From positions 2,232,001-2,296,000 of the forward strand of contig NZ_CP109994.1 in NCBI RefSeq assembly GCF_025947065.1: a stretch of DNA of 64,000 nt, in the 5' to 3' direction. The translations under genes were made by a program, and so were the position numbers. Source of the stretch: Flavobacterium sp. N1736. GTDB lineage: Bacteria > Bacteroidota > Bacteroidia > Flavobacteriales > Flavobacteriaceae. The number at the start of each line of letters is the position of its first letter. The stretch's first letter is position 1. Positions 1 to 64,000 of this stretch are shown in pieces. Under the pieces are notes generated by a model that worked only from the letters and a program-made list of their open reading frames with translations, was not told where the DNA came from and did no database searches.

Positions 1-699
1 TAAATCTGCCTTGTTTAAAGAATCTGATATTTTATTGAAGTTGCTTGACATTTTATTAAAATTAGTCACAACTCCGTTAATTTGACCTTTGTTTGTATCT
101 AAAATAGAATTAAGACTTCCTGAAGCTCTATGAAATTGTTCCATTGTCTGGCTTAGTTCTGATAATGATTTTTTCAAATCTTCCTGTCCTTTTTTATCTA
201 AAACATTGTTTAATCCTGAAACCAGCGTATTTATATTAGCAAGCATTAGGTCTAATTTTTGCTGAATTGGCTCGATTTTTCCGCCTAAAGACTCGGTTAA
301 TCCTAATTCTACAGCAGATTCTAAAGTTTGTCCATCAACTGCCAGATCTTTATCTGCAAGGTTTGGGATAATTTTGATTTGCTTTCCTCCTATTAAACTT
401 GGAGAATATAATGCTGCTTTACTGGTTTTAGAGATAGGGAAATCAGTTTTTAACTGAAGTTCTACTAATAATTTACCTGTATTTTCATTGATTGAAATTT
501 TACTTACTTTTCCAATTGCAAGCCCGTTTAAAGTTACGGAAGCTGATTGTGGCAAATCTTCCACATTATCATATTCAACGTATAATGTCTGGTAATTTGT
601 AAAAAGGTCTTTGCCTTTTAAAAAACTATAGCCCCAAATAAATAATAAAATTGATGCGATAACTAATATTGCCGTTTTAATTTCTCTTGTTATTTTCAA
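1..699 (-). CDS. MlaD/MCE-domain lipid-transport protein (3' part cut by window edge)
   Basis: This is the substrate-binding subunit type of the Mla/MCE ABC lipid-trafficking systems, anchored in the inner membrane with its MCE domain in the periplasm. Translation from the TTG at 699 gives a short basic N-terminus, one membrane segment at about residues 8-27, and an MCE domain at about 38-115 containing the stretch VTLNGLAIGKVSKI. A long region rich in Leu, Asn and Ser follows and looks helical or coiled. No ATG lies near the start and the frame has no earlier good start, so TTG is taken. The C-terminus lies beyond position 1. It lies downstream of the amidase on the same strand, 51 bases away, so both may share a transcript. 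Family assignment is confident; the transported lipid is not known. Confidence 0.85.
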   Translation of the reverse strand, partial: MKITREIKTAILVIASILLFIWGYSFLKGKDLFTNYQTLYVEYDNVEDLPQSASVTLNGLAIGKVSKISINENTGKLLVELQLKTDFPISKTSKAALYSPSLIGGKQIKIIPNLADKDLAVDGQTLESAVELGLTESLGGKIEPIQQKLDLMLANINTLVSGLNNVLDKKGQEDLKKSLSELSQTMEQFHRASGSLNSILDTNKGQINGVVTNFNKMSSNFNKISDSLNKADL

Positions 700-750
700 A
701 ATTCTTAGTGTTTAATACAAAATTAATATAAATATTCGAACTTGTGGCTA

Positions 751-1872
751 TTATTTAATTGCGTCCTGAATATTGATTTTTTCTCCATCTTTATATGCAA
801 TTAAAAAAGACGCTCCATACCCTTTATCTTTAGCTTCTTGCAAGTATTTCTTAGCTGTTTCGTAATCTGAGGTTTCCTGATAAAAATATTTATATATATT
901 GTTTTCAAATAACATGGTTACATTTTTAAGACCTTTAAAGTTTTTAGGTTCTAATGGCGTTTTTTTGATACTGGCAATAAGCTGTACTTTGAAAAAAGTA
1001 CCTTTTGGAGCATTTTTTATTACTGTAGGCGTTTCGGTAACTTTAGGTTTTGAACTCGAAGTGTCTTTTGCCGGTCTTGTATCTGCTTCCGGAATTCCAG
1101 AACCAAAATATTCTCTTTTATAACTTATAATTGCTTCGGCAATAGCCTTGGCAATATCATCTTGTCCTTCTTCCGAATTTAAAATAGTACCTTCTGCAGG
1201 ATTAGAAACAAATCCTGTTTCTACCAAAACTCTTGGCATATATGCTTTATGAAGTACCATAAATGGCGCTTGCTTTACGCCGCCCTGACGAAGTTTTTTT
1301 CCTAGTTTTTCAAAATTAGATTCAATTTTATCAGCAAGTGAGATACTGTTATCCTGATATTCTTCCTGCATTAATGTTAATCCAATCATTGATTCCGGAG
1401 AATTTGGATCGAATCCTTCGTATTTACGTTTATAATCTTTTTCTAATGTAATTACCGAGTTCTCTTTTTTCGCAGCTTCAAGATTCGAGGCTGTTTTACT
1501 TATACCCATTACATAAGTTTCGGTCCCGTCTGCAGCCGTATTTTTGTTTGCATTACAGTGAATCGACACAAAAATATTCGAATTTGCCCTGTTTGCAATA
1601 TTGGCTCTTTCAACAAGATCAATAAAAACATCTGTTTTACGAGTATATATTACATTAATATTGGGAGTTGCTTCCAGTAATTTTCCAACTTTTAACACAA
1701 TAGCCAATGCAATATTTTTTTCTATCCGACCGCTATAAACAGCACCAAAGTCATGATCACCGTGTCCGGCATCAAGAGTTACTTTAAATACATTTGATTG
1801 ACTGTAAGCACAAAAAGTCGTTATCGTTAGAAAAAAACTAAAGATTAATCTAGTTTTGTTAAATATGTTCAT
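751..1872 (-). CDS. N-acetylmuramoyl-L-alanine amidase (Amidase_3) with SPOR-like C-terminus
   Basis: This periplasmic zinc amidase cleaves the bond between MurNAc and the stem peptide during septum splitting. The start is the ATG at 1872, because it begins a good signal peptide (MNIFNKTRLIFSFFLTITTF, cleavage near AYSQS); a longer reading adds 22 implausible residues. Zinc-ligand motifs of the AmiA/AmiC/CwlV family are visible: LDAGHG with His about 37, Glu about 51 in RIEKN, SIHCNAN with His about 105, and the catalytic Glu about 218 in VETGFVSN. The last 80 or so residues (FFKVQLIAS onward) resemble a SPOR peptidoglycan-binding domain. It is divergent from lptD with about 49 bases between starts, so their promoters must overlap. 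Confidence 0.93.
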   Translation of the reverse strand: MNIFNKTRLIFSFFLTITTFCAYSQSNVFKVTLDAGHGDHDFGAVYSGRIEKNIALAIVLKVGKLLEATPNINVIYTRKTDVFIDLVERANIANRANSNIFVSIHCNANKNTAADGTETYVMGISKTASNLEAAKKENSVITLEKDYKRKYEGFDPNSPESMIGLTLMQEEYQDNSISLADKIESNFEKLGKKLRQGGVKQAPFMVLHKAYMPRVLVETGFVSNPAEGTILNSEEGQDDIAKAIAEAIISYKREYFGSGIPEADTRPAKDTSSSKPKVTETPTVIKNAPKGTFFKVQLIASIKKTPLEPKNFKGLKNVTMLFENNIYKYFYQETSDYETAKKYLQEAKDKGYGASFLIAYKDGEKINIQDAIK

Positions 1873-1921
1873 AAATTTAAAAGTTAATTTTAATAAAATG
1901 CAACTGCTATAATTTTTACAA

Positions 1922-4651
1922 TTGATTATTTTTGCCAAAAAATTATATGTAAGTTTGACATGTCAAAAAACAAGCCATACTTTTACAAAAATAGCATTTA
2001 AACCTTTGCATACAAACTTATTTAATATCGTTTTATTATCATTTTTCCTAACACTAGGTTGTGGTAAATTATATTCGCAAGAGATAAAATCTAAAAAAAA
2101 TCCATTATCAACTGAAAAACAAACAGATAAATCCAATACAGCCGTCGTTGATACGATAAAATTAGATACTGTCAGACCTACAAAGACTTTTTTGGATGGT
2201 AAGGTAAAATACAGAGCGAAAGATTACGCAAAAATCGATCAGAAGAAAAAAAGAATCACTCTTTATAATGAAGGGGAATTATACTACAAAGATGTCGAAT
2301 TAAAATCCGGTATCATTGTACTTGATTATGAGAAAGATGAAGTGTATGCTGGCAGAATAAAAGATTCTGCGGGTGTATTAACTCAATATCCAAACTTTAA
2401 ACAAGGTGCAAGTGAAGTTCAGCCTGACTCTATTCGCTTTAATTTTAAAACAAAAAAAGCCTTAATTTTTAATTCAAGAACAGAACAAGGAGAATTTAAG
2501 GTTAAAGCTGCCATTACCAAAAAAGAAAACGACTCTGTTTATTTTTTAAAAGATGCAAGATTTACCACTTCTAAAGATGTCGATAATCCTGAATATTATT
2601 TCCGTACCAGTAAAGTAAAATTTATTCCGGGAAAAAAAGTAATTACCGGTTTAACCAATATGGTTATTGCTGATGTGCCTACTCCACTGGCATTGCCTTT
2701 TGCTTATTTTCCTATGAGTCAGGAAAAGAGCGTTTCAGGAATCATCATCCCAAGTTATAATGACTCGAATACACGTGGATTCTCGCTTCAAAACATGGGT
2801 TATTATTTTGCTTTAAGCGATAATTACGATTTAACTGTTCTGGGAGATTATTATACAAACGGAAGTTATGCCATGCGGTTTGAATCGGCATATGCAACCC
2901 GATATAAATACAGAGGTAATATTAATATTCGTTTTGAAAACCTGATAAACAGTGAAAGAGGTTATCCGGATTATTCGAAACAGAATATTTACAACATTCA
3001 GTGGTCGCATTCGAAAGACACCAAGTCAAATCCGAATTCTACTTTTTCTGCATCCGTAAACTTAGGTAGTAGTAAATATTTTAAGCAATCTATTAATCAG
3101 GCGAACGTTGGATCAAATTTAAATAATACATTAAGTTCCTCTATTTCTTATAATAAAACATTCAATACCATTCCGCAGGCGAGAATATCGTTAACTGCAA
3201 CGCACTCACAAAATACCCAAACCGAAGTTATAAACATGACATTACCTACTTTGCAGGCAAGTATTGATCGTGTATATCCGTTTGTTGGTAAAGATGGCGT
3301 AAAAAAGGGGTTTATAAAAAACATCAACTTACAATATAATCTGAGCGGTAAAAACAATATTGTAACTACGGATTCATTGTTTTTTAAACCACAAATGTTC
3401 AGAGATGCGCAAATTGGGATGCAGCACTCGATTCCGATTAGTACCAACTTCAAAATATTTAAATATTTTAGTGCAGGAGCTTCTACCAATTATCAGGAAA
3501 CATGGGTAACCAAAACAATCGAAAAAGATTATAATTCAGAATTAAGTAAGGTTGAAACTAAAACAATCAACGGTTTTGATGCGTTTAGAACTTATAATTT
3601 GAGTACGAATTTAGGTACTACTATTTATGGTACTTTTAATTTTGGAGATGATAAAAAAATCCAGTCGATTCGCCACGTTATGCGACCAACTGTTACGTAC
3701 GCATACACGCCAAGTTTTGAAAAATACTACGATACGTATGCTGTAGATGCTTCGGGTCGAATTACGACTGAATATACCCGTTTTGAAGGCGGTGTTTACG
3801 GTGCTCCTAGTAAAGATAACTCGAACATTGTGGCATTTGCTTTAAGCAATACTTTTGAAGCCAAAGTAAGAGACAGCGACAGTACAAAAACAGAACCTAA
3901 AAAGATCATGTTACTGAACAATTTAAATTTCAGTACAAGTTATAATTTTAATGCCAACGGAAAAGAAACTCTCGCATGGCAGCCTGTTCTTGTAAGCGGT
4001 GGAACTCAATTTTTTGAAAATAAAATGAATGTCAATTTTGGTGCAACTTTAGATCCGTATGCGATCGACAATTCCGGAGCCAAAATAAATGTTTATAATA
4101 TCGATAATGGTGGAAGTTTATTTAGGCTTACAAGTGCAAACGTGACCTTAAATTATTCTTTTTCGAATAAAGGTGTAAAAGAAGAAAACAAGCAGAGTGA
4201 ACGGAACGGTGGTCGTAAAGATGATTTATTTGGTACCAATACCGATTTAAATGACAGCCGAAACAGCCAGTTTGCGAATGAAAAAGATGATGGTGAGGAT
4301 GTTATTACAGAGTTCTTTAATTCGAAAATACCGTGGGATATGACAATGGCGTATTCATTGACGTATTCTAACTTAAATCGTGAAAATAAAATAACAGGAA
4401 ACTCGATCATGATTTCTGCCAATATGGATATTACTCCAAAATGGAAAGGCGGGGTTTCTACCGGTTATGACTTTGTACAAAAAGGAGTTACGTTTACTCA
4501 GTTTCGTTTTGAACGAGATTTATTGAGCTGGAGAATGGCTTTTAACTGGAGTCCGTTAGGAACAAATTCTAACTGGAATTTCTTTATCGGAATTAAATCC
4601 GGTGTTCTTAGCGATATTAAATGGAACAAACGAAGCGCTTCTAATCGATAA
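1922..4651 (+). CDS. lptD: LptD-like outer-membrane LPS assembly protein
   Basis: This is the outer-membrane barrel that inserts lipopolysaccharide with LptE. The product is about 909 residues. A hydrophobic signal segment at about residues 34-50 ends near LYSQE. An OstA/LptA-like beta-jellyroll region follows at about 90-260, with Arg-Ala-Lys-Asp-Tyr and Asn-Glu-Gly-Glu-Leu-Tyr-Tyr-Lys strands, then a long Tyr- and Asn-rich beta-barrel that ends in alternating aromatic strands (IGIKSGVLSDIKWNKR). The annotated start is TTG at 1922; a second TTG at 1956 would shorten the atypically long pre-signal segment, so the exact start is uncertain. Asp/Asn/Glu-rich extracellular loops (about 750-800) are typical of the Bacteroidota version. 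Confidence 0.88.
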   Translation: MIIFAKKLYVSLTCQKTSHTFTKIAFKPLHTNLFNIVLLSFFLTLGCGKLYSQEIKSKKNPLSTEKQTDKSNTAVVDTIKLDTVRPTKTFLDGKVKYRAKDYAKIDQKKKRITLYNEGELYYKDVELKSGIIVLDYEKDEVYAGRIKDSAGVLTQYPNFKQGASEVQPDSIRFNFKTKKALIFNSRTEQGEFKVKAAITKKENDSVYFLKDARFTTSKDVDNPEYYFRTSKVKFIPGKKVITGLTNMVIADVPTPLALPFAYFPMSQEKSVSGIIIPSYNDSNTRGFSLQNMGYYFALSDNYDLTVLGDYYTNGSYAMRFESAYATRYKYRGNINIRFENLINSERGYPDYSKQNIYNIQWSHSKDTKSNPNSTFSASVNLGSSKYFKQSINQANVGSNLNNTLSSSISYNKTFNTIPQARISLTATHSQNTQTEVINMTLPTLQASIDRVYPFVGKDGVKKGFIKNINLQYNLSGKNNIVTTDSLFFKPQMFRDAQIGMQHSIPISTNFKIFKYFSAGASTNYQETWVTKTIEKDYNSELSKVETKTINGFDAFRTYNLSTNLGTTIYGTFNFGDDKKIQSIRHVMRPTVTYAYTPSFEKYYDTYAVDASGRITTEYTRFEGGVYGAPSKDNSNIVAFALSNTFEAKVRDSDSTKTEPKKIMLLNNLNFSTSYNFNANGKETLAWQPVLVSGGTQFFENKMNVNFGATLDPYAIDNSGAKINVYNIDNGGSLFRLTSANVTLNYSFSNKGVKEENKQSERNGGRKDDLFGTNTDLNDSRNSQFANEKDDGEDVITEFFNSKIPWDMTMAYSLTYSNLNRENKITGNSIMISANMDITPKWKGGVSTGYDFVQKGVTFTQFRFERDLLSWRMAFNWSPLGTNSNWNFFIGIKSGVLSDIKWNKRSASNR

Positions 4652-4742
4652 TAAATCGTATTTTAGATCAAATATTTCCTTAACCATTAATTTCTTTTTT
4701 TAGTGATTAAGTAATCTATTCCAGCATTTAACAATCTATATT

Positions 4743-5123
4743 ATGAAAAGAATAATTTTTACAGAAAAAGCGCCTGCACCAATCGGTCCTTATAATCAAG
4801 CCGTATTATCAGGAAATACACTTTATGCCTCCGGTCAAATCGCAATTAATCCTGCTTCGGGAGAAATCATTACAGAAAACATTAATGATGAAACCCATCA
4901 GGTTATGCAAAATATTGCTGCTATTTTAGAAGCTGCAAATATGACTTTTGAGAATGTTGTAAAGGCAACCATTTTCATTATGGACATGAATAATTTTGCT
5001 GCAATAAATACTGTTTACGGTTCTTATTTTGACGAAAAAACTGCTCCTGCACGTGAAACAGTTCAGGTCGCCTGTTTACCAAAAAATGTAAATGTAGAAA
5101 TTTCTATAATTGCTGTACAATAG
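4743..5123 (+). CDS. ridA: RidA (YjgF/YER057c/UK114) family enamine/imine deaminase
   Basis: This is a small cytosolic trimeric hydrolase that removes reactive 2-aminoacrylate-type enamines made by PLP enzymes. The length of 126 residues matches the family. Signatures seen are PIGPYNQAV near the N-terminus, ASGQIAINP at about 30, and PARETVQVACLPKNVNVEI at about 100-118, which holds the Arg that binds the carboxylate. The start is the ATG at 4743. Its last 20 bases overlap the 3' end of the convergent methylglyoxal synthase-like gene, so both stop codons lie in shared sequence. It lies 91 bases after lptD in the same direction. Confidence 0.93.
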   Translation: MKRIIFTEKAPAPIGPYNQAVLSGNTLYASGQIAINPASGEIITENINDETHQVMQNIAAILEAANMTFENVVKATIFIMDMNNFAAINTVYGSYFDEKTAPARETVQVACLPKNVNVEISIIAVQ

Positions 5124-5493
5124 CATTTAATAATAATTGTGCCGTGGCTTCATTTGTTGCCAGCGGCACATTATGAACATCGCAAATCCTGAGCAGCATA
5201 TTTACATCAACTTCATGTGCGTGGCTTGCCAGGGGATCTTTAAAAAAGAAGACAATATTAATTCTGCCCTCCGCTACTTTTGAGGCAATTTGAGCATCAC
5301 CGCCCATAGAACAGGGAAGCATTTTTTTTACTTTAAAGCCTGATTTTTCTGCATTTCTTCCTAATAATCCTGTAGCGATAAGTTTTACCTTCTCATGTTG
5401 CAGCGTAAGTCCGTTTTTAATTAAAAACTGAATCATATCCGCTTTTTTATTATCATGAGCAATAATCGCAATTAACGTATTTCCTTTTTTCAT
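5104..5493 (-). CDS. Methylglyoxal synthase paralogue with altered phosphate pocket
   Basis: The MgsA fold is clear: IAIIAHDNKK at the N-terminus, MGGDAQIA, FFFKDPLASHAHEVD and CDVHNVPLATNEATAQ. Methylglyoxal synthase converts dihydroxyacetone phosphate to methylglyoxal plus phosphate. The catalytic Asp of GGD and the His/Asp of HAHEVD are kept. Compared with E. coli MgsA and with the neighbouring copy at 5689, the phosphate-holding residues differ: ATGTTG reads ATGLLG (both Thr lost) and SGPMGGD reads PCSMGGD (Ser and Gly lost). The gene lies 195 bases downstream of its paralogue, beyond a terminator, so it probably has its own promoter. It may be an enzyme with a different substrate, or a poor one. 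Confidence 0.82.
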   Translation of the reverse strand: MKKGNTLIAIIAHDNKKADMIQFLIKNGLTLQHEKVKLIATGLLGRNAEKSGFKVKKMLPCSMGGDAQIASKVAEGRINIVFFFKDPLASHAHEVDVNMLLRICDVHNVPLATNEATAQLLLNAIVQQL

Positions 5494-5632
5494 GATTTAA
5501 CAATAAATTTAGTATCAAATTTACGTTAATAAAAATTAAATCATCGATTTAAAGCCATGAAAATCAAATATTTAACTAAATATCAGCAAAAGACTGGCGA
5601 TTATATGATTTTAATAAATTTAATAACAATAA

Positions 5633-5662
5633 AAAACCGTTTCATTAAAATGAAACGGTTTT
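5633..5662 (-). terminator. Rho-independent terminator after mgsA
   Basis: A 12-base perfect stem (AAAACCGTTTCA with TGAAACGGTTTT) surrounds a 6-base loop, followed on the minus strand by a T-run. It lies just after the stop of the mgsA copy at 5689 and separates it from the divergent paralogue downstream. Confidence 0.85.
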
Positions 5663-5688
5663 AAATATAATTTTAAATATGTAAAATT

Positions 5689-6063
5689 TTATAATTGCAG
5701 TGCGACAGCATTAAGTAATAATTGAGCAGAAGCTTCATTTGTTGCTAATGGCACATTATGTACATCGCAAACACGAATAAGCATATTAATATCAACTTCA
5801 TGAGCGTGACTTGCCAGAGGATCTTTAAAAAAGAAAACCATCTGCGTTTTACCTTCGGCAACACGTGCAGCAATCTGGGCATCACCTCCCATTGGTCCTG
5901 AAAGTTTTCTTTTTACTTTAAAACCAGCATTTACAGCCTTGCTTCCGGTAGTTCCTGTTGCGATTAATTTAATGTTTTCCTGAAGAAGCAGGGTTTTGTT
6001 TTTATTTAAAAACTGTACCATATCTGCCTTCTTTCCATCGTGAGCAATAATAGCAATTTCCAT
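5689..6063 (-). CDS. mgsA: Methylglyoxal synthase
   Basis: This copy keeps every residue used by the E. coli enzyme: HDGKK near residues 8-12, the ATGTTG phosphate loop, SGPMGGD with the catalytic Asp, FFFKDPL, and HAHEVD. It opens the methylglyoxal bypass from dihydroxyacetone phosphate, which frees phosphate when glycolytic intermediates pile up. At 124 residues it is shorter than the E. coli protein (152), missing mainly the C-terminal tail. It starts 13 bases after the BadF-type kinase and is probably co-transcribed with it, near GAPDH and phosphofructokinase, so the setting fits a glycolytic overflow role. Confidence 0.92.
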   Translation of the reverse strand: MEIAIIAHDGKKADMVQFLNKNKTLLLQENIKLIATGTTGSKAVNAGFKVKRKLSGPMGGDAQIAARVAEGKTQMVFFFKDPLASHAHEVDINMLIRVCDVHNVPLATNEASAQLLLNAVALQL

Positions 6064-6076
6064 ATAATAAATTTAA

Positions 6077-6928
6077 TTATTGATTAGCAACATGGTATGC
6101 AATTAATCCGTCAATAGGTCTTCTTAAAACGTTTCCTAATTGAAGTTCGTATTTATCAAATGTTTCCTGTAATTCATCTTTCAGATAAAAAGCAATAGAA
6201 CCTACGAAATGCACAGGAACTTCTTTGCAATTATCAAATTGCTTGATGTAATTTTTCACGAAAGATTTCATTCCTTTGAAAATAATTTTTCGGCAAAATT
6301 CTGAATCTTTATGTTTGATTAAGAATTTAGCAAAAGTCGCTAAATAAGCATTTGGATTTGGTTCTTTGTATAATTTGTTCTTAATATAATCAGCATCCAG
6401 ATTATATTCTTTTTCAAATTCAACCGCCAAATCTTTAGGCATTTTATTGAAATAATATTTTCTGATTAATTCTTTTCCGAAAACATTTCCACTGCAATCA
6501 TCCATGGCAATATAACCTAATGACTGTACTTTTTGATGCAATACTTTTCCATCAAAATAACTACAGTTAGAACCTGTTCCTAAAATACTAACAATTGCTG
6601 ATTCTCCTTTTGGAGTTGTAGCATAAACTGCTGCATAAGTATCTTCATGAACTTCTACAATAGCGTTATTAAAATATTCCTGGAATATTTGTGAAAGTGC
6701 TGTTTGCATTCTCTCCGTTCCACAACCTGCTCCGTAAAAGAATAAGTGAGTGGCATTTTTTTTATTTTGCAAAATATCAAAACGATCATTTAATCTTGAA
6801 ACAATTTCAGGACCGTCAAGAATTTCAGGGTTTAATCCCAAAGTTTGTGTCGTGAATAATACTTTTCCATTATCATCAATTGCAATCCAGTCTGCTTTTG
6901 TAGATCCACTATCAACTATTAATTTCAT
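6077..6928 (-). CDS. BadF/BadG/BcrA/BcrD-family ATPase, probable N-acetylglucosamine-type kinase
   Basis: This is an ASKHA-fold kinase of 283 residues. The phosphate-1 motif VDSGSTKADW starts at residue 4, the phosphate-2 region is SILGTGSNCSYF at about 115, and GYIAMDDCSGNVFGKELI at about 138 is the adenosine-side segment typical of GlcNAc and MurNAc kinases of this family. Phosphorylation of an amino sugar in the cytosol is the family role, but the substrate cannot be read from sequence. The start is the ATG at 6928. It heads a two-gene unit with mgsA; a terminator separates it from gapA upstream. Confidence 0.82.
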   Translation of the reverse strand: MKLIVDSGSTKADWIAIDDNGKVLFTTQTLGLNPEILDGPEIVSRLNDRFDILQNKKNATHLFFYGAGCGTERMQTALSQIFQEYFNNAIVEVHEDTYAAVYATTPKGESAIVSILGTGSNCSYFDGKVLHQKVQSLGYIAMDDCSGNVFGKELIRKYYFNKMPKDLAVEFEKEYNLDADYIKNKLYKEPNPNAYLATFAKFLIKHKDSEFCRKIIFKGMKSFVKNYIKQFDNCKEVPVHFVGSIAFYLKDELQETFDKYELQLGNVLRRPIDGLIAYHVANQ

Positions 6929-7011
6929 TTTTTTTAGTTTTTTGGATTAGTTTTTCTTCATCAATTTAAAAGTGTGTTTTTTACATTAATTAAAGACAAA
7001 ACAAAATAAGA

Positions 7012-7041
7012 AAATCCCGTTACCTTTAGATAACGGGATTT
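7012..7041 (-). terminator. Rho-independent terminator after gapA
   Basis: An 11-base perfect inverted repeat (AAATCCCGTTA with TAACGGGATTT) has an 8-base loop and is followed on the minus strand by a T-rich tail. It lies 18 bases past the gapA stop. Confidence 0.88.
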
Positions 7042-7058
7042 GCCAAATTTATATATTA

Positions 7059-8087
<1,029 letters not shown>

Positions 8088-8153
8088 TTATTACACTAAT
8101 TTAAAGTCTAATTTCCTCACAATAAACTTCATTCCTTATTTAAACTTTTATTT

Positions 8154-9140
8154 TTATGTTGACATGATGTCAGACACTCTCAATAATTCTCTATCAATTT
8201 CAGATTTCCCTTTAATTGCTTGTTCTAATGGTGTTAGAGCTACTTTATCTTCACGTAAACCAACCATATAATTAGATTTACCTTCAATTAAAGATTCTAC
8301 TGCTTTTACACCTAAACGGCTCGCTAAAACACGATCAAAACAAGATGGAGAACCACCACGCTGCATGTGTCCTAAAACAGAAACTCTTACGTCGTACTCA
8401 GGTAAATTAGCTTCAACATAATCTTTTAATTCGAATACGTTTTTACCAATTTTATCTCCCTCAGCAATAACTACTATACTTGATGATTTTCCCGAAGCTT
8501 TACTTTTTTGCAGTGAGTCCAGCAATCTGTCCAGACCTAAATCTTCTTCAGGAATAAGGATTTCTTCGGCACCGGCTCCAATACCTGCGTTTAGAGCAAT
8601 ATGCCCTGCATCTCTACCCATAACCTCTACAAAAAATAATCGGTTATGTGAACTTGCAGTATCTCTAATTTTATCGATACAATCTACAACTGTATTTAAA
8701 GCAGTATCATATCCTAATGTATGACTTGTACCAAAAATATCATTATCAATTGTACCCGGAATTCCCATTACAGGGAAACCAAATTCTGAATTAAAAACCA
8801 AACCTCCGGTAAAGCTTCCGTCTCCGCCAATAACTACAAGAGCATCAACTCCTGCTTTTAAAAGGTTTTCGTGCGCTTTTTTTCTACCTTCAGGTGTTTT
8901 AAACTCAAGAGAACGAGCTGATTTTAAGATCGTTCCTCCTTTATTTACAATATTATTTACACTTCGGGGACCCATTTCTTTGAAATCACCTTCGATCATT
9001 CCCTGATACCCTCTGTAAATTCCGATGCATTCTATATTATGATAAGCACATGTTCGAACAACTGATCGTATTGCGGCATTCATTCCTGGTGAGTCTCCTC
9101 CTGAAGTTAGAACACCAACTTTTTTTATTGTTTTTGGCAT
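8154..9140 (-). CDS. pfkA: ATP-dependent 6-phosphofructokinase
   Basis: This enzyme phosphorylates fructose 6-phosphate to the 1,6-bisphosphate and is the committed glycolytic step. The 328 residues match the PfkA length. GVLTSGGDSPGMNAAIRS at the N-terminus, VVIGGDGSFTGG, PGTIDNDI and LGHMQRGGSPS are present. Gly in GGDGS and Gly in PGTID (Asp and Lys in the pyrophosphate enzymes) argue for ATP as donor. It is first in a pfkA-gapA unit. Confidence 0.96.
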   Translation of the reverse strand: MPKTIKKVGVLTSGGDSPGMNAAIRSVVRTCAYHNIECIGIYRGYQGMIEGDFKEMGPRSVNNIVNKGGTILKSARSLEFKTPEGRKKAHENLLKAGVDALVVIGGDGSFTGGLVFNSEFGFPVMGIPGTIDNDIFGTSHTLGYDTALNTVVDCIDKIRDTASSHNRLFFVEVMGRDAGHIALNAGIGAGAEEILIPEEDLGLDRLLDSLQKSKASGKSSSIVVIAEGDKIGKNVFELKDYVEANLPEYDVRVSVLGHMQRGGSPSCFDRVLASRLGVKAVESLIEGKSNYMVGLREDKVALTPLEQAIKGKSEIDRELLRVSDIMST

Positions 9141-9446
9141 TATTTAAGTATTAAAGTGTAAAATTAGCAAACATTCACCACTTTACAGGTGGTAATTGTC
9201 ATAAATTAATAAAATATGTTAAATTCAAACGTTTTCGTTAATAAGTTTTTTGATATGAAAAAATTCATTTAAAATAATAAAAGATGTATTTTTTAATTAA
9301 ATCTCTAAAATTAACAATACATAAATGAAGTGTTATAAAAATCTGTGTGGAACTAAAATTCAAAAATTTTATTAATTTATAAATTTAGCAAAAAAAACCA
9401 TTATAAAAATGGTTTTGAGAAAGTTAACGTTTTTTAAGCGATTTGC
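9141..9446. other. Non-coding gap between tamB 3' end and pfkA start
   Basis: This is 306 bases of AT-rich sequence with no credible ORF. It holds the pfkA leader on the right and the tamB terminator at 9394-9416 on the left. A heptamer pair like AATGTTTG on the minus strand about 30 bases before the pfkA start could be a weak -7 box, but it lacks the TA of the consensus. Confidence 0.6.
9394..9416 (-). terminator. Terminator after tamB
   Basis: The stem AAAACCAT/ATGGTTTT has a 7-base loop, with a T7 run on the minus strand. It lies about 30 bases past the tamB stop. Confidence 0.7.
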
Positions 9447-12400
9447 TTAAAAATCATTATCGTCAGGAATATATCCTTCGTTGTTATTATTTTGTTGCGG
9501 CTTAGGTTTCTCCTCGTCTTTTTTATCAGATTTCTTTTTATTCTTATCTGTTTCTTTTGAACTTGAGAAATTCAAATAATCCGGATTTACATAAGAATCC
9601 GGCAAATCATCAGGAGAACTTTTTAACGATCGTTCTAATTTATGGTTCTTAAATATCTTATTGACCAATTCACTAAAAGTATCAAAATCTACCTCATACG
9701 AAATACCAACTCCTTGTGTATAACCAATTCCCTGACCAACATAATTAATATCATTTTCTTTATTAAACAAACGAAGATTCATAGAACCATCTTCATTTAC
9801 TCTGTAAAGAATTTCAATATCTCCAACAATCGCAGATTCATTAACGCCTCCAACCGGAACTCCTAATTTTCCGTTTATGGATATTTTTTCATTAATTTGA
9901 GACGATATATTCGCCACAAACTGACCATCGGCTTCCTGACCAATTCGTTTGTCTGCAGATATAAAGTTCAGGTCAATATTAAACTTATCATTATCTGATT
10001 TAATGATTCCACCCAATAAACTGGCAGCAGTTTCAGCAAAAGTTCCAGATAAATCACTTTGATTAAATCCATCCGGACTCATAAACGAACCTGTCGACAG
10101 TAAATACAATGCCTGCGTTTGGCGCACATCTTTATCATCTAACTTATATTGTATTTCTGATTTTAAAACATTACTTACAGACGGAAACTGAATATCAAAA
10201 TTAGGCTCCGGGCTCGTTAAATCTCCTCTTAAACCAATTACAACTTCTACCGGTACTTTTTTATTAAAGGATGAATTATCCAGCAATACAGCAGGATTTG
10301 CAGATGTTCTGTAAACGGCTTCAAGATTCAACTGGGCTTTCATCGGGTTACCTTCCCAAATAATAGATCCGCCTTTTTTAACGGCGAATTTTTTATCGAT
10401 CAAACCTCCGTATTTAAAGTTATAAGTTCCTTCGTATGCCTGGAAATCTCCCCACATATTAAATTTACCCAATGTGTTGATTTTAAATAACAACGAACCA
10501 TATCCTTTTCCTTTCATACCGTGACCGGAATTTCGATCCAGAATTACTTCGACTTCCGCATCTGGCGTAATATCAAAATCAAACTCCAGTTCAAGTCCGT
10601 TATAATTTCGCGTTTTTTCAACAATACCATTTGCGAGATTGTATTTTTCTTTTGGCGTTACAAAATGTATCCAGCTGCTCTCCCCTACACTTTGCACATT
10701 ATTAATAGGTATCTTAACTTCCGTTCCTTTTTCAGATTTAGCATCTACCTTAATAAACAAACTTTCTGTTGGTCCTTTTATACTTGCTGTACCATTAATA
10801 AATGCAGTACCAAAATAAGCCGCATCATCGCTGTCTTTGGTATCAAGTGCCAATAATCGTTTCGTCGTTATGGTTAAATCGAGTTTCCAGTCGCCAAAAT
10901 TATGATGTTCAATACTTCCGTTCAGCAATCCTTTTGTGCCGTATTTCGTATCGGTTAACTGATTATTTCTAAACAAAAATTTCTCATCAGTTAAATCAAT
11001 AACCGTTCGATCGCTTAATTCATAATCTGTATTAAGGTACGGAATGGTCATTCCGGCTTTTTCGACATATAATCTACCGTTGATTTCCGGTTTTTTAAGA
11101 TTCCCCACAACCGCGGCATTTCCGGACACACTTCCTCGAACATTCGACAAAACGTCTCCGCCAACAGTTCCTAAAGTGGCTAAATTAAAGCCTTCAAGTT
11201 TTAGCTTTAAGTCCAGAATAGTTTCTTTATTTTCGATCGCAAAACTTCCGTTGGCACTAAACGATTCCGAAAAACCATTTTGTATCGATGAATTTATAGT
11301 AAATTTTCTCAGGCTTTCATCTCCCGAAATATCAAAATTTAAAGTACCTAATTCCGTTTTATTTAAGTTAAGATGGTCAATAACAATAGATGCCGTGGGT
11401 TGATAAACATCTTTATTCTGTTTAAAATTGACCTTTCCGTTCAAATTACCATTAAACACAAATTTTGAAGTTAACGGCGTAATTTTATTAATATCGACAT
11501 CTTCAAAATTCAGCACAATATCCTTATAATCCTTTCCTTTTATTTCTCCATTTAAATCAATTTTTTGATCTTCATGCGATAATACAATATTGTCTATATT
11601 AAAGTTTTTGAAATTTTTATCAAAAACAACCTGATTATCTGATGCATCTTCTTCGTTTAAATACCATAAATAATCCTTAAACTTCATCTCAGATTTTTTG
11701 ATACCAACAATATTATTTTTGTTTTTATCAATAGTATGATACAAGTTCATATTAAAATAATCATTCCCTTTTTCGCCACCTTTAAATTCTGAACGAACAA
11801 ACAAAGTATCTTTTGATGTTACATTAATCAAATTGAAATCACGAATTTTATAATAAGGCGTTTTGATACTATCTAACTCAATAAAAGCATTATAAAGCGG
11901 ATTTTTATTATCTATATTAATCCTGATATTATCAAACGTATTTTTTGCAGCAGTTATTTTTTGCGATTTAAACCTAAATTTAAATTCATTCAAATCAGCA
12001 TCAATTTTTCCACGAACCACAGTTGATGAATCAACATTGATTTCAGGATATAACATTTCGACCACTTTATCATAAACATGAAAGTTGAAACGTAAAAATT
12101 GTCCTTTTTTAACCTTATAAGGTTTGTAATTCGTATAAAGACTTCCTACTGAATTCATTACCAGTTTATCTAATTGAGCAAACTGAAATTTACCCACAAT
12201 TTTACCATTAACAATATCCGTAGAATTAATGGTTATGGTACGTAATTTATCAGCATCAAAACTAGAATTAACCGTTAAATCATCAAAAGCATAAGTCGAT
12301 TTTGGATTTTGATAAACCGCGTCTTTAATGTAAATATTTCCCTGTAGATTTTCGATCGAATTTCCGGTAACTTCAACAACCGCGTCTCCCTGAAAATGAG

Positions 12401-13937
12401 AAATGGAATCGTTTACGAACTTCAATTTTTTCAAATCAGCATTTTCAACATTAATATGAAAATCGTATTTACTTTCGCGCTTGCTTAAATCAACCAAACC
12501 ATCAAATGTTAAGGTCAAATTTGGATCGTTTATAGAAATTTGTCCTTTATAATAAGGCAGTTTAAAATTACCGTTAACCACAATATTATTATACGTGTAT
12601 TTATTATAATCCAGTTTTTCAATATCACCTTTTATAATCGTGTTTAGATATTTCTCTGTAAAACCAACACCGTCAACATCTAAATTTAAAGTTGTTTTAC
12701 CAATATCCTTTCGCTGCAGCAATGCTCCAACATCAAAATTATCCAAAATAATATTACCGGAGTAAGACGCTTTATCAATAAAATCCATATTGTTCAGGTG
12801 CAAATTTACCTGACCATTTCCTAAATCTGTAGCTATTTTAAAATCGCTTTCCAGCTCCGTTGTCGAAACTTTTGCTTTACCAACAATATTAAATTTACCA
12901 ATTCTCTGTAGTTCCTTCGGAAGTTTTTTCCCTAAAACAACAGGCAGTAAAACCACCAAATTATCATAGCTGGAAGTTAATCTGTCAAACTTTCCATCCA
13001 TGGAGAATTTCTGCTCTTTTGTACCTAAAAGATTTCTAAAATTAATGTTTCCTATAATTCGCGAACCGTTTGTATCAGTAAGTTTTAACCTTTTTAAATT
13101 TAAATTATTAAGCGTTCCTTTTAGTTTAGTTTTAAGCTTAAAATGCTGGTCTTTGCCCAATCCGTCATAAAAATAACGAATATCATTTGTGGCAATTGAC
13201 GCAGAATCGACCGCAACATCAAACTTCACTTTATCTGTAAATGCCAGGAAATCCCCAACTTTATAATTTAAAATTGCTTTACCATAAATCGATGATCTTT
13301 TGGTTTTTATGGCTAAATTTTCAAGCTTGATTTGTTTTTTAGTATAACTAAATTTCGCTGCCAGATTAGAAACATACAAACCGCGATGATCCTCAAATGA
13401 AAACCTGTGAATAGTCGTATTTACATCCGGTCCATATAATTTAAAATCGCTGATATAAGCATTCAGTTTTTTAAAATCAATAAGTTTTGGCGTTTTCTTG
13501 TTTTCATCAATTACCGAAAATGTTCCTTTTGAGATATAGGCATTTTTGGCTGTCAATAAAAAATGTTTATTGGTTTTAGAAGGTTTATCAGAATCGAATA
13601 AGCGAATAAATTTATTGATATTGTTTTCGTTTTCGCCTTTGTAGGTTTTCAAATTAAAAACCAAACCTGTTAAGCGAAGATCGCCAAAAATTAAATCGCC
13701 ATCAAGAAGCCTTTTTACACTTAAAATATCAGTACTGATAATATCTGAATAAATTAAAGTTTTTTTATGATGATCACGAATTAGTACGGTTTTAAGTTTA
13801 ACGCCGCCAAAAATATTAATGGCAACTTTATCTATCGTAATATCTGTTTTAAAATCGTTGTTGAGTGAGTCTGTAACATATTTGGCAATTTTTGTCTGAA
13901 CCACAGGCAAAGACAGTGTTATAGCCAATGCCAACAA
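9447..13937 (-). CDS. tamB: TamB-like translocation/assembly module protein (DUF490 C-terminus)
   Basis: This is a giant envelope protein of the AsmA/TamB lipid-bridge class, anchored in the inner membrane and spanning the periplasm. Almost all of its 1496 residues are predicted beta-strand repeats. The C-terminal DUF490/TamB domain is recognisable (FNMWGDFQAYEGTYNFKYGG, then KVPVEVVIGLRGDLTSPEP), and a low-complexity tail rich in Lys, Asp, Glu and Asn ends in YIPDDNDF. The TTG used here cuts the signal anchor. The same frame reads upstream through VKKIISRTLIGLILLLLAL but meets a stop at once, while a basic N-terminus lies in another frame up to 14091. Removing one A from the A6 run at 13983-13988 joins them. 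The true start is therefore unresolved. Confidence 0.8.
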   Translation of the reverse strand: MLALAITLSLPVVQTKIAKYVTDSLNNDFKTDITIDKVAINIFGGVKLKTVLIRDHHKKTLIYSDIISTDILSVKRLLDGDLIFGDLRLTGLVFNLKTYKGENENNINKFIRLFDSDKPSKTNKHFLLTAKNAYISKGTFSVIDENKKTPKLIDFKKLNAYISDFKLYGPDVNTTIHRFSFEDHRGLYVSNLAAKFSYTKKQIKLENLAIKTKRSSIYGKAILNYKVGDFLAFTDKVKFDVAVDSASIATNDIRYFYDGLGKDQHFKLKTKLKGTLNNLNLKRLKLTDTNGSRIIGNINFRNLLGTKEQKFSMDGKFDRLTSSYDNLVVLLPVVLGKKLPKELQRIGKFNIVGKAKVSTTELESDFKIATDLGNGQVNLHLNNMDFIDKASYSGNIILDNFDVGALLQRKDIGKTTLNLDVDGVGFTEKYLNTIIKGDIEKLDYNKYTYNNIVVNGNFKLPYYKGQISINDPNLTLTFDGLVDLSKRESKYDFHINVENADLKKLKFVNDSISHFQGDAVVEVTGNSIENLQGNIYIKDAVYQNPKSTYAFDDLTVNSSFDADKLRTITINSTDIVNGKIVGKFQFAQLDKLVMNSVGSLYTNYKPYKVKKGQFLRFNFHVYDKVVEMLYPEINVDSSTVVRGKIDADLNEFKFRFKSQKITAAKNTFDNIRINIDNKNPLYNAFIELDSIKTPYYKIRDFNLINVTSKDTLFVRSEFKGGEKGNDYFNMNLYHTIDKNKNNIVGIKKSEMKFKDYLWYLNEEDASDNQVVFDKNFKNFNIDNIVLSHEDQKIDLNGEIKGKDYKDIVLNFEDVDINKITPLTSKFVFNGNLNGKVNFKQNKDVYQPTASIVIDHLNLNKTELGTLNFDISGDESLRKFTINSSIQNGFSESFSANGSFAIENKETILDLKLKLEGFNLATLGTVGGDVLSNVRGSVSGNAAVVGNLKKPEINGRLYVEKAGMTIPYLNTDYELSDRTVIDLTDEKFLFRNNQLTDTKYGTKGLLNGSIEHHNFGDWKLDLTITTKRLLALDTKDSDDAAYFGTAFINGTASIKGPTESLFIKVDAKSEKGTEVKIPINNVQSVGESSWIHFVTPKEKYNLANGIVEKTRNYNGLELEFDFDITPDAEVEVILDRNSGHGMKGKGYGSLLFKINTLGKFNMWGDFQAYEGTYNFKYGGLIDKKFAVKKGGSIIWEGNPMKAQLNLEAVYRTSANPAVLLDNSSFNKKVPVEVVIGLRGDLTSPEPNFDIQFPSVSNVLKSEIQYKLDDKDVRQTQALYLLSTGSFMSPDGFNQSDLSGTFAETAASLLGGIIKSDNDKFNIDLNFISADKRIGQEADGQFVANISSQINEKISINGKLGVPVGGVNESAIVGDIEILYRVNEDGSMNLRLFNKENDINYVGQGIGYTQGVGISYEVDFDTFSELVNKIFKNHKLERSLKSSPDDLPDSYVNPDYLNFSSSKETDKNKKKSDKKDEEKPKPQQNNNNEGYIPDDNDF

Positions 13938-14143
13938 AAGTAAAATTAACCCAATTAGGGTTCGTGATATTATTTTCTTTACTTTTTTGATAGCTTTTTA
14001 ATTTTAGTTTTCTTTTAAATTTACTATGAACAGACAAAGAACGACTGTTTTTGATAAAAAATTCTTTAATTTTGGCGTCTACTTCAATCAAATAAATTTA
14101 AAAATTTGATTTGTCAAATATAATCCAAAATTCGTGCCTTTAT

Positions 14144-15166
14144 ATGCAAAATTCAGAGGTTTTTATTCTTGCCATCGAAAGTTCATGCGATGATACTGCT
14201 GCTGCAGTTTTACATAACGATAAAGTACTCTCAAATGTTGTAGCCAACCAGCTAATTCACAATCAATATGGGGGCGTTGTTCCTGAACTGGCTTCGAGAG
14301 CACATCAGCAGAATATTGTTCCTGTTATTGATGCGGCGCTTCGTAAAGCAAATGTACAAAAAGATCAATTAACCGCCATAGCATTTACGCAAGGTCCCGG
14401 TTTAATGGGCTCATTATTGGTAGGAAGTTCGTTTAGCAAATCACTTTCATTAGCATTAAATATTCCGTTAATTGCTGTAAATCACATGCATGCGCATATT
14501 TTAGCGCATTTTATAGACGAAGAAGGATTTGATAAACCTGAGTTTCCTTTTTTAGCCTTAACGATTAGCGGCGGACATACGCAAATTGTAAAAGTTAATG
14601 GCTTTTTTGATATGGAAATTATTGGCGAAACCACTGACGACGCGGTTGGAGAAGCTTTTGACAAGAGTGCAAAAATTCTCGGACTTCCTTATCCCGGCGG
14701 ACCTTTAATCGATAAATATGCCAAAGAAGGAAACCCGAAAGCTTTTGCCTTTACAAAACCAAAAGTGCCCGGATTAGACTTTAGTTTCTCCGGATTAAAA
14801 ACAGCCATTTTATATTTTATTCAGAAGAAAAAGTTAGAAAACCCAAATTTTATCGAAGAAAACCTCAACGATATTTGCGCTTCTATACAATATACGATTA
14901 TCGAAATTTTGATGGATAAATTAAAATTAGCGGTAAAAGAAACCGGCATTACACAAATTGCGATTGGCGGCGGAGTTTCGGCAAACTCAGGAATCAGAAC
15001 CCGATTGAAAGAAAGCGAAGCCAAATATGGCTGGAAAACTTTTGTTCCAAAATTTGAATACACTACAGATAACGCAGCCATGATTGGAATTGTAGGGTAT
15101 CAAAAATATTTATCAAATCGTTTTGAAACTTCTGCGGTCGTTTCAAAAGCACGAATTCAATTTTAA
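14144..15166 (+). CDS. tsaD: tRNA N6-threonylcarbamoyladenosine transferase TsaD
   Basis: This ASKHA-fold enzyme transfers the threonylcarbamoyl group to A37 of ANN-decoding tRNAs, working with TsaB, TsaE and TsaC. The ATG at 14144 is chosen because MQNSEVFILAIESSCDDTA starts the conserved core; 11 extra upstream residues are not family-like. The metal motif HMHAH is at about 114-118, with GVVPELASRAH, GGGVSANSGIR and TDNAAMIG later. It is divergent from tamB and only 2 bases ahead of rsmE, so tsaD and rsmE form an RNA-modification pair. Confidence 0.95.
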   Translation: MQNSEVFILAIESSCDDTAAAVLHNDKVLSNVVANQLIHNQYGGVVPELASRAHQQNIVPVIDAALRKANVQKDQLTAIAFTQGPGLMGSLLVGSSFSKSLSLALNIPLIAVNHMHAHILAHFIDEEGFDKPEFPFLALTISGGHTQIVKVNGFFDMEIIGETTDDAVGEAFDKSAKILGLPYPGGPLIDKYAKEGNPKAFAFTKPKVPGLDFSFSGLKTAILYFIQKKKLENPNFIEENLNDICASIQYTIIEILMDKLKLAVKETGITQIAIGGGVSANSGIRTRLKESEAKYGWKTFVPKFEYTTDNAAMIGIVGYQKYLSNRFETSAVVSKARIQF

Positions 15167-15168
15167 TT

Positions 15169-15882
15169 ATGCAATTATTTTACAATCCCGATATAGACGA
15201 AACTACTGAAACTTTTTCTTTTGACAAAGAAGAAAGCCGTCATATAATCAAAGTTTTACGAAAAAAAGATTCCGATATTCTCCACGTCACAAACGGATTT
15301 GGTTTATTGTTTGAAACCGCAATTACTTTGGCGTCTGACAATAAATGTATTGTTGAAGTGCTTTCGATAAAAAAAACACCGGAACCGAAATTTCGTTTAC
15401 ATCTTGCGGTTGCGCCAACCAAAATGAACGATCGTTTTGAATGGTTTCTGGAAAAAGCTACTGAAATTGGTGTTCAGGAAATTACGCCTGTTTTTTGCGA
15501 CAGATCAGAAAGAAAAGTGGTGAATAAAGAACGTTTTGAAAAAATCATTCTTTCGGCGATGAAACAATCCAATGAAACCTATTTGCCAAAATTAAACGAG
15601 GCAATTTCATTTAAAGAATTCATAAAACAAAAAAATGATGGTTTGCAATTGATCGCCCATTGCGAAGAAACCGATAAAAAATCATTGAAAGATGTTTTAA
15701 AGCCAAACGAAAATGTAACGGTATTAATTGGTCCCGAAGGCGATTTTTCTGAAAAGGAAATTGCATTGGCTTTAGAAAATAATTTTCAGCCGGTAATGCT
15801 GGGAAACACACGTTTACGTACTGAAACTGCTGCAGTTGTGGCTTGTCATAGTGTTGTTTTCTTTAATGAAACATCGAATTAA
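15169..15882 (+). CDS. rsmE: 16S rRNA m3U1498 methyltransferase RsmE
   Basis: This is a SPOUT-class methylase of 16S rRNA helix 44 that uses S-adenosylmethionine. The length of 237 residues is normal. An N-terminal PUA-like part contains EESRHIIKVLRKK. The trefoil-knot cofactor motifs are LIGPEGDFSEKEI at about 185-198 and LGNTRLRTETAAV at about 216-229. It starts 2 bases after the tsaD stop. A long palindromic repeat follows its stop. Confidence 0.95.
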   Translation: MQLFYNPDIDETTETFSFDKEESRHIIKVLRKKDSDILHVTNGFGLLFETAITLASDNKCIVEVLSIKKTPEPKFRLHLAVAPTKMNDRFEWFLEKATEIGVQEITPVFCDRSERKVVNKERFEKIILSAMKQSNETYLPKLNEAISFKEFIKQKNDGLQLIAHCEETDKKSLKDVLKPNENVTVLIGPEGDFSEKEIALALENNFQPVMLGNTRLRTETAAVVACHSVVFFNETSN

Positions 15883-15906
15883 TTGTGTCATTTAGAGGAC
15901 TGGATT

Positions 15907-15996
15907 GTGTCATTTCGACCAAAGGGAGAAATCACATAACGTAACCACGGTGCGTTGCTCTCTGAATGTGATTTCTCCCTTTGGTCGAAATGACAC
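15907..15996. repeat. 31-base perfect inverted repeat (GTCATTTCGACC family)
   Basis: Arms at 15907-15937 and 15966-15996 are exact inverse complements over 31 bases, with a 28-base loop. The arm begins GTGTCATTTCGACC and ends AAATCACAT. A further partial copy of the arm start (TGTGTCATTTAGAGGA) lies immediately before it at about 15886. The same sequence family recurs at 52685, 54291 and about 61727. It can fold as a strong stem and may act as a terminator for rsmE, but it lacks a T-run and looks like a dispersed repeat. Confidence 0.9.
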
Positions 15997-16039
15997 AGCA
16001 GAGCGTTTAGAGTAAAAAAACAAGATAATTTATAATTAC

Positions 16040-16678
16040 ATGAAAAAAATATTTTACTTATTATTACTTATTTCCACACATTCCTTTTCACAGGAAATTG
16101 CTTTATTAAAATACAGCGGTGGCGGCGATTGGTATGCAAATCCTACATCACTGCCCAATTTAATTCAGTTTTGTAATTCTAATATCAATACAAGGATAAA
16201 ACCAAAACCATCAACGGTAGAACCCGGAAATCCTGACTTGCTTTCGTATCCTTTTGTACATATGACGGGACACGGAAATGTGGTCTTTAGCGATGCCGAT
16301 GTTAGTAATTTGAGAAATTATTTAACATCCGGAGGTTTCCTGCATATTGACGATAATTACGGAATGGATCAATACATTCGAAAAGAAATCAAGAAAATAT
16401 TCCCGAATAATAATTTAATTGAAATTCCTGCCAATCATCCTATTTTTCAAAAACCGTTTCCTTTTCCTAACGGATTACCAAAAATTCACGAACACGATGG
16501 TACTCGTGCTCAGGCTTTTGGCATTTTTGTCGACAATAAATTGGTTTTATTATACACGTACGAATGTGATTTGGGCGATGGCTGGGAAGATGCAGAAGTA
16601 CACAACGATCCGCTTGCTGTTAGAGAAAAAGCGCTAAAAATGGGTGCCAATATCATCAACTATATTTTTACCAATTAA
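16040..16678 (+). CDS. DUF4159 domain protein, secreted
   Basis: The protein has 212 residues with a signal peptide (MKKIFYLLLLISTHSFSQE). The body matches the DUF4159 family: FVHMTGHGNVVFSD, NYLTSGGFLHIDDNYGMD and IHEHDGTRAQAFGI. The domain resembles ThuA or glutamine-amidotransferase-like flavodoxin folds, but no enzyme activity is established. It lies 10 bases before a SpoU methylase and could share a transcript with it. Confidence 0.85.
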   Translation: MKKIFYLLLLISTHSFSQEIALLKYSGGGDWYANPTSLPNLIQFCNSNINTRIKPKPSTVEPGNPDLLSYPFVHMTGHGNVVFSDADVSNLRNYLTSGGFLHIDDNYGMDQYIRKEIKKIFPNNNLIEIPANHPIFQKPFPFPNGLPKIHEHDGTRAQAFGIFVDNKLVLLYTYECDLGDGWEDAEVHNDPLAVREKALKMGANIINYIFTN

Positions 16679-16688
16679 ACCTTAAAAA

Positions 16689-17183
16689 GTGCAGCTTACT
16701 CACGAAGAAAATCAATTTGAACGAAAAACGTTTCCCATAACGCTGGTTTGTGATCATATTTATTTTCAACAAAATATTGGTTCTCTTTTTAGAATTGCAG
16801 AAGCTTTTGGTGTGGAAAATATTATTTTTTTAGGAAAAGATATTCCGCTCACACCCAGAAAAATCAATAAAACTTCAAGAAGCACACATCTTTATGTGCC
16901 GCATATTGTAATCGAACAAACAACAGAACTTGTTGATTACTTAACTTCAAACAACTTCGAAATTATTGCTTTGGAAATTGCCAGCAATAGTAAACCCTTA
17001 AAAGAAGTTGTAATTCCTGATAACCAAAAAATTGCACTTTTACTGGGAAGTGAAATTGACGGAATCTGCGATGAACTTTTAAAGATTTCGAACCAGATTG
17101 TACACATAAACATGTTCGGAAAAAACAGTTCGATGAATGTTGTTCAGGCTGCAAGTATCGCTTTGTACGAAATTACTTCTTAA
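16689..17183 (+). CDS. TrmH/SpoU-family RNA 2'-O-methyltransferase
   Basis: This is a short, catalytic-domain-only SPOUT methylase of 164 residues. Motif 1 is FQQNIGSLFRIAEAFGVENI, motif 2 is IALLLGSEIDGI and motif 3 is SSMNVVQAASIALYE. Such minimal proteins modify tRNA or rRNA ribose; the target is not readable here. The start is GTG at 16689, preceded closely by a purine-rich tract, after DUF4159. Confidence 0.88.
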   Translation: MQLTHEENQFERKTFPITLVCDHIYFQQNIGSLFRIAEAFGVENIIFLGKDIPLTPRKINKTSRSTHLYVPHIVIEQTTELVDYLTSNNFEIIALEIASNSKPLKEVVIPDNQKIALLLGSEIDGICDELLKISNQIVHINMFGKNSSMNVVQAASIALYEITS

Positions 17184-17341
17184 TAAATTGTCTTGAATTT
17201 TTGTAAGAACTAGATTATATAAGGGTTTGTAAAATTCTGACAAATAATTATTTGTAAATATTTTGCTACGTAAAACTTTTGTTATAAAATTGCGATATTG
17301 TTTAACTAATCAACAATATTATAACAAAAACCCCTATTATT

Positions 17342-18292
17342 ATGAAAAAAGTTTTTTTATCCGCAGTTACAGCCTTATTGCTGTTTTCATGTCAAAATGA
17401 TCAATCAGAATCAGCAGATTCAGGTGTAAGTGCAATTGCCCAAAGAGGATGTGCCACTCAGGAAGTTTTAGAAGCACAATTAAAAGCTGATCCTACATTA
17501 GCGATCAGAATGAATGAAATTGAAGCTTTTACAAACAAAGCTATGCTTACAGGTAAACTTGTAAATGGCAAAGTTCAAATTCCGGTTGTTGTAAATGTTT
17601 TATACAGAACTACTGCTGAAAACATTTCGAATGCACAAATTCAAACACAAATCGATGTATTAAACAAGGATTTTAATGCGTTAAACTCAGATTTTGGTAG
17701 TGTTCCTGCACTATTTTCTGGTGTAAAAGCAAATGTAGGTATTTCATTTGTTTTAGATCAGGTTATTAGAAAATCGACTACAAAAACATCTTGGGGAACA
17801 AATGATGCCATGAAAAAAACGGCTCAGGGAGGTCTTGCACCAACTACTCCAACAACAAAGCTTAACTTATGGGCTTGTACTATTGGTGGCGGAATTTTAG
17901 GTTATGCTCAATTTCCTGGTGGAGCTTCGGCTACTGACGGAGTTGTAATTGACTCTAAATATTTTGGTTTATCAGGTTCAGCAAACGCTCCTTACAACTT
18001 AGGAAGAACTGCTACTCACGAAGTTGGTCACTGGATGAATTTACGTCACATTTGGGGAGATGCAACTTGCGGAAGCGATTTAGTATCTGATACGCCAACT
18101 CACAACACTGCAAATTACGGTGTACCTGCGTATCCTCATTACAGTACTTGTTCTGGAACTCCTGTAGAAATGACAATGAACTACATGGATTATACAGATG
18201 ATAATGCAATGTACATGTTCTCTAACGGACAAAAAAGCAGAATGGCTGCAATATTTGTAACCGGAGGTCCAAGAGCTGCATTTGGTATCTAA
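17342..18292 (+). CDS. M43-family (pappalysin-like) zinc metalloprotease, lipoprotein
   Basis: This is a secreted metzincin-type protease of 316 residues. The N-terminus ends in a lipobox-like LLLFSC with Cys17, so it is probably lipid-anchored. The zinc motif HEVGHWMNLRH covers residues 226-236 and is followed by IWGD, as in ulilysin and other M43 members. The Met-turn is MTMNYMDY at about 277-284. Residues 37-75 are likely propeptide. Cys pairs at 243/270 may form a disulfide. It stands alone, with its own terminator. Confidence 0.92.
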   Translation: MKKVFLSAVTALLLFSCQNDQSESADSGVSAIAQRGCATQEVLEAQLKADPTLAIRMNEIEAFTNKAMLTGKLVNGKVQIPVVVNVLYRTTAENISNAQIQTQIDVLNKDFNALNSDFGSVPALFSGVKANVGISFVLDQVIRKSTTKTSWGTNDAMKKTAQGGLAPTTPTTKLNLWACTIGGGILGYAQFPGGASATDGVVIDSKYFGLSGSANAPYNLGRTATHEVGHWMNLRHIWGDATCGSDLVSDTPTHNTANYGVPAYPHYSTCSGTPVEMTMNYMDYTDDNAMYMFSNGQKSRMAAIFVTGGPRAAFGI

Positions 18293-18316
18293 AAGATATT
18301 CAACATAATACACTTA

Positions 18317-18343
18317 AAAGCGAGATATACACTATCTCGCTTT
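18317..18343 (+). terminator. Terminator after M43 protease gene
   Basis: The stem AAAGCGAGATA/TATCTCGCTTT has a 5-base loop and is followed by a T-run on the plus strand. Confidence 0.88.
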
Positions 18344-18403
18344 TTTTGTTTTAGTACCAAAATTTCAAAGCTTTTTCCTATATTTATCATCTAAAACCCA
18401 ATC

Positions 18404-19495
18404 ATGATCACATCAAAAATAATATCTAACGGAATATTACGAGCTTTAACCACCATTTTAGTTGTTGCCCTGATTTTATATTTCTTATATGAAATACAAA
18501 CCGTAATTGTCTATTTATGCATTTCTTTAATATTGTGTTTAATAGCAAATCCGTTAGTACAATTTTTAAAAAATAAATTAAAATTCGGAAATTCATTAGC
18601 CGCTACAACAACCATAATTGTTTTTATATTAACAATGGTTGGTTTTATATTTTTGTTCGTTCCGCTGATTATTTCGCAAGCCAATAATTTATCTTTACTC
18701 GACACCGATCATTTACAAACGCAATTTCTGGAAGCAGAACAAAGTATTGAAACTTATTTTAATATTCCGCACGTAGATTTAAACAAAGTATTGAAAGATT
18801 CTAAAATAACATCCATGTTCAATTTTAGTTATTTTACAGGTTTCATCAATTCGATTTTAGGTTTTGTCGCTGATATGGGAATGGGATTGGTTTCGGTATT
18901 TTTTATTACTTTTTTCTTTATTAAAGATCAGGACGCGTTTAAAGCTACTGCAAGAAAAATTTTGCCGGATACAAACGAAGACAAAATTTTAAATTCTATC
19001 GCAAAAATAAATCATTTCCTAACACGTTATTTTATTGGTTTATTGCTGCAATTAACAGTTGTATTTATTTTGTATTTGATTGTTTTAATGATTTTTGGAA
19101 ATCAAAATGCTTTTGTAATTGCTTTTTTATGTGCCATTTTAAATATCATTCCGTATATAGGACCTATTATCGGAACTATTTTAGCAGGTCTTTTAACGAT
19201 GATAAGCATGATTGGAAGCGATTTTCAATCGGAGATTTTACCCCGAACTATATATGTAATCATAGGTTTTTTAATTGTTCAGGCAATTGATAATAATATT
19301 AGTCAGCCCATAATTTCGTCAAAAAGTGTAAATTCGCACCCGTTAGAAATATTCCTGATTACTTTAATTAGCGGCATTACTTTTGGAATTGTGGGAATGA
19401 TTATCGCCATTCCGGTTTTTACAATGGTAAAAGTAATTTTAAAAGAATTTTTTCCTGACAACAAAATTGTCTCCGTATTAACCGAAAGAATTTAG
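18404..19495 (+). CDS. AI-2E family transporter (YdiK/PerM type permease)
   Basis: This is a polytopic inner-membrane protein of 363 residues with about 7-8 membrane segments. The family signature lies in the second half: AFLCAILNIIPYIGPIIGTILAGLL, read at about 237-262, then GFLIVQAIDNNISQPIISSKSV and HPLEIFLITLISG. Members are proposed exporters of small molecules or ions; the name from AI-2 export is not proof of function here. The next gene starts 2 bases after the stop. Confidence 0.9.
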   Translation: MITSKIISNGILRALTTILVVALILYFLYEIQTVIVYLCISLILCLIANPLVQFLKNKLKFGNSLAATTTIIVFILTMVGFIFLFVPLIISQANNLSLLDTDHLQTQFLEAEQSIETYFNIPHVDLNKVLKDSKITSMFNFSYFTGFINSILGFVADMGMGLVSVFFITFFFIKDQDAFKATARKILPDTNEDKILNSIAKINHFLTRYFIGLLLQLTVVFILYLIVLMIFGNQNAFVIAFLCAILNIIPYIGPIIGTILAGLLTMISMIGSDFQSEILPRTIYVIIGFLIVQAIDNNISQPIISSKSVNSHPLEIFLITLISGITFGIVGMIIAIPVFTMVKVILKEFFPDNKIVSVLTERI

Positions 19496-19497
19496 CA

Positions 19498-20679
19498 TTG
19501 AACACTTCTATTTTACAACAAAATATTCAAGACTTCATAAATAAAAATAGCGGTGTTCCGATTACAAAATTAGCGCTTCAAAAAAATCCTTTTCCAGAAG
19601 TGGAATGGATTACGATTTTAAATCAAATCGAAGCCAAAACGAAAGCAAAAGACAAATTACCAACTTGGTTTTCGACCGAAAACATCATTTATCCAAGTAA
19701 AATTTCTGTAGAACAAACTTCTTCTGAAAAAACAGCGGCGTATAAAGCTTCTTTAATTTCAGGAAAAAGTTTAATTGATCTTACCGGAGGTTTTGGCGTT
19801 GATGATTATTATTTTTCTAAGAAATTTAAAACTGTTGCGCATTGCGAAATCAATGAAGATTTATCTGAAATTGTAAAACATAATTTCGAACAATTAAAAA
19901 CAGAAAATTGTACTTTTTATGCCGATGATTCTGAAAATGTTTTAAAAGAATCAGATCAAAAATGGGATTGGATTTACATTGATCCTTCACGAAGAAATGA
20001 TGCAAAAGGCAAAGTTTTTATGCTGAAAGACTGTTTGCCGAATGTTCCTGAATTATTAGATTTTTACTTCGAAAAAAGTGATTCTGTTTTAATAAAAACA
20101 GCGCCTTTGTTAGATATTTCGGCAGGATTATCTGAATTGAAATTCGTAAAAAACATTCATATTATTGCTTTGGAAAATGAAGTGAAAGAATTGCTTTTTG
20201 AAATTCACAATCATTATTCAGGCGAAATAATAATAAAAACCGCCAATATTTTAAAAGACAAAACTGAAACTTTCGACTTTATTTTAGGTGATGAAACTGA
20301 ATTGCCTTTTTATCATTTACCGCAAAAGTTTCTCTACGAACCCAATTCTGCTATTATGAAATCCGGTGGTTTTGATGAAGTTAGTATCCTATTCAAAATA
20401 AATAAACTTCATAAACATTCTCATTTATATACTTCTGATGAATTAATTGATTTTCCCGGAAGATCTTTTGAAATCGAAAAGGTGGTTTCGTACAGCAAAA
20501 ACGATATGAAAGCCACACTTTTAAATCAGCAGGCAAATGTTACCGCGCGAAATTTTCCGGACACGGTAGAAAACATTCGAAAAAAGTGGAAAATAAAAAA
20601 TGGTGGAAATTTGTATTGTTTTTTTACAACAGATAAAAATGATAACAAAATAGTTTTAATTTGCAGAAAAATTACTTAA
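19498..20679 (+). CDS. Class I SAM methyltransferase with THUMP-like C-terminal domain
   Basis: The protein has 393 residues and starts from TTG at 19498, two bases after the preceding stop. The SAM-binding motif is LIDLTGGFGVDDYYFSK at about 98-114 and the catalytic-type loop is DWIYIDPSRR at about 156-165, resembling the DPPR/NPPY class of N-methylases. The C-terminal third (PGRSFEIEKVVSYSKNDM) matches the THUMP-like domain annotated in Bacteroidota. RNA or DNA methylation is likely but the substrate is unknown. Confidence 0.88.
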   Translation: MNTSILQQNIQDFINKNSGVPITKLALQKNPFPEVEWITILNQIEAKTKAKDKLPTWFSTENIIYPSKISVEQTSSEKTAAYKASLISGKSLIDLTGGFGVDDYYFSKKFKTVAHCEINEDLSEIVKHNFEQLKTENCTFYADDSENVLKESDQKWDWIYIDPSRRNDAKGKVFMLKDCLPNVPELLDFYFEKSDSVLIKTAPLLDISAGLSELKFVKNIHIIALENEVKELLFEIHNHYSGEIIIKTANILKDKTETFDFILGDETELPFYHLPQKFLYEPNSAIMKSGGFDEVSILFKINKLHKHSHLYTSDELIDFPGRSFEIEKVVSYSKNDMKATLLNQQANVTARNFPDTVENIRKKWKIKNGGNLYCFFTTDKNDNKIVLICRKIT

Positions 20680-20681
20680 AA

Positions 20682-21245
20682 ATGAAACAACTAATTACAC
20701 TAACTTTTTTTCTATTAACCTTTTCTGCATTTGCCCAAAAACCTTGTGAATACAGCACCAATGTAACTGATTCTATTGGTACTTATAAAGTAACTAACGA
20801 ATATTTGATTAGCGAGAAAAACTTTGGCGGAACTTCTAATTATGTGTTCTTTTCATTGGCACAAACAGATGGTTTACCAACATTAAATCTGCAATTAATT
20901 CAAAAAAGTAAAGATTTTGTAAAAGCGAATTGTTTTGACAAAAACTCAAAAGTGTTTTTACAATTGCAAAACGGCAAAATCGTAACTTTAATACATATTA
21001 ATCAGGAAAACTGCGGAACGCTAATTCGTGATAAAGAATATAATAACAGAGTAAATACCGGAATTTTTATGTTTATGAAAGATAATTTCGAAGAGCTTAA
21101 AAAATCTCCTGTTACCTTAATGCGAATTAAGTATTTAACTGATATTGAAGATTATATTGTAAGAAGCGAAATAACTTCAGAAATGAACCAGAAAGTATAT
21201 CATCCTGATACGTATTTCATGGAAAATATCAGATGCGTTGAGTAA
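20682..21245 (+). CDS. Secreted protein of unknown function
   Basis: There are 187 residues from the ATG at 20682, which begins a signal peptide (MKQLITLTFFLLTFSAFAQ). The mature part has Cys at PCEYST, NCFDKNS, ENCGTL and IRCVE, which could pair. No family is recognised. It lies 2 bases after the methyltransferase stop and abuts, tail to tail, the convergent dipeptidase gene. Confidence 0.75.
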   Translation: MKQLITLTFFLLTFSAFAQKPCEYSTNVTDSIGTYKVTNEYLISEKNFGGTSNYVFFSLAQTDGLPTLNLQLIQKSKDFVKANCFDKNSKVFLQLQNGKIVTLIHINQENCGTLIRDKEYNNRVNTGIFMFMKDNFEELKKSPVTLMRIKYLTDIEDYIVRSEITSEMNQKVYHPDTYFMENIRCVE

Positions 21246-21899
21246 TTAGTTGCAATCCCATTTTTGATTGGAAACCTTATCTTTTAAGCCTGTTTTTAGA
21301 TTATAATGCCACCATTCTGAATCGAAGGAATTGAAGCCATGTTTAATCATTACTTTTTTAAGATATTTTCTATTTGATTTTACTTCATTTGGCAATTTTG
21401 TATAGTTATGACTCGCCTGAATTCCGAAGAAATCAAAAGGAGTTCCCATATCAAGTTCTTTTCCAGTAGCATCGACAAGCGTAATATCAACGGCTCCTCC
21501 TCTATTATGAATGGAGCCTTTTTTTGGATCTGCCACATACTCCGGATTCGAAACTATCTCCCACATTTTCTTTTGAATAGACAAAGGTCGGTAGCAATCA
21601 AAAAGTTTTATTTTATAGCCTTTTTTCATAAAATCTTTATTGGCGGCAACTAAGGCTTCAACGGTTTTTAAACGCAAAACACATTCGGCACAATCATATA
21701 CTTTAGCTTTTAAAAAGTTATCTTCGGTTGCATATTTCATATCATAGATAAAATCTTTACTGTACTCTTTTAAATTCACAAAAGTAGTATCGGCAATTTC
21801 ATGTTTTACAGGTTCTGAATAGGTTTCGTGTTGCGCGTTTGCAGATAGTGTCCCAAAAATAGAAACCAGAAAAAATAAAAAAGTGTTGAATTGTGGCAT
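21246..21899 (-). CDS. D-alanyl-D-alanine dipeptidase, VanX/DdpX family (M15D)
   Basis: This zinc dipeptidase cleaves D-Ala-D-Ala. All zinc and catalytic residues are present: His131 and Asp138 in SIHNRGGAVDITL, Glu195 and His198 in EWWHY, and the substrate-binding Arg104 in DCYRP. A signal peptide (residues 1-22, SANAQ) points to the periplasm, so peptidoglycan turnover or D-Ala recovery is more likely than glycopeptide resistance; no vanH or vanA is near. Its stop codon begins one base after the stop of the convergent gene. Confidence 0.92.
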   Translation of the reverse strand: MPQFNTFLFFLVSIFGTLSANAQHETYSEPVKHEIADTTFVNLKEYSKDFIYDMKYATEDNFLKAKVYDCAECVLRLKTVEALVAANKDFMKKGYKIKLFDCYRPLSIQKKMWEIVSNPEYVADPKKGSIHNRGGAVDITLVDATGKELDMGTPFDFFGIQASHNYTKLPNEVKSNRKYLKKVMIKHGFNSFDSEWWHYNLKTGLKDKVSNQKWDCN

Positions 21900-21973
21900 G
21901 AAAATGGCGTTTTAAATGTAAAGCTTTTCTCAAAAGTAAATAAATTATTTATCAATCTTATTAAATATCAATC

Positions 21974-22537
21974 ATGAAAAAATTTACTTTCTTATTCTTT
22001 CTTCTTCCATTTATAGAAAATTCTCAGGAAATACAATATTCAGAACCATCAAAATTCATTGAAAAATCAGGTTATGTACAGATAAACATGTCCGAAAATG
22101 AAAAGACTTTATTTAAATCCGGTTTGGGAGAAACTGTTTCATTTTATCCAAGTGAGATTATTGATTTAAAACAAAATACAAAAATATCAGGCTTAGCCGT
22201 AGAAAGCACTTACATCATAAAAGATTATCCAAACAGACCAACTGAATATACAAAAGAAACGGCATGGATTGGAACGGATGAAATACCTGATTTAATTATT
22301 TGGTTTGAAAATTATGTTATTCCGAATATGGATTTGGCGGCAAAAGAAAAGAAAATAGTAAAATATATCTTTAACACGAAGGAAATTCAATTGAAATTTG
22401 AAAATTATAATACAACCCAAACTTTTACTGTAATAATCAAAAACTCAAATTATAAAGACAAATATTTCTGGACAGAAGCAAGAGTAAAAGATATTCCGAA
22501 TATCCTGTTAACTTTGAAATACCTTCAATCTAAATAA
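21974..22537 (+). CDS. Secreted hypothetical protein
   Basis: There are 187 residues with a weak signal peptide (MKKFTFLFFLLPFIENSQE). The mature part is beta-rich, with a Trp-containing stretch (AWIGTDEIPDLIIWFENY), and ends in DIPNILLTLKYLQSK. I recognise no family. It is divergent from the dipeptidase, 75 bases apart, and followed by a dispersed repeat. Confidence 0.7.
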   Translation: MKKFTFLFFLLPFIENSQEIQYSEPSKFIEKSGYVQINMSENEKTLFKSGLGETVSFYPSEIIDLKQNTKISGLAVESTYIIKDYPNRPTEYTKETAWIGTDEIPDLIIWFENYVIPNMDLAAKEKKIVKYIFNTKEIQLKFENYNTTQTFTVIIKNSNYKDKYFWTEARVKDIPNILLTLKYLQSK

Positions 22538-22599
22538 AATTGTATTTTTCTTTTAAACTGAACTTTAATTGTAACACTTTACGATAATTCTTGTCTTTT

Positions 22600-22800
22600 A
22601 ATGAAAGTGTAGTCTCTACGGGACATTTTTTTGCGGTTCTAATTATTTGTTACCAACATTTAATCTCTACGAGATATGATTTTAGCATTTAAATATGAAT
22701 AAAAGCTACCAAAAAATAATCCGTTAGGATTAAAATGTTGGTAGAAAAACATATCCGACACAAAAAAATATCCCGTAGGGATTATACCTTTTTACGCTAA
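22600..22800. repeat. Intergenic repeat with TCTCTACGAGAT / TCCCGTAGGGATTATA elements
   Basis: The 290 bases between the flanking genes hold no ORF but a structured element. Short near-palindromes recur (CTCTACGGGA at about 22613, CTCTACGAGATAT at about 22664, CCCGTAGGGATTATA at about 22774). ACCAACATTTAATC at 22652 pairs imperfectly with GATTAAAATGTTGGT at about 22729. Motifs of this look are scattered in flavobacterial genomes, so it is probably a non-coding dispersed repeat. Confidence 0.65.
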
Positions 22801-22827
22801 TAATTTAAATTCCTTAAACCTGACATT

Positions 22828-24579
22828 ATGCGAAACAAAATAATTATATCATTTCTAATTTTATTTCTAATTAGTTTCAACTTATCGGCTCAGCAAACAA
22901 AAGCTGCAAAATTAAACAGCGACACAAGCGATTATGATATTCAGGATAGTATATTGATAAAAACACGTGACGGCGGAATATTATCGGCAATAATGATTCG
23001 TAAAAAAGGAGAAACTAATCCTAAACCTGTGATTCTGCAATACACTATTTATGTTCGGGATAAAGGCAGAGATATAAAAACCTTAAAAGAATCTGCAGAT
23101 CATGGATATGTTGGCGTTATTGTATATTCGAGAGGAAAGCGTTTTAGTCCTGATGAAATAAATCCGTACGAAAATGAAAGCAACGATACGTATGATGCCA
23201 TTGACTGGATTAGTAAACAAAAATGGTGCAACGGAAGCGTTGGTATGTTTGGCGGAAGTTACAATGGTTTTACGCAATGGGCAGCTTGCAAAACACCTCA
23301 TCCGGCGCTTAAAACAATTGTTCCCTATGTAGCGAACAGACCCGGAATGGGTTTGCCAATGGAAAATAATATTTTTATAAACCCCAATTATGAATGGGCT
23401 TTTTATGTTGGCAACAATAAATTTTTAGATACTGTTGCCGGAAATAACAGACCGCGTTTTAGGGGATTGCAATTTAAATGGTGGGAATCCGGCGCAGCGT
23501 ACAAAAAACTGGACAGCATTGATGGCGAACCAAACCGATGGTTTCAAAAATGGATTAAGCATCCTTCATTCGACAATTACTGGCAAAAAATGGCGCCTTA
23601 TAAAACTGATTTCTCTAAGATCAAAATTCCTGTTTTAGCCTTTGATGGTTATTATAATGATTCGCAAAACTCCAGTTTATATTATTTAAGAGAACTTCAA
23701 AAATACAGTCCAAAAACACCCGCTTATTTGATTATTGGTCCGTATGGTCATTTTGGAACTCAAATTGGCGGCGAAGCTATTATTAATGATTATAAAGTTG
23801 ATGCAAATGCACTAATCGACATCAAAAAAATAACATATCAATGGTTTGATTATATTTTAAAAAATGGTGCTAAACCTGAAGTTTTAAAAGATAAAATCAA
23901 TTATGAAGTTATGGGTGCGAATGAATGGAAAAGTGCTCCATCGATAGAAAAAATGCATAATGATTTTCTAACTTTTTATCTGATTGATACTAAATTAGAA
24001 ACCTTTTATAGGGCGAGTTCTAAAAAACCGGATAGAAAAACATTTCTATTGCAAAAAGTAGATTTTGCAGACAGGCAAAACAGCAGCAACAACGACTATT
24101 ATCCGGGTCCGATAATTAAAAAAGAATTGGATACAACCAGCGGATTTAAGTTTATAACCGAACCTTTAAAAGAACAATTGATTGTAAATGGTTCTTTTTT
24201 AGGTGAACTAAAAATAAGCATCAACAAAAAAGATGTGGATCTTGGTGTCACTATTTATGAAGTAACGCCAAATGGCGAATATTTTCATTTATCTTATTAT
24301 ATTGGGCGCGCCAGTTATGCAAAAGATATGGAAAAGAGAAATTTGTTAGAACCAAATACAATTGAAACCATTGCTTTTGCAAATACACATTTAATTAGCA
24401 AACAAGTCAGTAAGGGAAGTCGATTGCTTATTGTAATTGATGTTAATAAAAATGCGTTTTCTCAGTTAAATTACGGAACCGGAAAAGATGCAAGCGAAGA
24501 AACAATTCAAGACGCTAAAGAACCTTTGCAGATAAAATGGTACACGGATAGTTTTGTAAAAATTCCTGTTTTGAGATAA
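22828..24579 (+). CDS. CocE/NonD-family hydrolase (X-Pro dipeptidyl-peptidase S15 type)
   Basis: This is a secreted alpha/beta hydrolase of 583 residues with a signal peptide ending LSAQQ. The nucleophile elbow GGSYNG places Ser at 144. The acid Asp is probably in AFDGYYNDSQ at about 272, and the His in IIGPYGHFGT at about 308. The C-terminal jellyroll (NGSFLGELKISINKKDVDLG onward) is the X-Pro dipeptidase C-terminal domain. Esters, amides or acyl-amino acids are family substrates; the actual one is unknown. Confidence 0.9.
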   Translation: MRNKIIISFLILFLISFNLSAQQTKAAKLNSDTSDYDIQDSILIKTRDGGILSAIMIRKKGETNPKPVILQYTIYVRDKGRDIKTLKESADHGYVGVIVYSRGKRFSPDEINPYENESNDTYDAIDWISKQKWCNGSVGMFGGSYNGFTQWAACKTPHPALKTIVPYVANRPGMGLPMENNIFINPNYEWAFYVGNNKFLDTVAGNNRPRFRGLQFKWWESGAAYKKLDSIDGEPNRWFQKWIKHPSFDNYWQKMAPYKTDFSKIKIPVLAFDGYYNDSQNSSLYYLRELQKYSPKTPAYLIIGPYGHFGTQIGGEAIINDYKVDANALIDIKKITYQWFDYILKNGAKPEVLKDKINYEVMGANEWKSAPSIEKMHNDFLTFYLIDTKLETFYRASSKKPDRKTFLLQKVDFADRQNSSNNDYYPGPIIKKELDTTSGFKFITEPLKEQLIVNGSFLGELKISINKKDVDLGVTIYEVTPNGEYFHLSYYIGRASYAKDMEKRNLLEPNTIETIAFANTHLISKQVSKGSRLLIVIDVNKNAFSQLNYGTGKDASEETIQDAKEPLQIKWYTDSFVKIPVLR

Positions 24580-24584
24580 TAAAC

Positions 24585-25280
24585 TCAGATCATTTTTTGC
24601 CTGATTTCTTTATACCTGGAGCGTCCTACAGGCAGTATTTCTGCATTTTTGAGCAACATACCGTATTTTCCACCGGGTTCGACAATTAGTCGATCTGCTT
24701 CATGCCAACAAATAATAAACGATTTGTGTATTCGCTCAAATGATGGCGGGAGTAATTTTTCCAGCGACTCCAGCGATTTATCGTGCAGTTCAATGCTATT
24801 ATCTGATAAATGCAATTCCGTATAAATTCCTGCTCCCTTAATATATAGTATATCAGAAATTCTGATCAGTTTGACCGTTTTTGCTTTTTTTACAGCCAGA
24901 AACTTAATATCCTGATTTAATTGTTTCTCGGGTGTTGTAAAACGTAAAAAGGCTTGTGATAATCTGTTTTCATCAAAAGGTTTGGGTACAAAATCTAATA
25001 CGCCATATGCAAAAGCCGTAATTGCTTTATCTGTATAAGCTGAAATAATAATGGTTTGAAAAGACCGTGCTACAAAAGCTTTCAGGACATCAAATCCGTC
25101 TTCGCCATTTAAATTTAAATCCAGCAATAGCAAATCGATCTCGTGCTGATCAATACTGCTTAATCCAGTTTCAAGTGAGTCCGAAAGTAAAATGTTCACA
25201 TCTTTATCAAAGAAATTTCGGGTCATTCTTTCAATTCGTTTGGCAATTCGTGCTTCGTCTTCAATAATCAAAATCTTCAT
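24585..25280 (-). CDS. LytTR-family response regulator
   Basis: The receiver domain has phospho-acceptor Asp54 in LLLDLNLNGEDG and the conserved Lys in FVPKPF. The LytTR DNA-binding domain starts at about 130 (VKLIRISDILYIKGAGIYTELHL) and ends at SRYKEIRQKMI. The gene overlaps the sensor gene by 4 bases (ATGA), so the two are translationally coupled. Both face away from the TonB-dependent receptor at 27049, which is the obvious candidate target. Confidence 0.93.
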   Translation of the reverse strand: MKILIIEDEARIAKRIERMTRNFFDKDVNILLSDSLETGLSSIDQHEIDLLLLDLNLNGEDGFDVLKAFVARSFQTIIISAYTDKAITAFAYGVLDFVPKPFDENRLSQAFLRFTTPEKQLNQDIKFLAVKKAKTVKLIRISDILYIKGAGIYTELHLSDNSIELHDKSLESLEKLLPPSFERIHKSFIICWHEADRLIVEPGGKYGMLLKNAEILPVGRSRYKEIRQKMI

Positions 25281-26923
25281 CTTTTCTCAAAAATTTTAAT
25301 TGTGGTTTGCCAGCCTTCTTTTACCGCACAGGAATCAAAAGACCAATTATCGCCATAACTTTCGTCTAATCTGGCTTTTATATACTTAAAACCGGTTCCA
25401 TTACTTCTGTCTTTCTTTGTTTGTCTGTTTTTTGCAATAGTTTGCAATGTATACTCTTTATAGTTTTTTTCTCTTATAAAACTCAGGCAAAAACAAATAC
25501 AGCCTTTTTCAGGCGGCAAACTGTGTGTAATTCCGTTTTCTATAATAGTATGAATAATCGCAGGCGGAATCTCTTCATTTTCATCAATATTTTTTTCTTG
25601 CCAATCGTAGCAAACTTCTTTACGAAAAGACATTACTTCGAGATGTTTTCGGCATAATTGAATTTCTTCTCTTATTGGTATCAATGTATCTTCGGCAATA
25701 GAATTCATGATATCAAACTCGTCTGCCAGCGCGCGAATAAATACAACGCCTTGCTGCGGTGATTCTTCAACCCAATCAATTAAGGAAGTTAAGGTATTAC
25801 GAAGAAAATGAGGCTGAATATTTTTCTTAATCAGTTCTAACTGTAATCTTGACGAAAGTAATAATGATGCGTTATGCGCTTCTTCGATTGCTTTGGCGCG
25901 AATAGTATGCAGATAAAGCATGCAAAGTACGATAATGGTGAAAGCGATAAACAATCCAAAATCATAAAATAAAAAGTAATTAACAGCCACACTTGCCACT
26001 AAACCGAGTACAACAATTATTCCTCCCTTAATTTGTCGAGCTGCAGCATTAGTAGCGACCGCAATAGAAATAAGCCACATTGCATCGCTAAAAAGTATGG
26101 CAGTAAGATCATAATGATGATAATTTAAAATATAAATACCAATAAGTCCCGAAAATAAAATAAGCAAATACAGCCGCTTTTTTTCGAATTCAAACTGCAG
26201 CATAAAATACCACGGAACGAGCATCGAGATTGCAAACGTAATCCAGCCAACGATCTCTAAACGGGAATAAAATTGGGTGTATGGAATGTTGATATAAAAC
26301 TTTACGTATTCTATGATTAATAAGCAGAAGAAAAACAGACATATTATTGCAAAAAGCAAAACTGTTGTTTCTTTACGGGTACTATTGATATACAGAAAAG
26401 AATAATAGATAGCGGCAATTAAAAAAGCTCCCGCCATGAGGTTCATAAAAGACATGACAATAAGCGGTGCACGATGAAGTCTTAAATAGCTTTCGAGTTT
26501 AATATCAATTCCGCGTTTTGCCTCTTGTAATTGCGTTTGTGTTCCAATAATAGTAACAATGTGTTTGCCTATATTGGCTCGTTTTTCGGGTATTTGATAA
26601 TATGTCATTTCGGTTCCGGGTACTTCGGGCTGACCTGATTTTGCCATTTTACCGTTGCTTCCCACTAAAATACCATCCCAATACACATCAAAAGCACCAA
26701 AAGCATTTACCTGTAAACCTAATGGTCCGGCATTATTATCACGTTTAACAAGCTTTAATGGTATTTGAACTTTAAAAATATCTTGTGCAGATTTACCCAA
26801 ATAATCCTGTACACGATCTTCATTAACATAGTACGATGCATCCGATTTTACATAATCAGTATATTGTTTACATGACGTAAACAAAAGCAGTAAAAAAAAG
26901 GTAAAAAAGGCAAATCGATACAT
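25277..26923 (-). CDS. LytS-type histidine kinase with 7TM sensory module
   Basis: The protein has 548 residues from the ATG at 26923, which starts a hydrophobic leader (MYRFAFFTFFLLLLFTSCKQ); an upstream start adds 22 residues. The leader ends in a Cys, like a lipobox. A soluble beta-domain (about 40-150) is followed by seven membrane segments (about 155-365), matching a 7TMR-DISM layout. The His box is IQPHFLRNTL. The ATPase part is degenerate: GTGFKYIKARL is seen but no full N-box run. It signals to the LytTR regulator it overlaps. The ligand is unknown. Confidence 0.88.
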   Translation of the reverse strand: MYRFAFFTFFLLLLFTSCKQYTDYVKSDASYYVNEDRVQDYLGKSAQDIFKVQIPLKLVKRDNNAGPLGLQVNAFGAFDVYWDGILVGSNGKMAKSGQPEVPGTEMTYYQIPEKRANIGKHIVTIIGTQTQLQEAKRGIDIKLESYLRLHRAPLIVMSFMNLMAGAFLIAAIYYSFLYINSTRKETTVLLFAIICLFFFCLLIIEYVKFYINIPYTQFYSRLEIVGWITFAISMLVPWYFMLQFEFEKKRLYLLILFSGLIGIYILNYHHYDLTAILFSDAMWLISIAVATNAAARQIKGGIIVVLGLVASVAVNYFLFYDFGLFIAFTIIVLCMLYLHTIRAKAIEEAHNASLLLSSRLQLELIKKNIQPHFLRNTLTSLIDWVEESPQQGVVFIRALADEFDIMNSIAEDTLIPIREEIQLCRKHLEVMSFRKEVCYDWQEKNIDENEEIPPAIIHTIIENGITHSLPPEKGCICFCLSFIREKNYKEYTLQTIAKNRQTKKDRSNGTGFKYIKARLDESYGDNWSFDSCAVKEGWQTTIKIFEKR

Positions 26924-27048
26924 AAGATAAAGATAGAATAAATATCGAATTGGGAAATGCATTTCAAAAGGTGTTAGAGCCGTTTGCATGTTTTCAAAAG
27001 CAGTGTTTTGTTTTATGATTTAATCTTGCAGTATCAAAACCTTATAAT

Positions 27049-29424
27049 ATGAAAACCTTAATAATCAGTATTCTAATCTTATTTTTTCAGCTTTCTGTCG
27101 TCGCGCAGCAAAGCACTGTTTCCGGTAAAGTACAGGATAATACCACTAAAGAAGCGTTGCCGTATGTAACAATCGCTGTAAAAGACAGCAACTCAAAAAT
27201 ACTGGCTGCGGGCATTACTGATGATTATGGCGCTTTTAATCTGGACGGATTACCATTGGGAAAAATGACCGTAACTTTCAGTTTTTTGGGTTATCAGTCT
27301 TATAGTCAACCGTTGGAAATTATTGCAGCTCATACAAAAATACAACTCGGAACTATTGGTTTAAATAATGATGCCGTGCAATTAAATGCAGTCGAAATTA
27401 ACGGAACAAAATCTAATATTAGTTTAAAAATAGATAAAAAAGTTTTTGAAGTTGGTAAAGATGTGCTTTCGCAGAATGGCTCTGCTCATGATGTTTTAAA
27501 TGGAGTGCCATCTATAGCGGTAAGCCCAACGGGAGCAATAAGTCTTCGTGGCAACAGCAGTGTATTAGTTCTTATAAATGGTCGTCAGTCCGGTCTTACA
27601 CAAGGCAATGCACTTGATCAGATCGCCGCAGACCAAATTGACCGAATAGAAGTAATTACGAATCCTTCATCGAGATATGACGCTGCCGGTTCTGCCGGTA
27701 TTATCAATATTATATTGAAAAAAAACAAAAAAAGTGGTTTTAGCGGTCAGGTTCGATTAGTTGCGGGTTCGCCTAACGATAGCCGCCTTAACCCAAGTAT
27801 CAATTATAAATCAGATAAGATCAACATTTTTTCTAATTTCAGCATTCGCTCTTCTGATTATGTTGGTTTATACACTACAAATCAATCCACTACTAATGGC
27901 ACACCCACTTTAATGAACCGCGTACAAAATGAAGATCGTCATGACGACGGCAAATTACTGTATCTGGGTGCTGATTATTTTATTAACGAACATCAAACTA
28001 TAACCACCGCTTTTTTAAAAAATGCTACACACGACAATGATAAAACTGATTTATTTTATGATTACAGTAATCCTTCAAGTACTATCCAGGATAGTATCCT
28101 GACAAGACACGGCAAATCACTTGAAAAAAGAGATTACAGCCAATTAGAATTTAATTATACGCATACATTTAAACAGCCCGAAAAAAAATGGACTATTGAT
28201 ATGCAGTATGATTGGTGGAACAGCGATAAAAAATGGAATCTTACAACACAGCGTTTGTCGCCAACGCCATTAGATTATCCCGGTATTAGAACGAGCTCTA
28301 TTGGCAACAGCAAAGATTTTCTTGCCAAGAGTGATTTTATACAGCCTGTTGATAGTGTTTCGGTATTTGAGTTTGGAATTAAAACTGAAATCCGTAAAGT
28401 TTCGAGTAATTTTTTAGCTGAACAAGAGCAGGATAATATCTGGAACGTTTACCAAAATATTGATAATCACTTAAATTATGCCGAAAACATTTCCGGTGCT
28501 TATGTGCAATTTAACAGCAAGGTTAAACACTTTTCTTATATGCTGGGTTTGCGTACAGAGTTAACCCATATTTCGATCACAGATATTCAAAACACATATA
28601 ATGATACGAAAAACTACAATAAATTGTTTCCAACCGTTAATATGAGTTATAAGTTTGAAACCTCAACTTTACAGCTCAATTACAGCAAGCGCATTAACCG
28701 CCCTGATTTGTATGAGTTGTATCCTTTTAATGAGTTAACGGATTTAAACGCACAATATATTGGTAATCCTGATCTTAACCCTTCTTATTCGGATGTTTTT
28801 GAAATGGCTTTCCTTAAAACATGGAAAACACTGACATTGAATCCTTCCGTTTATTACCAGCGTGAGAATGGTTATATTCAGGATTTTACCTATCGTGAAA
28901 ATGATATTTTTTACACAACGCCTATTAATATCGATTACGAAATACGCAGCGGTATAGAACTTTCTGCATTATACAATCCGATGAAATGGCTGCAGATCAA
29001 TGCCGAAATGAATTTTTATCGCTTTGAACAAAAAGGAAATTATCAGGAAAAAAATCTTGACTATGACGGAGAAACCTTTACCGGACGTTTGAGTACGCAG
29101 ATCAAGCTTCCGTCTAAATTCAGTTTTCAGGGTCGTTATAACTTTCGTGGAGAACAGCAAAATGCACAAACAAAAAATGAAGCATTGCAATCAATCGATT
29201 TTGGTTTGAGCAAGATTTTATTAAAAGACAAAGCAACTATTGTATTTGATGTTTCAAATGCTTTCAATTTGCGCCAAAACAAAAGTACCACGACCGGAAC
29301 AGATTATTTATTTACCCAAAACAGTATTCCAAACGCTGCCCGATACCGACTTAGTTTTGTTTATCGTTTTAACCTGACTGATCCAAAAGTAATCCGACAA
29401 GCCAATAGTGCCAATCGTAATTAA
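27049..29424 (+). CDS. TonB-dependent outer-membrane receptor, OMP_b-brl family
   Basis: This is a ligand-gated outer-membrane channel of 791 residues. It has a signal peptide (ends VVAQQ), a CarboxypepD_reg-like beta-sandwich at about 22-105 (SGKVQDNTTKEALPYVTIAV), and a plug domain (ILKKNKKSGFSGQVR follows the RIEVITNPSSRYDAAGSAG signature at about 196-214). A 14-strand-type barrel with YSKRINRPDLYELYPF and GNPDLNPSYSD motifs follows. The C-terminus ends after the last strand in a short polar tail. No SusD partner is adjacent, so it is not a canonical polysaccharide locus. Confidence 0.9.
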   Translation: MKTLIISILILFFQLSVVAQQSTVSGKVQDNTTKEALPYVTIAVKDSNSKILAAGITDDYGAFNLDGLPLGKMTVTFSFLGYQSYSQPLEIIAAHTKIQLGTIGLNNDAVQLNAVEINGTKSNISLKIDKKVFEVGKDVLSQNGSAHDVLNGVPSIAVSPTGAISLRGNSSVLVLINGRQSGLTQGNALDQIAADQIDRIEVITNPSSRYDAAGSAGIINIILKKNKKSGFSGQVRLVAGSPNDSRLNPSINYKSDKINIFSNFSIRSSDYVGLYTTNQSTTNGTPTLMNRVQNEDRHDDGKLLYLGADYFINEHQTITTAFLKNATHDNDKTDLFYDYSNPSSTIQDSILTRHGKSLEKRDYSQLEFNYTHTFKQPEKKWTIDMQYDWWNSDKKWNLTTQRLSPTPLDYPGIRTSSIGNSKDFLAKSDFIQPVDSVSVFEFGIKTEIRKVSSNFLAEQEQDNIWNVYQNIDNHLNYAENISGAYVQFNSKVKHFSYMLGLRTELTHISITDIQNTYNDTKNYNKLFPTVNMSYKFETSTLQLNYSKRINRPDLYELYPFNELTDLNAQYIGNPDLNPSYSDVFEMAFLKTWKTLTLNPSVYYQRENGYIQDFTYRENDIFYTTPINIDYEIRSGIELSALYNPMKWLQINAEMNFYRFEQKGNYQEKNLDYDGETFTGRLSTQIKLPSKFSFQGRYNFRGEQQNAQTKNEALQSIDFGLSKILLKDKATIVFDVSNAFNLRQNKSTTTGTDYLFTQNSIPNAARYRLSFVYRFNLTDPKVIRQANSANRN

Positions 29425-29679
29425 TAATCAAATTATTTACTGAAAATTTAGTAGTTTTTTTATGATGTTTTATTCAATAATAATGAATATATTCGTATTA
29501 TATTTATCACAAAACCTTAATTTTCAAATACTTAAAACAATAAAAACCTATCATTCTTTATTTTTAAAGATCATCAAAGCCCGCCTTCTGCATTAGCAAC
29601 TACAGCAGAAATAAGATTATTTATTTGAGGAACAGAGCATACAGTGTTACTTACTATTATCAAAACCTAAATTAATCTT

Positions 29680-32600
29680 ATGAAAAAATCTGCTTCATTA
29701 CCGCCTGTGCTTACAGACGAAGAATTGCTTACCAAAACACAAAAATACACCTTTAAGTACTTTTGGGATTATGCATCGAGTTCAGGAATGGCATACGAAC
29801 GTATTCCTGTTGAAGGAGCAGCCGGAAATACTGTTACTTCCGGCGGTTCCGGATTTGGAGTAATGGCTATTTTAGTTGGTATCGAAAGAGGTTTTATTAC
29901 CAGAGAAGAAGGACGCCAGCGAATGGAGAAAATTGTTGATTTCCTGACTAACTCCGCAACAAATTACAAAGGTGCTTTTGCCCATTGGATGAATGGAAAT
30001 ACCGGCGAAACCATTCCGTTTAGTACAGATGATAATGGCGCCGATCTGGTCGAAACATCATTTATGATACAAGGTTTGCTTACGGCACGTCAGTATTTTA
30101 ATCAGCCCATTTTAACCGAACAGGATTTAGTTGTTAAAATCAATATCCTTTGGAACAATGTCGACTGGAACTTTTTTACATTTGGATCAGACAGGCTTTA
30201 CTGGCATTGTAATAATGAGTTGCAGAATGTGCTTAAATTGCAGATTATCGGCTGGAACGAATGTATGATTACGTATCTGTTAGCTATTGCTTCACCAACT
30301 CACCCCATCGCTCCCGGTTTATGGCAAAGCGGTTGGTCATCAGGCAGTACCTATAAAACCAAAAATCAAAAGTTTTATGATATAACGCTTCCTGTTGGCA
30401 GAGGAAGTGCAAAAGGCGGCCCATTATTTTTCTCTCATTATTCATTTCTCGGGTTTAACCCAAAAAATTTGCGGGATAGTTATAATGACGTAAATTATTT
30501 TCAGCAAAATCAGGCTCATACCTTGATAAACAGAGCGTATTGTCAGGAAAATCCGTTGGAATATAAAGGATATGGCGAGAATAAAGCCTGGGGACTAACG
30601 GCTTCTGATGGTCCTGTAAGTTACAGCGCACATTCACCCGGAAACGACAAAGGTGTCATTGCGCCAACGGCAGCTATTTCTGCAATGCCTTATACTCCCA
30701 AAGAATCATTAGCTGCCCTGAGGTATTTTCATGATCAGTTGGGAGCTAAAACATGGAACGAAAAAGCCGGATTTTTAGACTCTTTCAGTGAAACAGTCAA
30801 TTGGAGCGATGCCAGTTATTTGGCAATCGATCAGGGTCCGATTATTTGTATGATAGAAAATTACCGTTCCGGTTTGCTTTGGGATTATTTTATGTCGGCT
30901 CCAGAAATTCAGACAGCATTAGGCAAACTGCAATTTAAACCGGATTATTATCCGCGTCTCATAATCAGAGAACCGCTTGTATTAGATAATTTTGAAAACG
31001 GACAAATCAACTTTACAAATAAAATAAATATCAATCCGGCAGGCGCTACGGAAATTACTGTGGTAAATAATCCAGACAAAACCGGATCAAACCAAAGTAA
31101 TAAAGTCCTGAAATTTAAACGACTTGACAATGCCATTAAATGGGCAGGATTTTTTTGTACGCTAAAAGAACCCCTTACCGAGTATAAGTATTTGTACATG
31201 AAGTATTATCGCAATAATCCAAACTCTCAGATCAGAGTTAATATTGGAACTGAATTCCTGCCTCAAAGTCCACTGGATAAAGTAAACGAATGGGGAGTTG
31301 CCGTATTTGATTTATTGACGAATAAGGTAAAAGATATCAGCAGTTTTGGTATTCAGCCTGATTTTACTGATAATCGTGCCGTTGGAGATATTGTTTATAT
31401 CGATGAGTTAACTTTTAGCGATACAGAAATTGATATTAATCCTTTTTATAATAACAATCCTAAAGAACTCAAAGCTACTAATATACAAGCCAATTCTGTT
31501 TCTTTATCGTGGGATGTACTTCCGGGAATAACTTCATTTGACGTTTTTCAAGAAGGTGTTTTTCATCAAAATGTTACCTCCAATTTTATCACTATACATA
31601 ACCTGAATTCATTTGATATTTACTATTTCTCAGTAAGAGGCCGCGATGACAATCTGAACCTTTTTACTAAAATGAGCAATAGTCTTTATATAACAACAGA
31701 AGAAACAAAAACACATAAAGATCTACGGATGGCGTGGTGGCGTGAAGCGGGTTTCGGGCTATTTCTGCATTGGGGCGCTTACTCCGGACTGGCAGGACAT
31801 TATACAGGACCAACTTTAATAAAATCCGGTCCCGGCATTGGACCAGATTACTGGATGCAGGATTATTACTCTGCTTATCGTCCGGAATGGATTAATCCTG
31901 ACGGAACTATTAAAATTGATCCCGCGACAGGAGAACCTTACGCGCGCGGTCAATATGCAGAATGGATTATGTTTGCAGCCCAGATTCCGCGAAGCGAATA
32001 CAAAACGCGCTGGCAGCAAAATTTTACGGCGCAAAACTTCAATGCTTCCGAATGGGTAAGAATGGCAAAAGATGCCGGCATGAAATATATTGTCGTTACC
32101 GCCAAACATCACGAAGGTTTTGCTTTGATACACACCCATCACGTTGGATATAATATTCAGGATGATACCAATATTTCGGCAGATATTTTGAAAAATTTGG
32201 TAATTGAAGCACATGCGGCAGGATTAAAAATTGGATTTTATTATTCGCAATGTCTCGATTGGATGAATCCGGGAGGAATGGGCTGGATACCTCAAAATAC
32301 AACACCCAGTCATGAAGCTTCTTATGATGAAAAAGCACAATATACTGATACGATTGTTGTACCTCACATTCAAACCATGATTAATGATTACGATATTGAT
32401 TTGCTTTGGTGGGATATGGGTGAAGGCAGTACACCTGAATTTCGTTACAGAATGATGAAAGCAATTAAAAACATTCCCGGATCTGAACGTTTGATATTCA
32501 ATAACCGAATGGAAGATGGTTTGACCGGAGATTATTTTACCCCGGAACAAAACATTCCAAGTATGCCACCAAACGGAAACGGAACAGATTGGGAAACTTG

Positions 32601-33948
32601 CATGACCATGAATGATAATTGGGGATATGATGCTTATGATCCGCGCTGGAAAACCGAGAAAGATTTAATTCAAAAGTTAATTGATATTATCAGTAAAGGA
32701 GGTAATTTCCTGCTCAATATAGGTCCTGAAGGAGACGGAACATTTCCGCATGAAGCCGTAAACAGACTGGATGGTTTTGCAGCCTGGATGGCTATAAATA
32801 AAATGGCTATAGAAAAAGCACAGCCAAGTCCTTACACCAAACAATTATCCTGGGGACGGGCGACCCGCAAAATTACAGACGGAATACAATATCTCTATCT
32901 GCATATATTTACTGATAACTGGCCTACGGACGAAAATTTACTTGTTCCCGATTTGCCCGAAGGAAGTATTGTAAAATCGTATTTCCTTGCCGATACTACC
33001 AAAACAGCATTAAATATAACCCCAAATGACAAGGCTTCGGGATATATTATTCCTGTTCCTGCTGCTCCGCTGGATAGTATAAGTACAACTATTGTTTTAG
33101 AAATGTCAGGTATTGTCGATATTCTTATCAGTTTTGTTAAACAATACAAAGATGGTACACTTAATTTAAATGCGGTCGATGCCACTACAACCGGATTGAG
33201 TATTGAAAACGGACCACTTTATAATCTCGGTTCATGGACTGATGATACTAAATTTGCAACCTGGCATGTTGAAGTTATTCAACCCGGAAATTTCGTTTTG
33301 GATGTTATTGTATCCGGGTATTCAGGACAATTTGTACTAAAAGTAAACCAAGCAGATCAGGGACCGTATCCCTTCACAACAGCAACAACTGATTTTAATA
33401 ACTATCAGACTTTATCCATCGGAATGCTTAATTTACCTGTTGGAATTTATAATATAGAGCTGCATCGTATCTCAAATGGAGGCTGGAATCCTGTAAATGT
33501 GCGTCAAGTTTCAATTCATGTTCCCATAGATACCACTCCTATTATCAATCAAAATGCAGACAGAATGCTTATTCTTCCTGCTCAAAGCGCAATATTACAC
33601 GGAAGTGGTATCAAGATAGAAAACGCACCCAATTATAATATTGGCGGATGGACAAATGCAGCTTCTTATGTAGCATGGAGAGTCAAAATAAATGTGGCAG
33701 GCATCTACCATTTGCAAAGTGAGCTCGCGGGTTATTCAGGTAAATTCCAACTAAAAATAAACGATAGTTTAAGTATTATTTATCCGTTTACTACAACTAA
33801 TAATAATTTTACAAACTATCAAATCAAACAATTGGGTAATGTTTATCTGGAAGAAGGAATTTATTATATTGAATTACACCGTATTTCTAACGGAGCATGG
33901 GATCCCGTAAATGTTCGTAATATTACCTTTTATCAGGATCTGCTATAA
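29680..33948 (+). CDS. GH144-FN3-GH29-CBM multidomain glycoside hydrolase, no signal peptide
   Basis: The protein has 1422 residues. Domain 1 (about 10-430) is a Glycoamylase/GH144-type all-alpha barrel (GGSGFGVMAILVGIERGFIT, PHP-like SPTHPI, GGPLFFSHYSFLGF, YLAIDQGPIICMIENYRSG). A beta domain (about 440-590) and an FN3-like domain (about 595-675) follow. Domain 2 (about 680-1090) is a GH29 alpha-L-fucosidase-type barrel with nucleophile-like Asp912 in LLWWDMGEG. Two copies of a 130-residue CBM-like module end the protein, each ending in IELHRISNG then NPVNVR or DPVNVR. The N-terminus MKKSASLPPVLTDEE is not a signal peptide, and an in-frame stop lies three codons upstream, so the protein is cytosolic or the gene lost its leader. 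Confidence 0.85.
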   Translation: MKKSASLPPVLTDEELLTKTQKYTFKYFWDYASSSGMAYERIPVEGAAGNTVTSGGSGFGVMAILVGIERGFITREEGRQRMEKIVDFLTNSATNYKGAFAHWMNGNTGETIPFSTDDNGADLVETSFMIQGLLTARQYFNQPILTEQDLVVKINILWNNVDWNFFTFGSDRLYWHCNNELQNVLKLQIIGWNECMITYLLAIASPTHPIAPGLWQSGWSSGSTYKTKNQKFYDITLPVGRGSAKGGPLFFSHYSFLGFNPKNLRDSYNDVNYFQQNQAHTLINRAYCQENPLEYKGYGENKAWGLTASDGPVSYSAHSPGNDKGVIAPTAAISAMPYTPKESLAALRYFHDQLGAKTWNEKAGFLDSFSETVNWSDASYLAIDQGPIICMIENYRSGLLWDYFMSAPEIQTALGKLQFKPDYYPRLIIREPLVLDNFENGQINFTNKININPAGATEITVVNNPDKTGSNQSNKVLKFKRLDNAIKWAGFFCTLKEPLTEYKYLYMKYYRNNPNSQIRVNIGTEFLPQSPLDKVNEWGVAVFDLLTNKVKDISSFGIQPDFTDNRAVGDIVYIDELTFSDTEIDINPFYNNNPKELKATNIQANSVSLSWDVLPGITSFDVFQEGVFHQNVTSNFITIHNLNSFDIYYFSVRGRDDNLNLFTKMSNSLYITTEETKTHKDLRMAWWREAGFGLFLHWGAYSGLAGHYTGPTLIKSGPGIGPDYWMQDYYSAYRPEWINPDGTIKIDPATGEPYARGQYAEWIMFAAQIPRSEYKTRWQQNFTAQNFNASEWVRMAKDAGMKYIVVTAKHHEGFALIHTHHVGYNIQDDTNISADILKNLVIEAHAAGLKIGFYYSQCLDWMNPGGMGWIPQNTTPSHEASYDEKAQYTDTIVVPHIQTMINDYDIDLLWWDMGEGSTPEFRYRMMKAIKNIPGSERLIFNNRMEDGLTGDYFTPEQNIPSMPPNGNGTDWETCMTMNDNWGYDAYDPRWKTEKDLIQKLIDIISKGGNFLLNIGPEGDGTFPHEAVNRLDGFAAWMAINKMAIEKAQPSPYTKQLSWGRATRKITDGIQYLYLHIFTDNWPTDENLLVPDLPEGSIVKSYFLADTTKTALNITPNDKASGYIIPVPAAPLDSISTTIVLEMSGIVDILISFVKQYKDGTLNLNAVDATTTGLSIENGPLYNLGSWTDDTKFATWHVEVIQPGNFVLDVIVSGYSGQFVLKVNQADQGPYPFTTATTDFNNYQTLSIGMLNLPVGIYNIELHRISNGGWNPVNVRQVSIHVPIDTTPIINQNADRMLILPAQSAILHGSGIKIENAPNYNIGGWTNAASYVAWRVKINVAGIYHLQSELAGYSGKFQLKINDSLSIIYPFTTTNNNFTNYQIKQLGNVYLEEGIYYIELHRISNGAWDPVNVRNITFYQDLL

Positions 33949-33962
33949 AATGAATTTGTATC

Positions 33963-33995
33963 AGAGATAGTAGCAAGGCATTCTTGCTGCTTCTC
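33963..33995. terminator. Hairpin between convergent genes
   Basis: AGCAAG/CTTGCT with a 5-base loop is extended imperfectly by GAGA/TCTC. It lies between the GH fusion stop and the convergent phospholipase gene. There is no strong T-run, so it is only a possible bidirectional terminator. Confidence 0.35.
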
Positions 33996-34008
33996 TCATA
34001 CAAAAAAT

Positions 34009-34830
34009 TTAAAAAATCCCCATATTTTCAGGTTTGATTGTAAATCCTAAACGTACCATACTTTTGTGTTCCTGATAATCGATCAAACTTTCTGTGTAGC
34101 CCACAAACCATTGAAGCGTAAGATAATAATTCTCAGTTTTGTATGGTCTCCAGTTAACTTGTGTCTGCAAAGATCCATAATTAATAAGACCACTTCCCTT
34201 TCTGAAAAGAATGTCAGCACTCCATCTTCCGGGTTGTATTTGATAAGTGGCGCTCGCTTCGCCGTATCCAACATATTTGGTAAGCTCCGGATTATCTTCT
34301 TTATCAACAAGCGGAATCCATCCTCTTAGTCCAACAACCCATCGTGGCGAAATTTGTGACTTTAGCGAAAAAGCAAGCATGTTCCAGGTTCTGGAATAAA
34401 TAGAATCCCTGCCGTTTGATTCATGTTCTAATGAAATTGTTCCATATGTTAACCTTCCTCCTTTTAAATAAAACGGACGTACGATGGCAACACCGGGATT
34501 AAAATTAATTTCGGCAAAGGGTTTTGAATTGGCATAAATATCCCAAAAAGCTTTTTGAGTATATAATAAATACGGAAAAAAACCGCCCCACAAAGGTTTT
34601 GATTTCAATCGTAACTTAAAACTCACCTGATATTTTACATCGGCAGTATTGCGGGTAATATCAGTATTAATGGGCACACCGGTTAAAAAATAATTATCTC
34701 TGTGTACAGAAAAACTAGGCTCTTTCAAGAGCGAATCTGCTGCCCGAAAATTTTTCTTCTCTTCTAAAATTTGTGAATTTGCTTTGAATGAAAACAAAAT
34801 AAAAAAAATCAATAGATACTTTAAATGCAT
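34009..34830 (-). CDS. pldA: Outer-membrane phospholipase A (OMPLA)
   Basis: This is a barrel enzyme of 273 residues that hydrolyses misplaced phospholipids in the outer leaflet. A signal peptide ends FKANSQ. The catalytic triad matches E. coli PldA in sequence and spacing: His136 and Ser138 in EHESNGRDS, and Asn150 in SRTWNML. Alternating aromatic strands continue to the C-terminus. It is convergent with the GH fusion and has a long upstream gap. Confidence 0.92.
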   Translation of the reverse strand: MHLKYLLIFFILFSFKANSQILEEKKNFRAADSLLKEPSFSVHRDNYFLTGVPINTDITRNTADVKYQVSFKLRLKSKPLWGGFFPYLLYTQKAFWDIYANSKPFAEINFNPGVAIVRPFYLKGGRLTYGTISLEHESNGRDSIYSRTWNMLAFSLKSQISPRWVVGLRGWIPLVDKEDNPELTKYVGYGEASATYQIQPGRWSADILFRKGSGLINYGSLQTQVNWRPYKTENYYLTLQWFVGYTESLIDYQEHKSMVRLGFTIKPENMGIF

Positions 34831-35383
34831 TTATATGGATTAAATTGGGATTATTTTTTAATTTTTATAAATGTCCTTTATTTCAATGAATGATATTGGC
34901 TCAATAAAAATAAGTGTTAACCCAAAAAATTATAACAAATATAATAATAGATTCAGCTGAAAAATTGCCTCTTTTACATATTCAATTGTATGTTAAAACG
35001 CTGGTGATTTTACCTATTTATTCCTAATTTTATGCATTAAGAAAATTGACCGTACATACGGCTCCCCAATCAATTTACCTTAATAAAATTCCCTTTTGAT
35101 CTGCATTATAGTTATTCCCTCTTTTTTATGAATGGTGCAAACCAAATTCATTAGGGCTTGCCAATGTCCGTAAACTGCTGTGCACATCACACCTTACATC
35201 TAAACAATTAAAAAACAAACAATTAACTCAGAACACTTTAACTGAGTTCCTGTCCAATTTACCCCCCGCTTCGCCCATTTAAGCCACTTTGTGATTAAAT
35301 ATGCTGGAATCGCAAAATATCTTTGCCTCAGAAATTTAAAACACATTTCAACTTAAAATTTTATTCATTATCAAACTTATATT
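34831..35383. other. 553-base gap before the SDR gene
   Basis: I see no ORF worth calling and no close match to the repeats elsewhere in the window. The left end is the pldA leader. The sequence around 35040-35280 is less AT-rich than usual for intergenic DNA here and includes CCCCCCGCTTCGCCC, which may be the decayed remains of a gene. The right end holds the SDR promoter. Confidence 0.5.
35318..35325 (+). promoter_or_regulatory. -7 box of SDR promoter
   Basis: TATCTTTG fits the Bacteroidota -7 consensus TAnnTTTG and lies 58 bases before the ATG. The nearest TTTG upstream is 26 bases away, longer than the usual 17-23, so the -33 element is doubtful. Confidence 0.5.
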
Positions 35384-36133
35384 ATGAAAATTCTTGAAAA
35401 CAAAGTAGCCCTTATTACAGGTGCAGGTGCCGGTATTGGAAAAGCAACCGCTTTGCTTTTAGCCGAAAATGGCGCAAAGGTAGTTGTGTCAAACATTAGT
35501 AAAGAAAACGGTCAGGCAGTTGTAAAGGAAATAATTGAAAAAGGAGGCGATGCCATTTTTTTTAAAGCCGATGTTGCCAGCGCTGCTGAAAATGAAGCCC
35601 TGGTTGCCTATACCTTAAAGCATTACGGACAACTGGACATTGCGGTGAACAATGCCGGTATTGTTGGTCCATTCGGGCTGACGGGCGATTATCCGCTGGA
35701 GGACTGGCAGAAAGTAATCGACGTAAATCTCTCGGGTGTTTTTTATGGACTGCGCTACCAAATACCAGCCATGATCGAAAGAGGCGGAAGTATTGTCAAT
35801 CTAGCGTCTATCCTGGGTCAGGTTGGAACCAAGTTTTTGCCTGCTTATGTTGCGGCAAAACATGGTGTGGTAGGTCTTACCAAAGCAGCAGCACTGGAAT
35901 ATGCAGATAAAAATATCCGTATTAATTCTATCGCGCCGAGCTACATTAAAACACCGCTGGTAATGAAAACCCTTGACCAGGCAACTATTGATACAGTAGT
36001 AGAATCACTACCGCTTGGACGTATGGGCGAACCTGAAGAAATAGCAGAACTGATTCTGTTTCTGGCATCTCCTAAATCATCCTATGTTACCGGAGGCTAT
36101 TATCCTGTAGATGGCGGTTTTTTGGCTCAATAG
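35384..36133 (+). CDS. SDR-family oxidoreductase
   Basis: This is a classical short-chain dehydrogenase of 249 residues: cofactor motif TGAGAGIG at 12-19, NNAG at 89-92, catalytic Ser142, Tyr155 and Lys159. The C-terminal YVTGGYYPVDGGFLAQ matches the FabG/glucose-1-dehydrogenase-like branch. SNISKE at the end of beta-2 lacks the acidic residue typical of strict NAD enzymes, so NADP is possible. Substrate unknown. It precedes ohr, which has its own promoter, so both may be stress genes rather than one operon. Confidence 0.9.
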   Translation: MKILENKVALITGAGAGIGKATALLLAENGAKVVVSNISKENGQAVVKEIIEKGGDAIFFKADVASAAENEALVAYTLKHYGQLDIAVNNAGIVGPFGLTGDYPLEDWQKVIDVNLSGVFYGLRYQIPAMIERGGSIVNLASILGQVGTKFLPAYVAAKHGVVGLTKAAALEYADKNIRINSIAPSYIKTPLVMKTLDQATIDTVVESLPLGRMGEPEEIAELILFLASPKSSYVTGGYYPVDGGFLAQ

Positions 36134-36272
36134 CCATAAGAAACACCAAAATTTGCACAATTAGAACATCTGAAAAATTAATAAAAAAATATCCGGCATA
36201 GCAAATGTCCAGTTCACCTTTCAATTTGTCGGCTTAAACAATATAGCCATAGGCTGAGGCTTAAAACCAGAC

Positions 36273-36280
36273 TAATTTTG
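36273..36280 (+). promoter_or_regulatory. -7 box of ohr promoter
   Basis: TAATTTTG fits TAnnTTTG and lies 37 bases before the ATG. There is no TTTG at the expected -33 distance, which would suit an activated or regulated promoter. Confidence 0.5.
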
Positions 36281-36317
36281 ATCTATAAATTCATAACAAC
36301 TTAAATTTTTACAAAAA

Positions 36318-36746
36318 ATGGAAAACACAATCCCACAACCAGAAAAAGTGCTTTATACAGCAAAAACACGTACTACAGGAGGCCGCGAAGGCTCAGCTCA
36401 AAGTTCTGACGATCGTTTGAACATTAAACTTACATCACCGGGCGCAGCGGGTCCGGGTACAAACCCAGAACAATTGTTCGCAGCAGGATGGTCTGCCTGC
36501 TTTATTGGAGCTATGGGTATTGCAGCAGGAAAATTAGGCATCAGGCTGCCTGCTGACACTGCAGTAGATACCGAAGTAGACTTATATCAAACAGGCAGTG
36601 AGTATTATTTACAGGCACGCTTAAACGTTAGCCTTCCGGGTATCGATAAAGAAACTGTAAATACGATCACAACAATGGCGCACCAGACCTGTCCTTATTC
36701 TAAAATGACAAGAGGAAACGTAAATGTTACCATCACTGCAGTCTAA
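36318..36746 (+). CDS. ohr: Organic hydroperoxide resistance protein (Ohr, OsmC superfamily)
   Basis: This is a thiol peroxidase of 142 residues that reduces organic hydroperoxides with lipoylated partners. The reactive Cys61 is in GWSACFIGAM and the resolving Cys125 in HQTCPYSKMTRGN, the standard Ohr pair. LYTAKTRTTGGREG at the N-terminus carries the Arg that activates the thiol. No OhrR repressor is adjacent. A strong terminator follows within 10 bases. Confidence 0.95.
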   Translation: MENTIPQPEKVLYTAKTRTTGGREGSAQSSDDRLNIKLTSPGAAGPGTNPEQLFAAGWSACFIGAMGIAAGKLGIRLPADTAVDTEVDLYQTGSEYYLQARLNVSLPGIDKETVNTITTMAHQTCPYSKMTRGNVNVTITAV

Positions 36747-36753
36747 GTTATTT

Positions 36754-36787
36754 GGGTCAGCACTGTTTAACAGTGCCGACCCTTTTT
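36754..36787 (+). terminator. Strong terminator after ohr
   Basis: A 12-base stem (GGGTCAGCACTG with CAGTGCCGACCC, one mismatch) has a 5-base TTTAA loop and is followed by T5. The next ORF begins 13 bases later, so it is either read through or has an unseen promoter. Confidence 0.9.
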
Positions 36788-36799
36788 AAAACAAATACT

Positions 36800-37021
36800 A
36801 TGAAAAAAATTAAAAATACTGTCTCTGCCCTTTCCTTGAAAACGCATGCGCAGTTGGATACTTTTGACCATCTCAAAATCAATAAATCAGATTATTCATT
36901 TGACAATATGTATTGTAATAATGAAGTCTTGAGAGAGGTAATACTGGAAACAGAAAACCCATCATGCGAAACAGGAATGCTAATGGATATGATGGAAAGT
37001 GATGAAGCTCTTTGGATTTAA
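36800..37021 (+). CDS. Small unknown protein, 73 residues
   Basis: It starts with ATG at 36800 (MKKIKNTVSALSLKTHAQLD) and ends GMLMDMMESDEALWI. No signal peptide or membrane segment is visible. It is basic at the start and acidic at the end, with Cys at DNMYCNN and NPSCETG. An upstream reading into the terminator is rejected. The KKIKNTVSALSLK leader and Cys/Asp-rich tail superficially resemble ribosomal-peptide precursors, but no modifying enzyme is near. It lies between the ohr terminator and a LytS kinase, and a longer kinase start would overlap it by 23 bases. Confidence 0.5.
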   Translation: MKKIKNTVSALSLKTHAQLDTFDHLKINKSDYSFDNMYCNNEVLREVILETENPSCETGMLMDMMESDEALWI

Positions 37022-37058
37022 AAAAATTATACCTTTATACAAACTAAACACACTGATC

Positions 37059-38078
37059 ATGAAAAAAGAGAGAAAAATGTTCCAAGTTTCCTGGCGTGTG
37101 ATTTGGGGAAGCTCCCTTGTATTGGGCATACTGGCTTCAATTCCTAAGCTGTGTGAGCAGAATTCCAAAATTAGCGACGCACTCATTAATTCTTCTATTT
37201 CTTTTTTCTTTTCGCTTTTTATCTGGTACTACAATATTTATGCGCTTCCTAAATTTACATCCCGCGGAAGCAGTAAAAATTTCCTCAACGGAAGACTATT
37301 TCTCAGTGTGATAATAGGAATGATTACCATGATACTTATTGTGATCGCTCATGAAGAACTCTTTTTGGTATCAAGATCAGATGCGAGGGTTATGTTTGAA
37401 ATATTGAGTTTTCTTATTAACCTTATTGTTTATATGTTCCTTCATCTGTTATTCCAGAATTACAAAACTCAGCAGATAGGTTTTGAATTGGAGCGAACTA
37501 TCGCTGTTAATTTAGGTGCGCAATACGAACTTTTAAAACAGCAGGTAAATCCGCATTTTCTCTTTAACAGTCTCAATACATTAAAGTCGATGGTTGAAAT
37601 GCAGGATCCCTCCAGTGCTGACTTTATTTTAAAACTTTCCGACTTTTATCGTTTTACACTCGAGAGCAGAAAACTCGACATCATTTCTTTAGGCGAAGAA
37701 CTTCAAATTCTCGAAGCCTATACATATTTATTAAAAGCCCGTTTTGAAGAAGGGTTTGATGTAGAAAATCAGATCGAACCTAAATATTATCAATGTGGCA
37801 TTCCTCCGTTTGCACTGCAGCTTCTTATCGAAAATTGCATCAAACACAATATAGTCTCACTTGACAAGCCCCTTAAAATCAGATTGTACACTGAAAATGA
37901 CTTTGTGGTTGTTGAAAATAAAATACAGCTAAAAATGGGAAGTTTATCAACCGGCGTAGGTCTTGATAATATCAACCAGCGTGTTTTACATCTTACTGAC
38001 AAAGAGATTGAAATTGACAAAAATGAAACTGAGTTTAAAGTAAAAATACCTTTGATCCATGACTATACTAATAATTGA
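37059..38078 (+). CDS. LytS/YehU-type sensor histidine kinase
   Basis: There are 339 residues from the ATG at 37059; an in-frame ATG 60 bases earlier would overlap the small ORF. It has four membrane segments (about 10-30, 45-62, 75-95, 105-125) with no large extracellular domain. The His box is QQVNPHFLFNSLNTL and the ATP-binding N-box is LLIENCIKHN; GVGLDNINQRV is the G-box. It belongs to the family that phosphorylates LytTR regulators, and the next gene is one. The signal is unknown, likely membrane-sensed. Confidence 0.92.
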   Translation: MKKERKMFQVSWRVIWGSSLVLGILASIPKLCEQNSKISDALINSSISFFFSLFIWYYNIYALPKFTSRGSSKNFLNGRLFLSVIIGMITMILIVIAHEELFLVSRSDARVMFEILSFLINLIVYMFLHLLFQNYKTQQIGFELERTIAVNLGAQYELLKQQVNPHFLFNSLNTLKSMVEMQDPSSADFILKLSDFYRFTLESRKLDIISLGEELQILEAYTYLLKARFEEGFDVENQIEPKYYQCGIPPFALQLLIENCIKHNIVSLDKPLKIRLYTENDFVVVENKIQLKMGSLSTGVGLDNINQRVLHLTDKEIEIDKNETEFKVKIPLIHDYTNN

Positions 38079-38826
38079 AGACGAAATCAAAACAGCCAAA
38101 GCGCTGGGGCAAATAATTCTCAGCATTCGTCCGGACGCACAGATTCTGGCATATATTCAGAGTATTGAAACAGCAGTAGAATACCTGAAGGAAAAAGACC
38201 AGCCTGATTTAATATTTATGGATATCCAGCTCGCAGACGGGCTATGTTTTGAAATTTTTAAACGAGTCGAAATAATTTCTCCCGTCATTTTCTGCACCGC
38301 ATTTGACAATTATGCTATTGATGCCTTTAAAGCAAACGGCATCGATTATATACTAAAACCCTTTTCAAGAGAAAGCATAACCCTGGCTATTAAAAAGGCG
38401 GGAGAACTAAAAAATTTCTTTCAGAGAAACCAAAAAAACATTCCTGATTTTGATTACCTCCTTACCCGACAGGGAGAACATACAGGCAAGCGAAGTTTTC
38501 TGGTATTTAAAAACAATAAGTATGTAACAATTCAAACAGATACCATTGCTTTTTTCTTTATCCATTATGAAACAGTTTCTATTATGACTTTTGACAAGTG
38601 CCTCTACCCACTTGCGCAGTCTCTTGACGATGTTTCTAAACTGCTTGCGCCGGGTCAGTTTTTCAGGATTAACAGGCAGTATTTGGTCAACTTCAGCGCC
38701 ATTAAAGAAGTCGAGCATTATTTTTCTCGCAAATTGCTGGTAAAACTCAGTATTCCAACAGAAGAAAGACTTTTGATAGGCAAAGAAAAAACCACAGCCT
38801 TTTTGAGCTGGCTTGAGAACAGATAA
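38059..38826 (+). CDS. LytTR-family response regulator
   Basis: This protein of 255 residues has a receiver with Asp55 in LIFMDIQLADG and Lys in YILKPFS. The LytTR domain begins at about 150 (GKRSFLVFKNNKYVTIQTDTI) and includes FRINRQYLVNF. It overlaps the kinase 3' end by 20 bases, indicating translational coupling. The nearest upstream genes (ohr, SDR, the small ORF) are possible targets. A terminator follows the stop. Confidence 0.93.
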   Translation: MTILIIEDEIKTAKALGQIILSIRPDAQILAYIQSIETAVEYLKEKDQPDLIFMDIQLADGLCFEIFKRVEIISPVIFCTAFDNYAIDAFKANGIDYILKPFSRESITLAIKKAGELKNFFQRNQKNIPDFDYLLTRQGEHTGKRSFLVFKNNKYVTIQTDTIAFFFIHYETVSIMTFDKCLYPLAQSLDDVSKLLAPGQFFRINRQYLVNFSAIKEVEHYFSRKLLVKLSIPTEERLLIGKEKTTAFLSWLENR

Positions 38827-38830
38827 AGCA

Positions 38831-38856
38831 AAAAGCCCTGAATTTAAAGGGCTTTT
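38831..38856 (+). terminator. Terminator after second LytTR gene
   Basis: AAAAGCCCT/AGGGCTTTT has an 8-base loop and one more T after it. Confidence 0.85.
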
Positions 38857-38900
38857 TTAATACACTAAAGAAATTCCTAAATCTAAAAAGCCACAAAATT

Positions 38901-39086
38901 TTACGGCTTAATGATTAGAAAAAACTCCCTGATCTTATGCCTTATTTTTGAAACTTTGTCCTTTGCCTCTGCAATAACACCCTGCTGTTCCTCTTTAGAA
39001 CAAAAATTAAAAGTATCAAAGCATTCCAGACAACAGGCGGTCACCACAATTTCTGCTATCGCCCTAAAAAATATTTTTATCATCAC
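38901..39086 (-). CDS. Possible small Cys-rich protein
   Basis: There are 61 residues starting GTG/ATG at 39086/39083, 24 bases after the DUF1223 stop and in the same direction. It reads FRAIAEIVVTACCLECFDTFNFC, then a charged helix KEEQQGVIAEAKDKVSKIRHKI. No family is recognised. An ORF of similar length lies opposite it. Reading the minus strand is preferred only because of operon-like spacing. Confidence 0.3.
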   Translation of the reverse strand: MMIKIFFRAIAEIVVTACCLECFDTFNFCSKEEQQGVIAEAKDKVSKIRHKIREFFLIIKP

Positions 39087-39110
39087 TTTTTAGTTTTAAG
39101 TAAATACTAA

Positions 39111-39887
39111 TTAATAAACCGCTTTTGCAGCCGCTATAATCTTTCCTGTACTGTTGTTTTGTATAAAACCTATAATTTCCCAGTGCTCAGCATCAAAACC
39201 CAGAGGTTTTAAAAGCGTGACAAATCCTTCTTTTTTGTTTAAAATAGCAACAAAGGTTTGTCTGACAGTCTGCGCATGATGAAGCAAATTCCCTGCATTT
39301 TCACCTTTTTTTACCTCTGTGTAAGTATCTTTCTGAATCAACGCAACCAGCAAATTGCTGTCTTTGTACTCTTTCTGCACCTTAAAATCCACCTTTATAA
39401 GGCTGTCTTGAGAACGACTTCGCAGCATTAGAGGATCAGACACATTGTGCATGGTTCTGGAAACAGTTCTGTAAAGCGTTCTTTGATCACTTCCTGCAAA
39501 TTCTGACTGTCCATTAACGATAAACTGTGGCGTATAAAGAATTTGAAGATTCATCCATTCCGCATATTGTTGCTGGCGCGCTGAAAATTTTTGTGAGCTA
39601 AATCGGTCTGCCCATCCAAGATTGTTCCAGTAATCAACATGAAAAGCCAAAAAGTAAATTTGTTTATTGCCGGATTCTGCACGCATTTTGTCTATGAGAT
39701 CTTCAGCAGCCGGACAGCTCGAACAGCCTTCCGAAGTAAAAAGTTCAACCACTGCAAATCCGTTTGTTGGAGCAGATTCCAGATAAGATTTGCCAAGCCA
39801 GTTTCTTCCCGGGAACATAAAATAATAACCCGCTACTATTGACAGTATTATGAAAACTGTCCAGGTTCTTTTATCTCTGTTTTTCAT
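39111..39887 (-). CDS. DUF1223 thioredoxin-fold protein, membrane-anchored
   Basis: There are 258 residues from the ATG at 39887; a longer reading adds 17 residues that lie in the structured leader. It has an N-terminal membrane anchor (WTVFIILSIVAGYYFMF), then a thioredoxin-like domain with a C-x-x-C pair: Cys55 and Cys58 in TSEGCSSCPA. PQFIVNGQSEFAGSD matches the cis-Pro region of the family. A redox or metal-related envelope role is plausible but unproven. Confidence 0.85.
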   Translation of the reverse strand: MKNRDKRTWTVFIILSIVAGYYFMFPGRNWLGKSYLESAPTNGFAVVELFTSEGCSSCPAAEDLIDKMRAESGNKQIYFLAFHVDYWNNLGWADRFSSQKFSARQQQYAEWMNLQILYTPQFIVNGQSEFAGSDQRTLYRTVSRTMHNVSDPLMLRSRSQDSLIKVDFKVQKEYKDSNLLVALIQKDTYTEVKKGENAGNLLHHAQTVRQTFVAILNKKEGFVTLLKPLGFDAEHWEIIGFIQNNSTGKIIAAAKAVY

Positions 39888-39913
39888 ATCATTTCTCTTT
39901 TTAAATACTTCTA

Positions 39914-39950
39914 AAATCAGAGTTGCTACATTATGCAAGTACTCTGATTT
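39914..39950 (-). promoter_or_regulatory. Structured leader hairpin of DUF1223 gene
   Basis: AAATCAGAGT and ACTCTGATTT are perfect 10-base arms around a 17-base loop that holds a second short pairing (TGC/GCA). The element lies between the -7 box and the start codon, so it is in the 5' leader. It could be an operator or an RNA switch; it matches no riboswitch I know. Confidence 0.5.
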
Positions 39951-39961
39951 CTATTATCGTA

Positions 39962-39969
39962 CAAAGGTA
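39962..39969 (-). promoter_or_regulatory. -7 box of DUF1223 promoter
   Basis: On the minus strand this reads TACCTTTG, fitting TAnnTTTG. No TTTG stands at the usual -33 distance. The leader would be about 70 bases. Confidence 0.5.
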
Positions 39970-40128
39970 TATGTGATATGAAACTGCAGAAAGCAGAAAA
40001 AGGTAAAGCCGTCAAAATGATGGCTGTAGAGGACAAAACAAACTTTTAAAAACAAACGAAAATAGAGAAAGAAACAAGGTTTGCTAAAACATCAGGAAAA
40101 GAAAGCAGTAAAAGAATGCAATTAGAAA

Positions 40129-43100
40129 TCAATATTTAAAATTAAGACCAATAAAAAGAATATTTCCCTCAGCTGAATTGAAATATGCAGCCTGTAAACT
40201 AAGCGTATTCAGTCCGCCAAACCAAATTCCGCCACCTTGCGAAGTATGCCATTTTCTTGAAGGATCATCTTCGATCCATACACGGCCGAAATCGAAACCG
40301 CCATAAATACCAAAATCAACAGGAAGAAGCCCAGTTTTAAAACTCGTGATTTTCAGGATAAGATTAGAACTGTCGTACAAACTGCTTTTTCCGCTAAAAC
40401 GCTCATTGCGATAACCACGTAATCCATGATTTCCTCCGAGAGACGAAGCGTGATAAAAATTATAATTATCCCCAAAAATAACCCTTCCCTCTACAGTTGT
40501 TTGAAATACCAAATTTCCTGAACTGACTAATTTGTCCGTCAGTCCTAATTTTGCCAGAATATATCCAAAATTATTATCGCTGTTTGCCGTATTAAATTTC
40601 CATCCCGCTTTTGTTTCCGCATACAATCCCTGAGTTGGAAAATCTTCTGCATCCCTGTTTTTATAAAGCAACGATGCTTCTGCGCCTAAATAATTCTGAT
40701 GTTCAAAAACCGACGGCGCAAAATTGGTGCTGTTAAAATAGCGGTCGTCCATTTCTTCAATTTCATACGATTCAAAAAGCCCTTTTATTTTAAATTTACG
40801 ATATTCCAATCCCGCACTTAGATTGGTCTGACGGGTTCGGGCACGATTGTAATCTTTCCCCAAAGTCTGATCTTCGTTGATGGTTTCATTTCCATATCCA
40901 AAAAAATTGTTCGAGAATTTCGCGCCTGAAAAATAAGCTTCTGCCACAAAATTAATATTAGGGAATATATTGAAAAAAGTACCGCTGTAACCTGCTTCTG
41001 CAGATTGATACATAAAATAATAATTAGCAAAAAGCTGGTGAATCTGTTTGTGCGGATTTCCATTGAAATCATTATAAGTATATTTATCTTTCAAACCCAG
41101 AAATAATCCGTCATCAGTCACAAACCCTATCACGGGAAGCAAGACATTATTACTCGGGATAAAATATCTGAAATGCAGATTATTAGTTTCATACAAAGAT
41201 GACAATTGTTTTTTTGAAGGTTTATCATCATCTATAATCTGCTGCTCATAATCGTAATCATAAATGCGCGCTTTTTTATTGTTGTGAATCTTATAATGAT
41301 CCGTTCCATAACCACCAATCATTCTTATAAGATTTTCCTGCTCACCATCTCCATCCACGATAAATTCATCATCTCCATTAAGTCCGTAAAGCCAGACTTC
41401 ACAAGATTGGTGCGAATTAATCGTTGCTGTATAATAGGGCATATTGCTATTTTCTTCCGTAGAAATAGTTATGGTAGTATTCCCTTCCGTTTGTCTGCTT
41501 ATATGAAAAATATCTTTTTTGTCCGTTCCATGAATCACAACTTTATTACTGATAAAATGGGCATATTCCTGAGCAATTTTATCCAGATTTTTTAATCTGT
41601 TTTTTAATTTAGTTTTGATGACTTCTAAATCCTGATCCTGCAGTTCTACAGGCAGTTTCAAAAAGGCACGATCTATGGTTTCACTGGAGAGACTTTGCTG
41701 AATCGAGCGCGCTTCATCTATCCAAACCGCTTCATCATAAGGAGAAATAAATAGTTTATCAAGATTATAAGCTTCAGAATTGAACCATTTTACATCTTTT
41801 AAATCATCATCATACGTCTGCCAAAAACGGGTTTCGGGAAGAATCCTTTTTATCGAACTAAAAGCTATTCCGCCAAATTTTGAAAAAGAAGCGTCTCTGT
41901 CACGCGGAATCGGAGCATAAATCCCTCCTTTACTTCCATTTTCATGAAGTGCCCAGCGCCATTGATCTTCGTGGCGATCCCAGTCGCCTATTAGCATATC
42001 AAAAATTCTGGATCGAATATACTGGCGTTTGTCAATTGTATATTTATCACTTTTACGCAGGTTTTCTATTACTTCCGTTGTACCCGTAAAATCAGTTATG
42101 GGTCCTTTGCTTTCTGCAGATGCATATTGATATCCTTTAAAATTTTTCTGTTCTTTTGACGCCCTTTCCTCAATATAATAAAGACCGTCCCCATATTTTT
42201 CATTCAGGTTTCCAAATCCCTGCTGTTTGGGAAAATAATATAATTTGATATTAGAATGATTGATTTGTGCTGCATCTGCTATATCGCTCACGGCAAGCTG
42301 TGCATAAGGATGTGCCGTTGTAAAAAAGTCCGAAACCAGTTCTTCGGCAGCCGTATCTTCATAAGCTTCAGGATCAAAAGCCAGACCTTTTAACTTAAAA
42401 CGCAAAAATTTCACGGCGTCTTTCCGCAACGAGCGCATTACATATTGCCTGCCGTCTTTACCTACTACTCGTAAGGATTGTGACTGATGACCGCCGCCTT
42501 CCTTCACAATAGTAAGACCACCGTAAAGCGTGTCCAGCAACGCTGTTTTTACCGTTACAGGTTTAGAATAGGCTTTGCGGTAATGTTCGCCCCATAAAAG
42601 CCGGTAGAACCCTGATTTTGATGTTTCTTCATTCGTTAAAATCTGTGCCTGAACTACATCGGGAAATACTGTTTTCTCGTGCGTAGTCAGCGGTTTTTCA
42701 ATTATCGGAAGCGGTTTAGTCAGTTCATGTCTGTACAATAATTTATCCTGATTGAAACTATGAAATTCAACCGCAGAAGAACCATCCTCATAATAATTAA
42801 GTTTCGCATATCCGTATTCACTGCTCGTAAAAACGCCCTGATAATTTAATTTCCCTCCAACGGCGGTTATCGTTCCCTTTGCTAACTTTGTTGCTTCACT
42901 TTCAGAAAGTGATCCGCTGATGATCTGATGGATTTTACCTCCTTCCAAATATTGCAGATTGCCTTCGTGCGCCGAGACAATCGTAATATGATCTGAAAGT
43001 TTGGCAAGAGCCGTTACAAACGAAGTGAGTTCCCTGTATCTGCTATACGCCACGTCCTGCGGATTGGTCCCGCCCAGTTTTCGAACTGCTTTATCAACAG

Positions 43101-43815
43101 AACCTGCAATTGGCAAAGGTTTCATATAGTCATTAAAACTGTATTTTCCGCCATGTTTTCCATTGCTAAATAAGGGATGATGCATGGCGATAATAATATT
43201 TTTGAATTCCGCATCACGAATCATTCCCTCTAATTCTTCCAGAAAACGTCTTCTGGTTTTAATGTCCGGAGAATATTCATTGATATATTTTATTTTATCC
43301 CAATCTGAAATATACCACTGCGAATCAATAAAAATAATTTCGAGATTATCCCCTAAAGATACACTGCTTAAAGGTCCGCCTTTTTTAGGAAGAAATATTT
43401 TGGCGTCACCCGTCTGCTCCATAAGGAAATCCTGTATCGCATTGTTTTTGCGGTTGTCCCGATATTTCCATTCATTTTCTCCCGGAATAAAATAAGTTTT
43501 CCGCTGGTATTCTTTCACAGCTGCAACCTGTTCCTTTAAGATTGTTTTATCGGCAATACTATCGGCAGAAGCAGAAACATTGTCTCCTAAAAATAAAACA
43601 GAAGTATTCTCGGGTGCTTTTTTTATGATATCGCTCAACTCCTGAAGATGACCATTTCCTGTACTCTTTTCTCCAAAACCTCCGGCAAGATAAACGGTAT
43701 TCGTGATTTTTTGCCCGGAGGCGGCGGTGCTTTCTTCCTGATGCTGCTCTTTGAAGGTAGCACATGCCATTAACAGCAATAAACTGCAGAATAATGAAAG
43801 GGTCGTTTTTTTCAT
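40129..43815 (-). CDS. Tripartite lipoprotein: degenerate phosphoesterase, kinase-like middle, Omp85-type barrel
   Basis: The protein has 1228 residues and a lipobox LMAC with Cys18. Residues about 35-350 have a calcineurin-like phosphoesterase outline, but the ligand motifs are broken: no D-x-H at YLAGGFGE, GENEW (111-115) for GNHDW, SAHEGNLQ (280-287) for GHEHNLQ; GDN (76-78) and MHHP (210-213) remain. Residues about 430-700 contain DMLIGDWDRHED (605-616) and PRDRDASFSKF (636-646), with YVMRSLRK (457-464) and EDTAAEELVSDFF upstream, resembling FAM20/HipA kinases. The last 380 residues are an Omp85/BamA-like barrel with GLRGYRNERFSG. Barrel plus lipid anchor implies outer membrane. Function unknown. 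Confidence 0.82.
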   Translation of the reverse strand: MKKTTLSLFCSLLLLMACATFKEQHQEESTAASGQKITNTVYLAGGFGEKSTGNGHLQELSDIIKKAPENTSVLFLGDNVSASADSIADKTILKEQVAAVKEYQRKTYFIPGENEWKYRDNRKNNAIQDFLMEQTGDAKIFLPKKGGPLSSVSLGDNLEIIFIDSQWYISDWDKIKYINEYSPDIKTRRRFLEELEGMIRDAEFKNIIIAMHHPLFSNGKHGGKYSFNDYMKPLPIAGSVDKAVRKLGGTNPQDVAYSRYRELTSFVTALAKLSDHITIVSAHEGNLQYLEGGKIHQIISGSLSESEATKLAKGTITAVGGKLNYQGVFTSSEYGYAKLNYYEDGSSAVEFHSFNQDKLLYRHELTKPLPIIEKPLTTHEKTVFPDVVQAQILTNEETSKSGFYRLLWGEHYRKAYSKPVTVKTALLDTLYGGLTIVKEGGGHQSQSLRVVGKDGRQYVMRSLRKDAVKFLRFKLKGLAFDPEAYEDTAAEELVSDFFTTAHPYAQLAVSDIADAAQINHSNIKLYYFPKQQGFGNLNEKYGDGLYYIEERASKEQKNFKGYQYASAESKGPITDFTGTTEVIENLRKSDKYTIDKRQYIRSRIFDMLIGDWDRHEDQWRWALHENGSKGGIYAPIPRDRDASFSKFGGIAFSSIKRILPETRFWQTYDDDLKDVKWFNSEAYNLDKLFISPYDEAVWIDEARSIQQSLSSETIDRAFLKLPVELQDQDLEVIKTKLKNRLKNLDKIAQEYAHFISNKVVIHGTDKKDIFHISRQTEGNTTITISTEENSNMPYYTATINSHQSCEVWLYGLNGDDEFIVDGDGEQENLIRMIGGYGTDHYKIHNNKKARIYDYDYEQQIIDDDKPSKKQLSSLYETNNLHFRYFIPSNNVLLPVIGFVTDDGLFLGLKDKYTYNDFNGNPHKQIHQLFANYYFMYQSAEAGYSGTFFNIFPNINFVAEAYFSGAKFSNNFFGYGNETINEDQTLGKDYNRARTRQTNLSAGLEYRKFKIKGLFESYEIEEMDDRYFNSTNFAPSVFEHQNYLGAEASLLYKNRDAEDFPTQGLYAETKAGWKFNTANSDNNFGYILAKLGLTDKLVSSGNLVFQTTVEGRVIFGDNYNFYHASSLGGNHGLRGYRNERFSGKSSLYDSSNLILKITSFKTGLLPVDFGIYGGFDFGRVWIEDDPSRKWHTSQGGGIWFGGLNTLSLQAAYFNSAEGNILFIGLNFKY

Positions 43816-43977
43816 GTGATCATGTTTAAATGAAAAAATAAAATTTGTGACGCTAACCGATGGGGAGATTATTCGTGTAATGAATCTTTACAGACTGTAA
43901 ATCAAAATAGTATAACAAAATTAATCATTAATTTTATTATGTTATAGTAACATTTGTGAATATTTGATACAAAACAA

Positions 43978-44004
43978 AAAAGCCACTCGGTTTGAGTGGC
44001 TTTT
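43978..44004 (-). terminator. Terminator of the tRNA operon
   Basis: AAAAGCCACTC/GAGTGGCTTTT has a 5-base loop, with a T-rich tail on the minus strand, 3 bases past tRNA-Arg. Confidence 0.9.
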
Positions 44005-44006
44005 CG

Positions 44007-44080
<74 letters not shown>

Positions 44081-44110
44081 ATTTTTCTTTAAACTTATGG
44101 CAAAGTTTTG

Positions 44111-44185
44111 TCGGGGTGGCAGGATTCGAACCTGCGGCCTCCTGCTCCCAAAGCAGGCGCGATAACCGGGCTACGCTACACCCCG
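44111..44185 (-). tRNA. tRNA-Pro (anticodon TGG)
   Basis: Minus-strand cloverleaf: acceptor CGGGGTG/CACCCCG with discriminator A, anticodon stem CCTGC/GCAGG around TTTGGGA, T-arm GGTTCGAATCC. The D-loop is of the Pro type (GTAGCGTAGCCCGGT). Confidence 0.96.
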
Positions 44186-44200
44186 AAGGCAAAAATTAAG

Positions 44201-44284
44201 CGGAGAGACAGGGACTCGAACCCTGGCGACGGTTACCCGTCGACAGATTAGCAATCTGCTCCATTACCGCTCTGGCACCTCTCC
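44201..44284 (-). tRNA. tRNA-Ser (anticodon GCT)
   Basis: Minus-strand class II tRNA: acceptor GGAGAGG/CTCTCC-type pairing with discriminator G, anticodon stem CAGAT/ATCTG around TGCTA, long variable arm CGACGG/CCGTCG, T-arm GGTTCGAGTCC. It is first in the unit. Confidence 0.95.
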
Positions 44285-44317
44285 AAGCTCAAGGAAACAT
44301 GTCCTATTTTGCGGTTG

Positions 44318-44348
44318 CAAATGTAAGACAACATTATATTACTCACAA
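44318..44348 (-). promoter_or_regulatory. Promoter of the tRNA Ser-Pro-Arg unit
   Basis: On the minus strand TTG and TACATTTG are separated by 20 bases, matching the Bacteroidota -33/-7 pattern. The predicted start is about 25 bases before tRNA-Ser. Confidence 0.7.
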
Positions 44349-44468
44349 CTATTTTTGCGCTTTTTTTAATCTTTTTTTAATCTTTTTCTTAAACCGCTTC
44401 ACAATCAAACGAATAGAATTAACAAAAAATTCATATTGAATTTAAAATCCAATCGAATTGATACAAAA

Positions 44469-44499
44469 TTTGAATTTATTTAAATAAACAGTAAATTTG
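44469..44499 (+). promoter_or_regulatory. Thiolase promoter
   Basis: TTTG at 44469 and TAAATTTG at 44492-44499 have exactly 19 bases between, the textbook Bacteroidota promoter. The start codon is 26 bases further on. Confidence 0.8.
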
Positions 44500-44525
44500 C
44501 TTGATTAACTAATATTAAACAGAAA

Positions 44526-45704
44526 ATGAACAAAAGAGTTGTTATCGTTTCTGCCGTTAGAACACCTATCGGAAGTTTCATGGGAGGTTTATCTACCGTA
44601 CCCGCACCAAAATTAGGTGCTGCCGCTATAAAAGGAGCACTACAAAAAATTAACCTTGACCCAAAATTAGTTGATGAAGTTTTCATGGGCAACGTCGTTC
44701 AGGCGGCAGTTGGACAAGCACCTGCACGTCAGGCTGCACTTTTTGCCGGCTTATCTGAAGAAGTTGTCGCTACAACCGTAAACAAAGTTTGTGCTTCAGG
44801 AATGAAAGCAGTAATGTTTGCTGCGCAGGCAATTGCTTGTGGCGATGCGGAAATAGTAGTAGCCGGAGGAATGGAAAACATGAGTTTGATTCCGCATTAT
44901 GTACAAATGCGTAACGGAAACAAATTTGGTCCGGCAACAATGCTTGACGGAATGCAAAAAGATGGTTTGACAGATGCTTACGATAACAACGCAATGGGAG
45001 TTTGCGCTGATTTATGTGCGTCTGAATACAACATCAGTCGTGAGGAACAAGACAATTTTGCCATTCAGTCTTATGAAAGAAGTGCAAAAGCCTGGGATGC
45101 CGGAAAATTCGACAACGAAATTGTTCCCGTTGAAGTTCCGCAAAGACGTGGTGAACCAATCATTGTTTCAAAAGATGAAGAATACACTAATGTAAAACTG
45201 GACAAAATTCCTTCTTTAAGTGCTGTTTTTACAAAAGACGGAACTGTTACGGCCGCAAATGCTTCAACCATAAATGACGGAGCTGCCGCTTTAGTTTTAA
45301 TGTCTGAAGAAAAAGCAATTTCATTAGGATTGAAACCTCTAGCCTATATAAAAAGTTATGCCGATGCTGCTCAGGAACCAAAATGGTTTACAACAAGTCC
45401 GGCAAAAGCATTACCAAAAGCCTTAGACAAAGCAGGAATTGCAATTGGCGATGTTGATTATTTTGAATTCAACGAAGCATTTGCTGTTGTTGGATTAGCC
45501 AATTCAAAAATCCTGAATCTGGATAACAATAAAGTAAACGTAAATGGCGGTGCTGTTTCACTAGGACATCCGCTGGGATGTTCAGGAGCCAGAATCATTG
45601 TAACTTTACTAAATGTTTTAGAACAAAACAATGCAAAAACTGGAGCTGCAGCTATTTGCAATGGTGGTGGCGGTGCTTCGGCAATTGTTATCGAAAGAGC
45701 TTAA
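44526..45704 (+). CDS. Acetyl-CoA C-acetyltransferase / thiolase
   Basis: This enzyme of 392 residues condenses or cleaves acyl-CoA thioesters. The nucleophile Cys89 lies in NKVCASGMKAV, the His is in VSLGHPLGCSGA, and the second catalytic Cys is in AAICNGGGGASA near the C-terminus. The active-site NEAFAVV motif is present. It is most like biosynthetic acetoacetyl-CoA thiolases, but no beta-oxidation or PHB genes are adjacent to decide. It has its own promoter and terminator. Confidence 0.94.
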   Translation: MNKRVVIVSAVRTPIGSFMGGLSTVPAPKLGAAAIKGALQKINLDPKLVDEVFMGNVVQAAVGQAPARQAALFAGLSEEVVATTVNKVCASGMKAVMFAAQAIACGDAEIVVAGGMENMSLIPHYVQMRNGNKFGPATMLDGMQKDGLTDAYDNNAMGVCADLCASEYNISREEQDNFAIQSYERSAKAWDAGKFDNEIVPVEVPQRRGEPIIVSKDEEYTNVKLDKIPSLSAVFTKDGTVTAANASTINDGAAALVLMSEEKAISLGLKPLAYIKSYADAAQEPKWFTTSPAKALPKALDKAGIAIGDVDYFEFNEAFAVVGLANSKILNLDNNKVNVNGGAVSLGHPLGCSGARIIVTLLNVLEQNNAKTGAAAICNGGGGASAIVIERA

Positions 45705-45718
45705 AATAATAATACATT

Positions 45719-45755
45719 AAATCAGGAGTTATTTTATAAAAATAGCTCCTGATTT
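45719..45755 (+). terminator. Terminator after thiolase
   Basis: AAATCAGGAG/CTCCTGATTT is a 10-base stem extended inward by ATTTT/AAAAT, followed by a short T-run. Confidence 0.85.
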
Positions 45756-45776
45756 TCAACTTATAAATTACCTTAA

Positions 45777-46538
45777 ATGTTCGGAATTTGCAATCTAGCC
45801 ATAGTACCCGTTCGATCTGAACCAAGTGACAGAAGTGAAATCGTTACACAACTTTTGTTTGGCGAGCACATCGAAATTTTAGAACGCCAAAATCAATGGG
45901 CGCGAATAAAAATTCAGTTTGATGATTATGAAGGCTGGATAGATTCTAAACAATATCAGGTAATTTCTGAAGAGCATTATAATCAATTAAGCAAAGAAGC
46001 CATTATTTTAAATGCAGATTTAATTGATTATATCACTGCGCCGGACAATTTATTGTTACCAATTCCGCTTGGCGCGTCCTTAACTTTTTTAAATAACAGC
46101 GAAATCAATACTTCAAATTTTGATTTTGAAGGCACAAAAACCAGTGGTATAAAACCAAAAAACGCACTTATAAATACTGCTTTCATGTATTTGAATGCGC
46201 CGTATCTTTGGGGCGGAAAAACACCTTTTGGAATCGATTGTTCCGGTTTTACTCAAATGGTGTATAAATTAAACGGTTACAAAATACATCGCGATGCTTC
46301 GCAGCAAGCACAGGACGGAGAACCTTTAAGTTTTATTGAAGAAAGTGAAGCCGGAGATTTAGCCTTTTTCGATAATGAAGAAGGAAACATAATTCACGTT
46401 GGCATCATTATGGAAAACAACTACATCATTCACGCCAGTGGAAAAGTTCGTATTGACCGTTTAGACCATTTAGGAATTTACAATCCCGAACTCAATAAAC
46501 ACACGCATAAACTAAGAGTTATAAAGAAAATAATTTAA
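45777..46538 (+). CDS. NlpC/P60 (C40) peptidase with N-terminal SH3-like domain
   Basis: This protein of 253 residues likely cleaves gamma-D-Glu-diaminopimelate-type bonds in peptidoglycan or its fragments. An SH3b-like domain is at about 1-60 (VPVRSEPSDRSEIVTQLLFGE). The catalytic Cys155 is in FGIDCSGFTQMVYK, His207 in IIHVGIIM and the third polar residue His219 in YIIHASGK. There is no signal peptide, so it is cytosolic, like enzymes that recycle murein peptides, or exported by another route. A repeat-filled gap follows. Confidence 0.92.
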   Translation: MFGICNLAIVPVRSEPSDRSEIVTQLLFGEHIEILERQNQWARIKIQFDDYEGWIDSKQYQVISEEHYNQLSKEAIILNADLIDYITAPDNLLLPIPLGASLTFLNNSEINTSNFDFEGTKTSGIKPKNALINTAFMYLNAPYLWGGKTPFGIDCSGFTQMVYKLNGYKIHRDASQQAQDGEPLSFIEESEAGDLAFFDNEEGNIIHVGIIMENNYIIHASGKVRIDRLDHLGIYNPELNKHTHKLRVIKKII

Positions 46539-46542
46539 TTTT

Positions 46543-46650
46543 TTAGCCACAGATTAAAGGATTAAAATGATTTTTTTTACATGAATAAGCAAAAAAAATC
46601 CGCAATAATCTGTGTTTTCACTTGCGAATCCGCGTCATCCGTGTGCTAAT
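46543..46650. repeat. Dispersed repeat, CCACAGATTAAAGG type
   Basis: The left part GCCACAGATTAAAGGATT is identical to the start of the element at 58505. A second segment, ATCCGCAATAATCTGTG then GAATCCGCGTCATCCGTG, completes a degenerate inverted structure. It fills the gap between the NlpC and AraC genes, which are convergent. Confidence 0.7.
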
Positions 46651-46651
46651 T

Positions 46652-47497
46652 TCACGCACTAATACGAATAACTTTCCTAAACTCCGAAGGACTATTTCCG
46701 CGTTGTTTTTTAAAGAATTTATTAAAGTGACTTTCATCCGTAAAGCCAAATTCATACGCAATTTCGTTGATTCGTTTATCGCTAAATTGTAGACGATGTT
46801 CAATCAGTTTCGTTTTATAATTGCTGATGTATTGCTGCATCGTTTCATTAGCATGTTTCTTAAAATAACGACCTAAATACGTATTCGAAATTCCGAAATA
46901 ATCACTAATTGATTCCGCTTTTATTCTTTCAGGATAATAAATATTGTTCTGAATATATTGCAAAATATCCATCGCTTTAGCCTCGCAGCCAATGTTTACC
47001 TGCTCCGGCAAATACTTTGCTATATTTCTCGCAACCACAATAATCAGGGTATTCACCAATTGCTGAATCAACTCTTTATTATAAACATCTTTATCCTGAT
47101 GTTCACGAATAATAGCTTCAACCATTACTTTTACCAGACATTTATCGGCATCGTTTTTTAAAATACAACCCGGCTGATGGTTTGCATTTTGCAGAATATA
47201 TTCTAAACGCTGAATATTCTCATTTTGCAGACTGGAGTTTTTCAAATAAATATCGTTGAATCTCAAAAAGAAAAACTTCGTTTCCGTCTCAATCGTAAAA
47301 TTATGACAATCCTCAGGCGTCAATAAAAACATATGTCCCGCATCATATTCAAAAATATTTTTGTTGATACATTGCCTTCCGGTTCCGCCTAAAATATAAA
47401 CCAATTCAAAGAAATTATGACGATCTCCAACATCAGGATATTCATCCAGAGTTTCAAAAGAAACCGTAAACGGCTCATATAAATTTTCTTTTTTCAT
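46652..47497 (-). CDS. AraC-family transcriptional regulator
   Basis: There are 281 residues from the ATG at 47497. The N-terminal cupin-like ligand domain includes NFFELVYILGGTG and HMFLLTPEDCHNF. The C-terminal double HTH starts at about 190 (AKAMDILQYIQNN) and carries the family signature INEIAYEFGFTDESHFNKFFKK. It is divergent from the aldo-keto reductase gene with about 120 bases between, the usual setting for a regulator and its target. Confidence 0.93.
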   Translation of the reverse strand: MKKENLYEPFTVSFETLDEYPDVGDRHNFFELVYILGGTGRQCINKNIFEYDAGHMFLLTPEDCHNFTIETETKFFFLRFNDIYLKNSSLQNENIQRLEYILQNANHQPGCILKNDADKCLVKVMVEAIIREHQDKDVYNKELIQQLVNTLIIVVARNIAKYLPEQVNIGCEAKAMDILQYIQNNIYYPERIKAESISDYFGISNTYLGRYFKKHANETMQQYISNYKTKLIEHRLQFSDKRINEIAYEFGFTDESHFNKFFKKQRGNSPSEFRKVIRISA

Positions 47498-47521
47498 AAC
47501 ACTGCTACTTATTTGAAGTTG

Positions 47522-47554
47522 CAAATTTACATAAAAAAGACAAATATATACAAA
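47522..47554 (-). promoter_or_regulatory. Promoter of the araC-type gene
   Basis: On the minus strand TTTG, 21 bases, TAAATTTG. The -7 box ends about 25 bases before the start codon. Confidence 0.6.
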
Positions 47555-47575
47555 TTAATAGTCTTAAAAATGGTA

Positions 47576-47583
47576 TAATTTTG
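47576..47583 (+). promoter_or_regulatory. -7 box of aldo-keto reductase promoter
   Basis: TAATTTTG fits TAnnTTTG and lies 35 bases before the ATG. No TTTG lies at the -33 distance, which would suit activation by the divergent AraC protein. Confidence 0.5.
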
Positions 47584-47617
47584 CCAAGTGAAATTTAAGA
47601 TTTAAAAATACAACATT

Positions 47618-48604
47618 ATGGAATATAGAAAATTAGGCAATAGCGAACTTGAATTATCAACTATTACATACGGCGCATTTGCCATTGGCGGAAATATGTG
47701 GGGCGGAAATGAAAAAGCAGATTCAATTGCTTCCATTCACGCTTCAATCGATCACGGCGTAACCACAATCGATACTGCACCATTTTACGGATTTGGTTTA
47801 AGCGAAGAAATGATTGGCGAAGCTTTAAAATCACAAGACCGCTCAAAAGTACAATTGTTAACCAAATTTGGTTTGGTTTGGGACGGAAGCAACAACGGAA
47901 AAGGCGATTTCTTTTTTGATGCCGATGACAACGGAAAAAAAATCCCCGTTTATAAATACGCTTCAAAAGCAAATGTGATTAAAGAAGTAGAAGAAAGCTT
48001 AAAACGTCTTCAAACCGATTATATCGACTTATTGCAAATTCACTGGCCAGACTCTACTACTCCAATTCACGAAACAATGGAAGCTTTGGAAACCTTAATA
48101 AAACAAGGAAAAATCAGAGCTGCCGGAGTAAGTAATTATAGTGCATCGCAAATTCAGGAAGCACAAAAAACAATACAATTAGCCTCAAATCAAGTTCCGT
48201 TTAGTATGCTGAATCGCAAAATTGAAACCGATTTGATTCCGCTAACAATGGCAGAAAACATCGGAATTATCGCTTACAGTCCGATGGAAAGAGGTTTGTT
48301 AACCGGAAAATATTTCACAGACAGCAAACTAAAAGACAACGATCACAGAAATGGATATTTTGGACAATTCGATCTTCAAAAAGTAAAAACTTTAGTCGAA
48401 GAATTGAGTTCTCTCGCAAATGCAAAACACATCACGATTTCGCAATTGGTATTACGCTGGACAACTTTACAAAAAGGAATCACCATCGTTTTAGCCGGAG
48501 CAAGAAACGCAGAACAAGCCATTTCAAACGCAAAAACAATGGATTTTGACTTATCGGTTTCTGAATTGGATTTTATCAATCAGGCAATTTCAAAATTAAA
48601 ATAA
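47618..48604 (+). CDS. Aldo/keto reductase
   Basis: This NADPH-dependent carbonyl reductase of 328 residues has a TIM-barrel fold. The catalytic tetrad is visible: Asp in TIDTAPFYG, Tyr in the same motif, Lys in LLTKFGL and His in LLQIHWPD. GVSNYSASQIQEA and YSPMERGLLTGKY are family motifs. It resembles the YdbC/IolS-like AKR11 to AKR13 group. Likely controlled by the divergent AraC regulator. Confidence 0.93.
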   Translation: MEYRKLGNSELELSTITYGAFAIGGNMWGGNEKADSIASIHASIDHGVTTIDTAPFYGFGLSEEMIGEALKSQDRSKVQLLTKFGLVWDGSNNGKGDFFFDADDNGKKIPVYKYASKANVIKEVEESLKRLQTDYIDLLQIHWPDSTTPIHETMEALETLIKQGKIRAAGVSNYSASQIQEAQKTIQLASNQVPFSMLNRKIETDLIPLTMAENIGIIAYSPMERGLLTGKYFTDSKLKDNDHRNGYFGQFDLQKVKTLVEELSSLANAKHITISQLVLRWTTLQKGITIVLAGARNAEQAISNAKTMDFDLSVSELDFINQAISKLK

Positions 48605-48620
48605 TATTCATTTACAAAAT

Positions 48621-48764
48621 ATTTAAACACATAGAAACATAGCCAATAGAAATTTAGAAAGGCGTTTCACTTATTTAAACAAACATAGCTATGTGTTAGA
48701 AACTAGTTTCTTTCAATTACCTTTTTTAGAAAAAGAAAATCTATGCTTCTATGTGTTTAAAAAA
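48621..48764. repeat. MITE-like element, copy A (TTTAAACACATAG ends)
   Basis: The ends are inverted: TTTAAACACATAGAAACAT on the left, and on the right a segment whose complement starts TTTAAACACATAGAAGCAT. It is about 144 bases long, with no ORF. Interior blocks such as ACAAACATAGCTATGTG are shared with copy B at 58981. The rest of the 310-base gap to the next gene holds another repeat at 48791. Confidence 0.8.
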
Positions 48765-48790
48765 TCTCAAAATTTAAATAATTAGAATTT

Positions 48791-48830
48791 GGGCGTGTCC
48801 CTTCGGGTCGGGCTATTCGTTACAATCTTT
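48791..48830. repeat. Short repeat GGGCGTGTCCCTTCGGGTCGG
   Basis: This GC-rich block (starting GGGCGTGTCCCTTCGGG, then CGGGCTATTCGTTACAATC) stands out in AT-rich surroundings and contains short internal palindromes. I recall similar blocks in flavobacterial intergenic DNA; only one copy is in the window. Confidence 0.45.
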
Positions 48831-48914
48831 TTTATAAATAGAAAAAAATTATAAAAAAGGATTTTCACTTCTATCCCTCACACAAATCATGAATACAAAA
48901 GAACATTTACAATT

Positions 48915-49520
48915 ATGAAGAAAATATTTATCATCAACGGAAGTCAAAATTTTGCACATTCAGGCGGAAAATTCAATGAAACCGTTACCAATTGGACAAT
49001 CGAATACTTAACAAACAGTAAACAATTCGAAATTAAAACAACCGACATCAAACAAAAATTTGATCTTGATGAAGAAGTTGAAAAGTTCGTTTGGGCAGAT
49101 GTAATCGTTTATCACACACCGGTTTGGTGGTTTCAATTACCAAACCTTTTCAAAAAATACATCGACGACGTTTTCACCGCCGGACACAACAAAGGAATTT
49201 ACAAAAGCGACGGAAGATCCAGAACAAATCCGGATATTAATTACGGAACCGGCGGACAATTACACGGACGCAAATACATGTTAACCACAAGTTGGAATGC
49301 GCCTGCAACCGCATTTACAATTCCGGGAGAATTCTTCGAAGAAACATCTGTAGATGACGGACCTATGTTTGGTTTCCATAAAATGAATAAATTTACAGGT
49401 ATGGAAAAATTGGATGGTTTCCATTTTCATGACGTTGAAAAAGGTGCAACCGCAGAAAACATCAGCATCTTTAAGAAAAATTATACCAAACATTTAGAAG
49501 AAACCTTTAAAACTTTATAA
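48915..49520 (+). CDS. NAD(P)H-dependent oxidoreductase, MdaB-like flavodoxin fold
   Basis: This protein of 201 residues belongs to the NQO1/MdaB group of two-electron quinone reductases with FAD. GSQNFAHSGGKFN is the flavin-phosphate loop, TPVWWFQLPNLFKKYIDDVF the dimer/FAD region, and MLTTSWNAPATAF the following strand. Two-electron reduction avoids semiquinone radicals. It leads a close three-gene run with an ABM protein (2 bases on) and a quinone-reductase-like gene. Confidence 0.9.
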   Translation: MKKIFIINGSQNFAHSGGKFNETVTNWTIEYLTNSKQFEIKTTDIKQKFDLDEEVEKFVWADVIVYHTPVWWFQLPNLFKKYIDDVFTAGHNKGIYKSDGRSRTNPDINYGTGGQLHGRKYMLTTSWNAPATAFTIPGEFFEETSVDDGPMFGFHKMNKFTGMEKLDGFHFHDVEKGATAENISIFKKNYTKHLEETFKTL

Positions 49521-49522
49521 TC

Positions 49523-49801
49523 ATGATTTCAATTACAGCAATTATAAAAAGCAAAAAGGAAAATATTGAAGAAGTTAAAAACATGGTTCAGCATTTGGTT
49601 ACAGAAACCAGAAAAGAAGAAGCCTGCATTCGTTACGATCTTCACAATATTGAAAACACGTTCATTATCTGGGAAGAATGGAAAGATCAAACAGGGCTTG
49701 ATATTCATAATAACCAGCCTTATTTACTTGATTTTATTACGAACAGCGAAAGTTTAACCGCCTCACCTATTCAGGTTTACAAAACGGTTCAAATACTATA
49801 A
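49523..49801 (+). CDS. ABM-domain monooxygenase-like protein
   Basis: This is a small ferredoxin-like dimeric protein of 92 residues in the antibiotic-biosynthesis-monooxygenase family, including YgiN-type quinol monooxygenases. ITAIIKSKKENIEEVKNMV and RYDLHNIENTFIIWEEWKD match. YgiN pairs with MdaB in E. coli, and the same pairing is seen here with 2 bases between genes. Confidence 0.9.
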   Translation: MISITAIIKSKKENIEEVKNMVQHLVTETRKEEACIRYDLHNIENTFIIWEEWKDQTGLDIHNNQPYLLDFITNSESLTASPIQVYKTVQIL

Positions 49802-49818
49802 TTCTAACAAACAAACAA

Positions 49819-50799
49819 ATGAAAGCACTTTTCACAAACACATACGAATCTGATTTTATAATCACAGAAACAGAAAAACCAAGCCCTAAAAAAGGCGAAG
49901 TTTTAGTAAAAATACACGCAAGCGGCGTTAATCCGATCGATAATAAAATCAGATTAGGACTTTCTCCTTATGCATCTCCCGTTTTACCAGCCGTTTTAGG
50001 AACTGATCTTGCGGGAGTTATCGAAGAAATTGGCGAAGGTGTTACCGATTTTAAAATTGGCGACGAAGTTTACGGACTTGCCGGTGGTGTTTTAGGTCTT
50101 CAGGGAACTTTAGCTGAATACACAGCCGTCGATGCAGATTTACTAGCTAAAAAACCAACAAACCTAACTATGAAAGAAGCCGCCGCAATTCCGTTAGTGT
50201 TGCTTACAGCCTGGGAAGGTTTGATTGACAGAGCCAAAGTACAAAAAGGCGACAAAGTTTTAGTGCATGCCGGAGCCGGCGGTGTTGGACATATGGTCGT
50301 TCAGCTTGCTAAAATCTTTGGTGCCGATGTTTATGCAACTGTTTCTCCTCAAAAAGCCGATATTCTAAAATCATTTGGAGCAACACCGATAGATTATAAA
50401 ACCGAAGCCGTTGAAGACTACGTGAATCAATATACAGACGGAAAAGGTTTTGATATTATCTACGATACTGTTGGTGGTCAATCACTTGACGATTCTTTTA
50501 AAGCAATTCGCCATTATGGTCAAATTGCAAGCTGTTACGCCTTTGGAACACATACTTTAGCAACCGGATCGCTGCGTTCTGCAAGTTTGCACGGTATTTT
50601 TGTTTTACACCCAATGATTAGCGGTGAAGGAAGAAAACATCATGGCGATATTTTAAAAGAAACCACAAAACTTATTGAAGAAGGAAAATTAAAACCAATT
50701 ATAGATTCCAGAAAATTCACTTTAGACAATGCAATAGAAGCGCATAAAGCCGTAAGTGATGGTTCTGCAATTGGTAAAATTGTTGTTGATATTGTTTAA
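49819..50799 (+). CDS. NADP-dependent zinc-less alcohol dehydrogenase / quinone oxidoreductase
   Basis: This MDR-family enzyme of 326 residues lacks the catalytic zinc Cys residues. HASGVNPIDNKIRLG is the quinone-oxidoreductase signature, LVHAGAGGVGHMVVQLAKIFGA the cofactor site, and DIIYDTVGG is later. It likely reduces quinones or enones. It follows the ABM gene by 17 bases. Confidence 0.92.
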   Translation: MKALFTNTYESDFIITETEKPSPKKGEVLVKIHASGVNPIDNKIRLGLSPYASPVLPAVLGTDLAGVIEEIGEGVTDFKIGDEVYGLAGGVLGLQGTLAEYTAVDADLLAKKPTNLTMKEAAAIPLVLLTAWEGLIDRAKVQKGDKVLVHAGAGGVGHMVVQLAKIFGADVYATVSPQKADILKSFGATPIDYKTEAVEDYVNQYTDGKGFDIIYDTVGGQSLDDSFKAIRHYGQIASCYAFGTHTLATGSLRSASLHGIFVLHPMISGEGRKHHGDILKETTKLIEEGKLKPIIDSRKFTLDNAIEAHKAVSDGSAIGKIVVDIV

Positions 50800-50804
50800 G
50801 TTTT

Positions 50805-50880
50805 TCGCCACGAATTCACGAATTAATCGAATATGTTACGCATAGATTTTAAAAAATAAATTCGTGAATTTGTGGCAAAA
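50805..50880. repeat. Inverted repeat, CCACGAATTCACGAATT type
   Basis: The left arm TTCGCCACGAATTCACGAAT pairs with a right arm ending ATTCGTGAATTTGTGGCAAA, with two mismatches and a 30-base loop. It fills the gap between two convergent genes. The arms recall those at 51609 and 58502. Confidence 0.8.
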
Positions 50881-50884
50881 AAAA

Positions 50885-51592
50885 TTATTTAATTCCGCCA
50901 AAAGCACCAAAACACATATTCTTGTGCAAAATTTCAACGCTTTTAAAACCAACCTTTTTCATCAAATCCAATTGATAATTCATAGATCTTGGCGTATCTT
51001 CTTTTTCTACGTAATCCAATACTTTCTGGCGATATTCTGCACCACCAATTCCCTCTAAATAATCGCCATAACGCTGCCACGTATATTCATTCAACAAATC
51101 CGTGTCTTGCGTAATTAAATCGGAAATCATGAAACATCCTCCCGGTTTTAACAGTTTAAATATCTTGGTAAAAGTCGTTTCCCAATCTTCATCATCACGT
51201 AAATGATGCAAAACCGCGCCCGCCAAAATAATATCAAAATAATTTTCGGTTAAATCAACCTCGCGAATATCGCCATGCTTTACCTCTACTTTACCGTTTG
51301 TTGCTGCAGAAACCCTTTCAAAAGCCCTGTCTAACATTGGCAAACTCAAATCGATCAAAGTACAATTCAAATTGGGCACTTTTGAGAGCATTTTTAAAGT
51401 ATAATTTCCTGCACCGCATCCAATATCCAAAACATTTTGAGCTTGAGGAACAATCCTTTTAGAAGCTTCTGTAATTAATTCCAATGAAATTGTAGCGTCG
51501 ATTGTTGCAACCTGACCCGTTTCTAAATTCGAAAATCGTTCGACATCATTATCAAAACGTTCTCTGATTTCTTCAATAGTTGATTTTTTCAT
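50885..51592 (-). CDS. Class I SAM-dependent methyltransferase
   Basis: This is a small-molecule methyltransferase of 235 residues. Motif I is VLDIGCGAGNYTL at about 76-88, the acidic residue after beta-2 is in TLIDLSLPM, motif IV is IILAGAVLHHL and motif V is LLKPGGCFMISD. The start is the ATG at 51592. It is convergent with the quinone-reductase gene and divergent from the LysR gene. Substrate unknown. Confidence 0.88.
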   Translation of the reverse strand: MKKSTIEEIRERFDNDVERFSNLETGQVATIDATISLELITEASKRIVPQAQNVLDIGCGAGNYTLKMLSKVPNLNCTLIDLSLPMLDRAFERVSAATNGKVEVKHGDIREVDLTENYFDIILAGAVLHHLRDDEDWETTFTKIFKLLKPGGCFMISDLITQDTDLLNEYTWQRYGDYLEGIGGAEYRQKVLDYVEKEDTPRSMNYQLDLMKKVGFKSVEILHKNMCFGAFGGIK

Positions 51593-51608
51593 GTTTCTTG
51601 TTTTAGGA

Positions 51609-51711
51609 TTTCACGCAGATTTGGCAGATTTAAAATGATTTCTTTTTACTCGCTATAATCTAAATAAAAAATCTGCGATTATCTGCTTAAATCCATTGAA
51701 TCTGCGTGAAA
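51609..51711. repeat. Inverted repeat, TTTCACGCAGATT type
   Basis: Arms TTTCACGCAGATT at 51609-51621 and AATCTGCGTGAAA at 51699-51711 are perfect. Inner GGCAGATTTAAAATGATT and ATCTGCGATTATCTGC blocks add imperfect pairing. It occupies the space between two divergent genes. Confidence 0.8.
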
Positions 51712-51791
51712 CAATTTTTTTCAAAAGTATCATTTTGATATATACTTCAAAAATACTTATTTTGTCAATTATTAATACTTTACAGGTATTT

Positions 51792-52706
51792 ATGGAATTA
51801 CGTCATCTTAAATATTTTTTGGCTGTCGCCGAAGAATTAAACTTTACCAAAGCCGCTGAAAAACTATGTATTTCGCAACCGCCTTTGAGCCGCCAGATTA
51901 TAGAATTAGAAGAAGAAATCCAGGCGCGTTTATTCATTAGAAATAATAAAAAAGTCGAATTAACCGAGGCGGGAAAATATTTCGAAAAAGAAGTAACAGT
52001 ACTTTTTCAAAATCTGGAACGTATTTCGATCAAAACAAAAAAAATAGCCCAAAATGTTTCCGGTGAATTTAGAATCGCTTATATCAGTTCAATATATTCG
52101 GCTGTAATTTCCGATTTAATAAAACATTTAAAAGAGCAATTTCCATACGTAAATTTCAAACTATTTGAAGTCTCAACAACAAAACAAATTTTAGCTTTAG
52201 AACAAGGAAAAATCGAATTAGGAATTATTCGGTCGCCAATAAAATCACCTAAAATAAAATCGCAATTATGGTTTAGGGATGGCTTTTCAGTCGTTTACAA
52301 CAAGAGTTCAATTCAAATTAATTCAGAAGAAGAAATTCCGAAACTGAAAGACGAAACTTTTGTGTTTTTCAATAAAGATTACGCGCCACATTATCATGAA
52401 GTTTTATTGGAACTTTGTGCCTTTTATGGCTTTACGCCAAAGATAATTCACGAATCTAACAACATTAATTCGATTGTACAATTGGTTAAAAATGGATTGG
52501 GAATTTCGATTGTTCCATCTAATATTGCAAAAAATAATCAGGATTCTCAAATTGGTTTTATTGAATTAAAGAAAGTCAATTTATACACTGATGTTTCATT
52601 AATCACCTCAAAAGAAGACGATTCTGAAATCACAAAATCGGCGGTTGCTTTTTTGTTAAGTCGCCAATCTTTGTCGAATTTCGAGTGTGATTTCTCGTTC
52701 CTCTAA
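51792..52706 (+). CDS. LysR-family transcriptional regulator
   Basis: There are 304 residues from the ATG at 51792, where the family N-terminus MELRHLKYFLAVAEELNFT begins; upstream residues would be read from a repeat. The winged HTH is at about 1-60 (KAAEKLCISQPPLSRQIIELE) and the LysR_substrate domain follows. It is closest to BenM/CatM/AlsR-like regulators in its opening. The last residues ECDFSFL are encoded inside a copy of a dispersed repeat. Neighbouring redox genes are possible targets. Confidence 0.93.
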   Translation: MELRHLKYFLAVAEELNFTKAAEKLCISQPPLSRQIIELEEEIQARLFIRNNKKVELTEAGKYFEKEVTVLFQNLERISIKTKKIAQNVSGEFRIAYISSIYSAVISDLIKHLKEQFPYVNFKLFEVSTTKQILALEQGKIELGIIRSPIKSPKIKSQLWFRDGFSVVYNKSSIQINSEEEIPKLKDETFVFFNKDYAPHYHEVLLELCAFYGFTPKIIHESNNINSIVQLVKNGLGISIVPSNIAKNNQDSQIGFIELKKVNLYTDVSLITSKEDDSEITKSAVAFLLSRQSLSNFECDFSFL

Positions 52707-52712
52707 ATGACA
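52685..52712. repeat. Half copy of the GTCATTTCGACC repeat, overlapping the LysR stop
   Basis: The complement reads GTCATTTAGAGGAACGAGAA then ATCACAC, matching one arm of the element at 15907. The LysR stop codon lies inside it. Confidence 0.7.
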
Positions 52713-52922
52713 AAAAAAATTCCGTAAAAAAGGAAATCCGTAAAATTTAAAAACTGCTAGTTTCTAAATTGTACACTTTAAAAAAAACAAACACAAAAAA
52801 ATTAGAGAAAATTTGTGCAATTCGTGGCAAAAAAGTTACAATTTATCACACCTAAATCTCTTGAAAAGAAGGAACTTTTAAATACCTTAGCAAATTATAA
52901 TTCTACTCAAAAATCAATAAAA

Positions 52923-54197
52923 ATGGCAGAGCAATCTTCAATTCAGTGTCCAAATTGCGGAACTAATATCGATGTAAACGACATACTGAAACATCAGTTA
53001 GAAGATAGTATTCGTAAAGAATTTCAACAAAAAGCCAATGCCCAAAGCAAAGAACTTGAACTTAAAAACGAGCAATTTGAAAAAGCAAAAGCTGAATTTG
53101 AAGCCAAAAAGAAACAGGAAAATGAACTTTTTGCTGAACGTTTAGAGCGCGAAAAAAAGACAGCTGAGAAAGAAATTACCGAAAAAATAAAAACTAAACT
53201 CGACGAAGAAAATAAAGACCGTTTGCTTTTGATGGAAAAAGAGCTTTCAGAAAAATCAGAGAAACTTCGTGAATTAAATAAAATGACGGGCGAAATTGCA
53301 AAACTTCAACGCGAAAAACTCGAAATGAAGGAAGCAATAGAAGCCGAAGCTCAAAAACAATTGAATGCAACTTTGGTTTTAGAACGTGATAAAATCCGCA
53401 AACAGGAAGAAGAAAAAAACGAACTAAAAATTAAAGAGTATCAAAAACAATCTGACGATCAAAAAAAGCTGATTGAAGAAATGAAACGCAAGCAGGAACA
53501 AGGTTCTATGCAATTGCAAGGTGAAGTAATGGAATTGGCAATCGAAGAATGGCTTGCCAATAATTTTCCGCTTGACAGTATTGATGAAGTTAAAAAAGGC
53601 GCAAATGGTGCCGATTGTCTTCAAATTGTAAACACGCGCGAGCTTCAAAATTGTGGTTCTATTTATTACGAAAGTAAACGTACAAAAGCGTTTCAGCCTT
53701 CGTGGATCGAGAAATTTAAAAATGATATTAGAACCAAAAGAGCCAATATTGGTGTTTTGGTAACAGAAGTTATGCCGGCCGGAATGGACCGAATGGGAAT
53801 GCGTGACGGAATATGGATTTGTACGTATGAAGAATTTAAAGGTTTAAGTGCTGTTTTACGTCAGTCGCTAATTCAGGTTAGTCAGGCAGTTCAGGCACAG
53901 GAAAACAAAGGCGATAAAATGTCGATGTTATATGATTTTTTAACGAGTAATGAATTTCGCTTGCAAATTGAAGGAATTGTTGAAGGTTTCACACAAATGC
54001 AAGGCGATCTTGAAGCCGAAAAAAGAGCGATGCAAAGAATCTGGAAACAGCGCGAAAAGCAAATCGAAAAAGTAGTTCATAATACTTTAGGAATGTACGG
54101 TTCTATTCGCGGTATTGCCGGAAATGCCGTTCAGACCGTTAAGGCTTTAGAATTGGATTTTATTGAAGATGAAGAAGATCCTAAGGAATTGGAATAA
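52923..54197 (+). CDS. DUF2130 protein: zinc knuckle, coiled coil, nuclease-like domain
   Basis: There are 424 residues from the ATG at 52923; the frame upstream is repeat-derived. A CPNCG motif opens the protein, then about 150 residues of Glu/Lys-rich coiled coil, then a globular DUF2130 domain. That domain contains GANGADCLQ near 228 and YYESKRTKAF near 250, an Asp...Glu-x-Lys arrangement as in PD-(D/E)xK nucleases. I read it as a possible DNA-binding or DNA-cutting protein. No activity is established. It has no partner genes around it. Confidence 0.85.
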   Translation: MAEQSSIQCPNCGTNIDVNDILKHQLEDSIRKEFQQKANAQSKELELKNEQFEKAKAEFEAKKKQENELFAERLEREKKTAEKEITEKIKTKLDEENKDRLLLMEKELSEKSEKLRELNKMTGEIAKLQREKLEMKEAIEAEAQKQLNATLVLERDKIRKQEEEKNELKIKEYQKQSDDQKKLIEEMKRKQEQGSMQLQGEVMELAIEEWLANNFPLDSIDEVKKGANGADCLQIVNTRELQNCGSIYYESKRTKAFQPSWIEKFKNDIRTKRANIGVLVTEVMPAGMDRMGMRDGIWICTYEEFKGLSAVLRQSLIQVSQAVQAQENKGDKMSMLYDFLTSNEFRLQIEGIVEGFTQMQGDLEAEKRAMQRIWKQREKQIEKVVHNTLGMYGSIRGIAGNAVQTVKALELDFIEDEEDPKELE

Positions 54198-54290
54198 CAA
54201 TGTGAGATGGCACGCGGATTAAACGGATTCGCTAATGCGAAAACACTGATGTGCGCAGATTTTTTCTTATAATGATTGAACACCATATTT

Positions 54291-54376
54291 GTCATTGCGA
54301 GGAACGAAGTAATCTCACTAACAATAATCACCTATCGATTTAGCAAATAAGATTACTTCGTTCTTCTCAACGACAA
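54291..54376. repeat. Inverted repeat, GTCATTGCGAGGAACGAAG type
   Basis: Arms at 54291-54316 and 54351-54376 pair over 26 bases with three mismatches and a 34-base loop. It belongs to the same broad family as 15907. The right arm ends 2 bases before the stop codon of the META lipoprotein gene. A CACGCGGATTAAACGGATT remnant lies just before at about 54209. Confidence 0.85.
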
Positions 54377-54378
54377 GA

Positions 54379-54810
54379 TTATCCTTTTTTGAAAGACATA
54401 GTCAATCCAAACTGATTTGAAAGGAATAATTTATTATTGTCTATAGAATAACCTGAATTTGTTCTTAACAATTGTAAAAATTCACCTTCTTGCTTTGCAT
54501 CACATTTTTTAGTTTCTGTAGTAAGATTTAAAAACTGAACCTGTTTCTCTCCTTTTGACGACAAATTGCCTTTAATAGCATTACATCCTGTAGAACCTGA
54601 AAAAGTAGAAGAAGTCATTACGATTTTTGGAAGAACTGAAAAATCCTTTTCTGTAACAACTTTTCCGTTTAAGTTTTCTAAAACCCAGGTTTGCTGTAAT
54701 TTCTTTTCAATTGCATTTTCGTTAGTCGAAGCCGTTGATTTTGAGTCTTTTGCAGATTTGCAGCTGTAAGCCAGTGAAACTGCAATAAATAGTATTAAAA
54801 TCCTTTTCAT
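54379..54810 (-). CDS. META-domain lipoprotein
   Basis: The protein has 143 residues with a lipobox-like SLAYSC at Cys17. The META/HslJ domain covers about 38-143: WVLENLNGKVV, STFSGSTGCNAIKGNL and TTETKKCDAKQEGEFLQLL. HslJ-type domains are linked with stress tolerance; the exact role is unknown. A second META protein lies upstream in the same direction, 102 bases away. Confidence 0.88.
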   Translation of the reverse strand: MKRILILFIAVSLAYSCKSAKDSKSTASTNENAIEKKLQQTWVLENLNGKVVTEKDFSVLPKIVMTSSTFSGSTGCNAIKGNLSSKGEKQVQFLNLTTETKKCDAKQEGEFLQLLRTNSGYSIDNNKLFLSNQFGLTMSFKKG

Positions 54811-54912
54811 GTAAAATATTTTTTATAAGTTTTATTTTACAAAAATATCCTGCATTTGAAGTATCTAAGAATACCATAAAGGTATTTTTAAAGCATATTA
54901 AGACATTTTAAA

Positions 54913-55689
54913 TCAATCTACTTTCTTAAAAATAAGAATTTTTCCGGACGGATTTGAAAGCGTTAATCTATTATCGCCTATCGAATACGTTGTTGTGCTT
55001 TGAAGCGCTTTTGTAAATTCTCCTTCTTTATTTCCCGGCGGGCAAGCCATTAATGTCGAAATGACTTTTGAAAATCGTAGTAAATCTTTTTCATAAAATA
55101 TAGTACCGCTGATAGCATTACAGCCTCCATAACCCATAAATTTATTCTCGGCAGAATTGATTTCTATTCTCGGTAATTCTCTTTGAAAATCGGTTACAAA
55201 AACTTTAAAACCATTTAATTCTTCCAAAACCCAAATATCATGCAAACGATAATCTGTATTATATTTTCCGCAGCCGCTTAATTTTTTAGCTTCTAGTTCT
55301 GAGTTATTTTTAATTTCAACAGAAACCTTGTAGGGAGAAATTGCGCCGGACATTGAATTCTGACATTCTAATTGCTGAATCGTAATTGCAGCTGTCGAAG
55401 TTTCATTACTCACTTTGTACATTTTTACATTGGCATCCATTGCTTTAACAGCTTCAACTGATGGAAAAACAAGCTTTTCTTTTCCGGGAATTAAAGATGT
55501 AAAAACGATATTTTCACTTCCCATTTTTAATCCCCAAAAAGGCTCGTTTCCGGTTGATGTAAAAAAATATTTCATCTCATCTTCCTGAGTTCCATATTCA
55601 GAAGTTGTTTGTGTATCAGAAGTTTTGCCCGTTGTAGATTTACAGCCTGTAAGTAAAAGTAAAAGCAATATTGAAACTATATTTTTCAT
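54913..55689 (-). CDS. Lipoprotein with COG3650-like and META domains
   Basis: The protein has 258 residues and a lipobox LLTGC at Cys16. Its first half (GNEPFWGLKMGSENIVF to ISPYKVSVEI) matches the COG3650-like domain often joined to META. The second half (about 150-258) is a META domain: WVLEELNGFKV, MGYGGCNAISGTIFY, TLMACPPGNKEGEFTKAL. Cys pairs in both halves may form disulfides. It is probably a periplasm-facing stress protein. Confidence 0.87.
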   Translation of the reverse strand: MKNIVSILLLLLLTGCKSTTGKTSDTQTTSEYGTQEDEMKYFFTSTGNEPFWGLKMGSENIVFTSLIPGKEKLVFPSVEAVKAMDANVKMYKVSNETSTAAITIQQLECQNSMSGAISPYKVSVEIKNNSELEAKKLSGCGKYNTDYRLHDIWVLEELNGFKVFVTDFQRELPRIEINSAENKFMGYGGCNAISGTIFYEKDLLRFSKVISTLMACPPGNKEGEFTKALQSTTTYSIGDNRLTLSNPSGKILIFKKVD

Positions 55690-55889
55690 AACGATTTTAT
55701 TAATATTTATTTATCTCAAAATACAAGTAAAATTCTTATGAATTTACGACAATTTTTTGAAACTATTATTTAGAATGCTTTCAAATTTTAAATAATTTCC
55801 AATAGAATATACTTTCGAAATGCCCACTACATAAAAGATCACGACTAAATACGTATGCAAAAATCATTTTTTCTAACAAAAAATAAAAA

Positions 55890-55927
55890 TACTTACGTAA
55901 TTTAATAAGTATAAATACTTATATTTG
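55890..55927 (+). promoter_or_regulatory. nirB control region: NarL-like heptamers and -7 box
   Basis: The -7 box TATATTTG is at 55920-55927, with no TTTG at -33. A perfect palindrome ATAAGTATAAATACTTAT at 55905-55922 overlaps it. It contains ATAAGTA and TACTTAT, which fit the NarL heptamer consensus TACYYMT in opposed directions. TACTTAC lies at 55890 and TTACGTAA at 55893. The palindromic core also recurs in part before narK. Confidence 0.6.
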
Positions 55928-55953
55928 CGTAGTAATACTTAATTAGAGAAATC

Positions 55954-58467
55954 ATGATAAGAGTAATTGTAGTTGGAAACGGCATGGTGGGTTATAAATT
56001 TTGCGAAAAATTCATTGCAAAATCAGGACAGGAAAAGTATCAGATTACCGTTTTTGGTGAAGAACCAAGGCGAGCTTACGACAGGGTTCATTTAAGTGAA
56101 TACTTTGGAGGCAAAACCGCAGACGATTTATCGCTTTCAAGCAGCGAATGGTATGCAGAAAACAATATTACTCTCAATACTTCTGAATTAATTACAGATA
56201 TTAATCGATCTGAAAAAACAATACATACACATTTAGAAAAAACACATACGTATGATTACTTAGTTCTTGCAACGGGATCTTCTGCATTTGTTCCGCCAAT
56301 TGATGGCGTTGAAAAAGAAGGTGTTTTTGTATACAGAACTATCGAAGATCTTGACGCTATTATGGCTTACGCCAAAAAAATAAAACAAAAAGGCGCTACC
56401 GAAGCCGCTGTTTTAGGCGGTGGTTTGCTAGGTCTTGAAGCTGCAAAAGCAGTTCGCGATCTAGGATTGAATCCGCATGTGGTAGAATTTGCCCCGCGTT
56501 TGATGCCGAGACAATTAGACAAAGGCGCCAGCGATATGCTTCAATCTAAAATCGAGGAATTAAATATTGGAATTCATCTTAACAAGGCCACACAATATAT
56601 TGACGGAAAGGAATGTATAACGGGAATGATGTTTGCCGATGATGAGTTGTTAAAAGTTGACATGTTGGTTATTTCTGCCGGAATAAAACCTCGTGACGAA
56701 TTAGCGCGAGTTTCAGGACTTGAAGTGGGTTTACGAGGCGGTGTTGTGGTAAACAATCAAATGCAAACATCAGATCCTTCAATTTTTGCAATTGGTGAAG
56801 TGGCTTTATACAATCAGAATATTTACGGACTTGTTGCTCCGGGTTACGAAATGGCTGATGTTGCTGCCGAGCAAATCTTAAATGGCTCTAAAACCATGCG
56901 GGAAACCATCGATATGTCGACACAATTAAAATTAATTGGCGTTGAAGTCGCAAGTTTTGGTGATCCTTTTGTCGAAAATGAAAATGTAACGGCGATTATC
57001 TACGAAAATAAATTAAGCGGAATTTACAAAAGAATCAACGTTACCAAAGATTCTAAAACGTTATTAGGCGGAATTTTGGTAGGAGATTCGAGCGATTATA
57101 ATTCTCTTTTTCAGATTTTTAGCAATGCAATGGCTTTGCCTAAAAATCCCGAAGATTTAATTTTAGGCTCCAGAGACGGTTCTGAAAGTTCAGGTTTAGG
57201 CAGCGTTCTCGATTTACCGGATACAGCCATAATTTGTTCTTGCGAAAATGTTACAAAAGGCGCAATCTGCTGTTCTATATTAGATGAAACCTGCTCAAAT
57301 TTTTCAGATGTTGTAAAACACACGAAAGCAACTTCTGGCTGTGGAGGCTGTAAACCAATGGTTTCTGATTTGGTAAAAGCCACTCAAAAATCGCTTGGAA
57401 AAGAAGTTAAAGATGTTATTTGCGAGCATTTTAGTTATACACGTCAGGAATTATTCGATTTGGTAAAAATCAATAAACACGAGAATTTCTACGAAGTTAT
57501 CGATCATCATGGCAAGGGCGATGGCTGCGAAGTTTGCAAACCTGTTGTAGCTTCTATATTCTCCAGTATTTACAATGATACTGCAAATAAACACGTTACA
57601 ACGCAAGATACAAACGATAGATTTTTGGCTAATATTCAACGTAACGGAACTTATTCTGTAGTTCCAAGAGTTGCCGGAGGAGAAATTACTGCCGAGAAAT
57701 TAATCGTGATTGGAGAAGTTGCCAAACAATTTGATTTATACACCAAAATTACCGGAGCGCAACGTGTTGATTTATTTGGCGCTCATTTAAGTGATTTGCC
57801 TAAAATTTGGAGAATCTTAATTGATAATGGTTTTGAAAGTGGTCACGCGTACGGAAAATCGCTTCGGGCTGTAAAAAGCTGTGTTGGAAATGCGTGGTGC
57901 CGTTACGGAATGGACGATAGCGCCGGATTTGCAATAGAACTTGAAAACAGATATAAAGGAATTCGTTCTCCGCATAAATTAAAAGGCGGTGTTTCGGCTT
58001 GTATTCGTGAGTGTGCCGAAGCTCGCGGAAAAGATTTTGGATTAATTGCGGTTGAAGGCGGTTGGAATTTATACATCGCAGGAAACGGTGGAGCAAACCC
58101 AAAACACGCGGTTTTACTGGCCGAAAAAATAGACAAAGAAACGGTTATCAAATATCTGGATCGCTTTTTAATGTATTACATCCGCACGGCTGGACCGCTG
58201 ATTAGAACGGCAACCTGGTTAGAAAAACTAGACGGCGGTTTAGATTATTTGAAAGAAGTAATTATAGAAGACAGCTTAGGGATTTGCGAAACTTTAGAAG
58301 CTGAAATGCAGACTTTGGTAAACACTTTTGAATGTGAATGGAAACAAGTTCTTGAAAAACCAAGATTATTAAAACGTTTCAGTCACTTTGTAAACTCTGA
58401 TGAAAAGGATGATAATGTTGTTTTTGTTCCGTTACGAGATCAAAAAGCACCAAAAGCCTGGTCTTAA
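55954..58467 (+). CDS. nirB: Assimilatory nitrite reductase (NAD(P)H), large subunit NirB
   Basis: This enzyme of 837 residues reduces nitrite to ammonium in the cytosol. Order: FAD domain (VVGNGMVGYKF at 5-15), NAD domain (AVLGGGLLGLEAAKA), two BFD-like [2Fe-2S] domains at about 420-540 (CSCENVTKG, SGCGGCKP, then CEVCKP), then the sulfite/nitrite reductase domain. The siroheme-4Fe4S ligands Cys643, Cys649, Cys683 and Cys687 have the expected C-x5-C-x33-C-x3-C spacing. It is followed by nirD. Confidence 0.96.
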   Translation: MIRVIVVGNGMVGYKFCEKFIAKSGQEKYQITVFGEEPRRAYDRVHLSEYFGGKTADDLSLSSSEWYAENNITLNTSELITDINRSEKTIHTHLEKTHTYDYLVLATGSSAFVPPIDGVEKEGVFVYRTIEDLDAIMAYAKKIKQKGATEAAVLGGGLLGLEAAKAVRDLGLNPHVVEFAPRLMPRQLDKGASDMLQSKIEELNIGIHLNKATQYIDGKECITGMMFADDELLKVDMLVISAGIKPRDELARVSGLEVGLRGGVVVNNQMQTSDPSIFAIGEVALYNQNIYGLVAPGYEMADVAAEQILNGSKTMRETIDMSTQLKLIGVEVASFGDPFVENENVTAIIYENKLSGIYKRINVTKDSKTLLGGILVGDSSDYNSLFQIFSNAMALPKNPEDLILGSRDGSESSGLGSVLDLPDTAIICSCENVTKGAICCSILDETCSNFSDVVKHTKATSGCGGCKPMVSDLVKATQKSLGKEVKDVICEHFSYTRQELFDLVKINKHENFYEVIDHHGKGDGCEVCKPVVASIFSSIYNDTANKHVTTQDTNDRFLANIQRNGTYSVVPRVAGGEITAEKLIVIGEVAKQFDLYTKITGAQRVDLFGAHLSDLPKIWRILIDNGFESGHAYGKSLRAVKSCVGNAWCRYGMDDSAGFAIELENRYKGIRSPHKLKGGVSACIRECAEARGKDFGLIAVEGGWNLYIAGNGGANPKHAVLLAEKIDKETVIKYLDRFLMYYIRTAGPLIRTATWLEKLDGGLDYLKEVIIEDSLGICETLEAEMQTLVNTFECEWKQVLEKPRLLKRFSHFVNSDEKDDNVVFVPLRDQKAPKAWS

Positions 58468-58501
58468 ATAATTTAAACGTGGAATTTTAAGAGCTAATTT
58501 A

Positions 58502-58564
58502 TTTTGCCACAGATTAAAGGATTAAAAAGATTAATCATTATAATCTGTGAAATCTGTGGCAAAA
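58502..58564. repeat. Inverted repeat, TTTTGCCACAGATT type, between nirB and nirD
   Basis: Arms TTTTGCCACAGATT (58502) and AATCTGTGGCAAAA (58551) are perfect over 14 bases. The left part continues AAAGGATTAAAA exactly as in the repeat at 46543. It sits inside what should be the nirBD transcript. Confidence 0.85.
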
Positions 58565-58583
58565 AAAAAAATAAAAAAATAAA

Positions 58584-58961
58584 ATGGAAGAAATTTTAAA
58601 TCAATACGCAACAGTGCATCCAAGCGAAGCAAAAATCTGGTTTAAAGCTGGAAAAACAGAAGATTTTCCAACCAATCGTGGTGGCTGCATCAAATACAAA
58701 AATAAACAAATTGCCATTTTCAATTTTGCGCGTCGTAACGAATGGTACGCGTGTCAAAACGCATGTCCGCATAAAATGGAAATGGTTTTGGCGCGGGGAA
58801 TGACAGGATCTGCGGATGATATTCCGAAAATTGCGTGTCCGATGCATAAAAAAACATTCTCATTGGTGGATGGTTCTAACTTAAACGGCGATGATTTTAA
58901 AATAGCAATTTACCCCATAAAAGTAATTGAAGACGAAGTGTTTGTTGGTTTTATAGACTGA
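58584..58961 (+). CDS. nirD: Nitrite reductase small subunit NirD (Rieske-type)
   Basis: This small subunit of 125 residues has a Rieske fold. Full [2Fe-2S] ligands are present: Cys61-Pro-His63 and Cys85-Pro-Met-His88, unlike proteobacterial NirD proteins that lack them. It should pass electrons to NirB or stabilise it. It starts 117 bases after nirB, with a palindromic repeat in between. Confidence 0.94.
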   Translation: MEEILNQYATVHPSEAKIWFKAGKTEDFPTNRGGCIKYKNKQIAIFNFARRNEWYACQNACPHKMEMVLARGMTGSADDIPKIACPMHKKTFSLVDGSNLNGDDFKIAIYPIKVIEDEVFVGFID

Positions 58962-58980
58962 CTATACCAATTGAAAATAA

Positions 58981-59116
58981 TTTAAACACATAGAAACATA
59001 GCCTATAGATATGAATAAAGGCATTTCACTTGCATTAACAAACATAGCTATGTGCATTTAAACAAGTGAAACGTCTTTAACCGCAAAACAAAACTATGTC
59101 ACTATGTGTTTAAAAA
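58981..59116. repeat. MITE-like element, copy B (TTTAAACACATAG ends)
   Basis: Inverted ends TTTAAACACATAGAAACAT and ACTATGTGTTTAAA match copy A at 48621. Inner blocks GGCATTTCACTTG and CAAGTGAAACGTC can pair. It lies between nirD and the DUF4202 gene. Confidence 0.8.
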
Positions 59117-59168
59117 ATACACGCAACGAGTAAATTCAGTATCTTTGAAATCTATCTATTACCAAAAA

Positions 59169-59753
59169 ATGAACACACCTTTTCAAAAAGCAAGTGAATG
59201 GATTGATGCTGAAAACGCTCAGGATCCGAATATCGAAACCGATCAAAATATCGAATATCCGAAGGAATTATTTTACTCGAACAGAATGTATGAAAGATTG
59301 ATGCAATTTGAGCCGGAAGCTTCAGAAGAAATACAAATTGCTTCAAAAGCACAGCACATTTGCCGATGGAAAGTAGCGCGCGAATCTTATCCAATGGATC
59401 GTGTGGGTTATTTGAGATGGAGAGAAGAACTCAAAAAATTTCATGCTGCAACCACTGCCGAAATCTTAGTAAAAGCAGGATATAATCAAGAGTTTATAGA
59501 TCGTGTTTCGTTTTTAATCGAAAAAAAACTGCTTAAAAAAGATGCCGAAACGCAATTACTCGAAGATGTTATTTGTCTGGTTTTTTTAGAATATTATTTA
59601 GATCCTTTCGTACACAAACATGACGAGGAAAAACTAAAAAATATCATCAAAAAAACATGGGATAAAATGTCGGACAAAGGGCATGATGAAGCCTTAAAAA
59701 TCAACTATTCTGAAGAAAATTTAAACTTAATAAAAGCTTCTTTAGGATTGTAA
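59169..59753 (+). CDS. DUF4202 protein of nitrogen-assimilation clusters
   Basis: There are 194 residues from the ATG at 59169; the frame before it comes from the repeat. The family motifs HICRWKVARESYPMDRVGYL (about 65-84) and LKKFHAATTAEIL follow a helical start. DUF4202 genes are repeatedly found beside nitrite reductase genes in Bacteroidota and other phyla, but no reaction is established. The His/Arg/Glu/Asp-rich core looks like a metal or nucleotide site (HD-like all-alpha fold is possible). Confidence 0.88.
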   Translation: MNTPFQKASEWIDAENAQDPNIETDQNIEYPKELFYSNRMYERLMQFEPEASEEIQIASKAQHICRWKVARESYPMDRVGYLRWREELKKFHAATTAEILVKAGYNQEFIDRVSFLIEKKLLKKDAETQLLEDVICLVFLEYYLDPFVHKHDEEKLKNIIKKTWDKMSDKGHDEALKINYSEENLNLIKASLGL

Positions 59754-59764
59754 TCTGATTTTTT

Positions 59765-61570
59765 ATGATAAAAAAAAGCAATCAGGAAGCTGCGGATAAA
59801 ATCACTTTCAAAAATTTACGCCGATTGTATTTTTTTGCACTTTTGACTATTGCTGTAACCATCATTTTAAGTCAGTTATTAGTTCAGTATAATTTAAAAC
59901 AACAATTAAGCGATTCTAAAATCATCAATATTTCGGGCAAGCAAAGAATGCTGAGCCAGAAAATTGTGAAAGAAGTTTTGATTTTATATTATGTTTCTGA
60001 TACTGTATCTCAAAAACAAATTTCGCATTTAAAAGATGTTTTATCCCTTTGGAAAACAACTCAGAATTCATTGGAAAATGGAAGTGAAAACTTAGCTTTT
60101 CCAAAAGAAAAAAGTGAGACACTCTCTCAGTTATATACGGAAATCAAACCAAGTTTCAACAATATTGAAGACGCTGCAAATTCGTTTCTGCTGAATTTAG
60201 AACAAAAAAACAACTCCAATAATCAAACATTGGTACAAAATATTCTAAAAAATGAAGGTGTTTTTCTTTCGAAAATGAATCAGATCGTGACGCAATATGA
60301 TCTTGAAGCGCATGAAAAAGTAACGGAACAACGCAAAATAGAATATTGGATTTTTGCCTTCACGCTGTTTGTTTTGCTTTTGGAGTTTTTCTTTATTTTT
60401 AAACCTACCAATAAAAAAATCGAGAAACTTATCGCGACGCTTTTATCTTCAGAAAAAAGAGCTTTAAAACTCGCTTATGACACTGAAATTATTAGTGAGA
60501 TTAAGGAAAACTCGGTAAAAGAATTAAAATCGCTTAATTATGCCATGGAAAATACGCTGCTTTATTGTCGTATTGCTCCTGATGGTTCGATTATTCATAT
60601 TGGAGAAAAATTTGCCAAACTTTTAAACTACACCAACTTTTCATCCAACAAAAAATTCTCAGAAGTTTTAACGACAGACGAAAAAGAACAAATCAATTTT
60701 GATCGTATTATTTTCGAAAAGCACAGAAGTGGCTGGCAAGGCGAAATTAAAATCATTAATAAGGAAGCGCAAACTATCTGGCTCGATTTATCGATGGTTC
60801 CGGTAACAATTAAAAAAGATGAACTGGAGCTTTTAATCGTTTGTTTTAATATCACCGAACGTAAAAAAGCACAGCGCGAAGTAGAACGTTTGAATATTGA
60901 AAACAGCACGGAAAAAATCAATCAGCAAAAAATTATTTCGAGTAAAATTGTTGAAAATCAGGAAAATGAACAAAACCGAATTGCCAAAGAAATTCACGAC
61001 GGAATCGGTCAAATGCTTACGGGTTTAAAATTTAGTCTTGAAAGTATCAATCTGGACGATAAAGAAAAGTCTACACAAAAAATTGAATATCTTAAAAAAT
61101 TATCGCTCGATATTATCAAAGGCGTTCGTACGGCAACCTTCAACTTAATGCCGCCGGAATTAAGCGATCACGGTATTGTTTCTTCGCTTGCAAAACTAAC
61201 ACAGGAACTTTCTAAACTTACCGGAAAAGAAATTCTGTTTTATAATAAAACCGGTTTCGATCAACGTTTAGATTCTTTAATCGAAATTAATATTTACCGC
61301 ATTACGCAGGAAGCGATTAATAATGCCATAAAATATGCCGATTCATCACATATTATTGTACAGCTTTCGCATAGTGAAACGTTGTTAAGCATTATTATTG
61401 ATGATAACGGAAAAGGATTTGATGTAAATGCTGTTGATAAAAAACGCAACAGCGAATCCGGAATGGGACTGTTATTTATGAAAGAAAGAATTCAATACAT
61501 TAACGGACGCATTTTTATTAAATCGATTCCAGGCGAAGGAACGAGGATTACTTTTAATATTCCTATTTGA
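59765..61570 (+). CDS. NarX-like sensor histidine kinase
   Basis: This protein of 601 residues has two membrane segments (about 20-42 and 197-215) around a four-helix periplasmic PilJ/NarX-type sensor. The motif IINISGKQRMLSQKI at about 53-67 corresponds to the nitrate-binding P-box. A PAS-like region is at about 260-370, then HisKA_3 with His411 in EIHDGIGQMLTGL and a HATPase with EAINNAIKYA and GMGLLFMKERI. It is placed between the nitrite reductase genes and a NarL-type regulator, so nitrate or nitrite sensing is the likely role. Confidence 0.92.
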   Translation: MIKKSNQEAADKITFKNLRRLYFFALLTIAVTIILSQLLVQYNLKQQLSDSKIINISGKQRMLSQKIVKEVLILYYVSDTVSQKQISHLKDVLSLWKTTQNSLENGSENLAFPKEKSETLSQLYTEIKPSFNNIEDAANSFLLNLEQKNNSNNQTLVQNILKNEGVFLSKMNQIVTQYDLEAHEKVTEQRKIEYWIFAFTLFVLLLEFFFIFKPTNKKIEKLIATLLSSEKRALKLAYDTEIISEIKENSVKELKSLNYAMENTLLYCRIAPDGSIIHIGEKFAKLLNYTNFSSNKKFSEVLTTDEKEQINFDRIIFEKHRSGWQGEIKIINKEAQTIWLDLSMVPVTIKKDELELLIVCFNITERKKAQREVERLNIENSTEKINQQKIISSKIVENQENEQNRIAKEIHDGIGQMLTGLKFSLESINLDDKEKSTQKIEYLKKLSLDIIKGVRTATFNLMPPELSDHGIVSSLAKLTQELSKLTGKEILFYNKTGFDQRLDSLIEINIYRITQEAINNAIKYADSSHIIVQLSHSETLLSIIIDDNGKGFDVNAVDKKRNSESGMGLLFMKERIQYINGRIFIKSIPGEGTRITFNIPI

Positions 61571-61905
61571 GAATTAGAGAATTTGTCAATTAGATAATTA
61601 GGAAATTAGATAATTAGACAATTAAGATACCAATCTTTGTCTTTTCCGGACTAACACTTACGCCAAACCCGACAGGTTTTTAAAACCTGTCGGGTTTACA
61701 AAATCTACAATCTTTGTCGAGCTGCAAGTGTGATCTCTCCTCCGTCGAGATGACAAAAAAACACAAAATTTTTGCTCAAAAAGAAACTAAACAAAAGTCT
61801 ACAACAAATTATCCAATTGTCTAACTGACAAATTATCTAATTATCTAATTGACAAATTATCTAATTATCTAATTTCCTAATTGACAAATTTTCTAATTAT
61901 AAAAA
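61571..61905. repeat. Composite palindromic element, 403-base gap before the narL-type gene
   Basis: Outer arms are AT-rich and complementary: GTCAATTAGATAATTAGG on the left and repeated AATTATCTAATTGAC on the right, so the whole gap can fold. Inside are the perfect 16-base palindrome AAACCCGACAGGTTTT at 61665 with its complement at 61682, and a half copy of the GTCATTTCGACC repeat (61727-61754). No ORF. The last 60 bases before the gene are ordinary leader. Confidence 0.8.
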
Positions 61906-61973
61906 TTACGTATCTTAGCATTATCTTTATAGATGAATATACGTAAAAATTTAGAATTAAAATTAAGTAAAAC

Positions 61974-62633
61974 ATGAGTAATATTATTCGGGTTGTTCTG
62001 GCAGATGATCATGTATTTGTGAGAGATGGAATAAAATCTTTATTGGAAAACGAAGCAAACATTGAGGTTGCAGGCGAAGCAGTTGATGGCGCAGATGCTC
62101 TTGAGGTTATCGCAGCCACTAAACCTGATTTACTTATTGCTGATATTAGAATGCCAAACTTAACCGGTATTGAACTGGTAGAAAAACTTAGAAGCGAAAA
62201 TAATAACATAAAAATTATTATGCTTTCTATGCACGAATCTGAAGAATATGTACTAAAATCTATCAAGGCAGGAGCCGACGGTTATTTACTAAAAGGATCC
62301 AGCAAAGAAGAATTCCTGAAAGCATTGCATACAGTTGCTGCAGGCGGAAAATATTTTAGTGGCGATATCTCATCCATTTTAATTAGTCAGTTAACAAATT
62401 CCTCTTCTTCATTAGAATCTAAGCATAATTTAGGCGAAGGAATGGTAATTACGAAAAGAGAAAAAGAAATTTTAACCCTTTTATTATCCGGAAAAGGAAA
62501 CAAAGAAATCGCTGAAGCATTGGAAATTAGTAAAAGAACCGCCGAAGTGCATCGTTTTAACCTGATGAAAAAGCTAAAAGTGAAGAACTTAATGGAACTT
62601 TCGAATAAAGCCGCTGAATATTCGCTTTTATAA
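61974..62633 (+). CDS. NarL/LuxR-family response regulator
   Basis: This protein of 219 residues has a receiver with phospho-acceptor Asp57 in LLIADIRMPN and Lys in YLLKGSS. The LuxR-type HTH at about 155-215 reads TKREKEILTLLLSGKGNKEI then ISKRTAEVHRFNLMKKL. The recognition helix keeps the Val of NarL (EVH for KVH) but not its Lys. It is likely the partner of the NarX-like kinase upstream. The leader contains TACGTA at 61907 and 61940. Confidence 0.93.
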   Translation: MSNIIRVVLADDHVFVRDGIKSLLENEANIEVAGEAVDGADALEVIAATKPDLLIADIRMPNLTGIELVEKLRSENNNIKIIMLSMHESEEYVLKSIKAGADGYLLKGSSKEEFLKALHTVAAGGKYFSGDISSILISQLTNSSSSLESKHNLGEGMVITKREKEILTLLLSGKGNKEIAEALEISKRTAEVHRFNLMKKLKVKNLMELSNKAAEYSLL

Positions 62634-62714
62634 ATCTACTTAAAAGATAAAATTCGACTTTAAAAAATAGCATTTTAATAAAATAGAGAATCAATTTTGT
62701 GATGTTGGCAAATC

Positions 62715-62778
62715 TACTTATTGAACTTAAAATACTTAATTAAAAATACGTATTAATACTTATATGTACTTAAATTTG
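62715..62778 (+). promoter_or_regulatory. narK control region: NarL-like heptamers and -7 box
   Basis: The -7 box TAAATTTG is at 62771-62778, without TTTG at -33. TACTTAT occurs at 62715 and 62757, TACTTAA at 62733 and 62767, and the palindrome AATACGTATT at 62745. The clustering matches that before nirB. Confidence 0.55.
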
Positions 62779-62798
62779 AAAAAACAAATCTAAGTACT

Positions 62799-64000
62799 AT
62801 GAAAAATACAAACTCTTTATCACAATCACACAAGATTTTATTTTTGAATACTTTAGCATTCACCGTATGTTTTGCTTGTTGGACATTAAACGGTGTATTG
62901 GTTACTTTTTTGGTTGACAATGACATTTTCAATTGGAGCGTTGTACAAGTGGGCTGGTTACTCGGCATTCCTATTTTAACCGGCTCAATTATGCGTTTGC
63001 CAATTGGTATTCTTACCGATAAATTTGGCGGGAAATATGTTTTTTCGCTTTTGCTCCTGCTCTGTTCGATTCCTTTATTTTTATTGCCTTATGCCGATAG
63101 TTTTATAATGTTTGCATTGTTAAGCTTTTTGTTTGGAATGGTGGGAACGAGTTTTGCTGTAGGAATTGGCTATACTTCTATTTGGTACCCTAAAGAATGG
63201 CAGGGACGCGCTTTGGGAATTTTTGGAATGGGAAATGCCGGAGCAGCGATCACTACATTTTTAGCGCCTTCATTACTTAATTATTTTTCGATTGATGATC
63301 CTCAAAACGGCTGGAAAATACTTCCTGTTATTTATGCTGTTGCATTAATTATTATTGGTTTTGCCTTTTTAATCTTCGCTAAAAATAAAAAAATAGAGAA
63401 CGATACCAGAACAGTTTCTCAAATGCTTCAATCCTTAAAATGTGCCAGAGTTTGGCGTTTTGGAGCGTACTATTTTTTGGTTTTCGGCTGTTTTGTTGCT
63501 TATTCGCAATGGCTTTTACCCAATTTTATGAATGTTTATCAAACCAGTTTGGTTATGGGAGGCTTATTTGCCACACTTTTTAGCTTGCCTTCAGGCGTTA
63601 TCAGAGCTTTTGGTGGTTATTTGTCAGATAAATTCGGAGCTCGAAAAGTGATGTATTGGGTTTTAAGTTCTTCTGTTATTTTGAGTGCCTTATTAATGAT
63701 TCCAAAAATGGAAATCACTACAACCGGACCCGGAATTTTAGCCTCTAAAAAAGGAAATATAACGGCTGTATCTGACAAAAATATTAAAATTGGAGAAACT
63801 GATTTTCCTATTGCTCAAAAAAAGGCAAATGAATCTGAAAATGCTATTTTTCCAACCAGAACATCGTGGCAGCAAGTGGTTGTTACAGAAAATCAATTGG
63901 TAAAGAAAAAAGAACTTTTAGCCAAAGGAATTACTGTGATTAAATTTGATGCTAATATGTGGGTTTTTCTAGTTCTGGTTATCCTAATAGGAATTTCGTG
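62799..64000 (+). CDS. narK: NarK-family nitrate/nitrite transporter (3' end cut by window)
   Basis: This MFS protein has 400 residues in view. Membrane segments start at about residue 12. The NarK-family signatures are GILTDKFGGKYVFS and later GVIRAFGGYLSDKFGARKV; FGMGNAGAAITTF is the nitrate-signature helix. An insert of about 80 residues (about 303-384) follows the segment ending LLMIPKMEI. It reads GPGILASKKGNITAV then a charged stretch before the next membrane helix. The frame is open to the window end. Confidence 0.92.
   Translation, partial: MKNTNSLSQSHKILFLNTLAFTVCFACWTLNGVLVTFLVDNDIFNWSVVQVGWLLGIPILTGSIMRLPIGILTDKFGGKYVFSLLLLLCSIPLFLLPYADSFIMFALLSFLFGMVGTSFAVGIGYTSIWYPKEWQGRALGIFGMGNAGAAITTFLAPSLLNYFSIDDPQNGWKILPVIYAVALIIIGFAFLIFAKNKKIENDTRTVSQMLQSLKCARVWRFGAYYFLVFGCFVAYSQWLLPNFMNVYQTSLVMGGLFATLFSLPSGVIRAFGGYLSDKFGARKVMYWVLSSSVILSALLMIPKMEITTTGPGILASKKGNITAVSDKNIKIGETDFPIAQKKANESENAIFPTRTSWQQVVVTENQLVKKKELLAKGITVIKFDANMWVFLVLVILIGIS

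Follow-up and report, generated by a model that had tools for sequence, protein, structure and literature searches.

Proteins that place a phosphoesterase domain ahead of an Omp85 outer-membrane barrel were described in 2014 under the name 'Metallo' subfamily (Heinz and Lithgow, PMC4104836). In that description PF00149, called a metalloprotease, precedes the barrel in a non-POTRA architecture, and the word 'kinase' occurs 0 times in the text. The patatin-Omp85 protein PlpD also carries an enzyme domain ahead of its barrel. Among kinases, the 2022 Legionella pan-kinome (PMC9758233) shows a FAM20/CotH group.

In this study, we describe a gene of Flavobacterium sp. N1736 within a window of 64 kb (the whole stretch of DNA that was analysed). 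Its product resembles the 'Metallo' subfamily in the order of its outer domains, but has a kinase-fold domain in between and, in its branch of the family, a dead phosphoesterase site. PlpD has POTRA and patatin domains, whereas our protein has two other domains and no recognised POTRA. The accessible part of the pan-kinome study does not name the family, and the literature searched, which included few subscription papers and some texts in part only (PMC10281475, PMC7948968, PMC9758233), contained no description of a kinase-fold domain in an Omp85 protein, nor of a kinase anchored by an outer-membrane barrel. The phosphoesterase-Omp85 combination is thus known, and the kinase-fold domain within it, which matched nothing in the copies of Pfam and NCBIfam searched, appears to be undescribed.

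Results

Gene, signal sequence and linker

The features of the gene are collected in Table 1. An earlier sequence-only reading had named the two kinase-type motifs correctly, with a numbering that was one residue too low: DMLIGDWDRHED spans residues 606-617 and PRDRDASFSKF residues 637-647, and the residues given there as Asp612, Asp638/640 and Lys464 are D613, D639/D641 and K465.

Table 1. Features of the gene, with positions in the 64-kb window
Feature	Position	Strand	Remarks
Whole gene	40129..43815	(-)	1228 codons plus stop; ATG start; product 1228 aa
Signal peptide and putative lipobox (LLMAC), residues 1-18	43762..43815	(-)	Sequence; Cys column conserved
Purple-acid-phosphatase-like domain, about residues 36-370	42706..43710	(-)	3/8 ligands kept
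Atypical kinase-fold domain, about residues 400-756	41548..42618	(-)	Conservation, predicted fold
GGGHQS, candidate nucleotide-binding loop	42481..42498	(-)	Conservation; role inferred
K465, candidate beta-3 lysine	42421..42423	(-)	Alignments
D496, near-invariant acidic residue, helix-C region	42328..42330	(-)	Alignments
Catalytic-loop motif DMLIGDWDRHED, residues 606-617; D613 candidate catalytic Asp	41965..42000	(-)	
PRDRD, residues 637-641; D639/D641 candidate metal-binding Asp	41893..41907	(-)	
Beta-rich linker, about residues 757-888, glycine/aspartate repeats	41152..41547	(-)	
Omp85-type 16-strand beta-barrel, about residues 889-1228	40132..41151	(-)	
GLRGYR, loop-6 motif of Omp85 barrels	40408..40425	(-)	

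The N-terminus reads MAC-ATF and its Cys column is kept in at least 90% of 74 close rows, which makes the product a putative lipoprotein. Counts with a crude lipobox regex (79/117 proteins with a dead phosphatase site, 27/57 with an intact site, 3/18 without phosphatase domain) alone give no support for this. The linker repeats GLNGDDEF and GGYGTDHY resemble calcium-binding RTX repeats, and the number of proteins with such motifs varies by branch (dead 85/117, intact 9/57, no phosphatase 2/18). No Pfam or NCBIfam POTRA model matched in a search with the whole protein, in which the linker was covered only as a part; some described Omp85 subfamilies are without POTRA.

Downstream on the same strand lies a DUF1223 protein (39111-39938) whose thioredoxin-like match is weak. 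The window also holds two very long ORFs of 1496 and 1422 aa (9447-13937 and 29680-33948).

The barrel is of Omp85 type

A BamA/TamA-like barrel with a GLRGYR motif had been proposed from the sequence, and the model agrees: 16 long strands were counted, and GLRGYR, which we take to be the RGY-type loop-6 motif of Omp85 proteins, sits between strands 11 and 12. The NCBIfam model Omp85_fam scores 60.4 bits (E 2e-16), below its cut-off of 200.

The phosphoesterase domain has lost most of its ligands

The N-terminal domain has the PF00149 fold, and no Pfam match to PF00149 was obtained in the protein. The proposed loss of phosphoesterase ligands was borne out, the ancestral site being more precisely of the purple-acid-phosphatase type. 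At the positions that we presume to be metal ligands, Asp is replaced by G46, Tyr by S81, Asn-His by E113-N114 and His by G285, and D78, H213 and H283 remain. The dimetal set is complete (8/8) in 57 relatives. The genome's own paralog has an intact site and matches PF00149 with 43.7 bits at a cut-off of 21.5. With the full model, the top Foldseek match was GAP50, a relative of purple acid phosphatase that is anchored in the membrane and is not an enzyme; from purple acid phosphatase and GAP50 our protein differs at 5/8 ligand positions. A second, profile-based sequence search of the PDB gave two weak purple acid phosphatase matches (E 0.14-0.15) on this part of the protein. A quick tree without bootstrap places the dead sites in three branches, one of which (L080) has an odd letter make-up.

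The middle domain has a predicted two-lobed kinase fold

A model of residues 420-760 without a two-lobed kinase core would have spoken against a kinase. Such a core, of the PKL superfamily, is predicted with high confidence, and the model matches solved kinases. By VIA-align the nearest folds are CotH, PI4KII and CtkA (tied, Z within 1), followed by HipA and then Fam20. The likeness to FAM20 that was first proposed therefore holds for the fold but is not specific, other kinases being nearer. Against known kinases, Foldseek gave modest TM-scores (0.29-0.42 by query length; 18 matches, E up to 1e-3), and identity to type II phosphatidylinositol 4-kinases is 8-10% over the aligned parts.

Profile comparison with CotH gave a weak match (probability 6.5-7.2%) that places DRH and the two-Asp motif on their CotH counterparts; the phosphatase alignment reaches into the kinase domain and is therefore no control for this comparison. 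HipA was at background (14.5, 16.7). Pfam searches of the protein up to E 1 matched no kinase family, neither CotH (PF08757, also without a match in the genome at E up to 1e-3) nor Fam20C (PF06702, found in 1/198 genomes and there below cut-off), HipA (PF07804) or PI3/PI4 kinase (PF00454), and nothing credible was found for the domain in the NCBIfam copy used. No kinase was matched by sequence searches of the PDB; two viral capsid matches of the direct search are taken as chance. Weak PADLOC matches to the PDC-M03A candidate models cover the catalytic motif (E 7e-4 for our protein, 2e-4 for the lone form described below); as these models come with no statement of what they represent, the matches were given no weight. 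The protein is further set apart from CotH by its fusion to a phosphatase-like domain and a barrel, and from HipA, which is cytoplasmic, by being exported.

Kinase-type residues are conserved even where the phosphatase site has decayed

Conservation was read from 93 middle-domain sequences, our protein included, some of them without phosphoesterase or without barrel. D606, D611, R603, P503, G649, P722 and R740 are present in 93/93, D496 in 91/93, K465, D639 and D641 each in 90/93, and D613 and H615 each in 87/93. With this conservation, which extends to forms that lack the phosphoesterase or the barrel, these motifs do not arise by chance. DRH and the second Asp are not freely replaced among homologues, and by its conserved kinase-type lysine, putative catalytic Asp and putative metal Asp the protein belongs with the atypical kinase folds. 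The helix-C Glu first proposed, E491, does exist, yet D496, five residues further along, is the better conserved of the two (E491 52/93, D496 91/93). In a larger alignment, made differently, the figures are 352/416 and 410/416, so that the conservation of E491 depends on alignment and branch.

These data bear on the idea that the N-terminal part acts throughout as a scaffold, in which a pseudo-phosphatase and a pseudokinase bind ligands or partners and do no chemistry. In this branch most phosphatase ligands are gone, the top Foldseek match of the full model is a non-enzyme, and several kinase residues have been lost as well in the divergent relatives L064, L069, L090 and L091; Ser replaces D613 in one member each of L057 and L058, and some members of the family may, judging by these losses, be pseudokinases. 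A scaffold, however, poorly explains the asymmetry that the kinase residues are kept in 116 of the 117 proteins with a decayed phosphatase site, and we consider it improbable. The parsimonious account is a periplasm-facing outer-membrane phosphotransferase that has retained its kinase, with the phosphatase as an optional part.

Relatives across the phylum and their architectures

The protein was at first considered a possible new type of envelope system. It is not a one-off but belongs to a phylum-wide family, of which the kinase-fold part appears undescribed in the literature searched. A search with residues 380-800 scored 7995 candidates and retrieved at least 4784 proteins at E up to 1e-3, a lower bound since scoring was limited to candidates sharing most words. 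Residues 380-1109 were matched in 111/296 genomes of a phylum sample, which makes the family common although its kinase domain is unmatched in the domain collections used; the whole protein was matched in 22/40 genomes of nearer relatives. The second member in the same genome (G000:C1:2601651-2605313) has 39% identity and lies about 330 kb away.

Four architectures occur: phosphatase, kinase, linker and barrel (about 1205-1340 aa); kinase and barrel (about 850-950 aa); kinase and further sequence (about 500-570 aa); and a lone kinase domain behind a hydrophobic segment at the N-terminus (about 423 aa). A search with the no-phosphatase form gave 2664 proteins among 7996 scored, and the few named rows among the matches listed are Ignavibacteria plus one 'Bacteroidota bacterium'. 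With the lone form 816 proteins among 5629 candidates were found, the named rows among the matches listed being mostly Flavobacteriaceae genera; one record (P0188) is titled 'HipA domain-containing protein' at NCBI. The locus set comprised 183 family proteins, 177 of them distinct (6 duplicated). Family genes can lie side by side: three with kinase plus further sequence at L058:126-5151, two kinase-barrel genes at L065:3020-8529, and three members at L113:5878-15577, the last reaching the locus end.

Neighbouring genes

Neighbours were clustered over 172 loci and counted in loci of at least 8 kb (intact form n=72, dead form n=26, no phosphatase n=16, lone n=11); branch labels are regex-based, so that single loci may be misplaced, and many loci come from related genomes, so that the counts are not independent. 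Two neighbours recur. One is an HD-PycTM gene (Pfam HD plus PF18967), found with 58/72 intact, 14/26 dead, 6/16 no-phosphatase and 0/11 lone forms. The other encodes a beta-propeller (SdiA-regulated-like; 48/72, 3/26, 7/16 and 0/11 in the same order), whose two groups match one another with 98.5% probability. Apart from CotH itself, none of the neighbours was seen in 55 control loci (208 kb) picked for CotH or HipA genes, where the family's per-kb rate would predict 12.7 HD-PycTM genes and 9.1 propellers. For polyphosphate kinase, SixA-like and PAP2 genes only 0.8-0.9 each would be expected, too few to tell, and the control is therefore informative for HD-PycTM and propeller only.

In the genome studied here, the paralog lies between an HD-PycTM gene and the propeller gene. 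Its HD-PycTM has a single match in the genome, two polyphosphate kinases lie elsewhere, and none of the linked neighbours was found in the 64-kb window of our gene, which is surrounded by DUF1223, thiolase, NlpC/P60 and a histidine kinase / LytTR pair.

The remaining neighbours are rarer. For intact, dead, no-phosphatase and lone forms, respectively, polyphosphate kinase was counted in 3/72, 0/26, 5/16 and 0/11 loci, His_Phos_1 (presumably SixA-like) in 1/72, 1/26, 5/16 and 0/11, PAP2 in 3/72, 0/26, 4/16 and 0/11, and CotH in 0/72, 0/26, 3/16 and 0/11. L085 and L067 have the order CotH, Porin_O_P-like, propeller, kinase-barrel, polyphosphate kinase, SixA-like, HD-PycTM; L087 has CotH, Porin_O_P-like, SixA-like, HD-PycTM and PAP2, and no polyphosphate kinase within the stretch. 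CotH near the kinase-barrel gene in these three loci amounts to two distinct kinase-fold families per cluster.

That part of the no-phosphatase branch neighbours polyphosphate kinase, His_Phos_1, PAP2, a Porin_O_P protein and a CotH gene would suit a kinase-fold domain with a chemistry other than ordinary phosphorylation from ATP. Examples would be AMP transfer, glutamylation, or the use of a donor such as polyphosphate to phosphorylate a glycan or a lipid head group. Kinase folds are capable of other chemistry, as in SelO and SidJ, and the tied nearest folds include a protein kinase (CotH) and a lipid kinase (PI4KII) besides CtkA. The DRH and two-Asp motifs in register with CotH argue the other way, and we regard such a departure as unlikely, if still worth weighing.

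The HD-PycTM protein (L002:231-1409 and its neighbour cluster) joins a Pycsar effector membrane domain to an HD domain; such proteins are frequent beside members of this family and may not serve phage defence there.

Discussion

To our knowledge, extracytoplasmic phosphorylation is poorly understood in bacteria. With moderate confidence, we propose that the protein is an outer-membrane-anchored phosphotransferase, most likely facing the periplasm. The barrel and the N-terminal lipid would hold a kinase domain of CotH/PI4KII/HipA/Fam20 fold against the periplasmic side of the outer membrane, where a nucleotide or other phosphate donor may be bound via the GGGHQS loop, K465 and D639/D641, and D613 would direct transfer to an envelope substrate, possibly a protein, a glycan or a lipid head group. 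We know of no ATP pool in the periplasm, and the phosphate donor is therefore the weakest link of this account.

The sequence-only reading had left a surface or a periplasmic kinase side by side. Export of the enzyme part through the barrel to the cell surface is one of two options considered for phosphoesterase-Omp85 proteins (Heinz and Lithgow 2014, PMC4104836) and would make the protein an ectokinase. PlpD, the model for this mode, is however reported with a periplasmic enzyme domain, and the lone forms of about 423 aa in L052-L056 (5/5) start with a hydrophobic segment resembling a membrane anchor. By analogy with PlpD a periplasmic location is the likelier, and we judge an ectokinase very improbable.

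In the intact branch, a purple-acid-phosphatase-type site on the same chain could allow one protein to add and remove phosphate; in the branch studied here, the dead domain would probably regulate the kinase by binding a ligand or serving as a docking site. The presence of both branches in one genome is a natural experiment on how a kinase and a phosphatase domain share their work. The family may work in a phosphate-linked envelope system with the HD-PycTM membrane protein and the exported beta-propeller, in some lineages possibly linked to polyphosphate kinase, our protein being a paralog located away from that cluster. A wider idea, tentative and on the whole doubtful, is an outer-membrane system across Bacteroidota in which kinase and phosphatase on an Omp85-anchored chain write and erase envelope phosphate. 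If so, the phosphate source would be tied to polyphosphate metabolism instead of an ATP pool, and paralogs of the type studied here would keep the writer while the eraser has turned into a sensor.

The lone form of about 423 aa (L052-L056, P0121-P0240) is conserved, has no Pfam match, begins with a hydrophobic N-terminus and is convenient for biochemistry.
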